Below, piece by piece: positions 1-64,000 of a stretch of 64,000 nt of DNA. Position 1 is the first letter of the stretch. Each line of letters opens with the position of its first letter. Source of the stretch: Candidatus Krumholzibacteriota bacterium (GTDB taxonomy: Bacteria; Krumholzibacteriota; Krumholzibacteriia; Krumholzibacteriales; Krumholzibacteriaceae); contig JAUWCL010000017.1 in NCBI GenBank assembly GCA_030609325.1, positions 1 to 64,000 of the forward strand, written 5' to 3'. A program made the position numbers and the translations under genes. Under the pieces are notes generated by a model, which worked only from the letters and a program-made list of their open reading frames with translations, made no database searches and was not told the origin of the DNA.

Positions 1-40
1 ATTTTAAGTCCGCTGCGTCTACCAGTTCCGCCACCCCGGC
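1..40 (-). tRNA. tRNA-Leu (UAA), truncated by the window edge
   Basis: The reverse complement begins with the acceptor and D-arm sequence typical of tRNA-Leu (GCCGGGGTGGCGGAA..., GGTAGACGCAGCGGA) and runs into an anticodon loop reading CTTAAAA, so the anticodon is UAA. The 5' end is at base 40; the variable arm, T arm and 3' end lie outside the window. Confidence 0.9.
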
Positions 41-231
41 AATTCCATTGTCAACGATAAGATAGCACAATCGCCGAATTGCGGGAAAAGGAATTGTGAG
101 GAATGGAATGGTTCTTGTGTCTAATCAGTATCGTCTGAATATAAACATCAAAAAGTGCTGATATTGCCAGGAATTCTGCCGGATATAGAAAGGAATGATG
201 CCGGAAGGCATCTGATAAACGGGGGAAAGAG
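41..231. other. Intergenic region between tRNA-Leu and the DUF6982-like gene
   Basis: No gene is visible. On the plus strand TATAAA at 140-145 follows TTGTGT at 115-120 with a 19-base spacer, a weak promoter candidate. A perfect 6-bp hairpin with a GGAA loop (GATGCC/GGCATC, 197-212) sits about 10 bases before the purine-rich ribosome site (GGGGGAAAGAG) of the gene starting at 232, so it would lie in the 5' leader. Confidence 0.4.
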
Positions 232-660
232 ATGTCAAACGCGATTAAAAACCAGGTAGTCGTTCATTTCCGTGACGGGACCCTCCAGAAGGGATACACG
301 CACGATTTCACTCCTCTCAATGACTCGTTCCATCTCGCGCTCGAGGACGGCAGCGGAGAAATAAAGGAGATCGGGATTACGCAGCTGAAGGCGATCTTCT
401 TCGTCAAGTCCTTCGACGGGAACCGTTCCTACGTCGAGAAGAAGTTCTTCGAGCAGGTCGACCAGTCGAGGTTCCGCGGCCTGAAGATAAGGGTCGTTTT
501 CAATGACGGCGAGATACTCAGGGGAATCAGCCTCGGCTACAGCGACAAGAAAAACGGATTCTTCCTCATCCCGGTCGATCCGGACTGCAACAACGACAGG
601 ATTTTTGTCGTTTCGGAAGCATGCAAGGATATCAAAGTGGGAGAGATAGCTCAGGTTTGA
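232..660 (+). CDS. DUF6982-like protein with duplicated small beta domain
   Basis: A 142-residue soluble protein without signal peptide or membrane segment. Two copies of one motif are visible: VVVHFRDGTLQKGYTHDF near residues 9-26, and IRVVFNDGEILRGISLGY near residues 86-103, each followed by a hydrophobic strand. This suggests two tandem Sm- or PilZ-like small barrels. The signature GYTHDF..FHL matches what I remember of the DUF6982 family, whose function is not known to me. The start is preceded by a strong ribosome site (GGGGGAAAGAG). It stands alone between tRNA genes. A 183-residue reading frame on the opposite strand covers the same DNA but has no recognisable features. Confidence 0.7.
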   Translation: MSNAIKNQVVVHFRDGTLQKGYTHDFTPLNDSFHLALEDGSGEIKEIGITQLKAIFFVKSFDGNRSYVEKKFFEQVDQSRFRGLKIRVVFNDGEILRGISLGYSDKKNGFFLIPVDPDCNNDRIFVVSEACKDIKVGEIAQV

Positions 661-870
661 CGTGTCCTGGCAGACGTCCCTTGCGCTTTCCCACATCGCA
701 ATCTCTTTCCTATCTTCCTGTATTATGGACATTGCCTTGTATATCGGTAACCCCGTATCAACTACCATTTGAGACGTTTTTGACATGTACTATGCCTGAG
801 AATGCTCCGCGTTCAAAACAAACTGTCCGGGAGGTGCTCTTGTATTGGAGGAATTCGAGACATGAAAAAA
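661..870. other. Intergenic region, nothing recognisable
   Basis: About 210 bases between the stop of the DUF6982-like gene and tRNA-Cys. I see no gene and no convincing hairpin. A TTGACA at 780-785 on the plus strand has no matching -10 at a usual distance. On the minus strand the run of seven T just after the tRNA-Cys acceptor stem (865-871) could help end tRNA transcription. Confidence 0.35.
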
Positions 871-942
871 AGGCGGCAACCGGATTCGAACCGGTGATAA
901 CGATTTTGCAGACCGTCGCCTTAGCCACTTGGCTATGCCGCC
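871..942 (-). tRNA. tRNA-Cys (GCA)
   Basis: The reverse complement folds as a cloverleaf with acceptor GGCGGCA/TGCCGCC, anticodon loop CTGCAAA (anticodon GCA), T arm CCGGTTCGAATCCGG and discriminator U, as usual for tRNA-Cys. The 3' CCA is not encoded; a run of T follows. It lies 10 bases downstream of tRNA-Gly and is probably co-transcribed with it. Confidence 0.95.
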
Positions 943-952
943 TCACAAAATA

Positions 953-1028
953 TGGAGCGGGAAACGGGGCTCGAACCCGCGACCTCAACCTTGGCAAGGT
1001 TGCGCTCTACCAGCTGAGCTATTCCCGC
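953..1028 (-). tRNA. tRNA-Gly (GCC)
   Basis: The reverse complement folds as a cloverleaf with acceptor GCGGGAA/TTCCCGC, D arm TAGCTCAGCTGGTAGAGC, anticodon loop TTGCCAA (anticodon GCC) and T arm CGGGTTCGAGCCCCG. The 3' CCA is encoded (953-955), unlike in the neighbouring tRNA-Cys. A consensus promoter lies just upstream, at 1048-1077. Confidence 0.96.
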
Positions 1029-1047
1029 TCTCCCCTTCGTTTTATTG

Positions 1048-1077
1048 ATTATATAGAGCCGGTTACGTTGCTGTCAA
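1048..1077 (-). promoter_or_regulatory. Consensus promoter for the tRNA-Gly/tRNA-Cys pair
   Basis: On the minus strand a perfect -35 (TTGACA, 1072-1077) and a perfect -10 (TATAAT, 1048-1053) are separated by 18 bases. The expected start of transcription is near 1041, 13 bases before the mature tRNA-Gly. The -35 box lies inside the last codons of glgA (Leu-Thr-Ala-Thr-stop). Confidence 0.75.
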
Positions 1078-2565
1078 CCTCATTCCGGTGCGGCCCCTCG
1101 CCTTCCCGTACATCTCGAGATATTCCTTCGCCGATATCTTCCAGGAGTGGTCTTCGGCCATTATCCTCCTGCGGGTCTTCGCAACCGCCCTGCCGTCTGC
1201 GAAGAACTCTACGGCCTTCTTCAGCGCATTTATCAGAGCCGTCGGTGTATACGCCTTGAAGGTAAACCCGTTGCCCATGCTTCCCTTCGCGTCGACGTCG
1301 GAAATCGTGTCCTTCAGACCCCCTGTGGCCCTGACGACCGGCATCGTCCCGTACCGGAGGCTGTACATCTGGTTCAGCCCGCATGGCTCATACAGCGACG
1401 GCATGAGGAAATAATCGCTTCCAGCCTCGACGAGATGGGCAAGCCTGTTGTTGAACTCGAGCCGGACACCGAGCCTGTCGGGGTATTTCTCCGCCATTTC
1501 CGTGTAGAGCTCGTGGTATTCCTGCTGGCCCGTTCCGAGGATGACGATCTTCATTTCGAGATCGAGCAGCTTCTCGAGCGAATCAGAGAGAATGTCAAAG
1601 CCTTTCTGGTCGACCAGCCTCGAGACGACCCCGACAACCGGCTCGTCCCCGGCGGGAAGCCCGAACTCCCCGAGAAGAGCGGCCTTGTTCTCCCTTTTCC
1701 CCGATAGGTCCTTTCTCGTGAAGTTGACGGGGATCAGCTCGTCCGTCTCCGGGTTCCAGGCGTCCGCGTCTATGCCGTTGAGGATGCCGACGAGGTCCTT
1801 GCTCCTGTAGCGGAGCACTCCCTCGAGCCCGTATCCATATTCTTCAGATGTGGCGATCTCCTCGGCGTACGTCCTGCTCACCGTGCTGATTATTCCGGTG
1901 AACATCAGCGCCATCTTCATCACGTTCACCCTGCCCCAGAACTCGAAAGGGCTCATCGGCTGGAAGAGTTTAGAATCGAGTCCGGCCTTCTCGAGAAACT
2001 CGGGCTCGAAGATGCCCTGGTAGGCAAGATTGTGCACGCTGAAGACGGTACCGGTATTCTCGAAATGCGAGTTCGTCTCCTTTTCCCTCGCGAGATAGAC
2101 GGGGATAAGCCCCGAGTGGAAATCGTTGCAGTGGATGACGTCGGGCGACATATCAAGCGCCTTGAGCGCCTCCATCACTGCGAGGTTGAAGAAGATCGTC
2201 CTCTCGTCCTCGTCCTCGAATCCCTCTCCCTCTGCGGTGGTGTAGATGTTCTCGCGCCCGTAGAAATAATCGTTGTCTATGAAATAGACCTTTATACCGG
2301 TGCCTGGCTTGACGCCAACTGCGAGACCGTACGAATAATCCCTGCGGGCTACGGTCACTATGAGGCCGCCGATCCCTTCCACATTCACGATCCCGTACTT
2401 CTCGCGGTCGATCGAGGCGTAGAGCGGAGTAAATACGGTTATGCCCGCTCCGAGCTTCTCGAGCTCGTCGGGCAGCGCGCCCATGACGTCGGCCAGTCCT
2501 CCGACTTTCGAGTAGGGCACGATCTCTGTCGTTACTACCGCTACGTCGATTTTTTCTGAGGCCAT
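1063..2565 (-). CDS. glgA: Glycogen synthase GlgA
   Basis: A 500-residue GT5 enzyme that transfers glucose from ADP-glucose (or UDP-glucose) to the non-reducing end of an alpha-1,4-glucan. The N-terminal glucan/nucleotide motif KVGGLADVMGALPDEL is at residues 20-35, and a late PSLYEPCGLNQMYSLRYGT motif is the usual C-terminal nucleotide-sugar site. Length is typical of bacterial GlgA. The ATG start overlaps the end of the galT-like gene by 25 bases, so the two are translationally close and probably co-transcribed with the SPOR lipoprotein gene. Whether the donor is ADP- or UDP-glucose cannot be told from motifs. No branching enzyme, GlgC or phosphorylase is in the window. Confidence 0.92.
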   Translation of the reverse strand: MASEKIDVAVVTTEIVPYSKVGGLADVMGALPDELEKLGAGITVFTPLYASIDREKYGIVNVEGIGGLIVTVARRDYSYGLAVGVKPGTGIKVYFIDNDYFYGRENIYTTAEGEGFEDEDERTIFFNLAVMEALKALDMSPDVIHCNDFHSGLIPVYLAREKETNSHFENTGTVFSVHNLAYQGIFEPEFLEKAGLDSKLFQPMSPFEFWGRVNVMKMALMFTGIISTVSRTYAEEIATSEEYGYGLEGVLRYRSKDLVGILNGIDADAWNPETDELIPVNFTRKDLSGKRENKAALLGEFGLPAGDEPVVGVVSRLVDQKGFDILSDSLEKLLDLEMKIVILGTGQQEYHELYTEMAEKYPDRLGVRLEFNNRLAHLVEAGSDYFLMPSLYEPCGLNQMYSLRYGTMPVVRATGGLKDTISDVDAKGSMGNGFTFKAYTPTALINALKKAVEFFADGRAVAKTRRRIMAEDHSWKISAKEYLEMYGKARGRTGMRLTAT

Positions 2566-3611
2566 TCCTTGTCCTCTACCTTCTCTTTTCTGTTGTTCTC
2601 GTCATCTGCGCCGCCGATGTCGACATCCCTCAACGTCTCGGCTGCGTATTCAGGCGGGGTCGGGTTGATGTAGAAGCCGCTTCCCCATTCGAACCCGGCC
2701 ACCTTCGTCAGCTTGGGCATGATTTCGATGTGCCAGTGGTAGTAGTCGAGATCGGGTGTCTTGCAGGGAGCAGCGTGTATAATGAAGTTGAACGGGGGCT
2801 CGTCGAGAGTAGCGTCCAGTCGGGTGAGGACGTTTATCATTATGTCCGCCAGCGCCGGGAACCATTCGGTAGGAGTCTTCTCGAAGGCGGAGATATGTTC
2901 AAGAGGGAGTATCCAGGTCTCGAAGGGAAACCGTGAGGCGTATGGCGCGATCGCGATGAAGTACTCGTTCCGGTATATTATCCTCTTCTCTTCCTTCTGC
3001 TCCTGCTTTAGAATGTCGCAGAATATGCACCTTTCCTTCAGCTTGTAATGGAACTTCGATCCCTCGAGCTCCTCGATCGCCCTCTTCGGAATGATCGGGG
3101 TGGCGATGATCTGCATGTGCGAGTGCTCGAGAGACGCGCCCGCCTCCTCTCCCCAGTTCTTGAAGATCAGGATGTACCTGAAACGAGAGTCCTTCTTGAG
3201 GTCGATGCAGCGGTCCCTCAGGGCCCAGAAGATGCTCTCGACATGCTCTTGCGGAAGGTGGTGGAGGTTCTTGGTATGGTCGGGCGACTCGATCAGCACC
3301 TCGTGCGCGCCGACGCCGCGCATCGTGTCGTAAATGCCGTCGCCTCGTTTGTCCAGGTCGCCCTCGATCTGCAGAGCGGGGAATTTATTGGGAACGACCC
3401 TGACCTTCCAGCCGGGACTGTTCGGCGTCGAAAGCGGATCCCTGTAGGCGAGGACCTCGGGGGGCGTCTTGTCTTCCTTGCCCGTGCAGAAGGGGCAGAA
3501 TCCGCCCTTTTTCGGCTTCTTCTCCGTCTTGAAGTCGAGGGGCCGCTTTCCCCTCTCAGTGGAGATGATCACCCAGCGTTCCATGATCGGGCTCTTGCGA
3601 AGTTCAGGCAT
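2541..3611 (-). CDS. galT: Galactose-1-phosphate uridylyltransferase family protein
   Basis: A 356-residue GalT-family nucleotidyl transferase of the HIT superfamily. Zinc-binding CPFC (about residues 39-42) and CIFC (about 196-199) motifs are present, and a late DYYHWHIEIMP motif matches the C-terminal half. The active-site segment, HPHGQ in classical GalT, reads EHSHMQ here, so the guanylate/uridylate-carrying histidine should be the second one. GalT swaps UMP between UDP-glucose and galactose-1-phosphate. The tight linkage to glgA leaves open a role in NDP-glucose turnover, as in the GalT-like ADP-glucose phosphorylases known from plants. The C-terminal 30 residues are acidic and lysine-rich and probably disordered. 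Confidence 0.85.
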   Translation of the reverse strand: MPELRKSPIMERWVIISTERGKRPLDFKTEKKPKKGGFCPFCTGKEDKTPPEVLAYRDPLSTPNSPGWKVRVVPNKFPALQIEGDLDKRGDGIYDTMRGVGAHEVLIESPDHTKNLHHLPQEHVESIFWALRDRCIDLKKDSRFRYILIFKNWGEEAGASLEHSHMQIIATPIIPKRAIEELEGSKFHYKLKERCIFCDILKQEQKEEKRIIYRNEYFIAIAPYASRFPFETWILPLEHISAFEKTPTEWFPALADIMINVLTRLDATLDEPPFNFIIHAAPCKTPDLDYYHWHIEIMPKLTKVAGFEWGSGFYINPTPPEYAAETLRDVDIGGADDENNRKEKVEDKEWPQKKST

Positions 3612-3634
3612 CCGGTGTCGTTCTCCTTCTTGCG

Positions 3635-4213
3635 CTATTTCGCCTTCATGATCGTGGTCTGCACTATCCAGCAGTCGGGATAGTCGGCGGCCAGTTTGGC
3701 GCGCGCTTCTGAAGCCTCGACGCGTGTTACAAAATCCCCCGCCCTGACCTTGTACAATCCATCTTCGTAGTCTATATAAACCGCGATGCCCGCGGTCGCC
3801 ATGACTTTTTTCTTCAGGTCCCTCGCCCCCGCCGACTCTGCAAACGCGGCGAGCTGGACCCTGTATCCCAGATCGTACCCGGCAGAGGGCACGGGAGGTT
3901 CCACGGTCTCATCCACCGTGAAAGTATCAGCCTTTACCGGTTCTATGCTCTCCTCTGCCGCGTCGCCCTCGTCGACCGAATCGTCCTCGGGCATCTCGCT
4001 CTCGAGGTCGTACGGCTCATCAGCAACCGGCTTTTCCGGCTCCATCTCCTGCTTCGTCTCGCTCTGCGGAGGCGGCGGCGGAACGCTCTCCTGCTGTTCC
4101 ACTTTCGTGCCAGTCGACCTTCCCGTCCCCGCGCACCCTGCGAGAAGACAGCTAAATATAACGAAAGCTGCCGTCGCAGTCAGTGGGTAGAAATGCCTGA
4201 TTTTACTTCTCAT
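3635..4213 (-). CDS. SPOR-domain lipoprotein
   Basis: A 192-residue predicted lipoprotein. The signal peptide ends in a lipobox (LLAGC) with the acylated cysteine near residue 27. A long proline- and acid-rich linker (about residues 40-105) leads to a C-terminal SPOR-type fold starting at YRVQLAAFAESAGARDLKKK, with the second half (YKVRAGDFVTRVEA) near residue 158. SPOR domains bind glycan strands of peptidoglycan that lack stem peptides, often at division sites. The gene is first in a probable operon with galT and glgA, 23 bases ahead of galT; the functional link to these is unclear. A promoter candidate lies at 4258-4286. Confidence 0.82.
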   Translation of the reverse strand: MRSKIRHFYPLTATAAFVIFSCLLAGCAGTGRSTGTKVEQQESVPPPPPQSETKQEMEPEKPVADEPYDLESEMPEDDSVDEGDAAEESIEPVKADTFTVDETVEPPVPSAGYDLGYRVQLAAFAESAGARDLKKKVMATAGIAVYIDYEDGLYKVRAGDFVTRVEASEARAKLAADYPDCWIVQTTIMKAK

Positions 4214-4257
4214 CTTCGACCTCCCGACCCGTTCGTGTGACCCCGGAATATCGATTT

Positions 4258-4286
4258 TCTTTATCAGAAGAGGTGCGCGGTGTCAA
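4258..4286 (-). promoter_or_regulatory. Promoter candidate for SPOR lipoprotein-galT-glgA
   Basis: On the minus strand TTGACA (4281-4286) is followed after 17 bases by TAAAGA (4258-4263), about 45 bases before the start codon. The -35 is perfect, the -10 weak. The twelve bases from the -35 onward (TTGACACCGCGC) are repeated exactly in the promoter at 35881-35910. Confidence 0.5.
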
Positions 4287-4343
4287 TACAAATTGCCGGC
4301 GGCGGGGAACCGAAGGCGACTAGATTACGCCCGCAATACGTTA

Positions 4344-5456
4344 TCATGACAAAAGTTCCCTGTAGAGGTCCTCGAGGGAAACGGCGATCCTGTCCCAGTC
4401 GTACTCCGTCTCGACCTTCCTGCGCCCTGCTTCCCCCATCCCGGCGAGTTCTTCGGGACTCAGCGAGAGGATCCTTTTCATGGCCCTGAGCAGATCTTCG
4501 GAGTCACCTGCTCTGAATGATTCGGCAATGCCCCCTGCTACCTCGAGATTCTCCGGGATGTCGCTTATGAGCACGGGGCGCGAGTGGCTCATCGCCTCGA
4601 TAAGGGATATCGGCAGGCCCTCGACCAGCGAGGGCAGAACGTAGAACGTGCAATGTGCGTATAGTTCCTCTATCTTATTCCCCGCCACATACCCCGGCAG
4701 CAGCACCCTGTCACCAGCCATCGCTTTTATCCGAGCCGCGCATTCCTCTTCGAACCTCGCGTCCCCTGCGATCACCAGTTTCAGGTCGCTTTCGAGCCTG
4801 TCGAAGGCTTTGATCAGCGTATCGAATCCTCTCTCAACGATGAACCGGCCTACGCTGAGGATGTAACCTCCCGGCTCGATTCCGAGCCCGGCGGCTTCCC
4901 CGAACCCGTAGCTCTGTCCGAGTGTAGCTCCATTCGGAATATAACGGACGTCTTTTCCGTACTTTCTCGACAGCTCACCTGCCATCAGTCTGGATACCGC
5001 GACGGCCGCATCGGCCTTCGTGACAGCCCTCTTTTCTCCCAGCATGAGGATCTTTTTCGCCTTCTCCCCCCACTTGCTCTGCCTGTAGTCGAGGGCATGG
5101 ACCGTACAGACCGTTTTCGAGCCGGGCCGCACAGGGATCCAGCAAAAGATCGATGGGCCGATGCCGTGAAAGTGTACAATATCGTAGTCGCCGAAAAAGG
5201 CGGCGATGCTCGAGATCAGGGAATTCGATGCCGTATCGAGATTCTTCGTAGAAACCGACGGGAGTACCTTCACCGTGACTCCGCCGTGGATGCCGCTGCT
5301 GCTGAAGGGGGCACGCCCGTACACGGTCACCGAATGGCCCCTGGACGCGAGCCTCGTGGAGATCTCCTCGACGTGCTTTTCGATGCCGCCGAAAAGGGCA
5401 GGGATCCCCTTCGAGCCTATCATCGCTATCTTGAGGGAGCGATTATCCATGATCAA
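4344..5456 (-). CDS. Glycosyltransferase family 4 (DUF1972/rhamnosyltransferase-like)
   Basis: A 370-residue GT-B fold transferase. The N-terminal segment IAMIGSKGIPALFGGIEKHV is the glycine-rich acceptor loop typical of the DUF1972/WsaF-like subgroup, many of which transfer rhamnose or similar sugars. The C-terminal half carries LSVGRFIVERGFDTLIKAF and the donor-site motif LPSLVEGLPISLIEAM, with the conserved Glu. The enzyme should act at the cytoplasmic membrane on a lipid-linked saccharide. A second in-frame ATG at codon 3 is possible. It is the last gene of the minus arm of glycan cluster 1, 9 bases after the radical SAM gene. Confidence 0.85.
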   Translation of the reverse strand: MIMDNRSLKIAMIGSKGIPALFGGIEKHVEEISTRLASRGHSVTVYGRAPFSSSGIHGGVTVKVLPSVSTKNLDTASNSLISSIAAFFGDYDIVHFHGIGPSIFCWIPVRPGSKTVCTVHALDYRQSKWGEKAKKILMLGEKRAVTKADAAVAVSRLMAGELSRKYGKDVRYIPNGATLGQSYGFGEAAGLGIEPGGYILSVGRFIVERGFDTLIKAFDRLESDLKLVIAGDARFEEECAARIKAMAGDRVLLPGYVAGNKIEELYAHCTFYVLPSLVEGLPISLIEAMSHSRPVLISDIPENLEVAGGIAESFRAGDSEDLLRAMKRILSLSPEELAGMGEAGRRKVETEYDWDRIAVSLEDLYRELLS

Positions 5457-5465
5457 ACCGGATCG

Positions 5466-6458
5466 TCAGTCGGAGACGCCGCGTCCGGTCAGGAGCCTTC
5501 CCCAGTTCTTCATGATCCAGCCGGCCGGCTTGTCGGGCCGCCTCTTCATCGATGTCCTCGCCGTACATATCATCCAGCAGGGCATGCTGCATACGTCGAC
5601 GGCCTTCCGCGAGCCGACAGCCGCTTCGCCCCGCCAGATCTCCTCGAAAGAGTGCTCGAGGATGTTACCCATCTTTCTCTCGAGGGAGAGGCACGGAAAG
5701 ATGTTGCCCTCGGGATCGAGGAAGAAGGAATCGCGACCGGCCCTGCAGCCGATCATCCTGCTTCCCATGGCGTTGTACTGGAGCACGCCCGAGTAGAAGT
5801 ACGACCTGAGCCATCTCTTCGGACTGAGGCTGAGCAGCTCCTTGCGCATCACGTATTTCATCTCGTCCCTGAGCTTGTCGGGCTCGACTTTCTGGTTCTC
5901 GTCCGTAAAAAAGTAGAAATCTGAATTCTGCGCTACCGACGTTGTGAACTCGAATCCGAACTGCCTCGAGAGGTCGTATACTGCTCCGAGGTGCTTGACG
6001 TTCTCCCTCTGCGCGGTGAAGGCCACGCGGACGTTTGTGTACCCCAGCTTCCCCAACTGCTTGAGTGTCTCTATGACCTTGTCGAATCCGCCGTCAACCC
6101 CCCTGATCCCGTCGTGCATCTCCCCGATACCGTCGAGAGATACGGCGATGCCGACCTTCTTCCCGATCTTCATCAGGGACGGAGCGGCATGCAGGATCCT
6201 GCGGTGCTGGAAGCCGTTCGTCGATATCACGATCCTCGGGGAGCGGCAGCGTTCGTATATGGTGCCGGCGATCTCTACGATGTCCTCCCTGAGAAAAGGC
6301 TCGCCTCCGCTGAGGTTCACGTCGTTCAGGGTGGACGGGATCCGCCGATAGAACTCAGGCGCCATCTCCCCGCCGGGAGAAAGCTGCCAGATGTTGCACA
6401 TGTTGCAACGTGAATCGCATCTGTATGTGACCGCTATTACTGCGTCAACCGGTATCAT
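5466..6458 (-). CDS. Radical SAM protein with SPASM-like tail
   Basis: A 330-residue radical SAM enzyme. The cluster motif CDSRCNMC (Cx3CxxC, about residues 14-21) is intact, followed by LSGGEPFLR, which is the SAM-binding GGE motif. The C-terminal part has a group of cysteines (CRAGRDSF, IFPC, VCSMPCWMIC) that resembles a SPASM or twitch domain binding an extra Fe-S cluster. Such proteins occur inside O-antigen and capsule clusters, but their substrates are mostly unknown; a sugar or a modified group on the glycan is a guess. The gene overlaps the upstream glycosyltransferase by 4 bases (ATGA), indicating translational coupling. Confidence 0.85.
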   Translation of the reverse strand: MIPVDAVIAVTYRCDSRCNMCNIWQLSPGGEMAPEFYRRIPSTLNDVNLSGGEPFLREDIVEIAGTIYERCRSPRIVISTNGFQHRRILHAAPSLMKIGKKVGIAVSLDGIGEMHDGIRGVDGGFDKVIETLKQLGKLGYTNVRVAFTAQRENVKHLGAVYDLSRQFGFEFTTSVAQNSDFYFFTDENQKVEPDKLRDEMKYVMRKELLSLSPKRWLRSYFYSGVLQYNAMGSRMIGCRAGRDSFFLDPEGNIFPCLSLERKMGNILEHSFEEIWRGEAAVGSRKAVDVCSMPCWMICTARTSMKRRPDKPAGWIMKNWGRLLTGRGVSD

Positions 6459-7621
6459 CTCTTCTCCGATATCTCGTCCTGTCCCTTCATCTCCTCGAAG
6501 AGCCGCGCGTAGGAATCTACCATGCCCCTTACGGAATATCTATCCTCCGCTTTCACCCTGGCTCTCGCGCCGATGACCGCCGCCCGCTCATCGTCACCTT
6601 CCAGCGCCTCTATCGCCGCCACAAGACCTTCCACATCCCCGCTCTCAATAATCATGCCATCGACTCCGTCCTCGATGATCTCGGGTACAGAACCGACACC
6701 TGTGGATATTACCGGGATACCCGTGGCCATCGCTTCGAGCACCGCCAGCGGGAAGGTCTCAACCACGGGGAACGAGCAGAGCACCAATGCGTCCGAACCT
6801 TTCAGGATCATGTCGACATCCTCCCTGTCCCCGAGGAATCTGACGGAATCTCCCAGCCCGAGCCGTGAGGACAGCTCCTTCAGCCTCTTCTCCTCCGTTC
6901 CGGATCCAGTTATCAGAAAGACGAATCTTTCCCCTTGCCTCTCCTTCAGAACAGCGGCGGTATAGAGAAACATCTCGTGATTTTTCTCCGGCCTCAGGGC
7001 GGCAACGATCGAGACGGCGAACCGGCCGCCGCCTATCCCCAGTTCCTCCCGTACTGCGGCCCCTGTCGCGTCATCGGCGGGGCTGAACCTGTCGATATCG
7101 ACCCCGTTGTTGATAACGCTGATTTTCCCCGGCTCTATCCGTTCTTTCTCGACGAGATGGTCCCTGTGCATATCTGCCAGGGCCACTACCCGTTCGAAGC
7201 CTCGGAGGAAGAAGCGGTCGAGCCTCGTGAAGCTGCTCCCTCTTTCCCACAGGCCTGTCGAGTGGACCGACAGGACCCTGCGCCGCAGCCCGGCGAGCCT
7301 GGCCGCTCCGATACCAACCGCGATGGCGTCGTGATGGTCGAGCGACAGCAGGATGCCGTCGCTGTGCCCGGAGAACAGACGGGAGATCCTGACTGCTGAG
7401 AATGGATCATACTTTGCGACTAGAAGCCCGTGCTTCACCTGCACCCCGGCCGCCATGAGGCGTTCGCCCGTCCTGCCCGGAGCGTGGAGGCAGAGCACCT
7501 CCGGAACGTATCCCAGCCGCGGCAGCCCGAGGGCCAGAGACTCCACAACGTTCTCCGCTCCTCCCGTGACGAGAGTCGAAGCAAGCATGAAGACTCTCGT
7601 TCCGTCTTCTGGCCGGGTCAT
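6455..7621 (-). CDS. Glycosyltransferase family 4
   Basis: A 388-residue GT-B transferase. The N-terminal loop VTGGAENVVESLALGL is the usual GT4 acceptor motif, and the C-terminal donor site reads CSFPVVETFPLAVLEAMATG, with the conserved Glu pair. It probably adds one sugar to the lipid-linked unit built by cluster 1. The start at 7621 follows the acyltransferase stop by 10 bases, and its stop overlaps the radical SAM start. The exact donor and acceptor cannot be read from the sequence. Confidence 0.87.
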   Translation of the reverse strand: MTRPEDGTRVFMLASTLVTGGAENVVESLALGLPRLGYVPEVLCLHAPGRTGERLMAAGVQVKHGLLVAKYDPFSAVRISRLFSGHSDGILLSLDHHDAIAVGIGAARLAGLRRRVLSVHSTGLWERGSSFTRLDRFFLRGFERVVALADMHRDHLVEKERIEPGKISVINNGVDIDRFSPADDATGAAVREELGIGGGRFAVSIVAALRPEKNHEMFLYTAAVLKERQGERFVFLITGSGTEEKRLKELSSRLGLGDSVRFLGDREDVDMILKGSDALVLCSFPVVETFPLAVLEAMATGIPVISTGVGSVPEIIEDGVDGMIIESGDVEGLVAAIEALEGDDERAAVIGARARVKAEDRYSVRGMVDSYARLFEEMKGQDEISEKR

Positions 7622-7631
7622 ATCGCGACAC

Positions 7632-8270
7632 CTACCGATATGGGGTCTCTCGCCTGCCGGTCTTGCACTTCAGGTCTTTCAGTTCGGCATGGACCCGCGC
7701 GGGATTTCCGTACGCCAGAACGTTCGGAGGCAGGTCCTTCGTGACAACAGAGCCGCTGCCAACGAGTGTTTTTTCCCCGATCGTCACGTACGGCACGACC
7801 GTAACGTTGATGCCGAGCCGGCAGCTCTTCTTTAGTACCGGTCCCTTCATGCACTCATCGGATTCCGGACATCCGGGGTGGATATCGTTTGCGATCATGA
7901 CGCCGGGCGCCATGAAGACGCCGTCCTCGATCACGGTGAACTGGGCTATGTAGATGTTGCAGTGGATCTTGACGCCCGTGCCGATCGTGCAGCCGTAGTC
8001 GATGACCGAGTTGTTCCAGATTGAGAGATCATCGCCGATCTCGTTCTGCTCCCTGATCACTATGTTGTGTCCCGTCTCGAGGCCGGCTCCGATGGTGGAG
8101 CCGGCGTATATGACGGTTCCGCTCCGGATCCTCGCGCCTTCCCCTATGACAAGCTCGTCCGAGACGCCGCGCCTCGGCGAAAGGTAGCCGACGAGCGCCT
8201 CGGGGTCTATCTCGCAACCGTGGCCGAGGCGCACGCGCCCCAGCCTGGCATCGACTCGCCTGTCTTCCAT
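7632..8270 (-). CDS. Left-handed beta-helix N-acetyltransferase (WbpD-like)
   Basis: A 212-residue hexapeptide-repeat acyltransferase. Imperfect repeats of the [LIV]-G-x-x-x-x type run from about residue 40 to 185 (IGEGAR, IGAGLE, IGDDLS, IGTGVK, IGEKTL), with the trimer-forming catalytic segment ANDIHPGC near residue 128. Together with the neighbouring Gfo/Idh oxidoreductase and DegT aminotransferase it makes the WbpB-WbpE-WbpD set. In Pseudomonas and Bordetella that set converts UDP-GlcNAc uronic acid to the 2,3-diacetamido sugar, so an amino-sugar N-acetyl transfer from acetyl-CoA is likely here. No wbpA-like dehydrogenase is visible in the window. Confidence 0.82.
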   Translation of the reverse strand: MEDRRVDARLGRVRLGHGCEIDPEALVGYLSPRRGVSDELVIGEGARIRSGTVIYAGSTIGAGLETGHNIVIREQNEIGDDLSIWNNSVIDYGCTIGTGVKIHCNIYIAQFTVIEDGVFMAPGVMIANDIHPGCPESDECMKGPVLKKSCRLGINVTVVPYVTIGEKTLVGSGSVVTKDLPPNVLAYGNPARVHAELKDLKCKTGRRETPYR

Positions 8271-8277
8271 GGTCCTC

Positions 8278-9303
8278 CTATCCCAGGGTCTTGGGATACT
8301 CTATCTCGATTTCAGCGCCGTTCTGCTTCATCGACCTGTCGATCGCGTCGAGGACTATGAGGACCTCGAGCCCGTGCCTTCCGCTGCTCCGCGGCCGGGC
8401 ACCCTCTATGCAGTCGATGAAATGCTGGCACTCCATCTTGAGAGGCTCGGCTTCGTCCAGCTTAGGGATGTGGATATCCCCGTACCTGTACGAGAGCTGG
8501 AATTCGCCGAAGGTGTCGTAGTGCGGGATCACATCCACGCCCTTGTCGTAGATGCGTATCTTTTCGAGACTTGATATATCATCGTAGACGAGCATCTTCT
8601 TACTTCCCACAACTGTCGTAGACCTGATCTTGTTCGGGTTGAGCCATGATACGTGCAGGTTCGCGAGGATCGAATCCGGATAGCGCAACGTGACGAACGA
8701 TACGTCCTGTATCCCGGGCTGGATGTACGAGTGTCCGATTGCGGAAACGGCCACGGGCCTCACTCCCAGGATGTAGTTCATGATCGAGACGTCATGCGGC
8801 GCAAGGTCCCAGACAACATTGATGTCTTCCTGGAAGAGCCCGAGGTTGACCCTTGCCGTCGACATGTAGTGGATGTCGCCCAACTCGCCAGAGCTGATAA
8901 GGTCCTTGACCTTGTTCACTGCGGCCGTGTACACGAAGGTGTGTCCGACCATCAGGGTCCTGTCCTTCTCATCCGCAAGTTCGACGAGTCTTACGCCCTC
9001 CTCGACCGACTGCGTGAGAGGCTTCTCGCAGAAGACGTGTTTGCCGGCCTCGAGGGCCTCGGCAGCAAGCGGGAAGTGAGTAGAGACCGGTGTGGCAATG
9101 ACAACAGCGTCTATGCTCTCATCCTTTATGATCTCCCTGTAATCCGTCGTGACGGCGAGTGACGGATAGAGATGCTTCATGTGTTCGAGGCGGCCCTTGT
9201 CGAGATCACTGCAGATCCTGACATCGGCTCCCTTGAGATTGGTGAAGTTTCTGATCAGATTTGGTCCCCAGTATCCGCAACCTATCACTCCGACTGTAAG
9301 CAA
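8278..9303 (-). CDS. Gfo/Idh/MocA oxidoreductase (WbpB-like)
   Basis: A 341-residue NAD(P)-dependent sugar oxidoreductase. The N-terminal Rossmann motif is GVIGCGYWGPNL, and the family signature HVFCEKPLT, with the catalytic Lys of EKP, is near residue 95. By comparison with WbpB/WlbA it would oxidise C3 of a UDP-amino-sugar uronate, giving the ketone used by the DegT aminotransferase encoded two genes upstream. It lies between the phosphoglycosyl transferase and the acyltransferase genes, 7 bases ahead of the latter. Confidence 0.87.
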   Translation of the reverse strand: MLTVGVIGCGYWGPNLIRNFTNLKGADVRICSDLDKGRLEHMKHLYPSLAVTTDYREIIKDESIDAVVIATPVSTHFPLAAEALEAGKHVFCEKPLTQSVEEGVRLVELADEKDRTLMVGHTFVYTAAVNKVKDLISSGELGDIHYMSTARVNLGLFQEDINVVWDLAPHDVSIMNYILGVRPVAVSAIGHSYIQPGIQDVSFVTLRYPDSILANLHVSWLNPNKIRSTTVVGSKKMLVYDDISSLEKIRIYDKGVDVIPHYDTFGEFQLSYRYGDIHIPKLDEAEPLKMECQHFIDCIEGARPRSSGRHGLEVLIVLDAIDRSMKQNGAEIEIEYPKTLG

Positions 9304-9328
9304 GAGTCCTCCATTCTTTCAGCTTACG

Positions 9329-10111
9329 CTAGCGTCCACCCGTCCCGGCCAGCATCACCGGCACGGTCTTGAGCATGATCTTCAGATCGAGCAGCATCGA
9401 CCAGTTCTCGATATAGTAGATATCCATCATCACCATTTCGTGAAACGTCACCGTGCTGCGTCCGCTGACCTGCCACAGCCCGGTGAGACCCGGCCTGACC
9501 TTCAGCCTCAACTTGTGCCACTCGTCGTAGCACTCGTATTCGTAAGGCAGCGGCGGCCTCGGCCCCACGATCGTCATCTCACCCCTGAGGATGTTGATGA
9601 ACTGGGGCAGTTCATCCAGGCTCGTCTTCCGCAGGAACCCGCCTACGGCGGTGATCCGCGGATCGTCTGTTATTTTATAAACCCTGTTCTTTCCTGCGTC
9701 AAGCGAAGGTTCGGGCTGTCGCCCCTGGATGAAATTGCGCGTAAACTCTCTATGGAGGGAATCGTCACAGTCGATCCTCATCGTGCGGAACTTGAAAAGG
9801 GCAAAGCCCCCCCCATTCTCCCCGATCCGTTCCTGTTTGAAGAAAACGGGACCCTTGGAGGTCAACTTGATCAACAGAGCGATGGCGAGAAAGAACGGGA
9901 ATCCGAGTCCAAGCACCGCCAGAGACGCCAGGATGTCTGTGCTTCTCTTCAGGATTCTGTCGAACCTGCTTCTCCTGAAGATCGCGTGACTCGTCTTGCT
10001 GGCCAGTCCCGCCTTTCCGAATTGCTCGGCGTTGGTGTAATTGTCCAGGGCCGCTGAATACTTTTCCATAGCAGCAATGTCCCGCCTGAAGACCCTAGTC
10101 TCGTATGTCAT
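9329..10111 (-). CDS. Phosphoglycosyl transferase, monotopic (bacterial sugar transferase)
   Basis: A 260-residue member of the WcaJ/PglC/RfbP C-terminal family, which moves a sugar-1-phosphate from a nucleotide sugar to undecaprenyl phosphate and so starts a glycan unit. A hydrophobic re-entrant segment (ILASLAVLGLGFPFFLAIAL) is near residues 63-82. The signatures KFRTM, SLDELPQFINIL, GPRPPLP and RPGLTGLWQVSGR follow in order; the Asp-Glu pair in LDELP is the catalytic dyad of this family. It lacks the extra N-terminal membrane bundle of WcaJ. A second, different copy lies at 35032-35727, so two glycans are probably initiated separately. Confidence 0.9.
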   Translation of the reverse strand: MTYETRVFRRDIAAMEKYSAALDNYTNAEQFGKAGLASKTSHAIFRRSRFDRILKRSTDILASLAVLGLGFPFFLAIALLIKLTSKGPVFFKQERIGENGGGFALFKFRTMRIDCDDSLHREFTRNFIQGRQPEPSLDAGKNRVYKITDDPRITAVGGFLRKTSLDELPQFINILRGEMTIVGPRPPLPYEYECYDEWHKLRLKVRPGLTGLWQVSGRSTVTFHEMVMMDIYYIENWSMLLDLKIMLKTVPVMLAGTGGR

Positions 10112-10150
10112 TAACCGTTATCCTATATTACCCCTCCTTTTGGAACCTGC

Positions 10151-11257
10151 TCAGGCAGACGGGATGCTCTTGATCACCTCGCAAACCTCGTCTACCTGCT
10201 CCTTCTTCAGTTCCGGAAACATCGGAAGTGTAAGGCTTGTTCGCATGAGCTTTTCCGCAACTGGAAAATCTCCTTCCGAATATCCCAGATAAGAAAAGGC
10301 CGGCTGAAGGTGGACCGGTATCGGGTAGTGCTGCCCCCAGCCGATCCCGGCCTCGCTCAGGGCCTTTCCAACTGCTTCCCTGTCACTGCATCCTATTGGG
10401 AATAGATGATATACAGGCTCACAGTCCGTGTGCGTCGCCGCCATCCAGAAGCCGGAGCCCTCGAGATTGGCCTTGTACCGGGCGGCGAGCTGTCTGCGCT
10501 TTTCGTTCCAGTCATCGAGATGCTTCAGCTTCACGCCGAGTACGGCGGCCTGCATCGAATGCAGCCTGTAATTGTAGCCTGGTACCGAATGCTCGTTCTT
10601 GACGATCTGCCCGTGATGTCTCAGCCCCTTGATCATCGCGACGACCTTCGTGTCGGAGGTCGTTACCGCTCCCCCTTCCCCGAACGCTCCGAGGTTCTTG
10701 CTCGGGTAGAAGGAGAAGGCGGCAGCGTCGCCCAGGGAACCGGCGCGGCGTCCCTTGTACCTGGCACCGTGCGCCTGGCATGCATCCTCGAGCACCTTTT
10801 TGCCGTGCCGGGCCGCTATCTCGTTGATCGGGTCCATGTCACAACACTGGCCGAACAGATGGACCGGTATGATGACCTTGGTGTTGCCCGTGATCGCATC
10901 CTCGAGCTTCGACGGGTCCATCAGGCCCGTATCCTCGAGAATGTCCACCACGACCGGCCTCGCGCCGGTCATGGCAATCGCTTCAACTGTGGCAATAAAG
11001 GTGTTTGCTACAGTTATGACCTCGTCACCCTCGCCCACACCGAACGCGATCAGCGCGGAATGAAGAGCTGAAGTGCCCGAACTCGTACCCGCGCAATATC
11101 CTGCACCGCAGAATGCGGCAAACGCCTCTTCGAACTCCTCCAGGCCGGGACCCAGGACGAAAGCGGTGTTGTCGATGACTCCGCTTATTGCCTGATCGAT
11201 CTCCGCCCTGATGGCGTTCGTCTGCTCACCTAGATTGAAAAAGGGGATCTTACCCAT
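10151..11257 (-). CDS. DegT/DnrJ/EryC1 aminotransferase (WbpE-like)
   Basis: A 368-residue PLP-dependent sugar aminotransferase. Visible motifs are the phosphate-binding GTSSGTSALHSAL near residue 57, the cofactor aspartate in EDACQAHGA near residue 157, and the PLP lysine in FYPSKNLGAFGEGG near residue 182. It probably transaminates the 3-keto sugar made by the WbpB-like enzyme, with glutamate as donor. It is first in the minus arm of glycan cluster 1, about 50 bases after a promoter candidate with a perfect TATAAT. Confidence 0.9.
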   Translation of the reverse strand: MGKIPFFNLGEQTNAIRAEIDQAISGVIDNTAFVLGPGLEEFEEAFAAFCGAGYCAGTSSGTSALHSALIAFGVGEGDEVITVANTFIATVEAIAMTGARPVVVDILEDTGLMDPSKLEDAITGNTKVIIPVHLFGQCCDMDPINEIAARHGKKVLEDACQAHGARYKGRRAGSLGDAAAFSFYPSKNLGAFGEGGAVTTSDTKVVAMIKGLRHHGQIVKNEHSVPGYNYRLHSMQAAVLGVKLKHLDDWNEKRRQLAARYKANLEGSGFWMAATHTDCEPVYHLFPIGCSDREAVGKALSEAGIGWGQHYPIPVHLQPAFSYLGYSEGDFPVAEKLMRTSLTLPMFPELKKEQVDEVCEVIKSIPSA

Positions 11258-11315
11258 TGAACAAGCCTCTTACGGTTATTATCCGGACCTTCGTCACCCT
11301 GACCCACGTTCATGT

Positions 11316-11344
11316 ATTATAACACTTTCAGCCATTATTTTCTA
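11316..11344 (-). promoter_or_regulatory. Promoter candidate for glycan cluster 1, minus arm
   Basis: On the minus strand TATAAT (11316-11321) is perfect; 17 bases upstream lies TAGAAA (11339-11344), four of six matching the -35 consensus. Transcription would start near 11309, about 50 bases before the DegT start codon. Confidence 0.5.
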
Positions 11345-11365
11345 CCCCGTAAAACCTGCCATTTT

Positions 11366-11418
11366 TATCGGCGATGTGGCTGCCGGGGCTTTTTTCATTG
11401 CTTCGAGCATCGCCGATA
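11366..11418. repeat. Perfect 11-bp inverted repeat in the divergent promoter region
   Basis: TATCGGCGATG (11366-11376) and its exact reverse complement CATCGCCGATA (11408-11418) are separated by 31 bases that contain a run of six T. It lies between the divergent arms of glycan cluster 1, about 50 bases before the plus-strand glycosyltransferase start. It may be an operator pair for a dimeric regulator, or an RNA stem in the plus-strand leader; no T run follows the right arm, so it is not a simple terminator. Confidence 0.5.
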
Positions 11419-11467
11419 GCCCATAATCCGGCGTCCGGCAGTCTTTTCGCTTTAAATGGAATACGTT

Positions 11468-12526
11468 ATGAGAATCGTAGTCATATCGGAAGAGATCACA
11501 TCCAGGCCTGCCGAGGGACTGCTAGTCTTCCTGATGCACATGTGCAGGTATCTATCGAGCCGGCACGACCTTCTGGTGTTGCATGAGAGGGGCGAGCCTG
11601 ATCCGGACCTCGACACCAGACGGGTCCTGAAGGGCAGGTTCCTCCTCTCGCGCGAGCTGGCCGGCGTCCTCGACTGCTGGAAGCCGGATCTCATCATATA
11701 CACCCCAGCCTCCGGACTGACAGGTTTCGGGATGCTCAGGAGCGTCCTTCTCAAACGCATGGCGGGCAGGCCGGCTATCGTCGTAGCGCTGCAGGCCCGC
11801 GGCACTGGAAAGATACACAGGGCGGTATCCCTCTGGTCAGCGCCGGATCTCGTCCTCTCCCCGGTCAGGGAGATGCGGCAGGCCCTGGATGACCTGAGAA
11901 TCAACGCCGATTTCATAATGCCCGGCTACGACCCGGAACTGTTCCGGCCGGCCGACGCTGAGACGAAGATACGACTGAGGGCCAGTCACGACATCCCCGT
12001 CGACAGGTATATCGTCCTTCACGTCGGGCACGTCAAGGAGAGCAGGAACCTGCAGGCCTTCCTCCGGTACAGGGACTGGGGACCGGACATCCAGCCGGTA
12101 GTAAAGGGGGGAGAGGTCGAGCCCGTATGGCGCGACCACCTCAGGCAGGCGGGCATAATCGTCATAGACGAATATACCGACAATATCCACGAGATCTACC
12201 AGGCGGCAGATCTCTATTTCTTCCCCGTTTCGATCAGGACGGGAGCACTGGAATTTCCGCTCTCCGTAATAGAGGCTTCTGCATGCAATCTGCCCGTCCT
12301 CACAACACGGTTCGGCGCCCTGCCAGAGGTGCTCGAGGACGGCGGCGGCCTCGAATGGTTCTCCGGCGTGGCGGAGATCCCGGGCAAGATAGAAAAGCTG
12401 AGAAGCGTCACTGTCAATACCCATACCAAGGTCGCGGACCTCTCGTGGGAAAGGATATTCGACAGATATCTCACGCCCCACCTCGAAAGCCTCACCTCGC
12501 TTCCCGGCGGAGGTCAGGAGAATTGA
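11468..12526 (+). CDS. Glycosyltransferase family 4
   Basis: A GT-B transferase of about 352 residues. It begins MRIVVISEEITSRPAEGLL; an in-frame ATG 12 bases earlier (11456) is also possible but has no ribosome site, while TGGAA precedes 11468. The C-terminal half shows VLHVGHVKESRNLQAF and a donor-site region FFPVSIRTGALEFPLSVIEA, where the usual EGFG reads GALEFP. The two halves are more divergent than in the neighbouring GT4 enzymes. First gene of the plus arm; its stop overlaps the TTG start of the next gene. Confidence 0.78.
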   Translation: MRIVVISEEITSRPAEGLLVFLMHMCRYLSSRHDLLVLHERGEPDPDLDTRRVLKGRFLLSRELAGVLDCWKPDLIIYTPASGLTGFGMLRSVLLKRMAGRPAIVVALQARGTGKIHRAVSLWSAPDLVLSPVREMRQALDDLRINADFIMPGYDPELFRPADAETKIRLRASHDIPVDRYIVLHVGHVKESRNLQAFLRYRDWGPDIQPVVKGGEVEPVWRDHLRQAGIIVIDEYTDNIHEIYQAADLYFFPVSIRTGALEFPLSVIEASACNLPVLTTRFGALPEVLEDGGGLEWFSGVAEIPGKIEKLRSVTVNTHTKVADLSWERIFDRYLTPHLESLTSLPGGGQEN

Positions 12527-13224
12527 AACGCGTATTCCGACCTGGCGGCCCCGGCAGGATACTCGTCCTCAGCGGACTCGACGGAACGGGCAAATCGACC
12601 CAGGCGACACTACTCGCCGGGCGTCTCGCGGGCGAGGGCATCGAGACGGCGACGGTATGGAACAGATGGTCGCCCGTGGTCACCGCCCCGTTGATCTCGC
12701 TCGCACGAAAACGGATCGACCCGCGGCCCGCCTCCGCCACGGAGGAATACACCGATTTCACGCGTTCTAAGAGACAACGAATGCGGAGCCCGGTGAAGCA
12801 GGCGCTGTGGCAGGCCATGGTCTGGAGCGAGTACACGGTCCAGGTCCATTCCCGCCTTCTCGGCGCCGGGTATCCGCGCAGGGCGATGATCTTCGACCGA
12901 TATGTATACGATACACTGGTGGACATGGCGGTGAACTTCTCTCTCGAGCCTTCCGGTCTCGAGAAGCTATGTTCCCACGCGCTCCTGTCCCTCTTTCCCA
13001 CCCCGGCATCGGTGGTGATCATCGACATCGACCCCGAGACGGGAGCGACGAGAAAGAGCGACGGCACTCCTCCGGAATACCTTGCCGACCGCCGGCCCTT
13101 CTATCTCGAGATCGCGAGGCTGACAGGCGCCGCGGTCGTGGACGGGAACGGCACAATAGAGGAGACTGCGGCCGGTATCTGGGAGGGCTGCTCACGGTGG
13201 AGAGAGAATCTGCTTTCAGGATAA
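12523..13224 (+). CDS. Thymidylate-kinase-like P-loop protein
   Basis: A 233-residue P-loop kinase fold. The Walker A motif GLDGTGKST is near residues 17-25 and a DRYVYDTLVDM segment matches the DRx/LID-side motif of thymidylate kinases. The TTG start at 12523 is chosen because GGAGGT (12509-12514) lies 8 bases upstream and the upstream gene stops at 12526, a 4-base overlap. True Tmk is a housekeeping enzyme; kinases of this type inside glycan clusters are common and may phosphorylate a sugar, a lipid or another small molecule. I cannot name the substrate. Confidence 0.72.
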   Translation: MKRVFRPGGPGRILVLSGLDGTGKSTQATLLAGRLAGEGIETATVWNRWSPVVTAPLISLARKRIDPRPASATEEYTDFTRSKRQRMRSPVKQALWQAMVWSEYTVQVHSRLLGAGYPRRAMIFDRYVYDTLVDMAVNFSLEPSGLEKLCSHALLSLFPTPASVVIIDIDPETGATRKSDGTPPEYLADRRPFYLEIARLTGAAVVDGNGTIEETAAGIWEGCSRWRENLLSG

Positions 13225-13237
13225 CGAGAGGATATCG

Positions 13238-14719
13238 ATGAGAAAAGTCGTCGTGATCGGACTGGACGGGCTGGACTGGCTGGTAGTCAAGTCCCTGATG
13301 GACCGCATGCCCGTAACATCCAGGCTTGCCGGGAAGGGATGGGCCGGTGAGATCGAGGCCGTCTTCCCTCCCGACTCGATACCTTCGTGGATCAGCATAT
13401 TCACCGGGCTCGATCCCAGCGGGCACGGCATCCTGGAATCGGTCGACTACTTCAGGAAGGACGCGAGGCAGTTCTCAGTCGATACGGGAGCGTTCAGGGG
13501 ACGGACATTCTGGGACAGGGCGAGCGACGCGGGCAGGAAAGTCATCGTGGTAAACCCCCTTCTCGCCTACCCCCCATGGGATGTCGACGGCGTCATGGCG
13601 TCGGGTCCCGTATTCATTTCCGGCAGCACGGCGGTCGCACCCGATGGTGCCGCGGGTGATATCGAGATCCCCCCTCTCGGCGGGATAGTCGACTTTCCGG
13701 AAAAAAAGGAACTCGCCGCGTTCTACGAGAAGACTAAGGCCGAGACGATGGCCGTCACCGAGTTCACGGCCAGGCTCATGGAGACGAGAGAATGGGATCT
13801 GACCTTCCTGACCATTCTGACTACTGACAGGGTCTTTCACTTTTTCTGGCGATTCTTCGACAGGGAAGATCCGACCTGGCCAGGTGAAGGAGATCTCAGC
13901 AACGTCATTCCCGATTTCCACGAATTCATCGACCGGTGCGTGGGCAGGCTGGTCGAGGCCGGCGGCGATGACGCCGTCTTCATCCTGATCAGCGATCACG
14001 GTCACGCCATGCGTCCGCCGATGTTCTTCAACCTCAATCAGCTCCTGCTCGATGCGGGATTTCTAGAGAGCAGGATAAAGGGACCGAGACTCCTAAACCC
14101 GAGGTATCTACTCGACAGGACGAAGAACGCCACACTGGAGACCCTGCACAGGCTCGACTTGGAGGACCTCGCGTACCGTTTCGCTCACGTCTTCCCATGG
14201 ACCCGCAAGCTCAAGAAGAGCGATTTCATGACCGAACCGACAGCCAACCTCGCCACCGCATCTTCTTTCGGGGGCACCAACCCGTTCGGAGGCGTAGAGA
14301 TCTCGATCGAGAGATGCCGGGAGGAGTCACTCGACTACGAGGAGGTCAGGAGCAGGATCATAGACCTCCTCCTCGATACCAGGGACAGAGACGGTATACC
14401 GTACTTCCTCTGGGCGAAACGCCGGGAACAGATCTATAACGGAGAGTATATCGACCGCTATCCGGACGTCCTCTACGAGCTTCGTCCGGAGTTCGGGACG
14501 AGCTGGTCGGTACATCTCCCTCTCGTTACTGTCAATCCGCGGCACAGGAAGATATCGGGAGGCCACAGGAAGAACAGCGTCTTCATCGCCGGACCCCTTG
14601 ACGGGATGGGCGTCAGGGAGGAGAACCTCCGCTCGCTCAACCTTCACGCTACGATCCTTGCCCTCCTCGGAGTAGAGGGAGAAAACCTCGCTTCGAAGAG
14701 TATAATCACTGAAGACTGA
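13238..14719 (+). CDS. AlkP-superfamily phosphodiesterase/nucleotide pyrophosphatase-like
   Basis: A 493-residue alkaline-phosphatase-fold hydrolase of the type I phosphodiesterase group. The first metal site is VIGLDGLDW (residues 5-13), the nucleophile region PDSIPSWISIFTGLDPSGHG is near residue 48, and a later ISDHGHAM near residue 248 gives further metal ligands. No signal peptide is visible, so action in the cytoplasm is likely. Members of this group occur in archaeal and bacterial glycan clusters; proposed roles include phosphoglycan or nucleotide-sugar hydrolysis. It follows the kinase-like gene by 13 bases. Confidence 0.8.
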   Translation: MRKVVVIGLDGLDWLVVKSLMDRMPVTSRLAGKGWAGEIEAVFPPDSIPSWISIFTGLDPSGHGILESVDYFRKDARQFSVDTGAFRGRTFWDRASDAGRKVIVVNPLLAYPPWDVDGVMASGPVFISGSTAVAPDGAAGDIEIPPLGGIVDFPEKKELAAFYEKTKAETMAVTEFTARLMETREWDLTFLTILTTDRVFHFFWRFFDREDPTWPGEGDLSNVIPDFHEFIDRCVGRLVEAGGDDAVFILISDHGHAMRPPMFFNLNQLLLDAGFLESRIKGPRLLNPRYLLDRTKNATLETLHRLDLEDLAYRFAHVFPWTRKLKKSDFMTEPTANLATASSFGGTNPFGGVEISIERCREESLDYEEVRSRIIDLLLDTRDRDGIPYFLWAKRREQIYNGEYIDRYPDVLYELRPEFGTSWSVHLPLVTVNPRHRKISGGHRKNSVFIAGPLDGMGVREENLRSLNLHATILALLGVEGENLASKSIITED

Positions 14720-14818
14720 GCTTCCCTCTCATCGCCTTGACAACAGGCGCCGGTTGCGATTACAGTCATCACGTCCGTTCCCGGCGGCGGACCGGAACCA
14801 GCAAGGAAGGAGTCATCG

Positions 14819-15274
14819 ATGATAGACGGTGTTAATGTAAAGAAACTGAGGGTAATTTCGGACGAGCGCGGAAGGCTGATGGAGATGGTGCGTTCGGATG
14901 ACGACGATTTCGTGAAGTTCGGACAGGTGTACATGACAACATGCTACTACGGCGTGGTGAAGGGATGGCACTGGCACAAGATCCAGACCGATTACATGAC
15001 TGTAATAGACGGCATGATGAAAATCGTACTCTATGACAACAGGGACGACTCACCGACGAAGGGCGAAGTCAACGAATTCTTCGCCGGGACGCACAATCCA
15101 GTAAGGATCACCATTCCTCCCGGCGTCTGCCACGGCTTCAAATGCATCGGCGGCGGAGAGGCCGTCGTAATCAACACAGTTACCGAGCCGTACGACTACG
15201 ACGATTCGGACGAGTTCAGGATCGATCCGCACGACAACGACATCCCGTACGACTGGGAGCGCAGCAACGGCTGA
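14819..15274 (+). CDS. RmlC-like cupin (dTDP-sugar 3,5-epimerase family)
   Basis: A 151-residue single-domain cupin related to dTDP-4-dehydrorhamnose 3,5-epimerase. The segment VVKGWHWHKIQTDYMTVIDG corresponds to the RGLHxQ..QxKLVxVxxG region of RmlC, and VCHGFKCIGGGEAV to the second conserved His-containing strand. It is shorter than classical RmlC (about 180 residues), so it may be a 3- or 5-epimerase only, or an isomerase of the FdtA type. The next gene is an RmlD-like reductase, which supports a deoxysugar pathway. A good ribosome site (AAGGAAGGAG) precedes the ATG. Confidence 0.78.
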   Translation: MIDGVNVKKLRVISDERGRLMEMVRSDDDDFVKFGQVYMTTCYYGVVKGWHWHKIQTDYMTVIDGMMKIVLYDNRDDSPTKGEVNEFFAGTHNPVRITIPPGVCHGFKCIGGGEAVVINTVTEPYDYDDSDEFRIDPHDNDIPYDWERSNG

Positions 15275-15293
15275 TCACGGCAGGTGATACGCT

Positions 15294-16160
15294 TTGAAGA
15301 AGATCTACGTTACCGGCGCCGACGGGATGCTCGGCAAAGCTCTAGTACCCCTTTTCCGAACGGCATATGAGGTCAGGGGGACCGACCTTCCCGAATACGA
15401 TATTACCGACGCCGCGGCAATAAGAGAAGACATAAGCTCCTTCTCCCCCGACATCGTCATCCACCTCGCCTCGATGACCGACGTTGATGGATGCGAGACC
15501 GATCCTGAGACGGCCCGCAGTGTAAATGCGGAAGGCACGGAAAACGTCGCAGTTTCGTGCCTCGACTGCGGCGCAACGATGATTTACCTGAGCACTGGAA
15601 TGATCTACAACGGACGGAAGCCGGTTCCGTATATCGAGTACGACTCGCCCGATCCGGTCAATACATACGGACGCACGAAATACGAGGGTGAACTGGCCGT
15701 CAGGAAGCACCTGCGCAACTACTTTATCTTCAACACGTGCTGGATATTCGGCGGAGGGCCCGAAGACAAGAAATTCGTCGCGAAGATAATCGAGCTCGGA
15801 AGAGAAAGGGACAGGCTCGAGATCGTCGACGACACATTCGGTTCTCCGACATACACGTTAGATCTTTCACGCGCGATATTCGAATTTATTGGGCAAGGCG
15901 ACTTCAAGTCCAAGTACGGGCGCTACCACTGTGCCGGAAGGGGCTGCGTCAACCGCCTCGAACTTGCCCGCGAGATATTTTCAATCGCCGGCATCGAGAA
16001 CTGCAAGCTCGTTCCCGTCTCTTCGGAAAAATTCGACCTGCCAGCGCCCAGGCCGCGGATGGAAGCGCTGAGCAACTTCTCCCTCGACCTGCTCGGCCTT
16101 CATCTGATGAGGGACTGGCGGGAGGCTCTCCGGGATTACGTGACGTCGACTTTCATCTGA
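15294..16160 (+). CDS. RmlD-like NAD(P)-dependent sugar reductase
   Basis: A 288-residue short-chain dehydrogenase/reductase. The nucleotide motif is VTGADGMLGKAL (residues 6-17), and the active-site set is Ser-Thr in YLSTGMIYNG plus YGRTKYEGE (YxxxK). By family it would reduce a dTDP-4-keto sugar to the final deoxysugar. The start is TTG at 15294, with AGGTGA a few bases upstream. RmlA-, RmlC- and RmlD-like genes are clustered here, but no RmlB 4,6-dehydratase is in the window, so the sugar cannot be named as rhamnose. Confidence 0.85.
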   Translation: MKKIYVTGADGMLGKALVPLFRTAYEVRGTDLPEYDITDAAAIREDISSFSPDIVIHLASMTDVDGCETDPETARSVNAEGTENVAVSCLDCGATMIYLSTGMIYNGRKPVPYIEYDSPDPVNTYGRTKYEGELAVRKHLRNYFIFNTCWIFGGGPEDKKFVAKIIELGRERDRLEIVDDTFGSPTYTLDLSRAIFEFIGQGDFKSKYGRYHCAGRGCVNRLELAREIFSIAGIENCKLVPVSSEKFDLPAPRPRMEALSNFSLDLLGLHLMRDWREALRDYVTSTFI

Positions 16161-16182
16161 CTGCGCCGGCCGCGGATCAGTC
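16159..16182. terminator. Hairpin between convergent genes
   Basis: The 16-base gap between the RmlD-like gene and the convergent RmlA-like gene sits inside a GC-rich hairpin: GACTG and CAGTC close an inner CGC/GCG stem. It overlaps both stop codons and could act from both strands, but neither side has a good T run. Confidence 0.35.
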
Positions 16183-16908
16183 TATCCTGTTCGCCCCCGT
16201 CTCCGCCACAAGCCCGTTGGCCCGAAAGAGGGACTCGAACGTCCCCGCATCGGTCCACCATCCGTCGAGTATGTCCCAGGCGAGATCGCCCCGCTCTATG
16301 TATGCGTTGTTGACATCTGTGATCTCGAGTTCACCCCTGTTGGATGGCTTCAGCGTTCCGATGATGTCGAAGACAGTGTTGTCGAACATGTATATCCCGG
16401 TCACCGCGTAGTTCGATTTTGGATCGGCGGGCTTCTCTTCGATCTTTACGACCCTCTTCCCGTTGAGGATCGGCACACCGAACCTCTCCGGATCCGGGAC
16501 CTTCTTGAGGAGTATCCTCGCCCCGCACTCCTGCTTTCCGAAAGCCTCGGCTGCGGCGATGAAATTCTTCTCGATGATGTTGTCGCCGAGGACCACACAT
16601 ATCCTGTCGTCACCGGCGAAGTATTTCGCCAGTCCGAGGGCTTCCGCTATCCCGCCCTCACCAACCTGATAGGTGTAGTTGATATGCTCGAGCCCGAAAT
16701 CGGAACCGTTGCCGAGCAGCTTCAGAAAGTCTCCCGCGTTGTTGCCACCCGTCACGATGAGGATGTCCCTGATCCCGGCGTTGATCAGCGACTGTATCGG
16801 GTAATAGATCATCGGCTTGTCGTAAACGGGGAGAAGATGCTTGTTCGTTACCTTTGTCAGCGGGTGCAGTCTCGTGCCCAGGCCGCCCGCGAGTATGATT
16901 CCTTTCAT
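16177..16908 (-). CDS. Sugar-1-phosphate nucleotidylyltransferase (RmlA-like, short form)
   Basis: A 243-residue nucleotidyltransferase. GGLGTRLHPLT (residues 8-18) is the NTP-binding signature, LLPVYDKPMIYYPI follows, and GDNIIEKNF near residue 108 holds the metal-binding Asp. Classical RmlA is about 290 residues; this form lacks the C-terminal extension and resembles the short glucose-1-phosphate thymidylyl/uridylyltransferases. It probably makes the dTDP- or UDP-hexose fed to the RmlC/RmlD-like enzymes or to glycan synthesis. It is transcribed alone, with a promoter candidate at 16947-16976. Confidence 0.85.
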   Translation of the reverse strand: MKGIILAGGLGTRLHPLTKVTNKHLLPVYDKPMIYYPIQSLINAGIRDILIVTGGNNAGDFLKLLGNGSDFGLEHINYTYQVGEGGIAEALGLAKYFAGDDRICVVLGDNIIEKNFIAAAEAFGKQECGARILLKKVPDPERFGVPILNGKRVVKIEEKPADPKSNYAVTGIYMFDNTVFDIIGTLKPSNRGELEITDVNNAYIERGDLAWDILDGWWTDAGTFESLFRANGLVAETGANRID

Positions 16909-16946
16909 CGAGTCCTCTCCTTGATTTCGAGATGTGTGACCCCGTC

Positions 16947-16976
16947 AGTATAATAGCAACAGGGCCTTTAATACAA
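16947..16976 (-). promoter_or_regulatory. Promoter candidate for the RmlA-like gene
   Basis: On the minus strand TTGTAT (16971-16976) and TATACT (16947-16952) are 18 bases apart, about 40 bases before the start codon at 16908. Its -35 box lies only 4 bases from the -35 box of the divergent trehalose-block promoter. Confidence 0.5.
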
Positions 16977-16980
16977 GCGG

Positions 16981-17009
16981 TTGACACCACTGCAGAATTT
17001 CCGTACCAT
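16981..17009 (+). promoter_or_regulatory. Promoter candidate for the trehalose block
   Basis: TTGACA (16981-16986), 17 bases, then TACCAT (17004-17009). Transcription would start near 17016, about 40 bases before the ATG at 17055. Confidence 0.55.
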
Positions 17010-17054
17010 TATGGCGCGTTTCGGACTGCATACAGTATTGAAACATATAACATT

Positions 17055-17729
17055 ATGCCGAAAAAGAAGATAACTCACGAACCGTTTGAAATCAAGGATT
17101 GCGCCCTTGCGGCGATCGCCACAGGCCAGAAGGCGCAGAACCTCAGGGAACTTCGCGACAACATCGAAACGGTCGCACCAAGCTGTATCGCCTATCATTT
17201 CTGGGCCGGAAAGCTCAGGCCTCGGTTCGACGATCCCGAGTTCAACAACGATTTTGCCGCATGGGCGAGGCACGCCCTTCACGACAAGGTCCTCGCCGAG
17301 AGGCTGGGTATGATCGATCCCACCTCCTTCGACAGACGCGAGGATATGAAGCAGGAACTGCTCGATATAATCGAGGAACGCCTCGACGAGAACGAGCACA
17401 TCCCCTGGGCCAGCGCCGACCAGCAATTCTATTTCATCACTTCGCAGACAGTCGTATTCAGCGCACTCAAGACTATCGTCAAACCCTCCGAGCTCGTATC
17501 CGTCGTTCCTGAGATGACCTCGAGCAGCATATTCTATCACTTCATAGACGCGCGCCGTAGGACCTTCGGGCATATCGACGATTTCAGGGCATGGCTCTAC
17601 GGCTTCGAGGACGGGTATCGCGACCTCTGCGATATCCTTTCCAACATCGATCCGTTCTTCTCGACGCTGCCTGAACTGAGGCAGCAGCTCTGTGATATCT
17701 TCATCGATTACTTCGGTAAGGAGCGTTAA
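17055..17729 (+). CDS. DUF5752-family protein linked to trehalose synthesis
   Basis: A 224-residue soluble protein beginning MPKKKITHEPFEIKDCALA. I recognise it as DUF5752-like from its sequence style and from its place directly before treT, a neighbourhood I recall for this family; its biochemical role is unknown to me. The protein is alpha-helical in appearance, with several conserved-looking aromatic/His patches (CIAYHFWAGKLRPRF, SSSIFYHFIDARRRTFG) that look like two related halves. The in-frame DNA upstream of 17055 contains the promoter, so the later ATG is used. Its TAA overlaps the treT ATG (TAATG), implying coupled translation and perhaps a complex. Confidence 0.75.
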   Translation: MPKKKITHEPFEIKDCALAAIATGQKAQNLRELRDNIETVAPSCIAYHFWAGKLRPRFDDPEFNNDFAAWARHALHDKVLAERLGMIDPTSFDRREDMKQELLDIIEERLDENEHIPWASADQQFYFITSQTVVFSALKTIVKPSELVSVVPEMTSSSIFYHFIDARRRTFGHIDDFRAWLYGFEDGYRDLCDILSNIDPFFSTLPELRQQLCDIFIDYFGKER

Positions 17730-18970
17730 TGGAATCGGCGCTCGACAAATATGCCGGGATTTGCGGACCCAACGTCATCGACCAGCTCCGGCAGCTCGTG
17801 GTGCCGCTGAAGGGCATCAAGGTGATTCACGTCAACTCGACACGTAAGGGAGGCGGGGTGGCCGAGATCCTTGCCAAGCTCGTTCCGCTGAAGAAGGAGC
17901 TCGGTATAGACGTCTCATGGGAAGTCATCGATGGCAACGCCGATTTCTTCAAGTGCACGAAGGGATTCCACAACGCGCTCCAGGGAAACAAGGTCGAGAT
18001 ACCGAAATCGCTCCTGAAGAATTTCGAGCAGACCAATCGCCGCAATTCCGAAGAGCTCCGCGAGAAACTCGAGGACGCCGACATAGTTTTCATCCACGAT
18101 CCACAGCCGGCTCCTCTTCTGGAGTACTGCCCGGATCGCAGGGGCAAGTGGATCTGGCGCTGCCATATCGACGCAAGCAGGCCGTACAGGCCGATCTGGA
18201 AATACCTCCGCAGCTTCGTATCGGGTTACGACGCCAGCATCTTCTCGCTCGCCGCGTTTGCCCAGCCTCTTCCGCACGTGGAATACCTCATCGCTCCGAG
18301 CATAGACCCGCTCAGCGAGAAAAACATCGAGCTCGACCGATCCGAGGTGGAATCCGTGGTCTCCAGTCTCGGCGTTGATCTCGAGCGTCCCGTGATGACC
18401 CAGGTCTCCCGTTTCGACATCTTCAAGGACCCGGTCGGAGTCATCCGGGCCTACAGGCTCACGAAGAAGTTCATACCGACCCTCCAGCTCATACTCGCCG
18501 GCGGAGAGGCTACGGACGATCCCGAGACGCTTTCCGTTCTCGACAAGGTCAGGACCGCGGCAAACGACGATCCGGACATACACATCATGCTGCTTCCGGT
18601 CGACGCGCACCGTTCGATAAACGCCATCCAGCGCGCTTCCGACATCGTTTTCCAGAAATCGCTGAGGGAAGGCTTCGGGTTGACGGTGACCGAGGCTATG
18701 TGGAAGGGCAAGCCCGTGATCGGTGGAGACACTGGCGGCATCAGGATACAGGTCGTTAACCACCAGACGGGATTCCTCGTCAACACGCCCGAGGGAGCGG
18801 CCCTTCGGGCAAGATACCTTCTCTTCCACAGGAATCTCCTTCATGAGATGGGAGAAAAGGCGAGAAGCTTCGTTCGAGAAAACTTCCTCCTCACCCGTCA
18901 CTTGCGTGAATACCTTACTGTCATGGTGTCGCTGTTGCACGGCCGGGGCGACAGGATAGAGCTCAAATAG
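17729..18970 (+). CDS. treT: Trehalose synthase TreT-type glycosyltransferase (GT4)
   Basis: A 413-residue GT4 enzyme of the TreT type, which joins NDP-glucose and free glucose to make trehalose in one step. The N-terminal stretch VIHVNSTRKGGGVAEILAKL and the following DADFF/TKGFHNALQG-like region are close to archaeal TreT. The C-terminal donor site QKSLREGFGLTVTEAMWKGK has the conserved Glu pair (EGFG..E). The start overlaps the DUF5752 gene by one base. The neighbouring otsB and otsA encode the alternative two-step route. Confidence 0.88.
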   Translation: MESALDKYAGICGPNVIDQLRQLVVPLKGIKVIHVNSTRKGGGVAEILAKLVPLKKELGIDVSWEVIDGNADFFKCTKGFHNALQGNKVEIPKSLLKNFEQTNRRNSEELREKLEDADIVFIHDPQPAPLLEYCPDRRGKWIWRCHIDASRPYRPIWKYLRSFVSGYDASIFSLAAFAQPLPHVEYLIAPSIDPLSEKNIELDRSEVESVVSSLGVDLERPVMTQVSRFDIFKDPVGVIRAYRLTKKFIPTLQLILAGGEATDDPETLSVLDKVRTAANDDPDIHIMLLPVDAHRSINAIQRASDIVFQKSLREGFGLTVTEAMWKGKPVIGGDTGGIRIQVVNHQTGFLVNTPEGAALRARYLLFHRNLLHEMGEKARSFVRENFLLTRHLREYLTVMVSLLHGRGDRIELK

Positions 18971-19001
18971 ATCGGCGTCCGGGGGAGGGCGCCTCCAACT
19001 G

Positions 19002-19793
19002 ATGAAGATACTCACCTCGGGAACAAATCTGGACGCATTCCTCGAGCGCCTGGGATGCTCGGAAGAAAGGCTGCTGATGCTCGATTACGACGGCACCCTT
19101 TCGCCGTATAACATAGAGCGGCACGAGGCGGTACCGTATCCCGGTATCAGGGACATCCTCGCAGAGGCACTCGCCTCCGCGGACTGCAGGACTGTGATAG
19201 TCAGCGGTCGGTCGATATCCGACCTCCTCCCGCTTCTCGGGATAGAGAGGGGAATCGAGATCTGGGGCTGCCACGGCTGGGAAAGACTCGAGTCGGACGG
19301 TGACTACACGGGACCTGACCTCGATGCAGATACCTCTGCGGGTCTGGAGGAAGCGGCCGAATGGGCCGCGTCGGAGGGCCTCGAGAAAAGACTCGAGATA
19401 AAGGTCGCATGCGTCGCGATACACTGGCGCGGGCTCGGCGAGAAAGAAACCGCCGGAATCGAGAGAGATGTCTGCGAGAGGTGGCGCGCCATCGCGGATG
19501 GTATGGAACTGGAGCTGCATCGATTCAACGGAGGGATCGAACTACGACCGACAGGGATGAACAAGGGCATGGTGGTCAACAGTCTTCTGTCCGAGAGCGG
19601 AGTGGCTGCTGCCTACCTCGGCGACGACATGACCGACGAGGACGCCTTCCGCGCCATCTCCGGTCGAGGCCTCGGCATCCTCGTCAGCCCCGGCCTGAGG
19701 GAAACAGCCGCGGACGTATGGCTCACACCACCGGAAGAGCTGATATGGTTCCTCGAGAAATGGATCGAAAGCTGCGGTAAGCAGAATGAATAA
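19002..19793 (+). CDS. otsB: Trehalose-6-phosphate phosphatase OtsB
   Basis: A 263-residue HAD-superfamily phosphatase that removes phosphate from trehalose-6-phosphate. The nucleophile motif MLDYDGTLSPYN (Asp-x-Asp-Gly-Thr) is near residue 26, the second HAD motif VSGRS near residue 67, the lysine-containing substrate region ELRPTGMNKGMVV near residue 183, and the metal-binding YLGDDMTDEDAF near residue 205. Length is typical. Its end overlaps the otsA start by 8 bases, so the pair is translationally coupled. Confidence 0.93.
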   Translation: MKILTSGTNLDAFLERLGCSEERLLMLDYDGTLSPYNIERHEAVPYPGIRDILAEALASADCRTVIVSGRSISDLLPLLGIERGIEIWGCHGWERLESDGDYTGPDLDADTSAGLEEAAEWAASEGLEKRLEIKVACVAIHWRGLGEKETAGIERDVCERWRAIADGMELELHRFNGGIELRPTGMNKGMVVNSLLSESGVAAAYLGDDMTDEDAFRAISGRGLGILVSPGLRETAADVWLTPPEELIWFLEKWIESCGKQNE

Positions 19794-21249
19794 CGACAGT
19801 CGAAAACTGATTATAGCATCCAACAGGCTCCCCTTCGTCTTCGAGCGAAAGGGCGACTCGTGGAAGCTCATACCCGGTTCGGGAGGGCTCGTCACCGCGC
19901 TTGCCCCCGTGCTGAGAGACCGCGGCGGCGTCTGGATAGGCTGGCCGGGAATAACGGGAGCGGTAGACATCTCCGATCAGCTCTCCTTCGCCTCTAATAC
20001 AGCCGGATTCTCCATGAAGCCGGTCCATCTCGAAGAGGAGGACGTCAGGCGGTACTACATCGGCCTCTCCAACGAGGTGCTCTGGCCGCTCTTCCACGAC
20101 CTCCAGTCGTACTGCAACTTCGATCCCTCTTACTGGCAGGCGTACATGGACATCAACGCCCGCTTCGCGCAGGTCATAGGCGAGAACGCGGGGCCGGAAG
20201 ATTTCATCTGGGTCCACGACTACCACCTTCTCTGCACCGCCAGCGAACTGAATAAAATCGGGATCACGGCGAATACCGGATTCTTTCTTCACATTCCCTT
20301 CCCCCCCCTCGACATCTTCACCAATCTCCCGTGGAGAACGGAGATCCTCCACTCGATGCTCGACTACGATATAATCGGCTTCCAGACGCTGAGGGACAGG
20401 CGCAATTTCATCCAGTGCCTGCGCACCTTCGTCGACGACATCTCCATCGAGGGAAAGGGACAGATCCTGACCGCGACGGTCGGCGGGAGGTCGATCAGGA
20501 TCGGCTACTTCCCGATAAGCATTGACTACAACGAGTTTTCCCAGATGGCGGGAACACGTGAGGTGGCGGACGCCGCCTGGTACATCCACGAGGATCTCCC
20601 CAAGGGCAAGATCGTTCTCGGCGTCGACAGGCTCGACTACACGAAAGGCATCCCCTACAGGCTCAGGGCCTTCGAGAACCTGCTCGAAAAGCATCCCGAG
20701 CTGCACAGGAAGATCACGCTGTTGCAGGTAGTCGTCCCGAGCAGACGAAACATCCCGATGTACGAGAACCTCAAGATCAAGATCGAACGGATGGTGGGCG
20801 AGATCAACGGAAGGTTCACCCGCTCGGGTTGGGTACCGATCCATTACATCTTCAGGTCACTCGACCGTCCCGAGCTGCTCGCATATTACAGGACGGCTGA
20901 GATCGCCCTGATCACTCCGCTCAAGGACGGGATGAACCTCGTCGCAAAGGAATACTGCGCCTCGAACATCGAACAGACGGGTGTCCTGATCCTCAGTGAA
21001 TTCGCGGGCGCTGCTCCGCAACTGAAGAGAGGGGCCATTCTCGTCAATCCGTACAACATCGAAGAGGTCTCCGATGCCATCTTCGACGCATGGAGGATGG
21101 ACCTCCGTGAACGCCGCTCGCGGATGAAGAAGCTGCAGAGCTCTGTGGCAAGGAACGATATATACAGGTGGGTGAACTCGTTCCTCAACGCCTCTATAGC
21201 AGGCAACCTCGATGATTTCCCGCCTGTCGGGTACATGGAACCTCTCTGA
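19786..21249 (+). CDS. otsA: Trehalose-6-phosphate synthase OtsA (GT20)
   Basis: A 487-residue GT20 enzyme making trehalose-6-phosphate from UDP-glucose (or another NDP-glucose) and glucose-6-phosphate. Visible signatures are the N-loop SGGLVTALAPVL near residue 33, WVHDYHLL near residue 145, GVDRLDYTKGIPYRL near residue 281, and the donor-side region EYCASN with SEFAGAA near residue 390. All catalytic regions look intact. It forms a tight pair with otsB and shares the transcript with DUF5752 and treT. Confidence 0.94.
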   Translation: MNNDSRKLIIASNRLPFVFERKGDSWKLIPGSGGLVTALAPVLRDRGGVWIGWPGITGAVDISDQLSFASNTAGFSMKPVHLEEEDVRRYYIGLSNEVLWPLFHDLQSYCNFDPSYWQAYMDINARFAQVIGENAGPEDFIWVHDYHLLCTASELNKIGITANTGFFLHIPFPPLDIFTNLPWRTEILHSMLDYDIIGFQTLRDRRNFIQCLRTFVDDISIEGKGQILTATVGGRSIRIGYFPISIDYNEFSQMAGTREVADAAWYIHEDLPKGKIVLGVDRLDYTKGIPYRLRAFENLLEKHPELHRKITLLQVVVPSRRNIPMYENLKIKIERMVGEINGRFTRSGWVPIHYIFRSLDRPELLAYYRTAEIALITPLKDGMNLVAKEYCASNIEQTGVLILSEFAGAAPQLKRGAILVNPYNIEEVSDAIFDAWRMDLRERRSRMKKLQSSVARNDIYRWVNSFLNASIAGNLDDFPPVGYMEPL

Positions 21250-21317
21250 TTTTCTCTTCCCCCCGCAGAATAAAGGTGATAGATTCCTCGTGTTTATGAT
21301 GGACAGAAAGGAATCCG

Positions 21318-22457
21318 ATGAAGGTCTGCTTTTTCTCCCCTACCGCGTACGGGTACTTCAATCCGGACAGCGAAAACTGGGCCGGAGGAGCGGAGACCCA
21401 GCAGATACTGATCGCCAGACACCTGGCGGACAGGGGTATAGATGTCTCCTTCATCGTCGGGGACTACGGACAGGCCGATGTAGAGCTCTATGACGGGATC
21501 ACCGTGATCAAATCGTTCGCACCGTTCAAGGGAAACAGAAAACTCAGATTTCTGCCGGACATGGCCAGGATCATGCGCGCGATGGAAATCGCCGATGCGG
21601 ACGTGTACAATCAGAGATCCACGTCTTTCTATACCGGCCAGCTCGCCTGGTTCGCATCCAGGCTTGGAAAGTCATTCACCTTCTCTATCGGCAGCGACTA
21701 TAACTGCTACCGGAACTGCCTGGGCCGCCTGTCCTGGCCAATGACATCCCTGTATGGATACGGAATAAGAAGATCCGACGCCGTCATAGCCCAGACGGAA
21801 AAACAGCGCGTGCTGCTCGAGGAAAACTTCGTGAGGGAATCAGTCTTGATCCGTAACGGTATACCGATAGATCCCGCACCGGAGACGGCGGAACATCGGC
21901 GCAGCCCCGATGAAAGACCGGAATTCCTCTGGGTAAGCAGCATCAGGAAGATAAAACGCCCTGAACTGATCCTCGAACTCGCGCGGCGTGTGCCGGAAGC
22001 CGATTTTACGATCATTGGAGGACTGAGTGTTGAGGGTCCGTATTCTTCGTCTATCGCCGATGAAGCTTCGAGGATCCCGAATGTCAATTTCACCGGGTTC
22101 GTCCATCCGAACGACATCGACGATTATTACAGTCGAGCGTACATATATATAAATACTTCGACACTCGAGGGCTTCCCCAACACATATCTCCATTCCTGGC
22201 GGAACGGGCTTCCCGTATTCACCATAGAGATCGATCCCGATTCTATCATCGAAAATAACGGCATCGGTATCACGGCGGGCAGCTTCGAGAGGCTTGTCAC
22301 GGAGGCGAAGGCGATAATCACAGACATCGCCCGGAGGGACGCGATGTCATCGCGGGCTCTCGAGTATGTGCGGAAGAATCACGATATCCGTGAGAAGGGC
22401 GACCGGTACATAGAGCTCTTTAAACGGGTGTCCGGTCTTCACAAAAGTTCCTCGTAG
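21318..22457 (+). CDS. Glycosyltransferase family 4
   Basis: A 379-residue GT-B transferase starting MKVCFFSPTAYGYFNPD, with the acceptor loop GGAETQQILIARHLADRG near residue 24 and a donor-site region NTSTLEGFPNTYLHSWRNGL in which the conserved EGFP Glu is kept. It lies 68 bases downstream of otsA and probably closes that transcript. The gene is convergent with, and overlaps by 19 bases, the last gene of the exopolysaccharide cluster. Donor and acceptor are unknown. Confidence 0.84.
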   Translation: MKVCFFSPTAYGYFNPDSENWAGGAETQQILIARHLADRGIDVSFIVGDYGQADVELYDGITVIKSFAPFKGNRKLRFLPDMARIMRAMEIADADVYNQRSTSFYTGQLAWFASRLGKSFTFSIGSDYNCYRNCLGRLSWPMTSLYGYGIRRSDAVIAQTEKQRVLLEENFVRESVLIRNGIPIDPAPETAEHRRSPDERPEFLWVSSIRKIKRPELILELARRVPEADFTIIGGLSVEGPYSSSIADEASRIPNVNFTGFVHPNDIDDYYSRAYIYINTSTLEGFPNTYLHSWRNGLPVFTIEIDPDSIIENNGIGITAGSFERLVTEAKAIITDIARRDAMSSRALEYVRKNHDIREKGDRYIELFKRVSGLHKSSS

Positions 22458-23539
22458 ACTTCCACCGTCCTGGCGACAGACCTGTCCAGAGTAAAGCGAT
22501 CCTCGTACCTCTTCCTTCCAGCCTCTCCCATCCTTCTCATCAGGCTCTGATCAGCTGAAAGACAAAGGATCGCTTCCGCAAGTGAGACTTCGTCCCCCGG
22601 CTGCGTGAGAATCCCGGTCACGCCGTCCTCGACCTGCTCCGGAATGCCGAAGATCGCGGATGCCACTACCGGTCTGCCTGCCGCCATCGCCTCGAGTATG
22701 ACGTAGGGTGTCGCCTCGAGCAGAGACGGGACGACGAGTATGTCCGATTGCGATATCAGTCCCGGTATATCCTCGACTCCGCCGAGCAGGGTTACCCTGC
22801 CGCCGTGCTTTCCTGAAGCGAGTTCCGCCTCGAGCCTTGCACGCATGGGTCCCTCTCCGGCGATGGAAAGACGGATCCTGTCTGGAAGCCGGTCCATCGC
22901 GGACAGGATCACCATGTGTCCCTTTCTTTCCTCCAGAGCACCGACCACAAGCAGGTTCACAGGCCCGTCGCCCGCCTCTTCCTTACCGCCGGTCCATCCG
23001 GGATCGGGGATCCCGTTGTGCACTACCCTGATCTTTCCTGCTGGAACTCCGTGCTTCTCCACGAGATGAGACCTGTTGTCCTCGCTGACCGTGATGAACC
23101 TAGAGACGTACGGCATGTGAACGGATCTGAATACTTTCGCCTTCGCGAACGACTCGACCATGGGCAGATGCTCGGTCGTCACGATTTTCCTCGCTCCGGA
23201 CAGCCTTGCCAGCGAGGCAGGCAGCCCGTATGCGCAATCGAAGGGACCGGGCATGTTGATGTGGACTATATCGGGCCGGATTCTTCTTATGATGCCCGAA
23301 AAGAGCCTCGCCCCCCTCACCGAGATAAGAGGCTTTCCTCCAGTGGTCTCGTTCGGCACCCCCGCACCCTGAACAGCCGACCGTAAAGACTCGAGACCCG
23401 GCGAGCCTGAGGTGACGAGAACCGGCTCGAAAAGTTCCCTGTCGAGCCCGCCTGCTAAAAGCTCGATATATTTCTCGGCTCCGCCGGCGTAGGTGGCTCC
23501 GGACACGAATGCTATCCTTGTTCGACCGTTTGTTCTCAT
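22439..23539 (-). CDS. Glycosyltransferase family 4
   Basis: A 366-residue GT-B transferase. The N-terminal loop YAGGAEKYIELLAGGLDREL and the C-terminal VPSLLEATPYVILEAMAAGR (conserved Glu in LLEATP..E) define GT4. A middle segment EHLPMVESFAKAKVFRSVHM is typical of enzymes acting on lipid-linked acceptors. Last gene of exopolysaccharide cluster 2; 9 bases after the large membrane protein gene. Its 3' end overlaps the convergent plus-strand glycosyltransferase, with no terminator between them. Confidence 0.85.
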   Translation of the reverse strand: MRTNGRTRIAFVSGATYAGGAEKYIELLAGGLDRELFEPVLVTSGSPGLESLRSAVQGAGVPNETTGGKPLISVRGARLFSGIIRRIRPDIVHINMPGPFDCAYGLPASLARLSGARKIVTTEHLPMVESFAKAKVFRSVHMPYVSRFITVSEDNRSHLVEKHGVPAGKIRVVHNGIPDPGWTGGKEEAGDGPVNLLVVGALEERKGHMVILSAMDRLPDRIRLSIAGEGPMRARLEAELASGKHGGRVTLLGGVEDIPGLISQSDILVVPSLLEATPYVILEAMAAGRPVVASAIFGIPEQVEDGVTGILTQPGDEVSLAEAILCLSADQSLMRRMGEAGRKRYEDRFTLDRSVARTVEVYEELL

Positions 23540-23548
23540 ATTATCAGT

Positions 23549-26122
23549 CTAATCCGTGATGGTTACGGTTTCCGCACGGTAACCGGCAAACGTATCTTCG
23601 TTCAGAAAATAATCCTTCAGATGCCTGTTCTGCAGGTAAGCCCGTCTGTTTACGGATATCCTTACCGTGTAAACACCATTAGCCATCCCCTGAGGTATCC
23701 TTACGCGAATCTCCTGCTGCACCCTCTCCCCCGGGTTCCACATGTCCGGCTGCCTGCCTCCACCGTCGAGTCTCCCCGAAACTGTATACCGGTAGAGTTC
23801 CCCTCTCTTCCGCTCTACCTTTCGCCTGTACTGCTTGCCATACCACTCCCTGTAGAACGGCCCCTTCCTGAAGTCTGTGTCGAATCTTACCGTCCAGTAG
23901 AGAGGGAGCCCGAACTCCACCTGATTCGTCTCCGCCCAGCACACTGTGATAACGACGGCATCACCAGGAGCGTAGGCGGCTGCATCCATAGTGAATCCAC
24001 CGAGGATGATCTCCTCTCCGACCGGGATATTCCCTTCGCCTGTACAGGCACCTGTGACGTTCGGAACTCTATCGGAATATGTCGATGAGGATGTGTCGAC
24101 GGTAAAAAGCTTCATTGTACCTCTTGAACGGATCTCCCCGAGGAATTCGTACGATCCGAACCTTAGCATCGAACGTATGCCTGATTCCTGCGAGTTTACG
24201 CCGAAGAAATCCTCCATCATCGGCGGACCGGCATCGACAAAAAGGTATTCCGCGCCTCCGGCCAGTATCCGTTCGAGAACGATCGAATCGGAAACCGAGG
24301 GGGAATAGATATCCCTCGATCTCCTCGCCCTGTCGACGGCCGCCGTATCGGCCGGTGAACAGTGCTGATCCAGAATCACCGTAACGAAATGATCCGTGAA
24401 TGCGGATATATAATAGCTCGATACGGGATCGGCCGCGATCACCGAACCGGCTGGGATATCCGAGAGGAAGTCAGAGATAAGCTCCCCACTTCCCTCTTCA
24501 CCGGCGGCTCCGTGCCTGAGCACCGAGGACATCTTCGCAGGCAGTGATGCCGCGGACGGCCTGAGGAATACGGAGACGAACATAATAAATACAAGAGCGC
24601 CGGCCGCATGCACCACGGCCCTGCGTTTCCATCCTCTGTCACCGCTTTCTGGTCTCCATCTGCCGGTCAACGCTCCCCTTCCGGCCCCGAAGACAGCGAG
24701 GGCGATATATACCATCGCAGGCGCGGCGTATAGCAGACGGTAGTGCATGTAGCCGGCCGCCATATTAAGCGGAGTCGCCGTAAGTGGATTGAGCACGAGG
24801 AGGGCGGGAACGGCGAAGAGCAGCCATACCAGGCGGGATCTCCTGTACCCGGATGTCATTATGGGAAAAATCGGGATCACGAGGACGGCGAAGAGAAACG
24901 GGAATCCCATTCCGGCGATGAGCTCCGCCGGGTCCGTCACCCTCAGCCCCGCGCCGATCTCCATCATCCCCTGGATGTGTGTATGTATCATGTTCGGCCG
25001 GTCCGTTAAATGGATCAGCCTCACGGCGAGAGGAAGCGCAACGGCTGCCGATACCAGCGGGACCGCCTTCCAGAAGCGTCCTATCCATTCCCTTCCCCAA
25101 CGTGCAATCGAAACATAAATCATCAGGCCGAGAAGAAACACTCCCAGGACGGGAGCGTACGAAAGATGTATCGCTGTCCCGGCTGCCGACGTGACGACGG
25201 CCATGCCGAGATCCGTTCCCCTCTGCGTCCTGAGATACCTGATCATAAACCCGGCCGTTCCCCAGAAGATGATCTGCGAGATGTTCCTGCTGTACGAGAG
25301 CTTCGTCAGCCAGGCAAACCCGTCGCCCCTGAAGAAGAGGAACAGGAAAAGAACGGAGAGGGCCTTCACCGGAATCGAACCGGAGAGCTCACCCGCGAGG
25401 AACCAGAACACGACGATGGCGAAAAACGACAGAAAGGCCGGCATCATAATCCACAGAACGTGGGGTTCGGTGTCGGCCTGCCATGCCCACAGGGATACGA
25501 CCGGATGCCACAACCCCTTGCGCGGATCGAACGATGTTCCGTCTCCCTCGATATAAAACGAGTCCCCGGGAAGAATCCCGCCTCCGTTCAGGCTTCTCCT
25601 GATGAAGCTGATATGGTCGGGAGCGTCGGTGTCCACCCCCATCTCTCCGTTTCCAGCCAGCATCACGGTACATATTCCAAAGAGCAATATGAAGACGACC
25701 AGCATCGTCTTCTTCTCCCTGATTGAATAATCCTCCCTGCGTGAAAATATGCCTACGAGGTCCATCCCTTTTTCATACTCATCCTTACTCGTGGCAATAC
25801 CCCGATATACGAGGGCGATGCCTATCGTCGAAGCGTATGCCACGGCGATGAACGGGTATGTTATTCCAGGGATGAATCCTATGCAGACGGCGAGGCACGA
25901 GGCCGACAAACCCGTCAGAAAAACCATTGTTATACCCTCGAAATCGGCCTTCACCCCTCCGAAGAGTATATCCGACAGAAGGATACCGGGAAGTACTATC
26001 AGCGAGTAAAAGGCGAGTGCCATCCCCGCACTGTCAGGGCCGGGCAGGATCCTCAGGCCGGTGAGAAGCGACAGCAACACTATCGAGATATTTACTATGA
26101 GAAAAGTCGTTCGTCTGATCAA
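23549..26122 (-). CDS. Large polytopic membrane protein, GT-C-like, with C-terminal beta domain
   Basis: About 857 residues from a TTG start at 26122; the reading frame is open further upstream but would run into the SMR-like gene. The start is followed directly by a membrane segment (FLIVNISIVLLSLLTGL). Roughly a dozen hydrophobic segments fill residues 5-540, with acidic loops such as GVDTDAPDHISF that recall GT-C transferases or polymerase-like proteins. A soluble C-terminal part (about 560-857) includes a region rich in Tyr/Trp/Arg that looks like a beta sandwich (DAVVITVCWAET, GVYTVRISVNRRAY). Role unproven; glycosyl transfer from a lipid carrier in the periplasm, or polymerisation (Wzy-like), fits the context. 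Confidence 0.65.
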   Translation of the reverse strand: MIRRTTFLIVNISIVLLSLLTGLRILPGPDSAGMALAFYSLIVLPGILLSDILFGGVKADFEGITMVFLTGLSASCLAVCIGFIPGITYPFIAVAYASTIGIALVYRGIATSKDEYEKGMDLVGIFSRREDYSIREKKTMLVVFILLFGICTVMLAGNGEMGVDTDAPDHISFIRRSLNGGGILPGDSFYIEGDGTSFDPRKGLWHPVVSLWAWQADTEPHVLWIMMPAFLSFFAIVVFWFLAGELSGSIPVKALSVLFLFLFFRGDGFAWLTKLSYSRNISQIIFWGTAGFMIRYLRTQRGTDLGMAVVTSAAGTAIHLSYAPVLGVFLLGLMIYVSIARWGREWIGRFWKAVPLVSAAVALPLAVRLIHLTDRPNMIHTHIQGMMEIGAGLRVTDPAELIAGMGFPFLFAVLVIPIFPIMTSGYRRSRLVWLLFAVPALLVLNPLTATPLNMAAGYMHYRLLYAAPAMVYIALAVFGAGRGALTGRWRPESGDRGWKRRAVVHAAGALVFIMFVSVFLRPSAASLPAKMSSVLRHGAAGEEGSGELISDFLSDIPAGSVIAADPVSSYYISAFTDHFVTVILDQHCSPADTAAVDRARRSRDIYSPSVSDSIVLERILAGGAEYLFVDAGPPMMEDFFGVNSQESGIRSMLRFGSYEFLGEIRSRGTMKLFTVDTSSSTYSDRVPNVTGACTGEGNIPVGEEIILGGFTMDAAAYAPGDAVVITVCWAETNQVEFGLPLYWTVRFDTDFRKGPFYREWYGKQYRRKVERKRGELYRYTVSGRLDGGGRQPDMWNPGERVQQEIRVRIPQGMANGVYTVRISVNRRAYLQNRHLKDYFLNEDTFAGYRAETVTITD

Positions 26123-26163
26123 GTACCGCTGCCCCCCGTCCTGATATACCGGTCCCGCTTCCC

Positions 26164-26538
26164 CTACTGAGCGGAAAATGTCCGGCCCACGAGGAATACG
26201 CCAAGGCAGATCACGAGGATGCCGATGAACCTCTGCACCGAGAAAGACTCGCCGAGCAGTACCGGAGAGAGAATCGCGGTGAGCACGTATGACAGGCTCA
26301 CCATGGGAAATGCCCAGCTCAACTCCGCGCGGGAAAGGATTACGATCCACAGCACTGCACTGAAGGCATAGGCAAGAAATCCCCCGATGACAAAGCCGGA
26401 CGTGACTACCCGGGGAACGTAATCGAAGAATTGCGAAATTTCTATCTTTCCTATCTTGTTTATCCCCGCTTTCATCATAAACTGTCCGGCCGTATTAAAA
26501 CAAACGGTGATGAATATCAAGAGCAGGTTATTCAGCAT
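26164..26538 (-). CDS. SMR/EamA-type small membrane protein (possible lipid-sugar flippase subunit)
   Basis: A 124-residue protein with four predicted membrane helices (LLLIFITVCFNTAGQFMM, FVIGGFLAYAFSAVLWIVIL, FPMVSLSYVLTAILSPVLLG, FIGILVICLGVFLVG). The fold matches small multidrug resistance and ArnE/ArnF-like proteins; in glycan clusters next to a dolichyl-phosphate-mannose-synthase-like GT2, such proteins are candidates for moving undecaprenyl-phosphate sugars across the membrane. The start at 26538 is chosen over upstream in-frame codons because GGAAGGA lies directly before it and the upstream gene ends at 26550. Confidence 0.75.
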   Translation of the reverse strand: MLNNLLLIFITVCFNTAGQFMMKAGINKIGKIEISQFFDYVPRVVTSGFVIGGFLAYAFSAVLWIVILSRAELSWAFPMVSLSYVLTAILSPVLLGESFSVQRFIGILVICLGVFLVGRTFSAQ

Positions 26539-26549
26539 TTTATCCTTCC

Positions 26550-27233
26550 CTATTTCTTCAGAGGTGTGAATCTCAGCTTGACCAGATACATAAGGTTCTC
26601 GAATCCGTCTTTCCACTTATCGAGTTTGACCTCGCCGACCCGCGGATGATAGTTGACATGGTACTCGCCGAACTTCAAGTCCGGATGCCTGATCGCGTTG
26701 ATCTTGATCTCCTCGCTCAGCGGCATGCCGTCGCTCTTCAACTGGAGCTTCGGGTAGATCCCGCTTCTGTATATCCACATCCCCGACTGCGAATCCCTGA
26801 TTCCGCGCATGAAGAGAACGAGCGTACCGAAAGTAAGTATCCCGTTCCCGACCTTGTTGGAGAAGTTCATCGCTTTCTGATCCTTGAGAGGGAACCTCGA
26901 GGCGGACACAAAATCGAGATCGTTGTCGAGAAGGAAATCGATGCATTCCTCTATCTGCTCGACCGGATATGTGCCGTCTCCGTCCATCGTCACGGTTATA
27001 TCACCCGTAACGGCGGGCAGCCCCGCCTTGTAGGCCGCTCCGTATCCCTTCCGCTCCTCGAATACGATCCTGGCGCCCCTCCCCCGGGCCACTTCCGCCG
27101 TCCTGTCGGTCGAGTTGTTGTCAACGACAACTACCTCGTCCACCGATTCAGGCAGTGAATCGATGACCAGGACGATGCCTTCTTCCTCGTTGAAGCACGG
27201 GATAACCACGGAGATCTTCTTTTCACGGTACAT
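26550..27233 (-). CDS. Glycosyltransferase family 2 (dolichyl-phosphate mannose synthase-like)
   Basis: A 227-residue GT-A enzyme. The N terminus ISVVIPCFNEEEGI, the Asp in VVDNNSTDRTAEV and the metal site TMDGDGTYP (DxD) are all present, as in DPM1/GtrB enzymes that make polyprenyl-phosphate sugars. Unlike GtrB it has no C-terminal membrane helices. Together with the following SMR-like protein and the GT-C-like protein it forms a plausible three-part module: make a lipid-P-sugar, flip it, transfer it outside. Confidence 0.86.
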   Translation of the reverse strand: MYREKKISVVIPCFNEEEGIVLVIDSLPESVDEVVVVDNNSTDRTAEVARGRGARIVFEERKGYGAAYKAGLPAVTGDITVTMDGDGTYPVEQIEECIDFLLDNDLDFVSASRFPLKDQKAMNFSNKVGNGILTFGTLVLFMRGIRDSQSGMWIYRSGIYPKLQLKSDGMPLSEEIKINAIRHPDLKFGEYHVNYHPRVGEVKLDKWKDGFENLMYLVKLRFTPLKK

Positions 27234-27248
27234 GTTCGGGTTCCTTCG

Positions 27249-28751
27249 TCAGAATATGGATACGATCTTTTCCTTCAGCGGGATCGGGAGCCTCATCATC
27301 AGGGTCTTCTCCCTATCGCCTAACAATTTCAACAGCTTCACTCCTGCCAGCAGCAAGATTACCCCGATCAGCATCTGCACGGCAAGGGCGATGGTAGAAT
27401 TCCATCTCGAAGCGCTTATTCCGAGCAGGGCGGTCGGCAATGCGGCTAGATAACACCTGACCACGAATCCGGCCGGTATCGCAAGGCCGGAATCGAACCT
27501 TCCGGCGACCTTCCTGAAAACCACGACGGCCAGCAGCATTACGGCAGCTACAGGGAAAAACGCCCCCCACAACCCAAACCTGGGGATAAACACAAGATCC
27601 AGACCGATATTGACGATGGCAAGGGCGGCGAATACGAGCATGTTGACCCAGCTTTTCTCCATGACGTACAGGGCCATGCTAAGTGGAGTATAGAGAAAGG
27701 AGTACGAGAAGACAACGAAAAACAGCCTCGTCATTTCGGCCGCCGGGGCCATCCCCTCTCCGAAAAGGAGCGGTACGAGAGGTCCGGAGAACGCGAATCC
27801 CATCGCCGCCACCGGGACGACGAGCAGAAAGAGCAGCCTGTAATAGACATCTACCGATTCGGTGAGCTTTCCGGGGTCCTTCGCGTAAGCCTCTGATATC
27901 CCCGCCATGACGATCGGCCATATCGAGAGCGGGATGAACTCGAGCGCCATCTGCGGGATCCTGTATGCGAGCCCGAAATGACCGGCGGCCTTCATGCCGG
28001 TGAAATGACCGAGAAAGAGGACCTCCGAATGCCTCCAGACGATCTGGTTTAGAATGCCTGTCGCCACGAATGGAAGTGAATATCTCAGCATTCGCGCCGC
28101 TCCCGGCCCGGGAACATCATCGGTCGGTCCCTTCCCGGTCAGCTCGATCACCTCGGGCAGCAGGAGCAGGATCATCGCCAGATTGACCGCGCCCCCGGCG
28201 ACAAGCACCCCGGCAATACCCCAGCCTGCTTTCATAAACAGGATTAGTAGAATGACGTATGTTGCGTTACCTGCTACCATTACGATAGCCAGGCGCCTTG
28301 TCTCGTACCATGACTGGAGGACGTTCATAGTGAGCGACATACCCGCCTCGAAGAGGACGAGTCCGAGAGCGATGACGATATATGTCCTGAATACCGATGA
28401 ATCCTGGTGGAACACCGAGGCCAGCCAGTCTCCCGAGAGGTACCCGGCGAGCGTCAGTACGGCCCAGACAAGCGCCTGGAGCACGGCCAGTCGTCCCATG
28501 TCGGATATCAGGGTCCTCATGCCTCCCTTGACCCTCACCTCGGGGATATACCGCAGGACGGCCTTGCCGCCGCCGAGCATCACGATGACCAGTGCGAACC
28601 CTGTAACAGTCCTGAGGACGTTGAGTACTCCCCAGTCATGCTCTCCGAGAGAACGGACTATGACGATATACGCAAGAGGCATCGCGAGGAACCGGGCGAT
28701 CTTCGCCACCACGCTCCACGACATCGCCTTTCCCGCCTTCTCTAATATCAT
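27249..28751 (-). CDS. Polysaccharide flippase (Wzx/MATE-like)
   Basis: A 500-residue membrane protein starting MILEKAGKAMSWSVVAKIAR, with about 12-14 hydrophobic segments arranged as in the polysaccharide transporter family of the MOP superfamily. It should flip the undecaprenyl-linked repeat unit to the periplasmic face. The ATG at 28751 has a strong site (GGGAGGAAGGA) and overlaps the stop of the AlkP-fold gene by 4 bases (ATGA). The open frame continues upstream but has no features. Confidence 0.85.
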   Translation of the reverse strand: MILEKAGKAMSWSVVAKIARFLAMPLAYIVIVRSLGEHDWGVLNVLRTVTGFALVIVMLGGGKAVLRYIPEVRVKGGMRTLISDMGRLAVLQALVWAVLTLAGYLSGDWLASVFHQDSSVFRTYIVIALGLVLFEAGMSLTMNVLQSWYETRRLAIVMVAGNATYVILLILFMKAGWGIAGVLVAGGAVNLAMILLLLPEVIELTGKGPTDDVPGPGAARMLRYSLPFVATGILNQIVWRHSEVLFLGHFTGMKAAGHFGLAYRIPQMALEFIPLSIWPIVMAGISEAYAKDPGKLTESVDVYYRLLFLLVVPVAAMGFAFSGPLVPLLFGEGMAPAAEMTRLFFVVFSYSFLYTPLSMALYVMEKSWVNMLVFAALAIVNIGLDLVFIPRFGLWGAFFPVAAVMLLAVVVFRKVAGRFDSGLAIPAGFVVRCYLAALPTALLGISASRWNSTIALAVQMLIGVILLLAGVKLLKLLGDREKTLMMRLPIPLKEKIVSIF

Positions 28752-29881
28752 TCCTTCCTCCCACCCCCCCTGAATCCAGGCAGGAGAAATCGGGCGATTC
28801 CGGTGACAGGCGCCTCGTCCCCCTGAAACTCCTCGCTGGAGAACATTACGCTGTCCATACACGAGGCGCCGGGATGATACCCGTGCATCCCCTTCACGGG
28901 AGCGCTTCCCATGTAGCTCGGCAGGATGATCGTTCCAGGATCGCACAGGAACACGATGTCGCCGTACTCCCCCCGTGGAAAATGCACTCCGAGCGAATTC
29001 AGTTCTTCAGTCCCGAGCAGCTTCCCGCCCGGCGACCTCTCGAGGATTTCCGATATCGCCCTGGAGGCCCTTTCCCCCGAAACCCTGAAACGCGCCATCG
29101 TTGAATCATAAAATGGAACGTAGTCGCCGGGTATCTTCAGGCCTGTCGCCTCCACGGACTTGATCAGGTCGATATGGCCGGTCACGTCGCACATGCCGTG
29201 ATCACCCAGCACGATGAATCTCGGGTCGGGGAATCTCGATACGAGCGAGTCGATCCTCTCGCGGTAGAGTCTCAGCCTCGAACCGATCGCTTCTTCTCTG
29301 GATCCGTATCTGTGCAGATCCGAATCGAGCCCGGCAGTGTAGACTAGATGGAATGAGGACTCCCCCGTTTCGAGGGCGGATTCGAGCTCGTCGAACGCCT
29401 GCTCCTCCGGAGTGTCGTAGTCCCTTATGAAAACGCCGCCCTCATCGTACGCCTGGTCCAGAATGCTGCGCCTGTTCCCGCCTCCCAGCGGGCCGAACAC
29501 CGATTTCCGCGCTGGGAGATCGAGTCGTTCCAGGACCTCGCGCGGAATGTCGTAGAGGCTGAAATATGCCGTTACGCGGTCGATCCTCGACAGCTTCCAT
29601 CTCAGAAGATTGCGTACCCAGAGCCTGTCAGGTCCGCCGAACAGCCTGAGTCCCCGGAGCAGGCCGAAAGGCGATCCCCCGCCGACGAAGGAAAACATCA
29701 TCCAGAGCCCGTGAACGTCTGGGGCGCTTCCCGTGAGGATCGAGGTAAGCGCCGCCTGGCTGAAACCGAGAACAGTCTTGAGCCTGGTCCTGAACGGCAG
29801 ACTCCCGGGACTGAAGCCATGGTGATCGACCAACTCGCATCCTAGCGCGTCTATGAGGATAACGACCGTTCTCTCACCCAA
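28748..29881 (-). CDS. AlkP-superfamily hydrolase in the exopolysaccharide cluster
   Basis: A 377-residue alkaline-phosphatase-fold protein. VVILIDALGCELVD (residues 5-18) gives the first metal Asp, the region GFSQAALTSILTGSAPDVHG the nucleophile, VLGDHGMCDVTGH near residue 223 the second metal pair, and VKGMHGYHPG near residue 338 the last His. No signal peptide is seen. It is distinct in length and sequence from the other AlkP-fold protein at 13238-14719. It is coupled to the flippase gene by an ATGA overlap and overlaps the upstream nucleotidyltransferase gene by 8 bases. Substrate unknown; a phosphorylated lipid or glycan intermediate is a guess. Confidence 0.78.
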   Translation of the reverse strand: MGERTVVILIDALGCELVDHHGFSPGSLPFRTRLKTVLGFSQAALTSILTGSAPDVHGLWMMFSFVGGGSPFGLLRGLRLFGGPDRLWVRNLLRWKLSRIDRVTAYFSLYDIPREVLERLDLPARKSVFGPLGGGNRRSILDQAYDEGGVFIRDYDTPEEQAFDELESALETGESSFHLVYTAGLDSDLHRYGSREEAIGSRLRLYRERIDSLVSRFPDPRFIVLGDHGMCDVTGHIDLIKSVEATGLKIPGDYVPFYDSTMARFRVSGERASRAISEILERSPGGKLLGTEELNSLGVHFPRGEYGDIVFLCDPGTIILPSYMGSAPVKGMHGYHPGASCMDSVMFSSEEFQGDEAPVTGIARFLLPGFRGGGRKE

Positions 29882-31109
29882 GGTTCTCCTCCTCCCTGCC
29901 CGTCACCAGCCTGCGCCATTCCGCCGACGTCCTGGAAGCGGCTTCCCCCCACGATGTCCTGCCGTGGGGGTAACCTCCCGGAGCAGCTCCGACGACGCCG
30001 CCCGTGCCCTTCTCCGCCGCATGCCTGATCAGCCTGACTGATTCTTCCCTGATATGCCCGCCGGGCTCCCGCCCCGAGAGCAATGATCCTATAAAAAGTT
30101 TCATCCTGCCTGCGATCGAAATATCGTGAACGGCTGCATTCCAGGCCCGCAAGAGATCTGTGAACCGCAGCCTGCCCCCCACGTCCCGTCCGTGATCCTT
30201 CCGCGAGATCCCGTCCCTTACTGCCAGCAGATCCCCGGCAGCCTCGAGCCACATGCGCCATGCTCGATCCTCTTCCATCCATACCCTGTCCGCAACGGGG
30301 TCGATCTTGAATCCAGTCCACCTCACAGCATCGTCCGTGAGAGATCCTCCGAGTTCCCTGCGTACTTCCGAAGCCTCCGGCGAGTTGGCGAGGAATTCGG
30401 CTCTCGCGACGTAACCCGACCGGTACATGCTTTCCGCGCACAGCGATGAAGTCACAATATCGGTATATACACGGGACACCCCGTAGAGAAATCTGTAGAG
30501 ATCCTTACCTTCCGGCCTGTCCATTGCTGGTCTGTCGCCGAGGAATGCGGCCATCCTGTTCTCGAGAATCCTCAGGGCCTCCCGGGTCGCTATCTCACCG
30601 GGGCCGAACGACGGGAAACGATCGAGGAGTCCCTTTCCGCCGTGCAGCAGCACTCCCCTCTCACGCATATCGAACACCCCGGGAGACAGAGGCATCTCGG
30701 CGAGCTCTCCCGCCGTCATGACGCCTGCGTCTATCCTGCCTTCGAATCGGGCGTCTGGAAGAAGGTCCTCGCATGCCTTCCCGATGATCGATCTTCGAGG
30801 ATAAAGCACCGCATGAGACTCCGGCGAAGATACGACCAGCAGAAGATCCATATCCGAGAGAAAAACGGGGCCGCCGTAGAGCATTACAACGCTTCCCTCG
30901 CACGACGCGAAGCTGCCCGAAAGGATCAGCCCCTCCACATTGCCCGGCCCGGCCTTCCCGACGATCAGATCGCGGCACTGTTCGATGAATCCGGGGAAGA
31001 CGTCTGCGTACCAGGACTCGAGAGCGCTGTCGCTGCATCGGCGCTCAAGAGAAAAAACCCCGCGCCTGGGATTACACGGGAAGAGGTCTTCGCGGCTTTC
31101 GCCCTGCAC
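29874..31109 (-). CDS. Nucleotidyltransferase-fold protein of unknown target
   Basis: A 411-residue soluble protein. Residues about 53-90 carry a polymerase-beta-type nucleotidyltransferase motif: GSFASCEGS, then a strand with SDMDLLLVV (Asp-x-Asp metal site). The rest is mostly helical and is not recognised by me. Such enzymes add a nucleotide to a protein, RNA or small molecule, but the helix-rich C-terminal half gives no clue to which. The start is GTG at 31109, directly following the TAA of the CpsD-like gene, with AGGCGGG upstream. It overlaps the AlkP-fold gene by 8 bases. Confidence 0.6.
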   Translation of the reverse strand: MQGESREDLFPCNPRRGVFSLERRCSDSALESWYADVFPGFIEQCRDLIVGKAGPGNVEGLILSGSFASCEGSVVMLYGGPVFLSDMDLLLVVSSPESHAVLYPRRSIIGKACEDLLPDARFEGRIDAGVMTAGELAEMPLSPGVFDMRERGVLLHGGKGLLDRFPSFGPGEIATREALRILENRMAAFLGDRPAMDRPEGKDLYRFLYGVSRVYTDIVTSSLCAESMYRSGYVARAEFLANSPEASEVRRELGGSLTDDAVRWTGFKIDPVADRVWMEEDRAWRMWLEAAGDLLAVRDGISRKDHGRDVGGRLRFTDLLRAWNAAVHDISIAGRMKLFIGSLLSGREPGGHIREESVRLIRHAAEKGTGGVVGAAPGGYPHGRTSWGEAASRTSAEWRRLVTGREEENLG

Positions 31110-31874
31110 TTATACCCGCCTGTATATGAACTCGGGGATATAGTATTTCTTTCTGTTGAGCACGGTCCCGATGAACCTTCCATCGAGCTTCTGGATCATC
31201 AACATGGCCCGCTTGATAACCTCGCGCTTTGTCTTGCCGGACTGTACCACGATCACGGTACCTGTCGCGTACGAACCGATAATCGGCGTCTCCGGCGCCT
31301 CCATGACGGCGGAAGTATCGATCAGGATATAATCGTACATCTCCCTTATCGCGTTGATGAAGGTGGACATATTCTCCGAGTTGAACAGGGGCTGTGTGAT
31401 ATCGGCTCCCTTCCTCGGACCGATTGTCACGACGTCGAGGAATCCCCCGTCGACGTTCCTGATAACTTTTTCGAGAGGAGCGGAGCCGGAGAGGTAGGTG
31501 AGTATCCCCCTGTCGTTCTCCAGCCCGAACAGCGTATGGATCTCCGGATTGATAACGGCGCAATCGACGAGGAGCACACGGTCGGTCTGGCCCAGTGCCA
31601 GCAACCTCGCGAGAAATGCCACTATCGTCGTCTTCCCCTCTCCGGCGACTGCAGAGGTGAACATGATCACCCTGTAATCGTTGTTCTTCAGCTCCGAGTC
31701 GATCGAGTTTCTCAGGGTCATCAGCCCGCGCTTGAAGTTCTCGTCGACACCGCGGAGAAACGTGCTCCCGGGTTCCTGCCCCGGCTCGCGTTGGACGCGC
31801 ATCTGTTCCCTTTTTCGGGGATGTCCCGATTTGTTATTCTCGGCTTTTCTAAGCGCGTCAAAGATCTTGCTCAC
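31110..31874 (-). CDS. CpsD/BY-kinase-like P-loop protein with degenerate kinase motifs
   Basis: A 254-residue member of the bacterial tyrosine-kinase/ParA-like fold. It begins MSKIFDALRKAE, the usual lead of exopolysaccharide-associated kinases. Walker A is intact (SAVAGEGKTT, about residue 73). The Walker A-prime motif reads VLLVDCAVINP, without the second Asp and the Arg of the DxDxR consensus. Walker B reads YILIDTSAVMEAP, where DxxP is not followed by the usual PP. The C terminus has only a few tyrosines (KKYYIPEFIY), not a cluster. It may bind ATP and regulate Wzz without phosphorylating tyrosine. Confidence 0.78.
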   Translation of the reverse strand: MSKIFDALRKAENNKSGHPRKREQMRVQREPGQEPGSTFLRGVDENFKRGLMTLRNSIDSELKNNDYRVIMFTSAVAGEGKTTIVAFLARLLALGQTDRVLLVDCAVINPEIHTLFGLENDRGILTYLSGSAPLEKVIRNVDGGFLDVVTIGPRKGADITQPLFNSENMSTFINAIREMYDYILIDTSAVMEAPETPIIGSYATGTVIVVQSGKTKREVIKRAMLMIQKLDGRFIGTVLNRKKYYIPEFIYRRV

Positions 31875-31892
31875 ATCGATCTCCCTTCGGGA

Positions 31893-32738
31893 TCACGTCG
31901 GCCTGTTGCGTCTCTGGGTGACAGACGCTTCCTTGCTCTCGAGATCCCTGATCCCCTCCCGGACGATGCGTCCGTCGATCGTCCTCATATTCGATACGAA
32001 GCCGAGCAGGAGAACCCTGTCGCAGAGAACGTTGATCAGCCTCGGAGTGCCCCCTGAATAATGATATATCTCGTCCATCGCGTCATGCGTGAATACCGGG
32101 CCCCCGTTATGCTTCCCCGCGATATTCAGCCTGTATTCGATATATCTCTCGAAATCCTCCCTGCTGAGGATCGTTATCCTGCATATTCCGGGAATGCGCT
32201 GCCTCAGCTGGCGCATTTCGTTGAGATTGAGCATCGTCTCGAGCTCCGGCTGTCCTACAAGCATTATCTGTATCAGCTTCCGGTCGCGTGTCTCGAGGTT
32301 CGAGAGCATCCGAAGCTCCTCGAGTACGTCGGGACTCAGATTCTGCGCCTCGTCGATGATCAGAACGGTGTTCCTGTTCCTCTCGTACTGGCTGATCAGG
32401 AACCTGTTCAACGTCATCAGCATCTGTGCCTTGTTCTGTCCCTCGACTTCCAGTCCGAAATCGTTGCATATGAGATAGAGGAGCTGGTCGAAAGGGAATT
32501 TCGTCGTGAATACAAAAGCGACCTCCAGCGAAGGCTGGAACAGGTCTATGAACGCGTTCACCACCGTCGTCTTCCCGACGCCCGCTTCCCCGGTGACCGC
32601 GATGAATCCCTTCTTCTGGAATATCCCGTAGGTGATATATGCAAGCGCGTCCCTGTGACTCGTGCTCCTGTACAGGAACCTGGGGTCAGGCGTGACGTTG
32701 AAGGGAAGCTCTTTGAAACCGTAATATTCCTCGTACAT
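31893..32738 (-). CDS. ExeA-like AAA ATPase of exopolysaccharide clusters
   Basis: A 281-residue AAA-type ATPase. It starts MYEEYYGFKELPFNVTPDPR, the typical N-terminal signature of ExeA/GspA-like and XrtA-associated ATPases. Walker A is GEAGVGKTT (about residue 50), Walker B VLIIDEAQNL (about 127), and an arginine-rich sensor region LRQRIP follows. Homologues sit in exosortase/PEP-CTERM exopolysaccharide clusters, yet no exosortase or PEP-CTERM protein is visible here. It probably assists export or assembly. It is 5 bases downstream of the Wzz-like gene. Confidence 0.83.
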   Translation of the reverse strand: MYEEYYGFKELPFNVTPDPRFLYRSTSHRDALAYITYGIFQKKGFIAVTGEAGVGKTTVVNAFIDLFQPSLEVAFVFTTKFPFDQLLYLICNDFGLEVEGQNKAQMLMTLNRFLISQYERNRNTVLIIDEAQNLSPDVLEELRMLSNLETRDRKLIQIMLVGQPELETMLNLNEMRQLRQRIPGICRITILSREDFERYIEYRLNIAGKHNGGPVFTHDAMDEIYHYSGGTPRLINVLCDRVLLLGFVSNMRTIDGRIVREGIRDLESKEASVTQRRNRPT

Positions 32739-32743
32739 CTTAT

Positions 32744-34111
32744 TTACCTCTTGGAGTCAGGGAAACTCGCCAGCACCTGACATCCAAGCGTCTCCTCGGC
32801 CTCGGCCACGTTCTTGATCGAGTGGTCGAGATTATCGACAAAAAACGCAAATCCCAACGCTACGACCAGACTGAACATGGGCCCGAGAGCTATCCTCACG
32901 TAATCTCTCGTCTTTTTCCGGTATCCGTGCGACGCGGGCGAAAGGATAGTGACGTTCCACTCCGGATTGCTCGCCACCGATATCTTCGCGCTCATATGCT
33001 GCTGCGAGAGATCTTCGAACTGGGTCTCGGCCTGGGCAAGATCGATATTGACCCGGTGGAATTCGATCTCTTTCCCGGGAAATGCTTTCTTCTCGAGATT
33101 GAGCCTCGCAACCATGCCGGCAAGAGATTCTTCTTTTGTCCTCAGTATGTCGAGGTTCGCCAGGCCGACCGTCGTGAACGATTTGATCTCCTTGTCCATG
33201 TAGTAGTAGAGATCCTCGATCTGCCTGCGGACCTGCTTGAGGTCCTTGTGAGCCGCCGTATACTTCACGGCCAGCTCCGATTCCCTGAGGCGCATGTCCA
33301 TCAGCTTGTCGGCGTACCTCTCGATTGCCGTCTGCTTCAAGGCTTCCTGCGTCAGAGTGTTGGACAGCGCAGCCTGCTCGTCGATATCTAGATCCCGGAA
33401 GCTTTCGAGCTTCTTGATTATCTCTTCCTTCTCCCTGATCTCGTTGCGGACTTCCTCGAGCTCGATCAGATATCTGTCAAATCTGTCCAGTATCGAACGC
33501 TGCTGGTGCTTCAGGTCGACGATACCCCACTCGGTCCCAAGCCGGGTCTTCCTCTCCCGCAGGTGATCTATCCTTCCCTGCAGGCCGGCCAGTTCCTCCA
33601 TGAAGAAATCTTCCATTTCGGGGGGAGTCCTCACGTTGAGATAGTATTCCTTGTACGAATTGAGGACCGCGTCGACCGCGACCCTGCAGAAGACGGGATC
33701 GCTCGAAACATATGCAACCCACAGTACGTTCGACGTGCCGACGACACCGGACCCGACCCTGCCCACGTGCAGTCTTTCATCGCTTGAATAATCCTCGGGG
33801 AACAGATCTTCGATCAGCTCCCGCGCTCTGCCGACAACGACCTCGGACTTGATCATCTCGATCTGCGAGGCGATCTCCTCTTCCCAGGTCAGTACCCTAA
33901 CATAGGGATTGAAGACACCGGTGGCCTCCCCGCGCTGGACCATGAGCCTGCCTGTCGACTCGTAGACAGCCGGCTCTTTCATGTTCAGTATAAAGACTAT
34001 TACGGTGGCCACGACCACGATGCCGAGGATGATCCATTTCCTGCGGAAAATGACCTCGATGAAATCCTTGACGGTCGATTCCTTGCTTGTCGTCAGGCTC
34101 TTTTCGGCCAT
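32744..34111 (-). CDS. Wzz/GumC-type polysaccharide co-polymerase
   Basis: A 455-residue inner-membrane protein. A first transmembrane helix (WIILGIVVVATVIVFILNM, about residues 30-48) and a second near the C terminus (MFSLVVALGFAFFVDNL, about 412-428) enclose a large periplasmic region with long coiled-coil segments between about 165 and 350 (LAGLQGRIDHLRERKTRLG, LEEVRNEIREKEEIIKKLES). This controls chain length and links the polymerase to the Wza-like pore. The C-terminal cytoplasmic kinase domain of GumC-like fusions is absent; the separate CpsD-like gene two positions downstream probably takes that part. Confidence 0.88.
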   Translation of the reverse strand: MAEKSLTTSKESTVKDFIEVIFRRKWIILGIVVVATVIVFILNMKEPAVYESTGRLMVQRGEATGVFNPYVRVLTWEEEIASQIEMIKSEVVVGRARELIEDLFPEDYSSDERLHVGRVGSGVVGTSNVLWVAYVSSDPVFCRVAVDAVLNSYKEYYLNVRTPPEMEDFFMEELAGLQGRIDHLRERKTRLGTEWGIVDLKHQQRSILDRFDRYLIELEEVRNEIREKEEIIKKLESFRDLDIDEQAALSNTLTQEALKQTAIERYADKLMDMRLRESELAVKYTAAHKDLKQVRRQIEDLYYYMDKEIKSFTTVGLANLDILRTKEESLAGMVARLNLEKKAFPGKEIEFHRVNIDLAQAETQFEDLSQQHMSAKISVASNPEWNVTILSPASHGYRKKTRDYVRIALGPMFSLVVALGFAFFVDNLDHSIKNVAEAEETLGCQVLASFPDSKR

Positions 34112-34115
34112 ACCG

Positions 34116-34910
34116 CTACCTCAAAGTTCTCGCGTAATATTCGTACACGACCCCGGCGTTTGCGATCTGCCAGCCCTTCAGATAAATATCCATGGGTCTC
34201 CCGACAACGTCCCACAGTCTGTCGATGAACTGCTCGGTGGTCGCTATCCTCGACTTGGGCACGAATACGATGTCAAAGGGCTCCAGTGGTACATCAAGCG
34301 AAAAATCGTTCTTGGTCAATATCGCGTCGATGTTTACCTCTATTCCGACAATGTGATTCTCCGTAACGCGTCTTATGATCAGTACGTTGCTCTTGCGCGC
34401 GTCGTCCGTGTAGCCGTTCCCGACGGCAAGCGCCTGCATCAGTGTCATGTTGCGGATATATTCGTAGCCTCCCGGATTGTCCACCTCACCTAGAACATAG
34501 ACATTCTGCGGCTGGAAGTCCTTCACAATCACAGTAATATAGGGGTCGACGATGATCTCGGAGAATTTCTCGGTCAGTACGGTGTCGAGACGGGCGGGAG
34601 TCATGCCGGCTATGAACATCTCTCCGGCATATGGATATGTTATTCTACCGTCAGGCAGTACCTTCAGACCTTCCCTGGAATACTTGTTCTCGTAGAGAAA
34701 TATCACGTCGAGGACATCGCCGTAGCCGATATAATAACTTTCGGCTTCAGGAGCGGCCGGAACGCTGTCGGGATCAAGGTCCGACCAGAAGATTTCGCCG
34801 TCGATCTGATCACAGACGCGGCTTCCGCCGGCTCTGCAACCGGACAGGACGAGCGCGATCAGCGCAAGAACAGCTAATGTGATGTAAATACGAGTTTTTC
34901 GACCCTTCAT
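34116..34910 (-). CDS. Wza-family polysaccharide export lipoprotein
   Basis: A 264-residue outer-membrane export protein. The signal peptide ends in a lipobox (LVLSGC, acylated Cys near residue 25). The export domain starts at YYIGYGDVLDVIFLYEN, and an SLBB-type region follows (VYVLGEVDNPGGYEYIRNMT). It should form the outer-membrane channel for the exopolysaccharide, coupled to the Wzz-like protein, whose gene starts 4 bases later. The TTGACA at 34991-34996 may provide an internal promoter for this gene. Confidence 0.9.
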   Translation of the reverse strand: MKGRKTRIYITLAVLALIALVLSGCRAGGSRVCDQIDGEIFWSDLDPDSVPAAPEAESYYIGYGDVLDVIFLYENKYSREGLKVLPDGRITYPYAGEMFIAGMTPARLDTVLTEKFSEIIVDPYITVIVKDFQPQNVYVLGEVDNPGGYEYIRNMTLMQALAVGNGYTDDARKSNVLIIRRVTENHIVGIEVNIDAILTKNDFSLDVPLEPFDIVFVPKSRIATTEQFIDRLWDVVGRPMDIYLKGWQIANAGVVYEYYARTLR

Positions 34911-34967
34911 CGTATCGACCCCTGTATAAGGCCCCGCCGGAACACCTGAACCTGGTTAACCGGCGAG

Positions 34968-34996
34968 AAGCTAACCCCTTAGACACAATATGTCAA
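34968..34996 (-). promoter_or_regulatory. Possible internal promoter before the Wza-like gene
   Basis: On the minus strand a perfect TTGACA (34991-34996) is followed after 17 bases by TAGCTT (34968-34973). The -10 is weak, so this is tentative. It would give a 5' leader of about 50 bases. Confidence 0.33.
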
Positions 34997-35031
34997 ACAC
35001 GTTTTAGCGCAAGAATGATGCCAGGCCAGAA

Positions 35032-35727
35032 TCAATAGGCCCCTTTCCTGGCTATCACGGCTGGGATGGTTTTGAGCATGATCTTCATATCCGTGACGAG
35101 GCTTCTGTTGCGGATATATTCCAGATCGAGTCTCATCCACTCCTGGAATCCGATATGGCTCCTACCGGCGATCTGCCAGTAGCATGTGATTCCTGGAGTT
35201 ACATCCAATCGTTTTCTCTGCCAGGGAAGGTACTGTGAGACCTCAAATGGGAGATTGGGACGCGGACCTACGATACTCATGTCGCCCTTGAGCACGTTGA
35301 GCAGCTGTGGGAGTTCATCGAAGCTCGACCGTCTGAGGAACCTGCCCGTGCCAGTGACCCTGGGATCCTCCTTCAGCTTGAAAACGGGCCCGTCTACACC
35401 GCTGAGGGACCTGAGAGACGCTATGACGTTCTCCGCCCCTACATGCATCGAGCGAAACTTGTAAAAATCGAACTCCCGGCCGTCCTTGCCGACCCTCTTC
35501 TGCCTGAAAAGTACGGGGCCGGGAGAATCGAGCTTGATAAGGAGCACTATTATGGGTATCACAGGAAGAAACAGGAGCAGGATCAGTGAAGCGACGGCGA
35601 TGTCCGTAAATCTCTTGAAGATGCCGAAGATCCTCCTTCTCTCGATAGCGGGATTGTCGGCGGGATCTTCGACAATGGAGCTCGCGGGCTCTGTGATAAG
35701 CTCTTTCATTTCGGAGTACCCAGTCAT
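35032..35727 (-). CDS. Second phosphoglycosyl transferase (bacterial sugar transferase)
   Basis: A 231-residue monotopic phosphoglycosyl transferase. The re-entrant hydrophobic segment (IAVASLILLLFLPVIPIIVL) is near residues 46-65, followed by KFRSM, SFDELPQLLNVL (catalytic Asp-Glu), GPRPNLP and TPGITCYWQIAGR. It would start the cluster 2 exopolysaccharide on undecaprenyl phosphate. It is about 30 residues shorter than the copy at 9329-10111 and clearly diverged from it. Its mRNA leader is about 147 bases long and strongly structured, ending in an intrinsic terminator right before the ribosome site, so transcription of the whole downstream cluster may be controlled here. Confidence 0.9.
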   Translation of the reverse strand: MTGYSEMKELITEPASSIVEDPADNPAIERRRIFGIFKRFTDIAVASLILLLFLPVIPIIVLLIKLDSPGPVLFRQKRVGKDGREFDFYKFRSMHVGAENVIASLRSLSGVDGPVFKLKEDPRVTGTGRFLRRSSFDELPQLLNVLKGDMSIVGPRPNLPFEVSQYLPWQRKRLDVTPGITCYWQIAGRSHIGFQEWMRLDLEYIRNRSLVTDMKIMLKTIPAVIARKGAY

Positions 35728-35874
35728 TGCTCCTCCAAAAAACCCGGGTCTGATTCCTCAGCCCAGGTTCCGGCGCATAAAAAAACTGCTGCAGAACTCA
35801 CTTCACGTCAATCGTGCTGTCTTAGCTGAAGTAAATACCTTTAGCAGATTTCTCTGAGTACACCTCCATGTACA
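35728..35874 (-). promoter_or_regulatory. Structured 5' leader with terminator against the ribosome site (attenuator or riboswitch candidate)
   Basis: Reading on the minus strand from the expected start near 35874, these elements follow. A hairpin GUACA/UGUAC lies at 35858-35873. A CAGA-GAAA-UCUG tetraloop hairpin lies at 35845-35856. CUGCU (35843-35847) can pair with AGCAG (35786-35790), which is followed at once by seven U (35779-35785). That pairing encloses a 10-bp stem (35827-35836 with 35796-35805). CUGCU also overlaps the tetraloop hairpin, so the two are mutually exclusive. A second hairpin with six U abuts the SD sequence. I do not recognise a known riboswitch class. Confidence 0.6.
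35737..35767 (-). terminator. Intrinsic terminator inside the leader
   Basis: On the minus strand CCUGGG-CUGA, loop GGAA, UCAG-A-CCCGGG (35743-35767) form a 10-bp stem with one bulged A, followed by six U (35737-35742). The SD sequence GGAGGA (35731-35736) starts directly after the U run, 4 bases from the ATG. Its position argues for attenuation; it could alternatively end transcripts of the upstream DUF3108 operon. Confidence 0.75.
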
Positions 35875-35880
35875 AATAAT

Positions 35881-35910
35881 ATACTATCACGAAATGAGGC
35901 GCGGTGTCAA
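35881..35910 (-). promoter_or_regulatory. Promoter of exopolysaccharide cluster 2
   Basis: On the minus strand TTGACA (35905-35910) and TAGTAT (35881-35886) are 18 bases apart. The expected start of transcription, near 35874, falls exactly at the first hairpin of the leader. The -35 and the six following bases (TTGACACCGCGC) are identical to the promoter at 4258-4286. Confidence 0.65.
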
Positions 35911-35976
35911 CAGATATATTCGGAGTAAATGTTCAGGGTAAAATACCTGATTTCTGGAGTTTTCCCGTTTCCGGAA

Positions 35977-36924
35977 TCATGAGAGCAGGGCCGAGTAGAT
36001 CAGAGGGATAATTATCTCGTGATGGCCGGTAAGCGATATCGCCTCTCCGCCGAAGGCGGCAGGCCTCGAGAGGACATTCTCTCCGGGTCTGTAATGCGAG
36101 GTCATGTCCAGATTGCAGGCGGTTATCCCCTCGAAGCCGGCGCCGAGGTTCCTCGCGACGCTCAGTGCCTTGAGGAATACTTCCGGCAGTATCACGGCGG
36201 AACCGGCGTTTACGATGACACCGCCGTTCTCCCCCAGCGCACACACCCTCGCGGCAAATATCCTGAAATCCCTTGCGGAAAGCTCGCCCCAGAGGGACCC
36301 GTCGAAGCCGGGGTGCTGGACGATGATATCGGTACCGACAGCAACGTGGACGGTGACCGGCACCTTCTCAATCGCGGCCCTCGATGTGATGCTGACGTCC
36401 CTGTAGGGTGCGTCGCTCGCTGCGATGAACCTCCCGACCGCCTCTCCCAGGCCGAGGCCCTCAGCCGCTCCCCTGTCGACCGCATCGAAGAGGAGCCCGG
36501 CAGTTTCCTTCGCGAAACCGAATTCGCCTTTCTCGAGCTGCGCCGGCACATCCTCCGACGTCTTCCCGAAGAATGCCAGTTCGAGGTCGTGGATGATCCC
36601 GGCACCGTTGAGGGCAAGGGCGGTCACGTATCCCTTTTTCATCAGGTCGGCCAGGTAGGGAGACAGGCCGCACTTGATCACGTGGGCGCCGGCCATCCAG
36701 ATCAGCTCGCGTCCCTTCGCCGATCGGGCCCTCCGCATGGCGAGCGTCAGTTTCCTGAGCCGGCTGACCGCCAGCTGGTCGGGCAGCGAATCGAGCCATT
36801 TCCTGAAGGCCTTGCCACCCTTGACGGGGGTCCCCATCATATCGACGGTGACCTTGCTCTCCCTTTCGGAGATCGATGACGTCCTGACCCTGCCGAGATC
36901 GACTTCTTCGTATCCGCTTCCCAT
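35977..36924 (-). CDS. Deoxyhypusine-synthase-like protein without the usual lysine
   Basis: A 315-residue protein whose core resembles deoxyhypusine synthase: AGAHVIKCGLSPYLADLM (about residues 79-96) and LNGAGIIHDLELAFFGKTSE (about 104-123) match the NAD-binding and substrate loops of that fold. In deoxyhypusine synthase a lysine near the C terminus carries the butylamine intermediate. Here the last 40 residues (after HYRPGENVLSRP) contain no lysine. Bacteria also lack eIF5A, so another reaction is likely, perhaps on a polyamine or another amine; this is inference. It overlaps the DUF3108 gene by one base (TGATG), implying a functional pair. Confidence 0.6.
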   Translation of the reverse strand: MGSGYEEVDLGRVRTSSISERESKVTVDMMGTPVKGGKAFRKWLDSLPDQLAVSRLRKLTLAMRRARSAKGRELIWMAGAHVIKCGLSPYLADLMKKGYVTALALNGAGIIHDLELAFFGKTSEDVPAQLEKGEFGFAKETAGLLFDAVDRGAAEGLGLGEAVGRFIAASDAPYRDVSITSRAAIEKVPVTVHVAVGTDIIVQHPGFDGSLWGELSARDFRIFAARVCALGENGGVIVNAGSAVILPEVFLKALSVARNLGAGFEGITACNLDMTSHYRPGENVLSRPAAFGGEAISLTGHHEIIIPLIYSALLS

Positions 36925-37811
36925 CAGCGGGATGATCCTTCCGTTTCGAGGATGCGCGGCCCCTCCGAAGCCAGCGTGAATTCCTTCAGCACCGCCTCGA
37001 AAGAGCCCACGACCACCTTCGACCGCATGAGCACGGGCATCCGGACATTATCATCGGTCAGCCATATTGTCAACTTTCCCGTATTCTCGAAGATCGCGCT
37101 CGTTTCGAGAACCGGCTCGATGACGAGGCAGTCGAACTCGCCAGCCTTTACCTCGACCCGCTCCCTGCGCAGCGCCTTTACGAAGATCGGGTAGTTCTTC
37201 CCGTCCGAATGGTTCGCCATCCAGACCGCCTGACCGGGTTCGAGGGGGATCGTCCTCACGTAATAGAGCGCCGAGATGAAATCCTGCGTGTTCGGAGGTA
37301 TGCCGACCTGCCTGTCGGTATATATGGCGATGTGGTTCGCCTGGTCGAAATCGACCTCTTTGTCCCTTCTGAACCTGCCCTCCCTGATGTGCTTCTCGAA
37401 TCTCAGCGAGTAGAGATACTCCTTGTCCATGAACGATTCGTGCCTGTCCCTCACCTTGTAGATCACGTCGAACGTCTTGTTCGTCCTCGCAGTCGATACG
37501 AGATGGTAGGCCTGGCGACCGTCAAGCTCGGCGTCGCTGCGGACCTCGAGTGTCGCGTCGCCGGCGTATATAAGGCCGTACTGGATCGCAAACAGGAGAT
37601 ACTCCCCCTCGCCGAAGTACACCCTGTCTGGCACGGGCTGGACGAGCTCGAAGCCCTCTATCATCCTGTAGCCGTGATCCGAGCCGCTCCTCGTCACCAC
37701 GTGAGCTGTTTCCTGAGCACGGACAGCGCCCGAAAAATGACCGGATAAGAGGACAACAAGTGTCAGCAGGAGGATAATCTGGCTCTTGCTCTTCTTGCAG
37801 TCCATTATCAT
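36924..37811 (-). CDS. DUF3108 secreted protein
   Basis: A 295-residue protein with an N-terminal signal peptide (hydrophobic IILLLTLVVLLSGHFSGAV, then VRAQ) and no lipobox, so probably periplasmic. Signatures such as GEYLLFAIQYGLIYAGDATLEV and YKVRDRHESFMDKEYLYSL match DUF3108, a family of all-beta periplasmic proteins often linked to envelope biogenesis. The ATG at 37811 follows TAGGAGA; a second in-frame ATG two codons later is possible. It leads a two-gene operon with the deoxyhypusine-synthase-like gene. Confidence 0.83.
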   Translation of the reverse strand: MIMDCKKSKSQIILLLTLVVLLSGHFSGAVRAQETAHVVTRSGSDHGYRMIEGFELVQPVPDRVYFGEGEYLLFAIQYGLIYAGDATLEVRSDAELDGRQAYHLVSTARTNKTFDVIYKVRDRHESFMDKEYLYSLRFEKHIREGRFRRDKEVDFDQANHIAIYTDRQVGIPPNTQDFISALYYVRTIPLEPGQAVWMANHSDGKNYPIFVKALRRERVEVKAGEFDCLVIEPVLETSAIFENTGKLTIWLTDDNVRMPVLMRSKVVVGSFEAVLKEFTLASEGPRILETEGSSR

Positions 37812-37876
37812 AACATTCTCCTAACATCTAATCACCAGATAAGTTAACGGCTTGTACGACAATCCGCCATCCGGCG

Positions 37877-37905
37877 ATTACAGATCCGGATATCTGTTAT
37901 TGCAA
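37877..37905 (-). promoter_or_regulatory. Promoter candidate with an overlapping palindrome for the DUF3108 operon
   Basis: On the minus strand TTGCAA (37900-37905), 17 bases, then TGTAAT (37877-37882). A palindrome CAGATCCGGATATCTG (37881-37896, arms CAGAT/ATCTG) overlaps the -10 edge and the spacer, a usual place for a repressor operator. Confidence 0.5.
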
Positions 37906-37920
37906 GCGCCGTGCTCGAAA

Positions 37921-39009
37921 TCACTCACCGCCGCTATCCTCTGCGAGCACCCTGGCGTATACATCGAGGGTCCCGTCCACCATCCTCTCTACATCGAACA
38001 GACGGACTCTTTCCGCAGCCCTCGAGGAGTATTCCTCTCTCACTGTACGGTCGGCGGCGAGACTCCCGAGCACATCGGCCAGCCCTTCCGGATCTCCAGG
38101 CTCGAAGAGAGCGGCCGCGTCTTCCCCGGTCACCTCCGGGATCCCTCCGGCCCTGCTCGCAACGCAGGGCAGTCCCGCTGCCATCGCCGCCATCAGCCCG
38201 GTCGACAGGCCCTCCTCGAGAGAGGGCAACACGTATATATCGAGAGCCTTGAGAAACAACTCCAGGGGGAGATCGTCTCCGGTACGGAAAATCCCCGTAT
38301 CCAGCCCGCGCTTCGATGCTTCGGCGACGATCGATCTTTCGAGCCTTCCCCTGCCGGCCAGGACGAAACGCATCCGCACGCCTCTCGATTCGAGGATCGC
38401 ACCAGCCTTGAGCAGGACTGCGTGCCCCTTCTCCTCCTCGAAGGCCGCCACCGTCCCGGCAAGAAGACGCTCCCCTTTCACCCCAAGTCTCTTCCTCGTA
38501 TCCGGATCCCTGACTGCCGATCCGAATCTCGCAATGTCTATACCGCTGTGGACGATCGTCATCTTCTCATCGGTGACCCCCCTGAGCCGAAGGCTCCCGG
38601 CCGCCGCTTCCGATATCGGGATGTAGTGCGCTACTCCCTTTCCGTATTTCAGGGCGGATGCGGGTCCCCTGCCGCCACCAAACGCGGTCCTCCTGCTCAC
38701 GACGAGAGGCACCAGCCCGGCGCACGCGGCCAGTGCGTGGGTGTGAGCCTTCGAGGTCTGGGCGTGGACGATGTCGGGGCCCCATCGGGAGATGAATGTC
38801 CTCAGATGAAGGGGCGTTGTAAAAGGAGGCGTCTCGAAGCGGGCCTCCAGCGATTCGCTGTCTGCGGGGAGCGCCGCCGCCAGCTCCGAGCCGTTACGAA
38901 CGGCGAAGGCCGTCTCGACGCCGTGGCTGCGAAGCCGCAGTCCCAGCTCGAGGGTCTGGCTCTCTCCTCCGCGCATCGTCTTCGCACTGTTTACGAGCAG
39001 TACTTTCAC
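37921..39009 (-). CDS. Glycosyltransferase family 4
   Basis: A 362-residue GT-B transferase. It starts GTG at 39009 with VKVLLVNSAKTMRGGESQTL, overlapping the upstream gene by 4 bases (GTGA), with GGAGGGTGGAG before the start; the in-frame extension upstream has no features. The donor site reads LPSLEEGLSTGLMAAMAAGL, with the first conserved Glu kept and the second replaced by Ala (LMAAM), which is unusual for GT4. It is the last gene of the LPS-core run and probably extends the outer core. Confidence 0.82.
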   Translation of the reverse strand: MKVLLVNSAKTMRGGESQTLELGLRLRSHGVETAFAVRNGSELAAALPADSESLEARFETPPFTTPLHLRTFISRWGPDIVHAQTSKAHTHALAACAGLVPLVVSRRTAFGGGRGPASALKYGKGVAHYIPISEAAAGSLRLRGVTDEKMTIVHSGIDIARFGSAVRDPDTRKRLGVKGERLLAGTVAAFEEEKGHAVLLKAGAILESRGVRMRFVLAGRGRLERSIVAEASKRGLDTGIFRTGDDLPLELFLKALDIYVLPSLEEGLSTGLMAAMAAGLPCVASRAGGIPEVTGEDAAALFEPGDPEGLADVLGSLAADRTVREEYSSRAAERVRLFDVERMVDGTLDVYARVLAEDSGGE

Positions 39010-40103
39010 CCTCCACCCTCCGGTCCTAGAATACCGAGCAGCCTGGCGGCCACCTTTTCCGGATTGTATTCCTCCCTGACCAGCCGTCCTCCCCCTTCGG
39101 CGACGGACGCGGCAAACCGCCTGTCGTCCCTCAAACGCTTCAGTTCTCCTGCAAGCATCACCGCATCCCCCTGCGGAACGCATACGAGGTGCTCTCCCGG
39201 AGTGAAGATCTCCCTGATTGCGGGAGTATCGGCCGTCACTACGGGCCGGCCGCATGCCATCGACTGATATACCTTGTTCGGGATGACCATCCCTGTCTTG
39301 GGAGTCGTGCCGAAGACCCCGAGAACAGCGTCCGCTTCCGAGATCAGGCCGGGAAGCTCCTTTTCCGGCACGTTTCCAGAGAGTTCGAACCTGTCTCCAC
39401 CTATCCCTTTCGCCCGCCGCCTGAACTCCTCCATCGTCTGCCCGCTCCCGACGATCCTGAACCGGAATCCGTTGTCGAGAAGACGAGCCGCCTCTACTAT
39501 AACATCCGTCCCGTGAAGGGGCAGAAAGGAACCGTAGAAGAGTACGCGAAAAACGCCATCGGGCACCCGCTGGGGGAGTTGCCCGAAAACGGTATCGTCG
39601 TATCCGAGATAGAGGGTCCTCACCTTTCCCTCGTCCACGTCGAATTCACCGACGTAGAATGCGGCATGAGCGTCGGTATCGGCAAGGACCAGATCGGACA
39701 TCTTCATCGTGATCCTGTCGATGTTCCAGTTGTGCCTTGCCTGGGCGGAACCTTCCTCGGCATCGCCGCGATCGAGCACCCTTGTCTCGTACCGCGAGAC
39801 GAGCGGATCGAATATCAGTCCCCTGCGGGGCAAACGCGAGAGCACCCATGCGAGAGGCACGTCCTTGTGCCTGAAATCGGGAACGAACAGAGGCGCGCCG
39901 CGCCCCATCCCGGTCGTAAAAAATCTGGCCAGGAGAAGCGGATAACGAAACACGGCCCGTCTCGAGCCGTCCGCACGGCATAACCGCACGTCGACGCCGA
40001 GCTTCTCGAGCCCCTTCCTGATAATCGTGTTTCTCGGATAATCCGGATCGTAGCCGCCGAAGAACACGATCTCCGTCGGGGGAGTCTTTCTTCCGGCGTT
40101 CAT
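39006..40103 (-). CDS. Glycosyltransferase family 4-like protein
   Basis: A 365-residue GT-B transferase starting MNAGRKTPPTEIVFFGGYDP. The donor-site region, FGTTPKTGMVIPNKVYQSMA, has a lysine- and proline-containing form typical of the subgroup with PNKVYE in place of EGFG. The ATG at 40103 follows GGAGGAAGACAG and overlaps the upstream GT2 stop (ATGA). It belongs to the LPS-core run; sugar specificity unknown. Confidence 0.82.
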   Translation of the reverse strand: MNAGRKTPPTEIVFFGGYDPDYPRNTIIRKGLEKLGVDVRLCRADGSRRAVFRYPLLLARFFTTGMGRGAPLFVPDFRHKDVPLAWVLSRLPRRGLIFDPLVSRYETRVLDRGDAEEGSAQARHNWNIDRITMKMSDLVLADTDAHAAFYVGEFDVDEGKVRTLYLGYDDTVFGQLPQRVPDGVFRVLFYGSFLPLHGTDVIVEAARLLDNGFRFRIVGSGQTMEEFRRRAKGIGGDRFELSGNVPEKELPGLISEADAVLGVFGTTPKTGMVIPNKVYQSMACGRPVVTADTPAIREIFTPGEHLVCVPQGDAVMLAGELKRLRDDRRFAASVAEGGGRLVREEYNPEKVAARLLGILGPEGGG

Positions 40104-40876
40104 CTGTCTTCCTCCAGGCCCCTGAGGGAGAGCTCCCTGAGCCATGCATACTTGAAGAAGACGCTGATAGCAGCAAGCGAGCAGAGCGTCAGCCCGACGG
40201 AACCGTCGAGGAACCCGAGCTGGAGGATATACATCCTCAGAAAACGGGCGGACGGCCTGAGGACCATTCCGGGGAACCTGCCCCTTCCCTTTCTGTGGAG
40301 CTCGAGAGCCCCCCGTCTGCTGTAGCTCTTCATCCGTTCGATATAGTCGTCGAGGTCCCTGTAGGGAATGTGGTCGAGCCGCTCACGCAGCCGTCCGGCC
40401 TTTCCATCGAGTTCGAAGCGTTCGTGCACCGCTCGCTCGGGATACCTCCCGCGGCCCCTTCGGAAGAGTCTCAGCACCCGGTCGCGGTCCCAGCCGCAGT
40501 GCTTTACTACCCTGCCAAGGAACTCGTTCCTTCTGTACAGCCAGAATCCGTTCTCCCGAGCCGACATGATCCTGTCTGCTATCTCCTCGCGCAGGGCATC
40601 GGAGAGGTATTCGTCAGCATCGAGGATCAGTACCCATTCGAGCGTGGCCTGGTCCATAGCCCAGTTCTTCTGGTCGGCGTTCGAGACGAACTCCCTGGTA
40701 AATACCCTCGCTCCGTATTCACCGGCGATGCGCAACGTCCCGTCGGTGCTCATCGAATCGACAACGATCACCTCGCCCACGCCGCGGGCGCTCTCGAGGC
40801 ACCTGCTGAGATTGTTCTCCTCGTTCAGCGTTATGATGATGAGAGATATCCGTGACAGATCCGTTTCAGTCCTCAT
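40100..40876 (-). CDS. Glycosyltransferase family 2 (WaaE-like)
   Basis: A 258-residue GT-A enzyme. ISLIIITLNEENNLSRCLES, VVDSMSTDGT and the DxD-type metal site WVLILDADEYLS are all present; NADQKNWAM is typical of the WaaE/KdtX subgroup, which adds glucose or a similar sugar to the LPS inner core. A C-terminal hydrophobic stretch may attach it to the membrane. It overlaps the upstream GT9 gene by 4 bases. Confidence 0.87.
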   Translation of the reverse strand: MRTETDLSRISLIIITLNEENNLSRCLESARGVGEVIVVDSMSTDGTLRIAGEYGARVFTREFVSNADQKNWAMDQATLEWVLILDADEYLSDALREEIADRIMSARENGFWLYRRNEFLGRVVKHCGWDRDRVLRLFRRGRGRYPERAVHERFELDGKAGRLRERLDHIPYRDLDDYIERMKSYSRRGALELHRKGRGRFPGMVLRPSARFLRMYILQLGFLDGSVGLTLCSLAAISVFFKYAWLRELSLRGLEEDR

Positions 40877-41952
40877 AATTCCCCTCCGATCGCCGCTCTC
40901 ACTTCACCGAAGACCTCATCGACCGTTATGATCTCCATGCACCTGTTGGGTCTGCATTTCTTTTCCCTGCACCCCTCGGCGCATTCGAGTCCCTTCCAGA
41001 GGACCCGGTGGAGCCCGTTCATCGGATCCCAGATCCGCGGATCTGTCGGCCCGAACAGCGTGACGGTCGGCACGCCGAGCAGGACCGCGATATGTTTCGG
41101 GCCGGAGTCGATCCCGACAAGAACCTCCATCCTGCCGATGAGAGCACCGGCTTCGGTTACCCCGGTCGGGGGCGGTACGATCGCGCCGGGAACAGCCCCG
41201 GCGATCTCCGCGGCCAGATCCTCCTCACCCGGTCCCCACATTATCACCGGCCGCAGGCCAAGCTCTCCGGATATCCTCCTCGACAAATCGACGAATCGAT
41301 CCCGCATCCAGCCCTTCGAGGAGTATGTCGAGCCGGGAACGATTCCCGCAAGCCCGCTCCCCGTATCCCCGAGAGACCTCACGAAAGAATCGGCCCATTC
41401 CACCGATGTTTCGATCGCCGGGAAACCGAAAGGCTCATCGCCGATATCGGTTCCGTGTCCGACCCCGTTCACTGACAGTCCGAGCATCCTGCCGAGCTCT
41501 AGGTTCGAATCGATCGCGTAGCATCTGACTCGTTTCCCGTCCCTTACAATGACCCTCGGCAGGACCTCGTGATAATACCTGTTACGCCGTCCCGTATCCA
41601 TTCCGATCCTGAGCCCGGCGCTGCAGAACCGCGTCAGCAGCGCGCTTCTCGGTGAGCTCAGCAGATCGATAGCCACGTCGGGCTTTCTCTTTCTCAGACG
41701 TCTGATCGCCGCCAGCTGTCCGGCCGCCGTGTCCGGGAGCGGGATCACATCGTCGAGACCGATATCTCCGGTCAGAGCCGCGGAATATTTCTCATTTACT
41801 AGGTATCCGATCCAGGCACCGGGGAAAGCGGCCCTTATACGGCTGATGAGCGGAAGCGTGAGGACGATGTCGCCCAGCGCGAAGAGCCGTACCAGGAGGA
41901 TCGACTTCAGGTCTTCCATCTGTTTCAGATCGATGACTGCTGCGTCACTCAT
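40873..41952 (-). CDS. Glycosyltransferase family 9 (heptosyltransferase-like)
   Basis: A 359-residue GT9 enzyme. LVRLFALGDIVLTLPLISRI near residue 19 is the N-terminal signature, and GIDSGPKHIAVLLGVPTVTL the C-terminal donor-site signature. A C-terminal cysteine group (CAEGCREKKCRPNRC) is shared with two other GT9 proteins in this window (41956-42990 and 44567-45616). It probably transfers an ADP-heptose-derived or related sugar to the LPS core. Overlaps the GT2 gene by 4 bases. Confidence 0.88.
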   Translation of the reverse strand: MSDAAVIDLKQMEDLKSILLVRLFALGDIVLTLPLISRIRAAFPGAWIGYLVNEKYSAALTGDIGLDDVIPLPDTAAGQLAAIRRLRKRKPDVAIDLLSSPRSALLTRFCSAGLRIGMDTGRRNRYYHEVLPRVIVRDGKRVRCYAIDSNLELGRMLGLSVNGVGHGTDIGDEPFGFPAIETSVEWADSFVRSLGDTGSGLAGIVPGSTYSSKGWMRDRFVDLSRRISGELGLRPVIMWGPGEEDLAAEIAGAVPGAIVPPPTGVTEAGALIGRMEVLVGIDSGPKHIAVLLGVPTVTLFGPTDPRIWDPMNGLHRVLWKGLECAEGCREKKCRPNRCMEIITVDEVFGEVRAAIGGEL

Positions 41953-41955
41953 CCT

Positions 41956-42990
41956 CTACCATCCCGTGACCCTGCCGAGGCCCTCTGCAACCTCGTCGAC
42001 GGAGATCTTCTCAAGACACTTCATGTCTCCGCACTCATGGAGATGGCACGGTGCGCACGCCTCATTCCTCGTAATCACCTCGTAAGGTCCCATGCCGGAG
42101 TACGGGAACCAGATATCTGGCTCTGTCGGCCCGAATATCCCGACCGTCGGGACGCCGAGCGCGACACCGGTGTGCATTACACCTCCGTCGTTTGAAACGA
42201 GCGCATCGCAGGCGGCGATCGCTGCGGCTGCCTCTCTTATCGGCATAGGCGGCAGGGCTGCTGCCGAGCCGGCCGACTCCGAGACGACCTGCTCCGATAA
42301 AAGCTCCTCACCGGGGCCCGTGACGAGGAGCGACCGTGAGTCGAACCTCTCTATGACCACCCTTGCAAGGGAGGCGAACGAGAATGCCGGCCAGCGTTTC
42401 GCGGGCCAGGTACCCCCTGCGTGAAAGACTACGGTTCTATCCGGAGCGGCTCCGCCGAAGGCCGAATCGACTGTCGATCTTCCCGACACCAACTCGTCCT
42501 CGCTCAGAAAAACGCGTGGCCGTCTCTCTGATGATGCGCATCCGAGAATCTCGAGGGCGGCGAGATGGTGGCTTATTGCGCTTCTTATATTGCTGTCCGG
42601 TTCGAAAACATCAGTGTAGATACGCCCTCTCCACTTCCGGCCTCCACCGATCCTGACCGGGATACCGGAGAACCTCAGAATGTTGGCGCTACGCGGATTG
42701 TAGAAGAGATCGACGGCCGCCGCGAACCCGAGCTTCCTGATCTTCCTGATCGTCGAGAGCATCGACGCGATCCCCTTCCCCACCTCGATAACCCCCGTGA
42801 GGCCGGGGTGGTTCTCGAGTATCGACGAATAGGGAGGCTCTGCCATGTACCATATCTCCGCACCGGGAAAGCATTCCCCGAGGGCATCGATCACCGGTGT
42901 GGTGAGGATCACATCACCGAGGTACCGCAGCCTCGTCACAAGGATTCTGACGGGGCCGTCCCTTCTCACGGATATCGCGGCAGGATCCAA
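41956..42990 (-). CDS. Glycosyltransferase family 9 (heptosyltransferase-like)
   Basis: A 344-residue GT9 enzyme with ILVTRLRYLGDVILTTPVI near residue 15 and VSNDGGVMHTGVALGVPTVG as the donor-site signature. The C-terminal cysteine group CAPCHLHECGDMKC is conserved with its neighbours. One base separates it from the hldE adenylyltransferase gene upstream, so it is part of the same operon. Which heptose position it adds cannot be told. Confidence 0.88.
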   Translation of the reverse strand: MDPAAISVRRDGPVRILVTRLRYLGDVILTTPVIDALGECFPGAEIWYMAEPPYSSILENHPGLTGVIEVGKGIASMLSTIRKIRKLGFAAAVDLFYNPRSANILRFSGIPVRIGGGRKWRGRIYTDVFEPDSNIRSAISHHLAALEILGCASSERRPRVFLSEDELVSGRSTVDSAFGGAAPDRTVVFHAGGTWPAKRWPAFSFASLARVVIERFDSRSLLVTGPGEELLSEQVVSESAGSAAALPPMPIREAAAAIAACDALVSNDGGVMHTGVALGVPTVGIFGPTEPDIWFPYSGMGPYEVITRNEACAPCHLHECGDMKCLEKISVDEVAEGLGRVTGW

Positions 42991-42991
42991 T

Positions 42992-43471
42992 CTATTCCTC
43001 CCGCCTCAGCCGTGCGATTATCCTCCGGCTCGACCTGTCCTTCTGATCGCCGGTTATGACCGTGACACAGCCGATCTCCCTGGCCGTCTCTATCTCGGGT
43101 ACCGTCTCCACGGTGTAATCCGTTCCCTTCGCGTGAACGTCGGGCCTGAGCTCCCTCAGCACACCGTCAACGGTATCCTCCCCGAAGATCAGAACAAAAT
43201 CGACGAAGCGCATCGCCGAGATTATCTCGGCTCTCTCGACCACAGGCATTACCGGCCTGCCCTCCCCCTTGATGCGCCTCGTAGAATCGTCGTCGTTCAC
43301 CGCCGCCACAAGTACGTCGCCGTGGGCCGCCGCTTGCTCAAGGTATCGCACGTGACCAACGTGGATAATATCGAAACAACCGTTGGCCAGGACCACCGTC
43401 CCGCCTCCCGAGCGTTTCTCGTCGAGGAACCCGGCCAGCCGTCCGGCGTCGGTGAATATGACCTCTTTCAT
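42992..43471 (-). CDS. rfaE2: ADP-heptose synthase, adenylyltransferase part (HldE C-terminal/RfaE2)
   Basis: A 159-residue cytidylyltransferase-fold enzyme. LANGCFDIIHVGHVRYLEQA near residue 29 contains the HxGH nucleotide-binding motif. It adenylates D-glycero-beta-D-manno-heptose-1-phosphate to ADP-heptose. In E. coli this domain is fused to the kinase in HldE; here the two are separate genes, with the kinase gene directly upstream. Enzymes GmhA, GmhB and HldD are not in the window. Confidence 0.92.
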   Translation of the reverse strand: MKEVIFTDAGRLAGFLDEKRSGGGTVVLANGCFDIIHVGHVRYLEQAAAHGDVLVAAVNDDDSTRRIKGEGRPVMPVVERAEIISAMRFVDFVLIFGEDTVDGVLRELRPDVHAKGTDYTVETVPEIETAREIGCVTVITGDQKDRSSRRIIARLRREE

Positions 43472-43520
43472 TCCAGTATCCTCTCTCCGCCGTCCAGTAG
43501 CGCGGCGAACTGCATCGCTC

Positions 43521-44567
43521 CTATCCTAAACTGCCGCCTTCCCCTTTTCCTTCCATCATGGAATCGAGACTCGACAGGATCTCCCCCGGTCTCGTTACCG
43601 CCGTGCCTCTCTTCATGACCACGATCGACGCGGCCACGTTCGCCGCCAGCATCGCCTCCGGCATACCGGCGCCGGCTGCGAGAGTCAGGGCGATCACCGA
43701 AGCAACGGTATCCCCCGCCCCCGTGACATCGGTCGCCTCCGGGCTTCCGACCACTCTTACCTTCAGGGTCTTTCTGCGCGGGCGAAACAAGGCCATCCCG
43801 AGCCTGCCCCTCGTGATGAGGAGAGAATCGGATCGCAGTATCCGCATCAGCTTCCTTCCCGTCTTTTCCAGGACCTCTTCGGAACCGGGATCGATCCCTG
43901 CGGCTTCGGCCGCTTCCACCTCGTTCGGCGTCGCAGTGGTGATCCCCCTGAAGCGGGCGAGCCCGAACCGGGAATCGGCGATCACCGGGATACCGGAGGC
44001 GGAAGCCATTTCGATAACCGCCGGCGCCACACCTCCCGTGAGTACTCCCTGCCCGTAATCACTCAGTATCACGGCCCCGCACCGGTGCATGCTTCTCTCT
44101 ATCGCGCGGAGGAGCCTCTTCTCTACGGAAGGAGTGAGCTCAGAGCGGTTCTCCCTGTCGATCCTTACGATCTGCTGCCGCTGCGCGTGAAAATCCCCCG
44201 CGAGAACCCTCGTCTTCGATGTTGTCATCCGCCCCTCGGCAGCGATTATCCCGCCGGTATTGACTCCCGACGAACGGAGCATCTCGACGAGCCTGTCGGC
44301 GGTATCGTCCCTCCCTGTCACTCCGGCCGCGACGGCTCTTCCGCCGAGGGAGGCGACATTGGTCGCCGCATTTGCCGCACCACCGGGGCACCACGAGCTC
44401 TTGTCATACCTGACTATGACCACGGGGGCCTCTCTCGACACCCTGTCGGTAGTACCGTAGATATATTCGTCAAGGATCATGTCACCCACGACGAGGACCT
44501 TCTTTCCCTTCCAGGAAAGAACCGTTTTCCTCACGCCGCTGTAATCGTCGATCGATGTCCTGTTCAC
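43521..44567 (-). CDS. rfaE1: Heptose-7-phosphate kinase (HldE N-terminal/RfaE1)
   Basis: A 348-residue PfkB/ribokinase-family enzyme. VVGDMILDEYIYG near residue 24, the substrate region WCPGGAANAATNVASLGG near residue 57, and the late GAGDT motif (ATDVTGAGDTVASV, with the catalytic Asp) near residue 290 are present. It phosphorylates D-glycero-D-manno-heptose-7-phosphate at C1. GTG start, overlapping the waaF-like stop by one base (TAGTG). It forms the split HldE pair with the next gene. Confidence 0.92.
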   Translation of the reverse strand: MNRTSIDDYSGVRKTVLSWKGKKVLVVGDMILDEYIYGTTDRVSREAPVVIVRYDKSSWCPGGAANAATNVASLGGRAVAAGVTGRDDTADRLVEMLRSSGVNTGGIIAAEGRMTTSKTRVLAGDFHAQRQQIVRIDRENRSELTPSVEKRLLRAIERSMHRCGAVILSDYGQGVLTGGVAPAVIEMASASGIPVIADSRFGLARFRGITTATPNEVEAAEAAGIDPGSEEVLEKTGRKLMRILRSDSLLITRGRLGMALFRPRRKTLKVRVVGSPEATDVTGAGDTVASVIALTLAAGAGMPEAMLAANVAASIVVMKRGTAVTRPGEILSSLDSMMEGKGEGGSLG

Positions 44568-45616
44568 TATTTACTCTCCCTCATGATTTCCATAACGGCA
44601 TTGAATAAATCATCGGGACCTATATCCTGCAGGCAGTGCATATCACCATCGGGACATTCCTTCCTGAAGCACGGGGCGCATTCTGCTCCAGACGTGACAA
44701 CCCTCGAATGCGGGCCGAGTGGGGCGGTCCATCCGGGGCTGGTCGACCCGAAGATAGAAACTGTGGGGATACCCATCGCTGCCGAAACATGAACCGGCCC
44801 GCTGTCGTTTCCGACCACAAGGTCCGCTCCCCTCAGAATCGACATGAGGCCACCAATACCCGATCTGCCCGCGAGGTTGAGCGCTCCGTCGTCAGCTTCA
44901 GTGATGCCATCGAGGTACTCCCTCTCACGTTCAGAGCCGACAGTTACCGTCCGGAGCCCCATCTCCTCTCTCAGCCTGCCGGCCAGAGCGGTGAATCTCT
45001 CCCGCGGCCACACCTTGGCCGGACCATACGCAGCGCCGGCAGCGAATACTGCGTAGCCGCTCTCCAGTCCATACCCGGTGATCCGCTCTTTCCAGTCGTA
45101 CGGCGCCACGACACAGGGCCCCGGGACCGTTTCCGTCCCCGAACCGCTGTACAGCCGGGCGAACCGGGCGTATTCCTCCGAGAGATGGATCTTCCTGTGA
45201 AGATCGGTCGATACCGGATCGGTCATCAGCCAGTCTCTTCCGCCGCTCCGGTAGCCGATCCTTCTTCTGCTCCCTCCGAGACATGCGGCGAGAGCCGCAG
45301 AGAACGACATCGGAAGCACGAAGGCTGCATCCCATCCGTGATCCGGGCGCTGCGCGCGGAGAGCAAGGATCGCGCTTCTCACCCCTCCCTTCCTCCCGTA
45401 CGTAATCAGGTTGTCGAGAAACGCGCATCTCCTCAGCAGGTCTGAAACATAGTCACGGCACAGGACCGATATGAAATCGTCTGGATTCTCTTTCCTGAGT
45501 ATCGAGAGGAACGGCGTCGCCATCACAACGTCGCCGATCCAGTTCGGAACGAGTACGAGGAGTTCCTTACGCCCTGATCTGCAGGCTGTAGAGCTTCCGG
45601 TAGATCCCTTCCTCAC
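44567..45616 (-). CDS. waaF: LPS heptosyltransferase II (WaaF-like)
   Basis: A 349-residue GT9 enzyme. LVLVPNWIGDVVMATPFLS near residue 20 is the WaaF-like N-terminal signature, and VGNDSGPVHVSAAMGIPTVS gives the donor site. The C-terminal cysteine group CAPCFRKECPDGDMHC is present. The GTG start at 45616 lies inside msbA, a 50-base overlap, and is preceded by GAGGAG; no later standard start codon exists before the conserved region. It should add the second heptose of the inner core. Confidence 0.86.
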   Translation of the reverse strand: MRKGSTGSSTACRSGRKELLVLVPNWIGDVVMATPFLSILRKENPDDFISVLCRDYVSDLLRRCAFLDNLITYGRKGGVRSAILALRAQRPDHGWDAAFVLPMSFSAALAACLGGSRRRIGYRSGGRDWLMTDPVSTDLHRKIHLSEEYARFARLYSGSGTETVPGPCVVAPYDWKERITGYGLESGYAVFAAGAAYGPAKVWPRERFTALAGRLREEMGLRTVTVGSEREREYLDGITEADDGALNLAGRSGIGGLMSILRGADLVVGNDSGPVHVSAAMGIPTVSIFGSTSPGWTAPLGPHSRVVTSGAECAPCFRKECPDGDMHCLQDIGPDDLFNAVMEIMRESK

Positions 45617-47423
45617 CGATCAACTCCTCATGTGTGCCAATCTGCTTTATACTGCCGTCCTCGAGGACGACGATCCGGTCGGCGTTCTTGATGGTCGACA
45701 GCCTGTGAGCGATAACGAGGGTAGTCCTGCCGCGCACGAGTCTTTCGATGGCCTCCTGGACCAGCGCCTCGCTCTCCACGTCGAGAGAGCTGGTGGCCTC
45801 GTCGAGTATCAGTATCTGGGGGTTTTTCAGGAGTGCGCGCGCAATTGCAAGCCGCTGCCTCTGTCCTCCGGAGAGCTGGACTCCCCGGTCGCCTATCACC
45901 GTATCGTATCCATGCGACATCGCCTCTATGAACTTGTGCGCGTTGGCCGCCCGGGCGGCGGTGACAACGTCCTCGAGCGGACAGTCTGACATCCCGTACG
46001 CGATATTGTTGAAGACCGTGTCGTTGAAGAGTATCGTCTCCTGCGTCACGATCCCCATGAGGGCCCGGAGTGAGGATATCCTTATGCGGGAGAGATCTCT
46101 TCCGTCGATCATTATCCTGCCGGAATCGGGCTCGTAGAAACGCGGGAGCAGGTCGGCCAGTGTCGATTTCCCTGCGCCGCTCGCTCCTACCAGCGCGACG
46201 ACCTCGCCCCTGCCTATCTTCAGGTCGACGTTCTCGAGTACAGGCCTCTCCCCATCATAGCTGAACCTTACATCCTCGTAAGCGATCTCCTCGCAGATCG
46301 CGTCGATCTCCTCGTCGCCGGAGATCTCCTCCTCGGTCTTTATATCGAGGATGTCGAAAATCCTCTGCGCGCAGACAATCCCCTCCTGTACGACGTTGTT
46401 GAGCTTGCTGAGGTTCTTGATCGGGGTCACGATCCAGAGCATCGCGCCTATGAACATCATGAGGTTGGCCGGGTCGATCTGCTGTGAGATGACCAGCCTT
46501 CCACCGTACCAGAGGATGACGACGCTCGCCATGATACCGAGCGTTTCGCTCGTCGGCGACGCCAGCTCGGCGAAGCGTCTCATCTTGATATACTCTCTGA
46601 GGTACCGGCGGTTGAAATCGCCGAATTTCATCTGCTCGAACCGCTCCATCCCGAACGCCTTCACTACCCGGACCCCCGATATCGTCTCCTGCAGGACGGA
46701 GGTCATATCTGCCATCCGCTCCTGTGCCCTCCTGCTGCCCTTCCTGAGCTTCCTGCTGATGACGGTGATGAGAACGATGTTCAGGGGAACGAGTACAATC
46801 GTCAGGAGAGAGAGCTGCCAGGATGTATAAAAGATTATCGCGACGGCTATGACCATCATCAGACCGTTACGTATTATGCTGGCAAGCCCGCCGACGACCG
46901 CTCCGCGCAAGTTTGTCACGTCGTTCGTGATTCTCGAGATGAGATGACCCGTCCTCTGCCGGTCGAAAAACGACATCGGGAGCATCTGTATCTTTCCGTA
47001 CAGCTCGTCCCTCATCGACTTGAGTATCGACTGCTCGAGAAAGACGGTCAGGTACATCCCGAAATATCCAAAGACGTTCTTCACTATCATCAGCGCGAGG
47101 AATATCATACAGAATCTCGCGAGACGCTCCGTCGGAGTGCCCCGGTATATTATCCGGGTGGCCTGTCTTCGCAGGCCGTCCATCTGCGTCTCGATTCCGT
47201 CGGGTATAAGCGGCGAGCCATGGTCCCCTTCATCTCTCTCTTCGACCGGAGCGGGCTCCGTCGAGAAAACTATGTTGAGGAAGGGCGGTATCAGTGTAAG
47301 CGATACTCCGCTGAGCGAGGCAAATATGGTCGTGCATATGAAGAGGATCACTGCCCTCTTCCACCATGGCCGGAGATAGCCGAGTAATCTGGGATATGTG
47401 CGTGCCGGGTTCTGGCCGTTCAT
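45567..47423 (-). CDS. msbA: Lipid A/lipid-linked glycan exporter MsbA-type ABC transporter
   Basis: A 618-residue fused ABC exporter. About six transmembrane helices fill residues 20-350; the ATPase domain follows, with Walker A GASGAGKST, signature LSGGQRQRLAIARALL, Walker B ILILDEATSSLD and H-loop AHRLST. By context within LPS-core genes it flips lipid A-core across the inner membrane. The N-terminal segment contains an acidic insert (EPAPVEERDEGDHGSP, about residues 57-72) that E. coli MsbA lacks. Confidence 0.88.
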   Translation of the reverse strand: MNGQNPARTYPRLLGYLRPWWKRAVILFICTTIFASLSGVSLTLIPPFLNIVFSTEPAPVEERDEGDHGSPLIPDGIETQMDGLRRQATRIIYRGTPTERLARFCMIFLALMIVKNVFGYFGMYLTVFLEQSILKSMRDELYGKIQMLPMSFFDRQRTGHLISRITNDVTNLRGAVVGGLASIIRNGLMMVIAVAIIFYTSWQLSLLTIVLVPLNIVLITVISRKLRKGSRRAQERMADMTSVLQETISGVRVVKAFGMERFEQMKFGDFNRRYLREYIKMRRFAELASPTSETLGIMASVVILWYGGRLVISQQIDPANLMMFIGAMLWIVTPIKNLSKLNNVVQEGIVCAQRIFDILDIKTEEEISGDEEIDAICEEIAYEDVRFSYDGERPVLENVDLKIGRGEVVALVGASGAGKSTLADLLPRFYEPDSGRIMIDGRDLSRIRISSLRALMGIVTQETILFNDTVFNNIAYGMSDCPLEDVVTAARAANAHKFIEAMSHGYDTVIGDRGVQLSGGQRQRLAIARALLKNPQILILDEATSSLDVESEALVQEAIERLVRGRTTLVIAHRLSTIKNADRIVVLEDGSIKQIGTHEELIGEEGIYRKLYSLQIRA

Positions 47424-47444
47424 CGCTTGGTCTCCGCGCTGTTT

Positions 47445-48536
47445 CTAGACGGTTATCTCCTCGCCCGTCGCGAGGACCTCTTCCACCTTGCCGAAGAAGC
47501 TCTTGAGCGAAAGCTTCTCTCCCCTGGTCCCCTTGAATATCCTGACGTTGGGCATGTTCTCCGGGATCCAGGACTTCCCGTCATATTTCGTGAACAGTCC
47601 TATTGTCGGGACCTTCATCGCGGAAGCGAAATGGAAGAGGTTCGTATTTCCGGAAATGAATAGGTCGCACTGCGACAGAAGAGCGAGAGTCTCTCCGGCG
47701 TTCGTCGGGACCAGGTCGATGACCTCGCCCTTCAGCTCCCCCGAGATCTTCTGCACGAGCTTCTCGTCCCAGGGATCGGTCAGCACGAGGAACTTGACCT
47801 TCATCCGCCCGGCGAGATTGTTGGCCAGATAGGCGATGATCTCGGGTATGACCCTGTGCCTGCTCTTGCTCCTGCCTGGATCGATCCCGACGGTGATGAC
47901 GCCCTTCTCCGGCTTCCTGAAATGGATCAGCTGCCTTGCGTGATTCAGGTCGGCCTGCGGCAGGATGATATCCCTCTGCACCTCTCCGGTAGGAAGCCCG
48001 AGGGACTCTATCAGCCGGACCATCCTCTCACCCTCGTATCCGCGTGATGATATTCTCACCTCGAGGTTGATGAAGGGAAAGGCCAACTGATGGTGGAACC
48101 CTATCCTCATCGACGCACCAGACGCGAAGGCGAGAGTGTGCCTCTCCAACGAGATGCCTCTGCTCAGCAGTATCACCGTGTCGATGTGCTGCTGACGGAG
48201 CTTGCGGACGAGGGCATAGTAGTCGGCTGTGAGAAATCTCAGCTGTTTTCTGTTGTACGTCAGTATCGAATGGACCCTGAAAGTGCTCCTGGCGATGTCG
48301 GAATCGTCCGAGTTTACGAGCAGGGTCGTCCTTATTCCCGGGAAGCGATCGTGGAACCAGTTTGCCACTGGAGCGGCAAAGAGCATGTCGGTCGCGTCGC
48401 CGGAATCTATGAACAGCAGCCTGGTGGACCCGGTGATGCCCCCCGGAAGAGCGAAAGGTTCCTCCTTGCCCGTACGCTTGAGGAAATACGAGACTATTTT
48501 CGGCACGATCTGTCTTTCGCCGCTATCTCTTCGCAT
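47445..48536 (-). CDS. Glycosyltransferase family 9, divergent
   Basis: A 363-residue GT9-like protein. The N-terminal signature is altered to LLFIDSGDATDMLFAAPVAN near residue 40, and the donor site reads ISGNTNLFHFASAMKVPTIG, where the usual SGPxH is NLFHF. It also lacks the C-terminal cysteine group of the other three GT9 proteins. It may use a different sugar or be a non-catalytic relative. Its start overlaps lon by 14 bases, tying the LPS run to hsp20-lon. Confidence 0.78.
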   Translation of the reverse strand: MRRDSGERQIVPKIVSYFLKRTGKEEPFALPGGITGSTRLLFIDSGDATDMLFAAPVANWFHDRFPGIRTTLLVNSDDSDIARSTFRVHSILTYNRKQLRFLTADYYALVRKLRQQHIDTVILLSRGISLERHTLAFASGASMRIGFHHQLAFPFINLEVRISSRGYEGERMVRLIESLGLPTGEVQRDIILPQADLNHARQLIHFRKPEKGVITVGIDPGRSKSRHRVIPEIIAYLANNLAGRMKVKFLVLTDPWDEKLVQKISGELKGEVIDLVPTNAGETLALLSQCDLFISGNTNLFHFASAMKVPTIGLFTKYDGKSWIPENMPNVRIFKGTRGEKLSLKSFFGKVEEVLATGEEITV

Positions 48537-50913
48537 TTCTTCTCCCGGCCTTTCTGGCGGATCCCTTCCCGCCGTCGCCTGCGAGCGCTATCGATATCCC
48601 CTTGTCGACGGTATCGATGAAATCGAACCTTATACCCTTCCTGATGGCTGTGGGAATATCATCCAGGTCCTTCCTATTCGAGGCTGGAAGGATCACTTCC
48701 CTAATCCCCGCACTGTGAGCGGCGATCACCTTGTCCCTGATGGCTCCAACGGGCAGCACTTTTCCGGTCAGCGTTATCTCGCCAGTCATCGCAACATCGT
48801 TTCTGATCTTTCTTCCCATTGCGAGCGAGGCGAGCGAGACCGCTATCGCGACCCCCGCGCTCGGGCCGTCCTTGGGAACCGCCCCGGACGGAATATGCAG
48901 GTGAAAATCGGAGTTTTCAAAGAATTTCTCGTCCTCCATCTCTTCTCCGAGGTTTGCGCGGACATAGCTCATCGCCGCCTGGGCCGATTCCTTCATGACA
49001 TCGCCGAGCTGCCCGGTCAGCCTGACGGACCCTGCACCCTTCATGCCGAGGGCCTCCACAAAGAGTATGACTCCTCCGGAGGCGGTCTTCGCCATGCCGG
49101 TCGCAACGCCTTTCTCGGGCCGCGTGAGCATCTGCTGATCCGGATAGTCGGCCGTTCCGAGCCAGGCCTCGAGGTTCCTCGAAGAGACCTTCCACGGTCC
49201 CTTTCCACCCTCGACCATTTTCCTCGCCGCCCTTCTTGTAACGGTGGAGATCTTCCTTTCGAGGTTGCGGACACCGGCTTCCCTCGTGTACCTCTCGACT
49301 ATTATCCTCAGCGCGTCGTCAGTGATGCCGAACTTTCCTGACGGGACGCCGTTTTCCTCGAGTTGCCTCGGAAAGAGATACTTTCTCGCTATCTTTATCT
49401 TCTCGGTAGTGATGTAGCCAGACAGCTCGATCACTTCCATCCTGTCGAGCAGGGCCGGCGGTATCGTATCGCGGATGTTGGCCGTCGCTATGAAAATCAC
49501 CGGCGAGAGGTCGAAGGGAATGTTGACATAGTTGTCCTCGAACGAATCGTTCTGCTGCGGATCGAGGACCTCGAGAAGGGCAGAGGCCGGATCGCCCCTG
49601 AAGTCTTTCCCGAGCTTGTCGATCTCGTCGAGCATGAAAACGGGGTTGTTGCTCCCCGCGTTCCTGATACCCTGGATTATCCTCCCGGGCATGGCACCGA
49701 TATACGTTCTCCGATGCCCCCTTATTTCCGCCTCGTCCCTTATGCCCCCGAGCGAGATCCTCACGAACTTCCTGCCCATCGCCGAGGCGATGCTCATGCC
49801 CAGAGACGTCTTTCCCACCCCCGGCGGACCGGCGAAGCAGAGGATCGAGCCCTTCGAGTCCCTCTTCAGCTTTCTCACGGACAGGTACTCGAGGATCCTC
49901 TCCTTGACCTGCTCGAGACTGTAATGGTCCCTGTTCAAGATGCGCCTGGCCTTCCCGATGTCGAGGGAATCCTTCGTCGGTTCCATCCATGGAAGTTCGA
50001 GGATCCAATCGATATAGGTCCTCGCCACCGTATATTCCGCCGAGCCGGGAGACATCCTCGAAAGCCTCGACCATTCCCTTTCCGCCGCGGTACAGGCCAC
50101 CCCAGGCATCTCCTTCGAATCGATCCTCTCCCTCAGGTCGTCGAGCTCGACCGATGCGTCATCCTCTCCGAGCTCCTTCTGTATGACCTTTATCTGCTGG
50201 CGCAGATAGTACTCGCGCTGCTCCCTGTCCATCTCGTGCCGAACATTCTGCCTGATCTTTTCTCCCATGCGAGCTATCTCGAGCTCGCTGTTCAGCAGGC
50301 CGTACACATGATCGAGCCGTTTGAGGGGATCGAGCATCTCGAGTGCGGCCTGTTTCTCCTCAATGCCGGTGTTGACGTTGGCCGCCACGAGATCTGCCAG
50401 TCTGCCCGGCTCCCTCACACCCGCGATCACACCCTTCAGCTCGTCGGGATAGCTCTCCGAGGCGTCTACGAGCCTGGAAAAGGCGTTTGCGACATTGAGC
50501 ATCATCGCCCGGGATCTCCTCCTGTCACCTTCCCTCTCCTCAAGAGGAGAGACGATCACCCTCATCATCGGCGGATCGTCCGTGAAATTCTTCGCCTCTA
50601 TCCTTGTCAGTCCCTGGCCTATGATCCTTATGTGTCCGTCGGGGAATCTCGCCATCTTCTGGATCAGCATCGCACACCCGGTATGGTATATGCCGTCAGG
50701 CCCGGGCGAGGGCTCCGACGGGTCCTTCTGAGTGAAAACGCCGACGATCTTGACCTCTCCGAGAGCCTCGTCGATGAGGCTGATCAGGTTCCCGTCGGCA
50801 AGGATCAGGGGAACGAGCATGTACGGAAAGACTACGCCGTCGTTTATCGGTATGACGGCGAGCTTTTCGGGTATGTCCCTTACCGGATCGTGCTCTCTCG
50901 CGGATTCGTTCAA
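48523..50913 (-). CDS. lon: ATP-dependent protease Lon
   Basis: A 796-residue LonA protease. The N-terminal substrate-binding domain begins KLAVIPINDGVVFPYMLVPL; the AAA+ part has Walker A AGPPGVGKTS near residue 370 and Walker B VFMLDEIDKLG. The protease domain carries the catalytic Ser in KDGPSAGVAIAV and the catalytic Lys in LPVGAIRDKVIAA. It degrades misfolded and regulatory proteins in the cytoplasm. It follows hsp20 by 33 bases, and both are probably heat-responsive from the promoter at 51422-51450. The C terminus is basic (KGSARKAGRRNAKR). Confidence 0.96.
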   Translation of the reverse strand: MNESAREHDPVRDIPEKLAVIPINDGVVFPYMLVPLILADGNLISLIDEALGEVKIVGVFTQKDPSEPSPGPDGIYHTGCAMLIQKMARFPDGHIRIIGQGLTRIEAKNFTDDPPMMRVIVSPLEEREGDRRRSRAMMLNVANAFSRLVDASESYPDELKGVIAGVREPGRLADLVAANVNTGIEEKQAALEMLDPLKRLDHVYGLLNSELEIARMGEKIRQNVRHEMDREQREYYLRQQIKVIQKELGEDDASVELDDLRERIDSKEMPGVACTAAEREWSRLSRMSPGSAEYTVARTYIDWILELPWMEPTKDSLDIGKARRILNRDHYSLEQVKERILEYLSVRKLKRDSKGSILCFAGPPGVGKTSLGMSIASAMGRKFVRISLGGIRDEAEIRGHRRTYIGAMPGRIIQGIRNAGSNNPVFMLDEIDKLGKDFRGDPASALLEVLDPQQNDSFEDNYVNIPFDLSPVIFIATANIRDTIPPALLDRMEVIELSGYITTEKIKIARKYLFPRQLEENGVPSGKFGITDDALRIIVERYTREAGVRNLERKISTVTRRAARKMVEGGKGPWKVSSRNLEAWLGTADYPDQQMLTRPEKGVATGMAKTASGGVILFVEALGMKGAGSVRLTGQLGDVMKESAQAAMSYVRANLGEEMEDEKFFENSDFHLHIPSGAVPKDGPSAGVAIAVSLASLAMGRKIRNDVAMTGEITLTGKVLPVGAIRDKVIAAHSAGIREVILPASNRKDLDDIPTAIRKGIRFDFIDTVDKGISIALAGDGGKGSARKAGRRNAKR

Positions 50914-50946
50914 TTCATTAACCTCTGCCGTTGGCGGATATGCCCT

Positions 50947-51369
50947 CTATTCTATTTCTACCTTTCGGGCGCGGCTGGAGGGATCGGTCCTGGCGATCCT
51001 GACCTCCAGCATGCCGCGATCGTACCGCGCAGTCGTCTTTTCGTGATCGACGGGAACCGGCAGGTCGATCTCCCTGGCGAATCTTCCGATCTGTACCTCT
51101 ATTTGCTGGTACTGTTTCCTCCCCTCACAGCACGAGCTGCCCCTGACGCCGCCTATCCTCAGCTTGCTGCCGTCAGTCACGATGTTGATCGAGTCGCTGT
51201 CCATACCGGCGATATCGACGATCACGATCACCTCTTCCAGGGTAACGATGACATCCGCCGGCGGTTCCCAGGAAAGATCGGCGGGAAATTTCATCCGGGC
51301 CCCCTCCCCCTCGCGCGAAATGAATATACGGGTCTTCCTTCCGCTTCTGCTTCCACGGTCGTTTTTCAC
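50947..51369 (-). CDS. Small heat-shock protein Hsp20
   Basis: A 140-residue alpha-crystallin-domain chaperone. The core runs from PPADVIVTLEEVIVIVDIAG through RFAREIDLPVPVDHEKTTARY to GMLEVRIART, covering most of the beta-sandwich; the final I-x-I tail motif is not clear. Two starts are possible: GTG at 51369, behind a hairpin that covers an SD-like AAAGG, or ATG at 51294, which has a much stronger site (GAGGGGGAGGGGG) and would give 115 residues. The N-terminal 25 residues of the longer form are basic and unlike the family. It leads the hsp20-lon-LPS run. Confidence 0.88.
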   Translation of the reverse strand: MKNDRGSRSGRKTRIFISREGEGARMKFPADLSWEPPADVIVTLEEVIVIVDIAGMDSDSINIVTDGSKLRIGGVRGSSCCEGRKQYQQIEVQIGRFAREIDLPVPVDHEKTTARYDRGMLEVRIARTDPSSRARKVEIE

Positions 51370-51371
51370 TA

Positions 51372-51386
51372 AAAGGTATTACCTTT
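51372..51386 (-). promoter_or_regulatory. Hairpin over the SD-like site of hsp20 (RNA-thermometer candidate)
   Basis: On the minus strand AAAGGUAAUACCUUU forms a 6-bp stem with a 3-base loop, ending 2 bases before the GTG at 51369. The SD-like AAAGG is in the 5' arm. Position and gene type match known thermometers (ROSE, fourU) in hsp20 leaders; the sequence is not one of those classes as far as I can tell. It matters only if the GTG start is used. Confidence 0.4.
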
Positions 51387-51421
51387 CGGCTTCCGTACGT
51401 TCGGTTATCCAGACGGAGTCG

Positions 51422-51450
51422 AGGATAGAAAAGGCCGGAATCAAAGTCAA
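51422..51450 (-). promoter_or_regulatory. Promoter of hsp20-lon and possibly the LPS-core run
   Basis: On the minus strand TTGACT (51445-51450), 17 bases, then TATCCT (51422-51427). Transcription would start near 51414. No CIRCE- or HAIR-type operator is seen around it. Confidence 0.6.
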
Positions 51451-51468
51451 TTCAAAAGGCTGGATATG

Positions 51469-51510
51469 AAAAGACGGGCTGCCCTCTTACCCCTCAGCGG
51501 GCACCCCGTC
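51469..51510 (-). terminator. Intrinsic terminator after the 51520-51966 lipoprotein gene
   Basis: On the minus strand GACGGG-G-UGCCC and GGGCA-G-CCCGUC form an 11-bp stem with one G-G mismatch and a 14-base loop (51473-51510), followed by four U. It begins 10 bases after the stop codon and separates this gene from the hsp20 promoter. Confidence 0.7.
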
Positions 51511-51519
51511 CCCGGTGTT

Positions 51520-51966
51520 CTATTTCTTGCTCTTGTCAATCGCCGGTTCACCGCCGAAATAGTCGGGCGGCTGTTCGTATCCGACAAGGCTGTAACTGGA
51601 CAGTCTCTTCTCGTCGATATCCCAGTCGTAGAGGATGTTGTCCGCGTCGAAATCAAGCATGTAGACGAGGACCGAGTTTGCTTCCCTGTCCTGGATGTAG
51701 TAGATGAAGCGTCCCTCGTCTTTCATCCTAGAGGTCAGGTAGACGCTCGGCATCCCCCAGGAGGCGATGACCTCGTCCTCGTTCATCCCCCTTACGATCT
51801 CGCCTTCCCGGATGTTCTCCTGGAATGCGCTCTCGGGATGACCCTCGATGTATATCTCCCTGGCATCGATGGAGGTAAGATCCTCCCTCTCGATCTGGGA
51901 AGTACAGGAGCATCCTGAGACGAAGATCAGCAAGGGCACGGCGAAAAGAAGCGGCAGGTATCTCAT
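51520..51966 (-). CDS. Small lipoprotein of unknown function
   Basis: A 148-residue predicted lipoprotein. MRYLPLLFAVPLLIFVSGC is a signal peptide with lipobox (FVSGC, Cys at residue 19). The mature part has a short segment FQENIREGEIVRGMNEDEVI followed by ASWGMPSVYL, which resembles the small SmpA/BamE-like fold in which a helix pair is followed by GxP and strands. That assignment is tentative. The ATG at 51966 follows AAGGAGGGAG; the frame is open upstream but without features. It ends at a clear terminator. Confidence 0.7.
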   Translation of the reverse strand: MRYLPLLFAVPLLIFVSGCSCTSQIEREDLTSIDAREIYIEGHPESAFQENIREGEIVRGMNEDEVIASWGMPSVYLTSRMKDEGRFIYYIQDREANSVLVYMLDFDADNILYDWDIDEKRLSSYSLVGYEQPPDYFGGEPAIDKSKK

Positions 51967-52060
51967 TGCGCTCCCTCCTTGATGTTGGGAGTCTTCCACA
52001 CATGATGCGCCGAAACCGTTTACGGCACATCGACTCCATGACATGGAAGCGATCATCACG

Positions 52061-52092
52061 AAAAAACACCGCGGCCCTCCCGAGCTGCAGTG
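52061..52092 (-). terminator. Terminator-like hairpin after the GT39 gene
   Basis: On the minus strand CACUGC and GCGGUG pair (one G-U) around a 14-base loop, followed by six U (52061-52066). It lies 65-96 bases after the GT39 stop and about 95 bases before the next start codon. It may end GT39 transcripts, or attenuate transcripts from the promoter at 52143-52170, since it lies downstream of both. Confidence 0.45.
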
Positions 52093-52142
52093 CCACTCGA
52101 AAGGACAAAAATCACCCCCTGTCAATCCACCCTTCACTATCA

Positions 52143-52170
52143 AGTATATTCCGCTTTCAGGGAGTGTCAA
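52143..52170 (-). promoter_or_regulatory. Promoter candidate in the 3' end of the GT39 gene
   Basis: On the minus strand a perfect TTGACA (52165-52170) and TATACT (52143-52148) are 16 bases apart. The -35 is within the last codons of GT39. Transcripts would start near 52136 and carry a 170-base leader before the lipoprotein gene. Confidence 0.5.
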
Positions 52171-53686
52171 TGGGGACCGGGAGGACCTCGTAGAGGACAA
52201 GCGAGACCCCGGGCAGGGAATATTCCGCGGAACGGCTCATACCGGTCTCGAGATAATCGGCGATATGACCCTCGGCATCGGTGTCCCACGCCCTGCAGCC
52301 GATCAACCAGACTCTCCTGCGCCCTTCCGTCATCCGGCGGAGTTTCACCCCGATGCCGTCGCGGTCGAGATGCGCGGCGTAGATCGATTCCACGGGACGG
52401 CTTCCGCGGTAATAGTACCGTACCACGGGCTCCATCCCCGGAGCAAATATGACATCGCCGGGAATATCCGCATCCGAGATGATCTCGACTGCGCCCCTGA
52501 TGTCGTCCCTCGCGTACTTGGGCTCGAAGTGATAATGCATCACCGAAAAGAGCATCAGGGCACACAGGGCCGATGCCGCCGCGACCCCGGCGGTCCTGGC
52601 ACGTGGGATCCCGTGTGCGATGATCGCGATGAGCAACGGAAACGCGCACATGAGATACCGCACGTTGAGGACCTTTATCTTGAGGATCGCCGCTGCAGTC
52701 ACGAGTCCGATCGTCGCCGACAACACGCAGATATAGAGGGCTGCCCTGCGTTCCCTGAAAAGCCTGCCCAGACCGGCGACCGCGGCAGCTCCGAACAGTA
52801 ACGCCGCAATGGCTATCTGCAGACCGTGCCTGCCGAGCAGGGAGGGGACCGATGCAACTTCATGGAGTTCCCGGAGATCCGGACCGTACGAGAATCCCAT
52901 GGCGAAGGCGAAAAGGCCGTACGGATATGCCATCAGCACCGACGGGCCGGAGCCCTCCATCCTGTAGACGATCGGGCGACTGGACGCTTCCACAGCCCGT
53001 ATCCTCCCGATGAAGAAAAGCTCCCTGTATATCCATGGAGAGACGATGACAAGCGTCACGAAGGCGGCGAGCGCTCCGTATCTCAGATAGTCCCCCCTGA
53101 GCCTGCCCGTCACCGCCATATACAGGGCGAGTCCGGCGCAGAGGAAGACAGCCATGAAATGCGACAGGCAAGCGAGGCCGAGGACCAGGCCCAGCAGGAG
53201 GCCGGTCCGGAACGAAGGATTCTCGTCGAAGCGGCTGAAAGCGAGCAGGGAAAGAACGATGAACATCGTGAGGAACGAGTAGAACCGCAGCTCCTGGGAA
53301 TAGTAGATGTTGAAAGGGTTGACAGCCATGAGGAGCGCGCCGGCCAGGGCGGTGCTCTCGCCCGATTCGCGCCTGAGCCAGAAGTACATGAGGATCACGG
53401 TCACGACCCCGGCCGTTGCTCCCGGAGCGCGCAGCCAGGCCTCAGAGGAAGATGCCATCGACCAGAAATGCATCGCCAGCGAATAGAGCGGACCGTGAAC
53501 GTCCCACAACAGTTTGACGCCGTAGGAGATCCCTCCTTCCAGCGACGAATATGATCCGATCGTGAGGATCTCGTCGAGCCAGAACGACTGATGACCCAGC
53601 CGGAAGAACCTCAGCACGGCGGCCAGCACGGCGACTGCCGTCAGCGCCGCAAGCTTTCTGTCATATGTCCCTGTATCCTTCATCAT
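52157..53686 (-). CDS. Glycosyltransferase family 39-like membrane protein (ArnT/PMT-like)
   Basis: A 509-residue polytopic membrane protein. The acidic first-loop motif FWLDEILTI near residue 36, the following VHGPLYSL, and the cluster of about 11-12 membrane helices match the PMT/ArnT group (GT-C), which transfer a sugar from a polyprenyl-phosphate carrier in the periplasm, for example to lipid A. The soluble C-terminal part (about 390-509) is shorter than in ArnT. The gene is divergent from the DUF72 gene. Acceptor unknown; lipid A or a protein are possible. Confidence 0.8.
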   Translation of the reverse strand: MMKDTGTYDRKLAALTAVAVLAAVLRFFRLGHQSFWLDEILTIGSYSSLEGGISYGVKLLWDVHGPLYSLAMHFWSMASSSEAWLRAPGATAGVVTVILMYFWLRRESGESTALAGALLMAVNPFNIYYSQELRFYSFLTMFIVLSLLAFSRFDENPSFRTGLLLGLVLGLACLSHFMAVFLCAGLALYMAVTGRLRGDYLRYGALAAFVTLVIVSPWIYRELFFIGRIRAVEASSRPIVYRMEGSGPSVLMAYPYGLFAFAMGFSYGPDLRELHEVASVPSLLGRHGLQIAIAALLFGAAAVAGLGRLFRERRAALYICVLSATIGLVTAAAILKIKVLNVRYLMCAFPLLIAIIAHGIPRARTAGVAAASALCALMLFSVMHYHFEPKYARDDIRGAVEIISDADIPGDVIFAPGMEPVVRYYYRGSRPVESIYAAHLDRDGIGVKLRRMTEGRRRVWLIGCRAWDTDAEGHIADYLETGMSRSAEYSLPGVSLVLYEVLPVPIDTP

Positions 53687-53720
53687 GGTCCTTATACTCC
53701 CGGAGCGCGTTTTTTTCCAG

Positions 53721-53749
53721 TTGAAAACGAATTTATCAGAGTCGATACT
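53721..53749 (+). promoter_or_regulatory. Promoter candidate giving a leaderless DUF72 mRNA
   Basis: TTGAAA (53721-53726), 17 bases, then GATACT (53744-53749). Transcription would begin about 7 bases later, at or next to the ATG at 53756. No SD sequence is present between the -10 and the ATG. Confidence 0.45.
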
Positions 53750-53755
53750 CGATCC

Positions 53756-54655
53756 ATGACGTCAGCAGAGAAAAAGAAACCGACGATCTACATCGGGCCC
53801 GCCGGCTGGTCGTACGCCGACTGGGAAGGGGTTGTCTACCCTTCAGGCACAGGGTATGACAGGCTTCTCTACATTGCGCGCTACTTCAACGTAATCGAGC
53901 TCAACAGCTCTTTCTACCGGACCCCCGGGGAGAAGATGATCTCCAGCTGGCGGGAAAGGCTTTCGACCGTTCCCGGTTTCAGGCTCACCGTCAAGGTCAA
54001 CGGGAAGTTCACGCACGACAGGAAGTACGCACCCGCCGAGCTGAAGGCGTTCGTTGGCCGGTTCTCCCCGCTGCACGAGGCGGGTATCTCGGGACCCTTT
54101 CTCCTCCAGTTCCCCTGGTCTTTCAGGAACACCCCCGAATCGAGAGAATATCTCGAGAGACTGGCTCCCTTCTTCGAGGGCCGTCCGGCTGCTGTCGAGC
54201 TAAGACACGGCTCGTGGGACGACCCCGCCACACTCGACCAGCTGTCGAGTTGCGGCTTCGCGTTCTGCAATATCGACCAGCCGCTGATCGGCGATTCCCT
54301 CCCGCCGTCGTCACACGTGACCGATCCTGACACGGGGTACATCCGTCTCCACGGGAGGAACAGGAAGGACTGGTTCCGCAGCGGCGCGGGCCGTGACGCG
54401 AGGTACGATTATCTCTATTCGCGAGAGGAGATGGATGAATGGTCGACACGTGCCGGCGAGATGATAGGCAGGGTCGGTTCGCTCTTCATTATCACGAACA
54501 ATCATTTCAGGGGTCAGGCGCCGGCCAACGCCCTCCAGTTAAGATCGATTCTCGAGGGAGGAGTGATTGAGGCTCCGGCCTCGCTGATAAGGGCATTCGC
54601 ATCACTGAGGGATTTCGCCTCTCCCCCTCCCGGCGAGGAGGAACTCGGCTTTTAA
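53756..54655 (+). CDS. DUF72 protein (YecE-like)
   Basis: A 299-residue TIM-barrel-like protein. IYIGPAGWSYADWEGVVYP near residue 11 is the DUF72 signature, and NVIELNSSFYR follows as the next conserved strand. Function of DUF72 is unknown; no catalytic site is agreed. The ATG at 53756 is chosen because the protein begins with the conserved region shortly after it; the frame is open for 55 more codons upstream, but that DNA holds the promoter candidate. Convergent with the zinc-ribbon gene, with a 6-base gap. Confidence 0.88.
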   Translation: MTSAEKKKPTIYIGPAGWSYADWEGVVYPSGTGYDRLLYIARYFNVIELNSSFYRTPGEKMISSWRERLSTVPGFRLTVKVNGKFTHDRKYAPAELKAFVGRFSPLHEAGISGPFLLQFPWSFRNTPESREYLERLAPFFEGRPAAVELRHGSWDDPATLDQLSSCGFAFCNIDQPLIGDSLPPSSHVTDPDTGYIRLHGRNRKDWFRSGAGRDARYDYLYSREEMDEWSTRAGEMIGRVGSLFIITNNHFRGQAPANALQLRSILEGGVIEAPASLIRAFASLRDFASPPPGEEELGF

Positions 54656-54661
54656 GACGGG

Positions 54662-55234
54662 CTACCTCGCCAGTATGCCCCAGAGCAGGACGAGCAGAAG
54701 CAGTGCGCAGCAGATTACCAGCATCTTCGGGGATACAAGGCGCCTTTTTCCGCGCGCCTTCATGATCGTATTTTTCTTTTTGCCCCGGGTCTCGACGAGT
54801 GGCGTATGGCAGAACCTGCAGAACCTGTCGCTTTCCTTCAGGGGAAAGCCGCATTTGATGCAGTTCTTTTTTCCGGTGTTGGCGATCACCGGTTCTTCCT
54901 CGGCGATCTCGACCTTGGGCGCCTCTTCGGGATTGTAATCCTCTACCAGACCTACGCCTCCGGCCTCATCGATCAGCCCGAGGGCACCTCTGGCCTTCTC
55001 GGCGGATTTCGTCTCGAGGATAGTCTTCGGAAGGTTGCGAAGCATGAACTTTATCTTGGTAACGGGCGTGCTGGTCAATATCCCGTATTTGATGGCGAAT
55101 GAATCGGTAGTCTCTATCTCTCGCTTTATCCCCTCGAGGACGACCCTGTAGATCGTCTCTCTCGATCTACCGTTTGCCATATCTGCACCATCTTCCGGCG
55201 CGGCGGACCTGTATGCGGAATCGCTTATGGACAT
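54662..55234 (-). CDS. Tail-anchored zinc-ribbon protein
   Basis: A 190-residue protein. An N-terminal helical region holds repeated Thr/Lys segments (GIKREIETTDSFAIKYGILT, TPVTKIKFMLRNLPKTI), then an acidic linker, then a zinc ribbon with two CxxC pairs (CIKCGFPL and CRFCHTPL, about residues 133-155), and a C-terminal transmembrane helix (MLVICCALLLLVLLWGILA). The N-terminal part would stay in the cytoplasm. I do not recognise the family. The ribosome site GGGGG can pair with CCCC upstream (CCCCGAAGGGG), a small SD-sequestering hairpin. Confidence 0.65.
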   Translation of the reverse strand: MSISDSAYRSAAPEDGADMANGRSRETIYRVVLEGIKREIETTDSFAIKYGILTSTPVTKIKFMLRNLPKTILETKSAEKARGALGLIDEAGGVGLVEDYNPEEAPKVEIAEEEPVIANTGKKNCIKCGFPLKESDRFCRFCHTPLVETRGKKKNTIMKARGKRRLVSPKMLVICCALLLLVLLWGILAR

Positions 55235-55307
55235 AATTCCCCCTTCGGGGTTTATTAGAGCATTATCCGTGCCACAGCTAGTCGATCGGAGCGGAGAATC
55301 GGCGGGC

Positions 55308-55338
55308 AAAAAAAAGGGGCGGAAATTCTTCCGGCCCC
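55308..55338 (-). terminator. Intrinsic terminator after the FN3 lipoprotein gene
   Basis: On the minus strand GGGG-C-CGGAA, loop GAAU, UUCCG-CCCC (one bulged C) form a 9-bp stem followed by eight U (55308-55315). It starts 24 bases after the stop codon. Confidence 0.85.
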
Positions 55339-55362
55339 TGATAAGTATTATTCTCAAAACAG

Positions 55363-55752
55363 TTACCGTGTATTGATAACCGCACACTCCTCGCCGGACC
55401 TCCAACCCTCCATCCCGAAGGTATCGACCGCCGACACCCTGTAGCAGTACTCCACGTTGCCGACGAGCTTCGTGTCGACGTATGTCAGGTCGGTCGTCGT
55501 CCCGGCCAGTTCGACCGCGTCGAACGGGGCAAAGTAGTAATAGACCCTGAATTCCTCCAACGCCCCCATACTCTCCATCGGGTAGTTCCACGATATCGTC
55601 GCCTGCTCCGTTCCCGGCGTGACCGTCAGGTCTGCCGGGATCGGCATGGCGTCCACATCGAAGGGCGCGGGTTCCGTCCCGTGGTTGTTCGAGCAGGAGA
55701 CGAGAGCGGCCGCCACGACAACCGTCAATGCCATAATCATCTTCTTCAGCAT
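55363..55752 (-). CDS. Fibronectin type III-like lipoprotein
   Basis: A predicted lipoprotein of about 129 residues. The signal peptide ends in a lipobox (ALVSC, Cys near residue 20). Residues about 45-125 look like one fibronectin type III domain: ATISWNYP, FRVYYYFAP, YVDTKLVGNVEYCYRVSAVD. Three consecutive ATG codons (55758, 55755, 55752) are possible; 55752 has the best spacing (8 bases) from AGGAGG. It follows the DUF5683 gene by about 10 bases. It may be a surface adhesin or a scaffold; no ligand site is visible. Confidence 0.78.
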   Translation of the reverse strand: MLKKMIMALTVVVAAALVSCSNNHGTEPAPFDVDAMPIPADLTVTPGTEQATISWNYPMESMGALEEFRVYYYFAPFDAVELAGTTTDLTYVDTKLVGNVEYCYRVSAVDTFGMEGWRSGEECAVINTR

Positions 55753-55764
55753 CATCATCGCCTC

Positions 55765-56244
55765 CTAGAACGAGAATGTCTTCACGATCATGAAACCGTC
55801 CGGCCTCAGCTCCATCGCGACCGGAGAAACGCTCGCCTCGGGACCGAGCGTGATGTCGAGGATACTCCAGACGTACATGCCGGCCAGTACACCGATTGCG
55901 ATATTACGGTACCTGTAGGTGTCATCGGCCTCATTCCAGCTGTCCGTCATCTGCGAGTAGTACTCGACGGCGTCCCCGATGTAGGTGGCCTGCGCATACC
56001 CCCTCGCTGCTTCCTCGTATGAATCCATGTGCCGGTTGTACTGCAAGGTGAGCCCGCTGATTGCTCCGATCGAGACGAGCGCCGTTCCCATCATCACCGC
56101 GCCCCTCGTATACCGCCCGGTCGAAAACTGCCCCCACCCCGGGAATACAACCGACTTGATCACATCCTCGGTCCTTTCGGCGGTGGAAGCCGCGGACGAC
56201 ATCAGGAGCAGCGCTATGAGCACTGTCACCACGATCTTTCTCAT
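55765..56244 (-). CDS. DUF5683-family membrane protein
   Basis: A 159-residue protein with an N-terminal signal peptide (MRKIVVTVLIALLLMSSAAS). The motif VIKSVVFPGWGQFSTGRYTR near residue 28 (FPGxGQ) is the DUF5683 signature, followed by two hydrophobic segments (GAVMMGTALVSIGAISGLTL and IAIGVLAGMYVWSILDITLG). DUF5683 proteins are common in Bacteroidota-like bacteria and have no known function. The ATG at 56244 follows AAAGGA. It is divergent from the ABC operon and forms a pair with the FN3 lipoprotein gene. Confidence 0.78.
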   Translation of the reverse strand: MRKIVVTVLIALLLMSSAASTAERTEDVIKSVVFPGWGQFSTGRYTRGAVMMGTALVSIGAISGLTLQYNRHMDSYEEAARGYAQATYIGDAVEYYSQMTDSWNEADDTYRYRNIAIGVLAGMYVWSILDITLGPEASVSPVAMELRPDGFMIVKTFSF

Positions 56245-56360
56245 CTGGAATCCTTTCTCAATGTCATTTCGTTTACGGTTCTTATCAGTTCTGTACGAAT
56301 TTCCGGTGAAATTGTTACATCGCCATACTATAACCTCTTGAGGGCTGGAACAATAGCCGA

Positions 56361-56389
56361 TTGACATGTTTCGAGAAAGCACTTAGTTT
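56361..56389 (+). promoter_or_regulatory. Promoter candidate for the Gld-like ABC operon
   Basis: TTGACA (56361-56366), 17 bases, then TAGTTT (56384-56389). Transcription would start near 56396, which excludes the in-frame ATG at 56390 and supports the TTG start at 56441. Confidence 0.5.
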
Positions 56390-56440
56390 ATGGACGCTGC
56401 GCGCAGGCGCGTGCGACCGGCTGAGCCGTGGAGGACGGAT

Positions 56441-57391
56441 TTGATCCGAGTACGGGAACTCTCAAAATACTACGGGGTTACGAAGGCGGTGGACAACCTC
56501 GCCTTCACCGTCGAGAGAGGCGAGGTCCTGGGTTTTCTCGGGCCGAACGGCGCCGGCAAGACCACCATGATGAAGATGCTCGCCTGCTATCTTCCCCCCT
56601 CTTCCGGTACCGCGGAAATCTTCGGATTCGACATACTGGAAGATTCGATGAAGGTAAGGAAGAGAATCGGCTACCTCCCGGAGAAGAATCCCCTCTACAC
56701 CGACATGGACGTCCGCTCCTTCATCGAGTTCGCCGCCCGCCTCAAGGGCGTGGAAAGAGAGTCACTGAACGGTTCGGTGAACTCGGTCATCGAGAGGTGC
56801 GGGCTCGGGAAAGTCTGGCGCAGGAAGATAGGCAACCTCTCCAAGGGATTCCAGCAGAGGGTAGGAATCGCCCAGGCGATCGTGAACGACCCGGAGCTGC
56901 TCATCCTCGACGAGCCTACGATCGGCCTCGACCCGCGGCAGATAATCGACATCAGAACTCTGATCAAGGAACTCGGCAGGGACAGGACCGTCATACTCAG
57001 CTCCCACATCCTCCCCGAGGTGAGCCAGGTCTGCGACAGGATAATAATCATAAACAACGGCCGCCTCGTTGCCGCAGGCTCCCCCGACAACCTTCGTGAC
57101 AGGCTCAAGAAATCTTCGATGACTAATGTCCGCATTGCGGGGTCAGCCGATCCGGCCGATGCCGAACGTATCATCTCATCGCTCGACGGAGCGAGCGTGA
57201 TCCGGATCGAGGAACCGGTCGGAGACGGGTCGGCACTTATCACTGTCGAGTCGTCTTCCAATTCCGATATCCGCAACGCTCTCGCGAGGAGACTCATCGA
57301 GGAGGATATCCCCCTTCTCGAGATCTACAGCGAGGAACTCTCGCTCGAGGACATCTTTATAAGGCTCGTTACCGAGGAAGGCGACGCGTGA
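56441..57391 (+). CDS. ABC transporter ATP-binding protein (GldA-like)
   Basis: A 316-residue ATPase of the ABC-2 type. Walker A is GPNGAGKTT (about residue 38), the signature reads LSKGFQQRVGIAQAIV, Walker B is LLILDEPTIGLD, and the H-loop is SSHILPEV. The start is TTG at 56441, because GGAGGACG lies 8 bases upstream and the promoter candidate begins transcription after the earlier ATG. The C-terminal domain (about 225-316) is typical of GldA/NatA-like proteins. It overlaps the permease gene by 4 bases. Confidence 0.88.
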   Translation: MIRVRELSKYYGVTKAVDNLAFTVERGEVLGFLGPNGAGKTTMMKMLACYLPPSSGTAEIFGFDILEDSMKVRKRIGYLPEKNPLYTDMDVRSFIEFAARLKGVERESLNGSVNSVIERCGLGKVWRRKIGNLSKGFQQRVGIAQAIVNDPELLILDEPTIGLDPRQIIDIRTLIKELGRDRTVILSSHILPEVSQVCDRIIIINNGRLVAAGSPDNLRDRLKKSSMTNVRIAGSADPADAERIISSLDGASVIRIEEPVGDGSALITVESSSNSDIRNALARRLIEEDIPLLEIYSEELSLEDIFIRLVTEEGDA

Positions 57392-58158
57392 GCAGGACCT
57401 CCGCGATATACGGCAGGGAACTGAGATATTTCTTCCAGTCGGTGACCGCGTACGTGGTCATCTCGATATTCCTCGTTATCTCCGGGTACTTCTTCTTCAG
57501 CATCTTCCGTTATTACAACCTGCTGTCCCTGCAGTCGATGCAGAGCGGATTCGCGCCGGGCGGCCTGAATCTCATCGACGGGGTGATTCGGCCGCTTCTC
57601 GGCAACATCAGCATCATAATCCTGCTCCTGCTCCCGCTGCTCACGATGAGATTGATGGCCGAGGAAAAGAAGCAGGGGACATTCGAGCTCCTCTCGACCT
57701 TTCCAGTATCCGATATTTCCGTGGTGACCGGCAAGTTTCTCGCCGCGCTGACCGTTTACGCCGTAATGATCGGCTGCACGCTGCTCTACCCCGGGATGCT
57801 CTTCTTCTACGCAGAGCCGGAGATCGTTCCCATCATCACCGGATACCTCGGCCTCCTGCTGATGGGAGCGACCTTCATCGCCATGGGGACTTTCTTCTCC
57901 TCACTGACAGAAAACCAGATCATCGCGGGCGTGGCCACCTTCGGCGCGTCCCTCTTTTTTCTCGTGATAGGCTGGGGCGCGCCTTTCGTCGGCCAGAAGT
58001 TCGCGGCGGTGCTCGCGCAGATATCGATCCTCTATCATTTCGAATCTTTCTCAAAGGGAGTGATCGAGACGAGCGACTTTACCTACTACATCTTCCTCAC
58101 CGCTTTTTTCCTATTCCTGACGGTGAGGTCGCTCGAATCGACGAGGTGGAAAAGCTGA
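57388..58158 (+). CDS. ABC-2 permease (GldF-like)
   Basis: A 256-residue permease with about six membrane helices, for example VISIFLVISGYFFFSIF, NISIIILLLLPLLTMRLMA and TYYIFLTAFFLFLTVRSL. The segment MRLMAEEKKQGTFELLSTFP is characteristic of GldF and NosY-like permeases. GTG start within the end of the ATPase gene (GTGA). With the next two genes it forms a GldF/GldG/DUF4340 set that, outside gliding bacteria, may move an envelope component. Confidence 0.85.
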   Translation: MSRTSAIYGRELRYFFQSVTAYVVISIFLVISGYFFFSIFRYYNLLSLQSMQSGFAPGGLNLIDGVIRPLLGNISIIILLLLPLLTMRLMAEEKKQGTFELLSTFPVSDISVVTGKFLAALTVYAVMIGCTLLYPGMLFFYAEPEIVPIITGYLGLLLMGATFIAMGTFFSSLTENQIIAGVATFGASLFFLVIGWGAPFVGQKFAAVLAQISILYHFESFSKGVIETSDFTYYIFLTAFFLFLTVRSLESTRWKS

Positions 58159-59720
58159 TGGGCAGCGTAATTTACAGAATTCTCAGTACTGCAGGTCTCG
58201 TCCTGATCGTCATCGGAGGAATCTTCTACGGGATCTTCTACACGAGCGGATGGCCGGCCGTTCTCCCTCTCTTATTCGGTCTGGCACTCACCATCGCGGC
58301 TTTTGCCGGCGGATACCGTTCGGAGAAATCGGAAGGATCCAGGCGTACCACACGATTCGGAATAGGCGCCGGCCTCTCGGTCGTGACGGTCGCCGCGATA
58401 TTGATCTTCCTCCAGACCCTGTCATTCAGGCACACTGCGACTATCGACCTGACGAGCAATCGGCGTTTCTCGCTATCCCCCCAGACACACAAGGTACTCG
58501 ATGCCCTGATATCCCCGGTGCATCTGACTGGCTTCTACAAGGAGACGAGCCAGGACAGGGTCGTGCTGCAGGACCTGCTCGAGAGTTATTCGGCGTGCAA
58601 CCCGTCCGTGACCTTCATCTTCATCGATCCCGACAGAGAGCCAGTCCTGGCGCGCAATTACGGGATCACCCGGACCGGCGTACTCTTCATCGAATCCGGG
58701 CAGGCGCGCGAAGAGATCAAGGACCCTGCCGAGGACCGGCTGACCAATGCCATCGTCAGGGTGACTTCCGGCAGGATAAAAACGGTCTGCTTTCTCATCG
58801 GCCACGGCGAGAAATCGGTCTACGAGACGGGGCCCCACGGCATCAGCGCCTTTATGGAAGCTCTTCGGACCGAGAGCTTCGAGGTACGCGACCTTGTCGC
58901 TCTCGCCGCCGAGAAGATACCGGAGGAGTGTGACATCCTCGTCTCCGCCGGGCCTGAGAAGGACATAGTCAAACATGAGCAGAACGTGATCCTTGACTAC
59001 CTGGCCGGCGGCGGACGCACCCTCTTCCTCGTCGATCCGATGACTGAGATCGCCAACATCGAGGGAATACTCGCCGCCTACGGAATACTCCTCGGAAATG
59101 ACGTCATAGTCGACAGGCAGGGGAAGCTCCTAGCCGGCAACTTTCTCACTCCTGTGGTAAACAGTTACGGCAAGCATCCGATAACCGAGGGGTTCAGGCA
59201 TTTCTCGTTTTTCCCGCAGGCGCGGTCGGTCACCGTGCTGAAGGATCTCCCTCCCACACTCGAGGTAACGGTCCTCGCGAAGACGAACGAGGGCGCCTAT
59301 TCCGAGAGTGACATGGCAACTCTGCTCGAGGGCCAGACTCAGTACGAGCCCTCCGAGGACTTAAAGGGGCCGATCGACATTGCGGTCGCCTCGGTCATGA
59401 GGGTCCCCGCGTCCAGCGTCCCCGACTCAGCATACGCAGCCACGGAATCACGCATGGTCGTCTTCGGCGACAGCGATTTCGCCGGGAACTCTAATCTCCG
59501 CCTTTCGGGAAACAAGGACCTGCTGCTCAACACCGTCCACTGGCTCGCCGAGGCAGAAGACATGATCTCGATCAGGTCGACCGACGACCTTCAGCAACCC
59601 GTCCTGCTGACGGCTACGCAGGGGCGTTTCGTCTTCTGGATCCCGGTCATCGCCCTGCCCGCACTGGTACTGCTCGCCGGAGCTGCAACCCTCACGTGGA
59701 GAAAGAGAACCGTCCGGTAG
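58158..59720 (+). CDS. GldG-family ABC transporter accessory protein
   Basis: A 520-residue protein with an N-terminal membrane pair (LIVIGGIFYGIFYTSGW, then VVTVAAILIFLQTLSF), a large extracytoplasmic GldG/ABC_transp_aux-type domain containing FIESGQAREEIKDPAEDRLT and TVCFLIGHGEKSVYETGPHG, and a C-terminal membrane helix (FWIPVIALPALVLLAGA). The ATG at 58158 overlaps the permease TGA (TGATG); an in-frame GTG at 58146 is less likely. It is the membrane-tethered partner in GldF-like systems. Confidence 0.87.
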   Translation: MGSVIYRILSTAGLVLIVIGGIFYGIFYTSGWPAVLPLLFGLALTIAAFAGGYRSEKSEGSRRTTRFGIGAGLSVVTVAAILIFLQTLSFRHTATIDLTSNRRFSLSPQTHKVLDALISPVHLTGFYKETSQDRVVLQDLLESYSACNPSVTFIFIDPDREPVLARNYGITRTGVLFIESGQAREEIKDPAEDRLTNAIVRVTSGRIKTVCFLIGHGEKSVYETGPHGISAFMEALRTESFEVRDLVALAAEKIPEECDILVSAGPEKDIVKHEQNVILDYLAGGGRTLFLVDPMTEIANIEGILAAYGILLGNDVIVDRQGKLLAGNFLTPVVNSYGKHPITEGFRHFSFFPQARSVTVLKDLPPTLEVTVLAKTNEGAYSESDMATLLEGQTQYEPSEDLKGPIDIAVASVMRVPASSVPDSAYAATESRMVVFGDSDFAGNSNLRLSGNKDLLLNTVHWLAEAEDMISIRSTDDLQQPVLLTATQGRFVFWIPVIALPALVLLAGAATLTWRKRTVR

Positions 59721-59733
59721 TGGAGGTACCGAT

Positions 59734-61056
59734 ATGAAGGCCCGCAGCCTCATCATCCTCATCGCCGTTCTCGTCTTCGTGGCCGGATATTTCTTCCTCG
59801 TCGAGGAGAGGCAGCACCGTGACGCGGTCGACGCGAAGAGATCCTCGCGGATGCTCCTGCCGTACGGCCCTCTCGACATCGATGCCGTCTCCTTCATCAA
59901 CCCCTACGGTGAGACGATCCAGTGGGAGAGAGTCGGGGACGGATGGATGATAACATTTCCCGTCACCGATATCGGCGAGAAGAGTACCATCGACATGTTC
60001 CTCGGCCAGATTGCTCCCGGGCAGAAGCTCGAGGAATTCGCCGACGTGGCCGACCTTTCCCAGTACGGGCTCGCTCCGCCCTACGCCACCGTTATCCTCG
60101 ATAGCGGAAGGTACGGAAGAACCGATACCGTTCATGTCGGCGAGAAGACTCCCACGAGCTTCAGATCTTATGTGACGCTCGGATCGTCCGGGGACGTCGT
60201 GGTGACCCGCGAGCTCGCCCACAACGTGATGCAGAAGAGGCTGTTTCACCTGAGGGACAAGAACTTCATCGCCCTGACCGACAGGAATATCACATCGTTC
60301 TCCATCGTCTCAGGCGGTAACCTTCTCGCCTTCCAGCGATCGGGAAGCTCCTGGAAAGTTGCCGGTTCGACGCTGACAGTCGACCGCAACGTCATCGAGC
60401 CCTGGGTTACAAGGCTCGCCACCGCCCTCGTATACGAATTTGCCGCCGAGGCCCTGGCGGACACCCTTTCTTTCGGGATCGGCGATCCTCACAGGTCGGC
60501 CGTCCTTAAGACCGGCGTCGGCGGATCGATCAGGATATCGTTCGGCAAGCGCAGGGGCTCCCTCGTTCCGGTCATCAGGTCGGGGCGCGGAAAGGTGATG
60601 ATGATAGAAGCCGGATTCCTCGATGCGTTCCACTGGACGGACGACCGCCTCGTCGTCATGAGCCTCTCCCTCGTCAAGCCGGGAAAGGTCACCGCCCTCC
60701 AGTGGGAGACCCCCGATACCGTCGCCTCGTGGAGTATGGAGGACGGCGTGTGGATGGCGCGCGGGAACGACCGCACGCCCGTCGATCAGGAGGCGGTGAA
60801 GTATCTGCTGATGTATCTGCGATCCGCAACCTACGAAAGTCTCGTGACAGACCGCGAACTCGTATCGGCGGCGAAGCCAGACGTCATGATCACCCTGGGC
60901 GAAAGGTCCGGCGAGTTGCTCGATATCATATCACTCTACCGTTTCGAGGACGGGACCGCCGGGGGCATCTCGATCTCCGGGGGAAACGCCGGCCGTATCA
61001 GCGATGGGACGCTCGCTGAAATCCACCGGGCATACTCGGCGATCCTCAGGCGTTAG
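59734..61056 (+). CDS. DUF4340 envelope protein
   Basis: A 440-residue protein with an N-terminal membrane anchor (LIILIAVLVFVAGYFFLVEE) and a long extracytoplasmic all-beta part of repeated DUF4340-type segments (VGDGWMITFPVTDIGEKSTI, SWKVAGSTLTVDRNVIEPWV, GVWMARGNDRTPVDQEAVKY). Each repeat contains a Trp-x-x/aromatic plus Asp pattern. DUF4340 genes usually follow GldG-like genes, as here (13-base gap). Function unknown; the repeats may bind the transported polymer or the GldG-like protein. Confidence 0.85.
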   Translation: MKARSLIILIAVLVFVAGYFFLVEERQHRDAVDAKRSSRMLLPYGPLDIDAVSFINPYGETIQWERVGDGWMITFPVTDIGEKSTIDMFLGQIAPGQKLEEFADVADLSQYGLAPPYATVILDSGRYGRTDTVHVGEKTPTSFRSYVTLGSSGDVVVTRELAHNVMQKRLFHLRDKNFIALTDRNITSFSIVSGGNLLAFQRSGSSWKVAGSTLTVDRNVIEPWVTRLATALVYEFAAEALADTLSFGIGDPHRSAVLKTGVGGSIRISFGKRRGSLVPVIRSGRGKVMMIEAGFLDAFHWTDDRLVVMSLSLVKPGKVTALQWETPDTVASWSMEDGVWMARGNDRTPVDQEAVKYLLMYLRSATYESLVTDRELVSAAKPDVMITLGERSGELLDIISLYRFEDGTAGGISISGGNAGRISDGTLAEIHRAYSAILRR

Positions 61057-61110
61057 ACCGGGACAACTTCAGTATCACCTTTTGAGATATTCTGCTATAT
61101 TTAATGCGTG

Positions 61111-62238
61111 ATGAACGATTCTCGCGGAAAGATATCAAGAAGAGATTTTCTGTCCCGCACGGCGGGAATGATAGCGGCGGGTGCTGCCCTTGGAGGCGCG
61201 GCATTCGCCGATGACGGCGAACCTCATCCGGCGGAGTACTGGGAGAAGCTCGAGGGCGGCCGCGTCCGATGCACCCTCTGTCCCCACCGGTGCAGGATCT
61301 CCGACGGCAGACGGGGCGCATGCAGGGTCAGGGAAAACCGCGGCGGGATCCTCTATTCCCTCTCATGGGGAAAGCCGTGCGCCCTTCACGTCGATCCGAT
61401 AGAGAAGAAGCCGTTCTACCATTTCCTGCCCGGCTCCATCTCCCTCTCTATGTCCACGGTGGGATGCAACATGATATGCCATTTCTGCCAGAACTGGCAG
61501 ATCGCGCAGTCCTCTCCCGAGGACATCGATACTGAGAACGTGAGTCCGGGATTCTTCGCGAAAAAGGCCGTTCGGTCGGGCGCTTCTTCCATAGCGTTCA
61601 CCTACGGGGAGCCGGTCGTCTTCATCGAATATGCTATGGATATAGCGGCGGCCGCCAGGGAATCAGGCGTGAAGAGCGTGGTCGTCACCAACGGATATCT
61701 CGAGCGGGAGCCTCTCGCCGACCTCTGCTCTACGGTCGACGCGATCAAGGTCGATCTCAAGGCCTTCGAGGACGGATATTACAGGAAGATATGCGGAGCC
61801 AGGCTCGACCCCGTGCTGCGCTCCCTCGCGGAGATCAGGTCCCGTGGCGTATGGCTCGAGATCGTCTATCTCATGGTACCGACTCTCAACGACGACGCGG
61901 AGACGATCGGCAGGATGGCGGCCTGGATAAAGGCCGAACTCGGGCCTGACGTTCCGGTCCATTTCTCGAGGTTCCATCCCGCCTATCGCCTTTCCGACCT
62001 TCCCCCCACGCCCGTCTCTTCGCTCGAGGCGGCAAGGAAAAGATGTCTCGACGCCGGATTGAACTACGTCTATATCGGCAACGTGGCCGGTCACGATGCC
62101 AACTCGACATTCTGCATCTCATGCTCGAAGAAGATCATTGACAGGTCCGGGTACACAATACGCTCCATCGAGATGGACGGAGACAGGTGCCGGTTCTGCG
62201 GGACCGCCCAGCCCGGAGTGTGGAGGAAAGATTCATGA
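61111..62238 (+). CDS. amrS: AmmeMemoRadiSam radical SAM enzyme with Tat-type leader
   Basis: A radical SAM enzyme of about 375 residues. SRRDFLSRTAG near residue 10 is a twin-arginine motif, followed by a short hydrophobic stretch (MIAAGAALGGAAFA) that looks like a Tat signal. The N-terminal cysteine region CTLCPHRC and the SAM cluster motif CNMICHFC (Cx3CxxC) are intact. The family is the radical SAM part of AmmeMemoRadiSam systems, whose reaction is not settled. Start is ATG at 61111 or GTG at 61108. It overlaps the Memo/AMMECR1 gene by 4 bases (ATGA). Confidence 0.88.
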   Translation: MNDSRGKISRRDFLSRTAGMIAAGAALGGAAFADDGEPHPAEYWEKLEGGRVRCTLCPHRCRISDGRRGACRVRENRGGILYSLSWGKPCALHVDPIEKKPFYHFLPGSISLSMSTVGCNMICHFCQNWQIAQSSPEDIDTENVSPGFFAKKAVRSGASSIAFTYGEPVVFIEYAMDIAAAARESGVKSVVVTNGYLEREPLADLCSTVDAIKVDLKAFEDGYYRKICGARLDPVLRSLAEIRSRGVWLEIVYLMVPTLNDDAETIGRMAAWIKAELGPDVPVHFSRFHPAYRLSDLPPTPVSSLEAARKRCLDAGLNYVYIGNVAGHDANSTFCISCSKKIIDRSGYTIRSIEMDGDRCRFCGTAQPGVWRKDS

Positions 62239-63770
62239 CGATACGCGCAGCGACCGTAGGTCTGGTATTTCTGCTGACACTCGCCGCGGCCGGCACGGAT
62301 GGTGCCGGCCTGAAAGGAAGCGACATGGTACAGTCGATTCGGAGGCCGGCCGTTGCCGGACAGTTCTATTCTTCTGACCCGAAAGAGCTGCGCAGGGAGA
62401 TAGAGCAATACATCGGCGAGGCTGATCCACCGGCCCTGGAGGGCGATATATTCGCCCTCATATCTCCTCACGCCGGATATATGTATTCCGGGCATGTCGC
62501 GGCATGGGGCTATTCGCTCCTCGAGGAGAACCAGTTCGAGACCGTCGTTCTCATCTCACCATGCCACGTCGAGTACTTCCGCTTCGCCTCGATCTACGAC
62601 GGAGACGCCTACGAGACCCCGCTCGGCCTGGTGGATATCGATAAAAATCTCTCCGAGGAGATAGCCTCGCGCAGCGACCTCGTAAAGATCGGGCCGGACG
62701 GACACGGGACAGGGCCACGCGGAAGGGGCGAGCACTCGCTCGAGGTGCAGATCCCCTTCCTGCAGGTCACCCTGGGGGATTTCAGGATCGTGCCGATAGT
62801 GATGGGGGACCAGTCCGCCGATATAGTGGACGGCCTGGGAGAGGCCCTCGCGGTGGCGCTCGACGGCCGCAACGTGCTGATCGTCGCCAGTACCGATTTG
62901 TCCCATTTCCATGATGACGCCTCGGCGAGAAAACTCGACGGCGAGTTCATCGAGAAGCTCGAGGCTTTCGACGCCGTAGGCCTCATGCGCTCGATCAGCG
63001 CGGGAAAGACCGAGGCATGCGGCGGAGGGCCATCAGCGGCGGCGATGATAGCCTCGACCGGTCTCGGCGGCACTGGCTGCACGGTGCTGAAATATGCCAA
63101 TTCCGGTGACGTCTCGGGTGACAGGGAAAGCGTCGTCGGTTACGTCTCCGCCGTCATCACGGGAGTCCGCGGGAGCGGTTCGTCGTACATCCAGGAGGAA
63201 AGCGTCGGGAACGACGTAGACCGGGAGACGAGGATATTCCTACTGCGTTACGCCAGGTCGGTCATCCGCGAGAATCTCGGCATGGAAACGGATGAAATCA
63301 AGAGACCCGAATCGCCCATCCTCATGGAGAAGCGCGGAGGATTCGTCACTCTCAAGAAGAACGGAAGGCTCAGAGGCTGCATCGGGTATATCGATGCGGT
63401 CAAGCCTCTCCTCGATACGGTCGGCGAGATGGCTTGCTCGGCGGCGTTCAGCGATTACAGATTCGACCCGGTCATTAAGGAAGAGGTCGACGACCTGGTG
63501 ATCGAGATATCGGTCCTCAGCCCGGTGCGCGAGACAAAAGACACTTCGGAGATCGAGGTCGGAAGGCACGGGATCATCATATCGGGAGGCGACCGGCGGG
63601 GGCTGCTCCTTCCCCAGGTGGCGGCCGAATACGGCTGGGACAGGAACACCTTTCTCGACCAGACATGCGTCAAGGCCGGGCTCGCTCCCGGCGCCTGGAA
63701 GGATGCCGGCACCACCATAGAGATATTCAGCGCCGAGATATTCTCCGAGGAGGATATGGGACTGCGCTAG
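62235..63770 (+). CDS. Fused Memo-AMMECR1 protein (AmmeMemoRadiSam B+A) with signal peptide
   Basis: A 511-residue fusion. The N-terminal MTIRAATVGLVFLLTLAAAG is a signal peptide. The Memo domain (about residues 35-300) keeps the metal ligands known in human MEMO1: His in SPHAGYMYSG, His in SPCHVEYF, Cys in TEACGGGPSAA; SSTDLSHFHDD-like residues follow. The AMMECR1 domain (about 325-511) has the signature LRGCIGYIDAVKPL. ATG at 62235, preceded by GGAGGAAAG. The in-frame extension upstream lies inside the radical SAM gene. Both partners thus appear to be exported. Confidence 0.9.
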   Translation: MTIRAATVGLVFLLTLAAAGTDGAGLKGSDMVQSIRRPAVAGQFYSSDPKELRREIEQYIGEADPPALEGDIFALISPHAGYMYSGHVAAWGYSLLEENQFETVVLISPCHVEYFRFASIYDGDAYETPLGLVDIDKNLSEEIASRSDLVKIGPDGHGTGPRGRGEHSLEVQIPFLQVTLGDFRIVPIVMGDQSADIVDGLGEALAVALDGRNVLIVASTDLSHFHDDASARKLDGEFIEKLEAFDAVGLMRSISAGKTEACGGGPSAAAMIASTGLGGTGCTVLKYANSGDVSGDRESVVGYVSAVITGVRGSGSSYIQEESVGNDVDRETRIFLLRYARSVIRENLGMETDEIKRPESPILMEKRGGFVTLKKNGRLRGCIGYIDAVKPLLDTVGEMACSAAFSDYRFDPVIKEEVDDLVIEISVLSPVRETKDTSEIEVGRHGIIISGGDRRGLLLPQVAAEYGWDRNTFLDQTCVKAGLAPGAWKDAGTTIEIFSAEIFSEEDMGLR

Positions 63771-63939
63771 TACGCGTCTCTTTAGGTAAGATTAAAAACA
63801 ATCCGGGCTGGTCCCTTCGGTATCCATACAAACTCAGGCTTTCTCCGATCGCACCTTTGCTTCGGACATCTTCTGAGTCACTTAAGGCTCAGATATGAAG
63901 GGTATTTCTGCTGTTCGATTTCCCTGATTTATCTCATTA
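63771..63939. other. Intergenic region, nothing recognisable
   Basis: After the stop of the Memo/AMMECR1 gene there is no open gene, RNA gene or clear terminator. Base composition is lower in GC than in the genes. It leads into a short tandem repeat at the window edge. Confidence 0.35.
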
Positions 63940-64000
63940 TGTCCATGTTCCTCATGGATCACGGTTCTTTGTAGATCACGGTACTTCAAGGATCGCAGTA
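63940..64000. repeat. Tandem repeat with 17-base period, cut by the window edge
   Basis: Two units (63957-63973 and 63974-63990) share GATCACGGT(T/A)CTT, and a third unit begins at 63991 (GATCGCAGTA) before the window ends. A weaker first unit (63940-63956) matches at 8 of 17 positions. The repeat may continue beyond the window. Confidence 0.6.

Follow-up and report, generated by a model that had tools for sequence, protein, structure and literature searches.

Described leaders and the Krumholzibacteriota locus

Terminator hairpins that respond to proteins are known from the BglG/LicT RAT sites, PyrR, and ribosomal-protein leaders, in which a single conserved stem overlaps the terminator. In polysaccharide operons, JUMPstart/ops with RfaH and the LoaP leaders are 5' UTR elements that act on transcription elongation. 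The epsC/EAR RNA of Bacillus (RF01735), a structured leader with a predicted pseudoknot, is tied to exopolysaccharide operons and is linked to transcription elongation (PMC2864571). The c-di-GMP-I riboswitch Bc1 has two tandem terminators close together before the gene (PMC11218506).

The window, the whole stretch of 64,000 nucleotides that was analysed, comes from a Candidatus Krumholzibacteriota bacterium, as its orthologues in named genomes show. It carries on its minus strand a promoter, a leader of about 147 nucleotides, and a sugar transferase gene, in that order. The leader resembles EAR in being a structured leader of an exopolysaccharide operon, the JUMPstart/ops and LoaP leaders in being a 5' UTR element of a polysaccharide operon, Bc1 in that two intrinsic terminators are predicted near each other before the gene, and the protein-responsive leaders in that one conserved stem overlaps a terminator. 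It differs from EAR in that the EAR model gave no match, no pseudoknot was seen, the element was found in Krumholzibacteriota only, and its long hairpin (P1) has a U run of its own. Unlike JUMPstart/ops and the LoaP leaders, it has a long covarying stem rather than a short ops or hairpin element, and no NusG paralogue was found. It lacks a match to the c-di-GMP aptamer and has a single-stem architecture, in contrast to Bc1, and no partner protein like those of the RAT, PyrR, and ribosomal-protein leaders was identified.

A covariance-model search of the leader against Rfam, at the gathering threshold and with E values up to 10, yielded only sub-threshold matches to unrelated families (E of at least 3.4), in agreement with the original prediction, which could match the fold to no riboswitch class. 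The RNA is described neither in Rfam nor in the papers searched, and the literature search found no paper joining Krumholzibacteriota and riboswitches. A conserved cis-regulatory leader with terminator hairpins, which probably controls entry into exopolysaccharide synthesis, is well supported; its features are collected in Table 1. It would represent a new, orphan family of leader RNAs whose kind, the leader attenuator, is known, and it is not filed here as a riboswitch. Such an RNA would be a phylum-wide orphan regulator associated with a single gene, that of the entry step of exopolysaccharide synthesis.

Table 1. Positions of the leader elements, the transferase operon, and related leader loci
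Feature	Position	Strand	Basis or remark
Sigma70-type promoter with extended -10, TTGACA-N18-TAGTAT preceded by TGA	35881..35910	(-)	Sequence; same layout in relatives
GGAGG box near RNA 5' end, no start codon behind; GUACA/UGUAC flanks can form a 5' hairpin	35863..35867	(-)	Sequence; relatives
P1, long conserved hairpin; 5' arm (U)CUGCUAAAGGUAUUUACUUC, 3' arm GAAGUGAGUUCUGCAGCAG	35781..35852	(-)	Fold; covariation
U7 run directly 3' of P1, predicted terminator 1	35779..35785	(-)	Sequence; relatives
P3, second G+C-rich hairpin, consensus CCCGGGC...GCCCGGG	35741..35769	(-)	Covariation
U6 run after P3, predicted terminator 2, touches the Shine-Dalgarno sequence	35737..35742	(-)	Sequence; relatives
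Shine-Dalgarno GGAGG of the transferase gene	35732..35736	(-)	Sequence; ATG at 35727
Initiating sugar transferase (phosphoglycosyl transferase), 231 aa, putatively controlled gene	35032..35727	(-)	Pfam Bac_transf PF02397, E 5.6e-67
Downstream same-strand genes	27249..34910	(-)	Pfam/NCBIfam
Polysaccharide export	34116-34910	(-)	
Wzz-like	32744-34111	(-)	
XrtA-type ATPase	31893-32738	(-)	
Tyrosine kinase homologue	31110-31874	(-)	
411-aa product in the polysaccharide operon	29874-31109	(-)	No Pfam or NCBIfam match
Phosphodiesterase-like	28748-29881	(-)	
Polysaccharide flippase-like	27249-28946	(-)	
Leader loci of rsmA/ksgA-like genes: L222 (G042), L224 (G045), L229 (G040)	~1501-1760 (locus coordinates)		Family f7

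Promoter, hairpins, and conservation within the order

The promoter and the leader of about 147 bases that had been predicted earlier were confirmed on the minus strand. The promoter consists of TTGACA at 35910-35905, a spacer of 18 nt, and TG-A-TAGTAT with the -10 at 35886-35881, and transcription is predicted to start at about 35874. An equal layout is found ahead of the leader in 22 genomes of the order. The RNA from 35874 to 35728 folds with a minimum free energy of -52.7 kcal/mol (z of -4.3), which none of 200 shuffled sequences equalled, and the leaders of other members of the order have z values of -2.8 to -9. The structured leader with two U runs that the original prediction described is borne out, with U7 and U6 both present.

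The first hairpin had been described as CUGCU pairing with AGCAG directly before seven U. That pairing was recovered (CUGCU at 35847-35843, AGCAG at 35790-35786, followed at once by the U run), but the stem is larger, comprising about 25 imperfect pairs with a far apical loop. In the alignment of P1, 92.8% of the cells are paired, compared with 46 to 53% in slid controls, and both sides have changed in 9 of the 23 pairs (3.6 in shuffles, standard deviation 1.4). In each of the 22 genomes, 5 to 8 of the first 8 nt on the 3' side of P1 are U. The hairpin consists of one long stem, conserved in sequence on both strands, with an apical loop that varies in length and letters, and no conserved unpaired core or multi-way junction was seen in it among the leaders of the order.

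The second hairpin with six U adjoining the Shine-Dalgarno sequence is also present. P3 is paired in 93.4% of alignment cells, compared with 14 to 58% for slid versions, and both sides have changed in eight of nine pairs, compared with 3.1 in shuffles, none of which (0 of 500) was as good. A good U run follows P3 in about two-thirds of the order and a weaker one in the remaining members. The covariation that was expected in the leaders of relatives therefore appears in both P1 and P3, and both the slid and the shuffled controls fail. A G+C-rich hairpin with a U run between the promoter and the start codon, the arrangement of an attenuator, is kept in relatives. Two terminator-like hairpins that are conserved and covary in 22 genomes, with the only strong promoter-like site before the transferase gene lying upstream of both, argue for the attenuator that had been proposed.

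When 58 relatives were searched with the transferase protein and the DNA upstream of the orthologues was read, each of the 22 genomes of the order with a detected orthologue of the sugar transferase gene had the leader before it. Leader identity within the genus is 90 to 93%, versus 39 to 51% for the 66 nt just upstream; across genera these values are 56% and 34%. A covariance model, R1, built from 17 sequences of the family, gave a single matching locus in each of 18 of the 20 family genomes, in every case ahead of the transferase gene. The two genomes with no match are 61 to 62% complete, and the transferase gene is missing from them too. A second, weaker match in some genomes comes from the complementary strand at that locus, and no leader was found elsewhere in the genome. 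Before the second transferase gene in the window (9338-9979), no leader was seen.

In a second family, a diverged leader was present in the four genomes in which the transferase gene was found. With filters off, R1 applied to 38 kb placed three of these leaders and one from a third family (L031) in the top four positions and the remaining second-family leader fifth. Of the matches in 55 transferase loci from named genomes, those with E below 0.01 were all leaders of the window's own family; there was a weak match at one locus of another phylum (L074, E of 0.15) and no convincing match among the loci from other phyla.

The GGAGG box near the 5' end of the RNA, absent from the original prediction, is conserved more strongly than any other part of the leader. 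It occurs in 32 of the 32 leaders read, 22 from the order and 10 from other families. Its flanking arms are complementary in about half of the members of the order, with a mean arm score of 9.6 versus 7.1 (standard deviation 0.5) for shuffled flanks, a value 4.7 standard deviations above the shuffles that is to be read with the GUAC arms being common to related genera. No conserved ATG, GTG, or TTG stands at a usable distance behind the box in the leaders compared. TTG CTA TAG is present in some leaders and lost in others, including that of the window.

The expectation that control would act on the first step of exopolysaccharide synthesis agrees with the gene content, in which a Bac_transf protein is followed by homologues of polysaccharide export, Wzz-like, XrtA ATPase, and tyrosine kinase proteins. 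The downstream genes are presumably cotranscribed with the transferase gene. A strong terminator-like hairpin with U6 lies inside the operon on the minus strand (31081-31058), just within the start of the ORF that encodes the 411-aa product.

Diverged leaders in other families

In four other families (f3, f4, f7, and f8), a promoter and the GGAGG box, followed 9 to 26 nt later by YUGNUA or YUGNUG, precede the same transferase gene. In f7, a terminator-like hairpin with U7 to U8 lies downstream of a stem bearing this motif, about 100 nt before the gene. A terminator of this kind was not seen in the f3, f4, and f8 leaders, in which single-sequence folds of six leaders pair the segment behind GGAGG with the ribosome-binding region. 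For example, GCUAUCGAGCC and GGCUCGGUAGC are predicted to pair just before the AUG of L169, as are UCGUCUGU and ACAGACGA in L032. Four of the six (L029, L173, L174, and L185) are no more stable than shuffles. A change of platform in f3, f4, and f8, from terminator to pairing with the ribosome-binding site, is therefore likely rather than proven, because it is read from single-sequence predictions of which these four do not exceed shuffles. The pattern was found in none of the f5 and f6 upstream regions tested; in these families the transferase gene mostly lies close behind another gene.

No strong Shine-Dalgarno sequence stands right before the AUG in f4 and f8 (L169, L174, L185, and L032). 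The predicted hairpin may bring the distant GGAGG near the AUG in these leaders.

Alternative folds and candidate signals

In the proposed mechanism, the leader RNA would act in cis to control the first gene of the exopolysaccharide operon by premature termination. Transcription would start constitutively, and the polymerase would stop at P1 or P3 unless a signal blocked the formation of P1 or let the polymerase pass. In f3, f4, and f8, the 3' arm of P1 would cover the ribosome-binding region, and the same element would control translation. Output thus seems to depend on the family, by terminator or by pairing with the ribosome-binding site, which would make the element a compact system for studying what bacteria sense before building a matrix.

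The original prediction had CUGCU switching between AGCAG and an upstream tetraloop hairpin. The hairpin is present in the window (CAGA-GAAA-UCUG, 35856-35845), but only 4 of the 18 family members have it. This switch is not supported, because the hairpin is limited to this genus and one of its neighbours. When the RNA was folded up to, but not including, the 3' arm of P1, an alternative with flanking helices recurred that pairs GGAG with CUUC of the P1 5' arm and looks suggestive by eye. For the pre-P1 RNA, however, it is the fold of lowest energy in only 8 of 18 leaders, chimeras are nearly as stable (-8.9 versus -8.1), a genus-level swap test gave a P value of about 0.11, and shuffled flanks gave a combined z of about -0.5, with no signal. 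With the conserved bases kept constant, the alternative thus does not exceed chance, and a mutually exclusive switch is hypothetical, since this was the best conserved candidate. Alternation between the two folds is attractive as a hypothesis in that it would explain the GGAGG box. In two f7 leaders (L028 and L031), CCUC in the arm of P1 is a possible partner of the box.

Conserved unpaired junctions are typical of metabolite aptamers. Conservation of both strands of one long stem with a variable apical loop instead suggests that the stem is recognized, and for this reason a protein that recognizes the P1 stem is somewhat more likely as the signal than a metabolite. A riboswitch of a new class, in which the attenuator RNA itself binds a metabolite or second messenger such as c-di-GMP or a sugar nucleotide, is possible but on balance unlikely. 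A switch between termination and ribosome-binding-site pairing is typical of riboswitches, the step under control is a committed one, and GGDEF proteins are encoded, making c-di-GMP a possible signal. Against this, the element serves a single gene with one copy per genome, has neither a multi-way junction nor a conserved unpaired core, tolerates free variation of sequence and length in its apical loop, and matches no known class.

The constancy of the GGAGG box, found near the 5' end and with no start codon in all leaders read, raises another possibility, that free 30S subunits or a GGA-binding protein bind it as the signal or to stabilize the transcript. STAB-SD in Bacillus is a precedent for a GGAGG-type transcript stabilizer, and GUACAGGGAGGUGUAC resembles a CsrA site. 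Such binding is nevertheless improbable. CsrA was not found in the 95% complete genome, in which positive controls were detected, the 5' hairpin occurs in only about half of the order, and the box in f7 can pair with the P1 arm instead. It is similarly doubtful that the leader represents a new class of regulatory RNA whose sensor is the box. In that reading, binding of free 30S subunits, a protein, or a ligand-shaped fold would keep the box from engaging the P1 5' arm and so decide between the terminator or ribosome-binding-site hairpin and an open leader. Were this the case, slime or capsule synthesis throughout the phylum would be linked to the supply of ribosomes or to a second messenger.

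Processive antitermination, or polarity suppression of the EAR, put, or JUMPstart/ops type, would have an RNA-modified polymerase pass P3 and the terminators inside the long operon. The leader precedes a long polysaccharide operon, as do EAR (epsC) and JUMPstart (PMC2864571), and has a conserved long stem, and the terminator-like hairpin inside the operon would matter if the leader acted in this way. We regard this explanation as quite improbable. One NusG-family match was found in each of 19 genomes, with none over threshold in the other 6, and a single NusG in each genome that gave a match argues against RfaH or LoaP. The Rfam epsC model gave no match, a U run belonging to P1 itself is odd for an antiterminator, and the versions that pair with the ribosome-binding site have no terminator to pass. 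A search for ANTAR proteins gave no match, but neither did its controls.

P1 with its full U run might also end a separate small RNA, in which case a transcript begun upstream would supply the transferase; the same-strand gene upstream ends 66 nt before the promoter. This is very unlikely for the reasons that the upstream DNA differs among genomes while leader and gene stay together, no promoter-like site lies between P1 and the gene, and the ribosome-binding-site versions have no terminator. The upstream neighbour (35977-36924, minus strand) encodes a GSU2086-family protein (NCBIfam NF052581), and by eye the same gene appears to lie upstream in several, not all, of the other family genomes.

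An attenuator with a strong SD-like sequence close to its 5' end might also work by leader-peptide attenuation, in which GGAGG would start translation of a short peptide and stalling on it would control the hairpins. This reading is close to refuted, because no conserved short ORF follows the box, whereas at L147, another locus of the same genome with the promoter-AGGAGG pattern, an ordinary ATG follows at once.

A similar arrangement of promoter, GGAGG, and ...UUGCUACC leader with a GGAGGAUUCUCC-type hairpin, giving no Rfam match, was seen ahead of rsmA/ksgA-like genes in three f7 genomes. A related element may here precede a second gene, or the short motifs may recur by chance.
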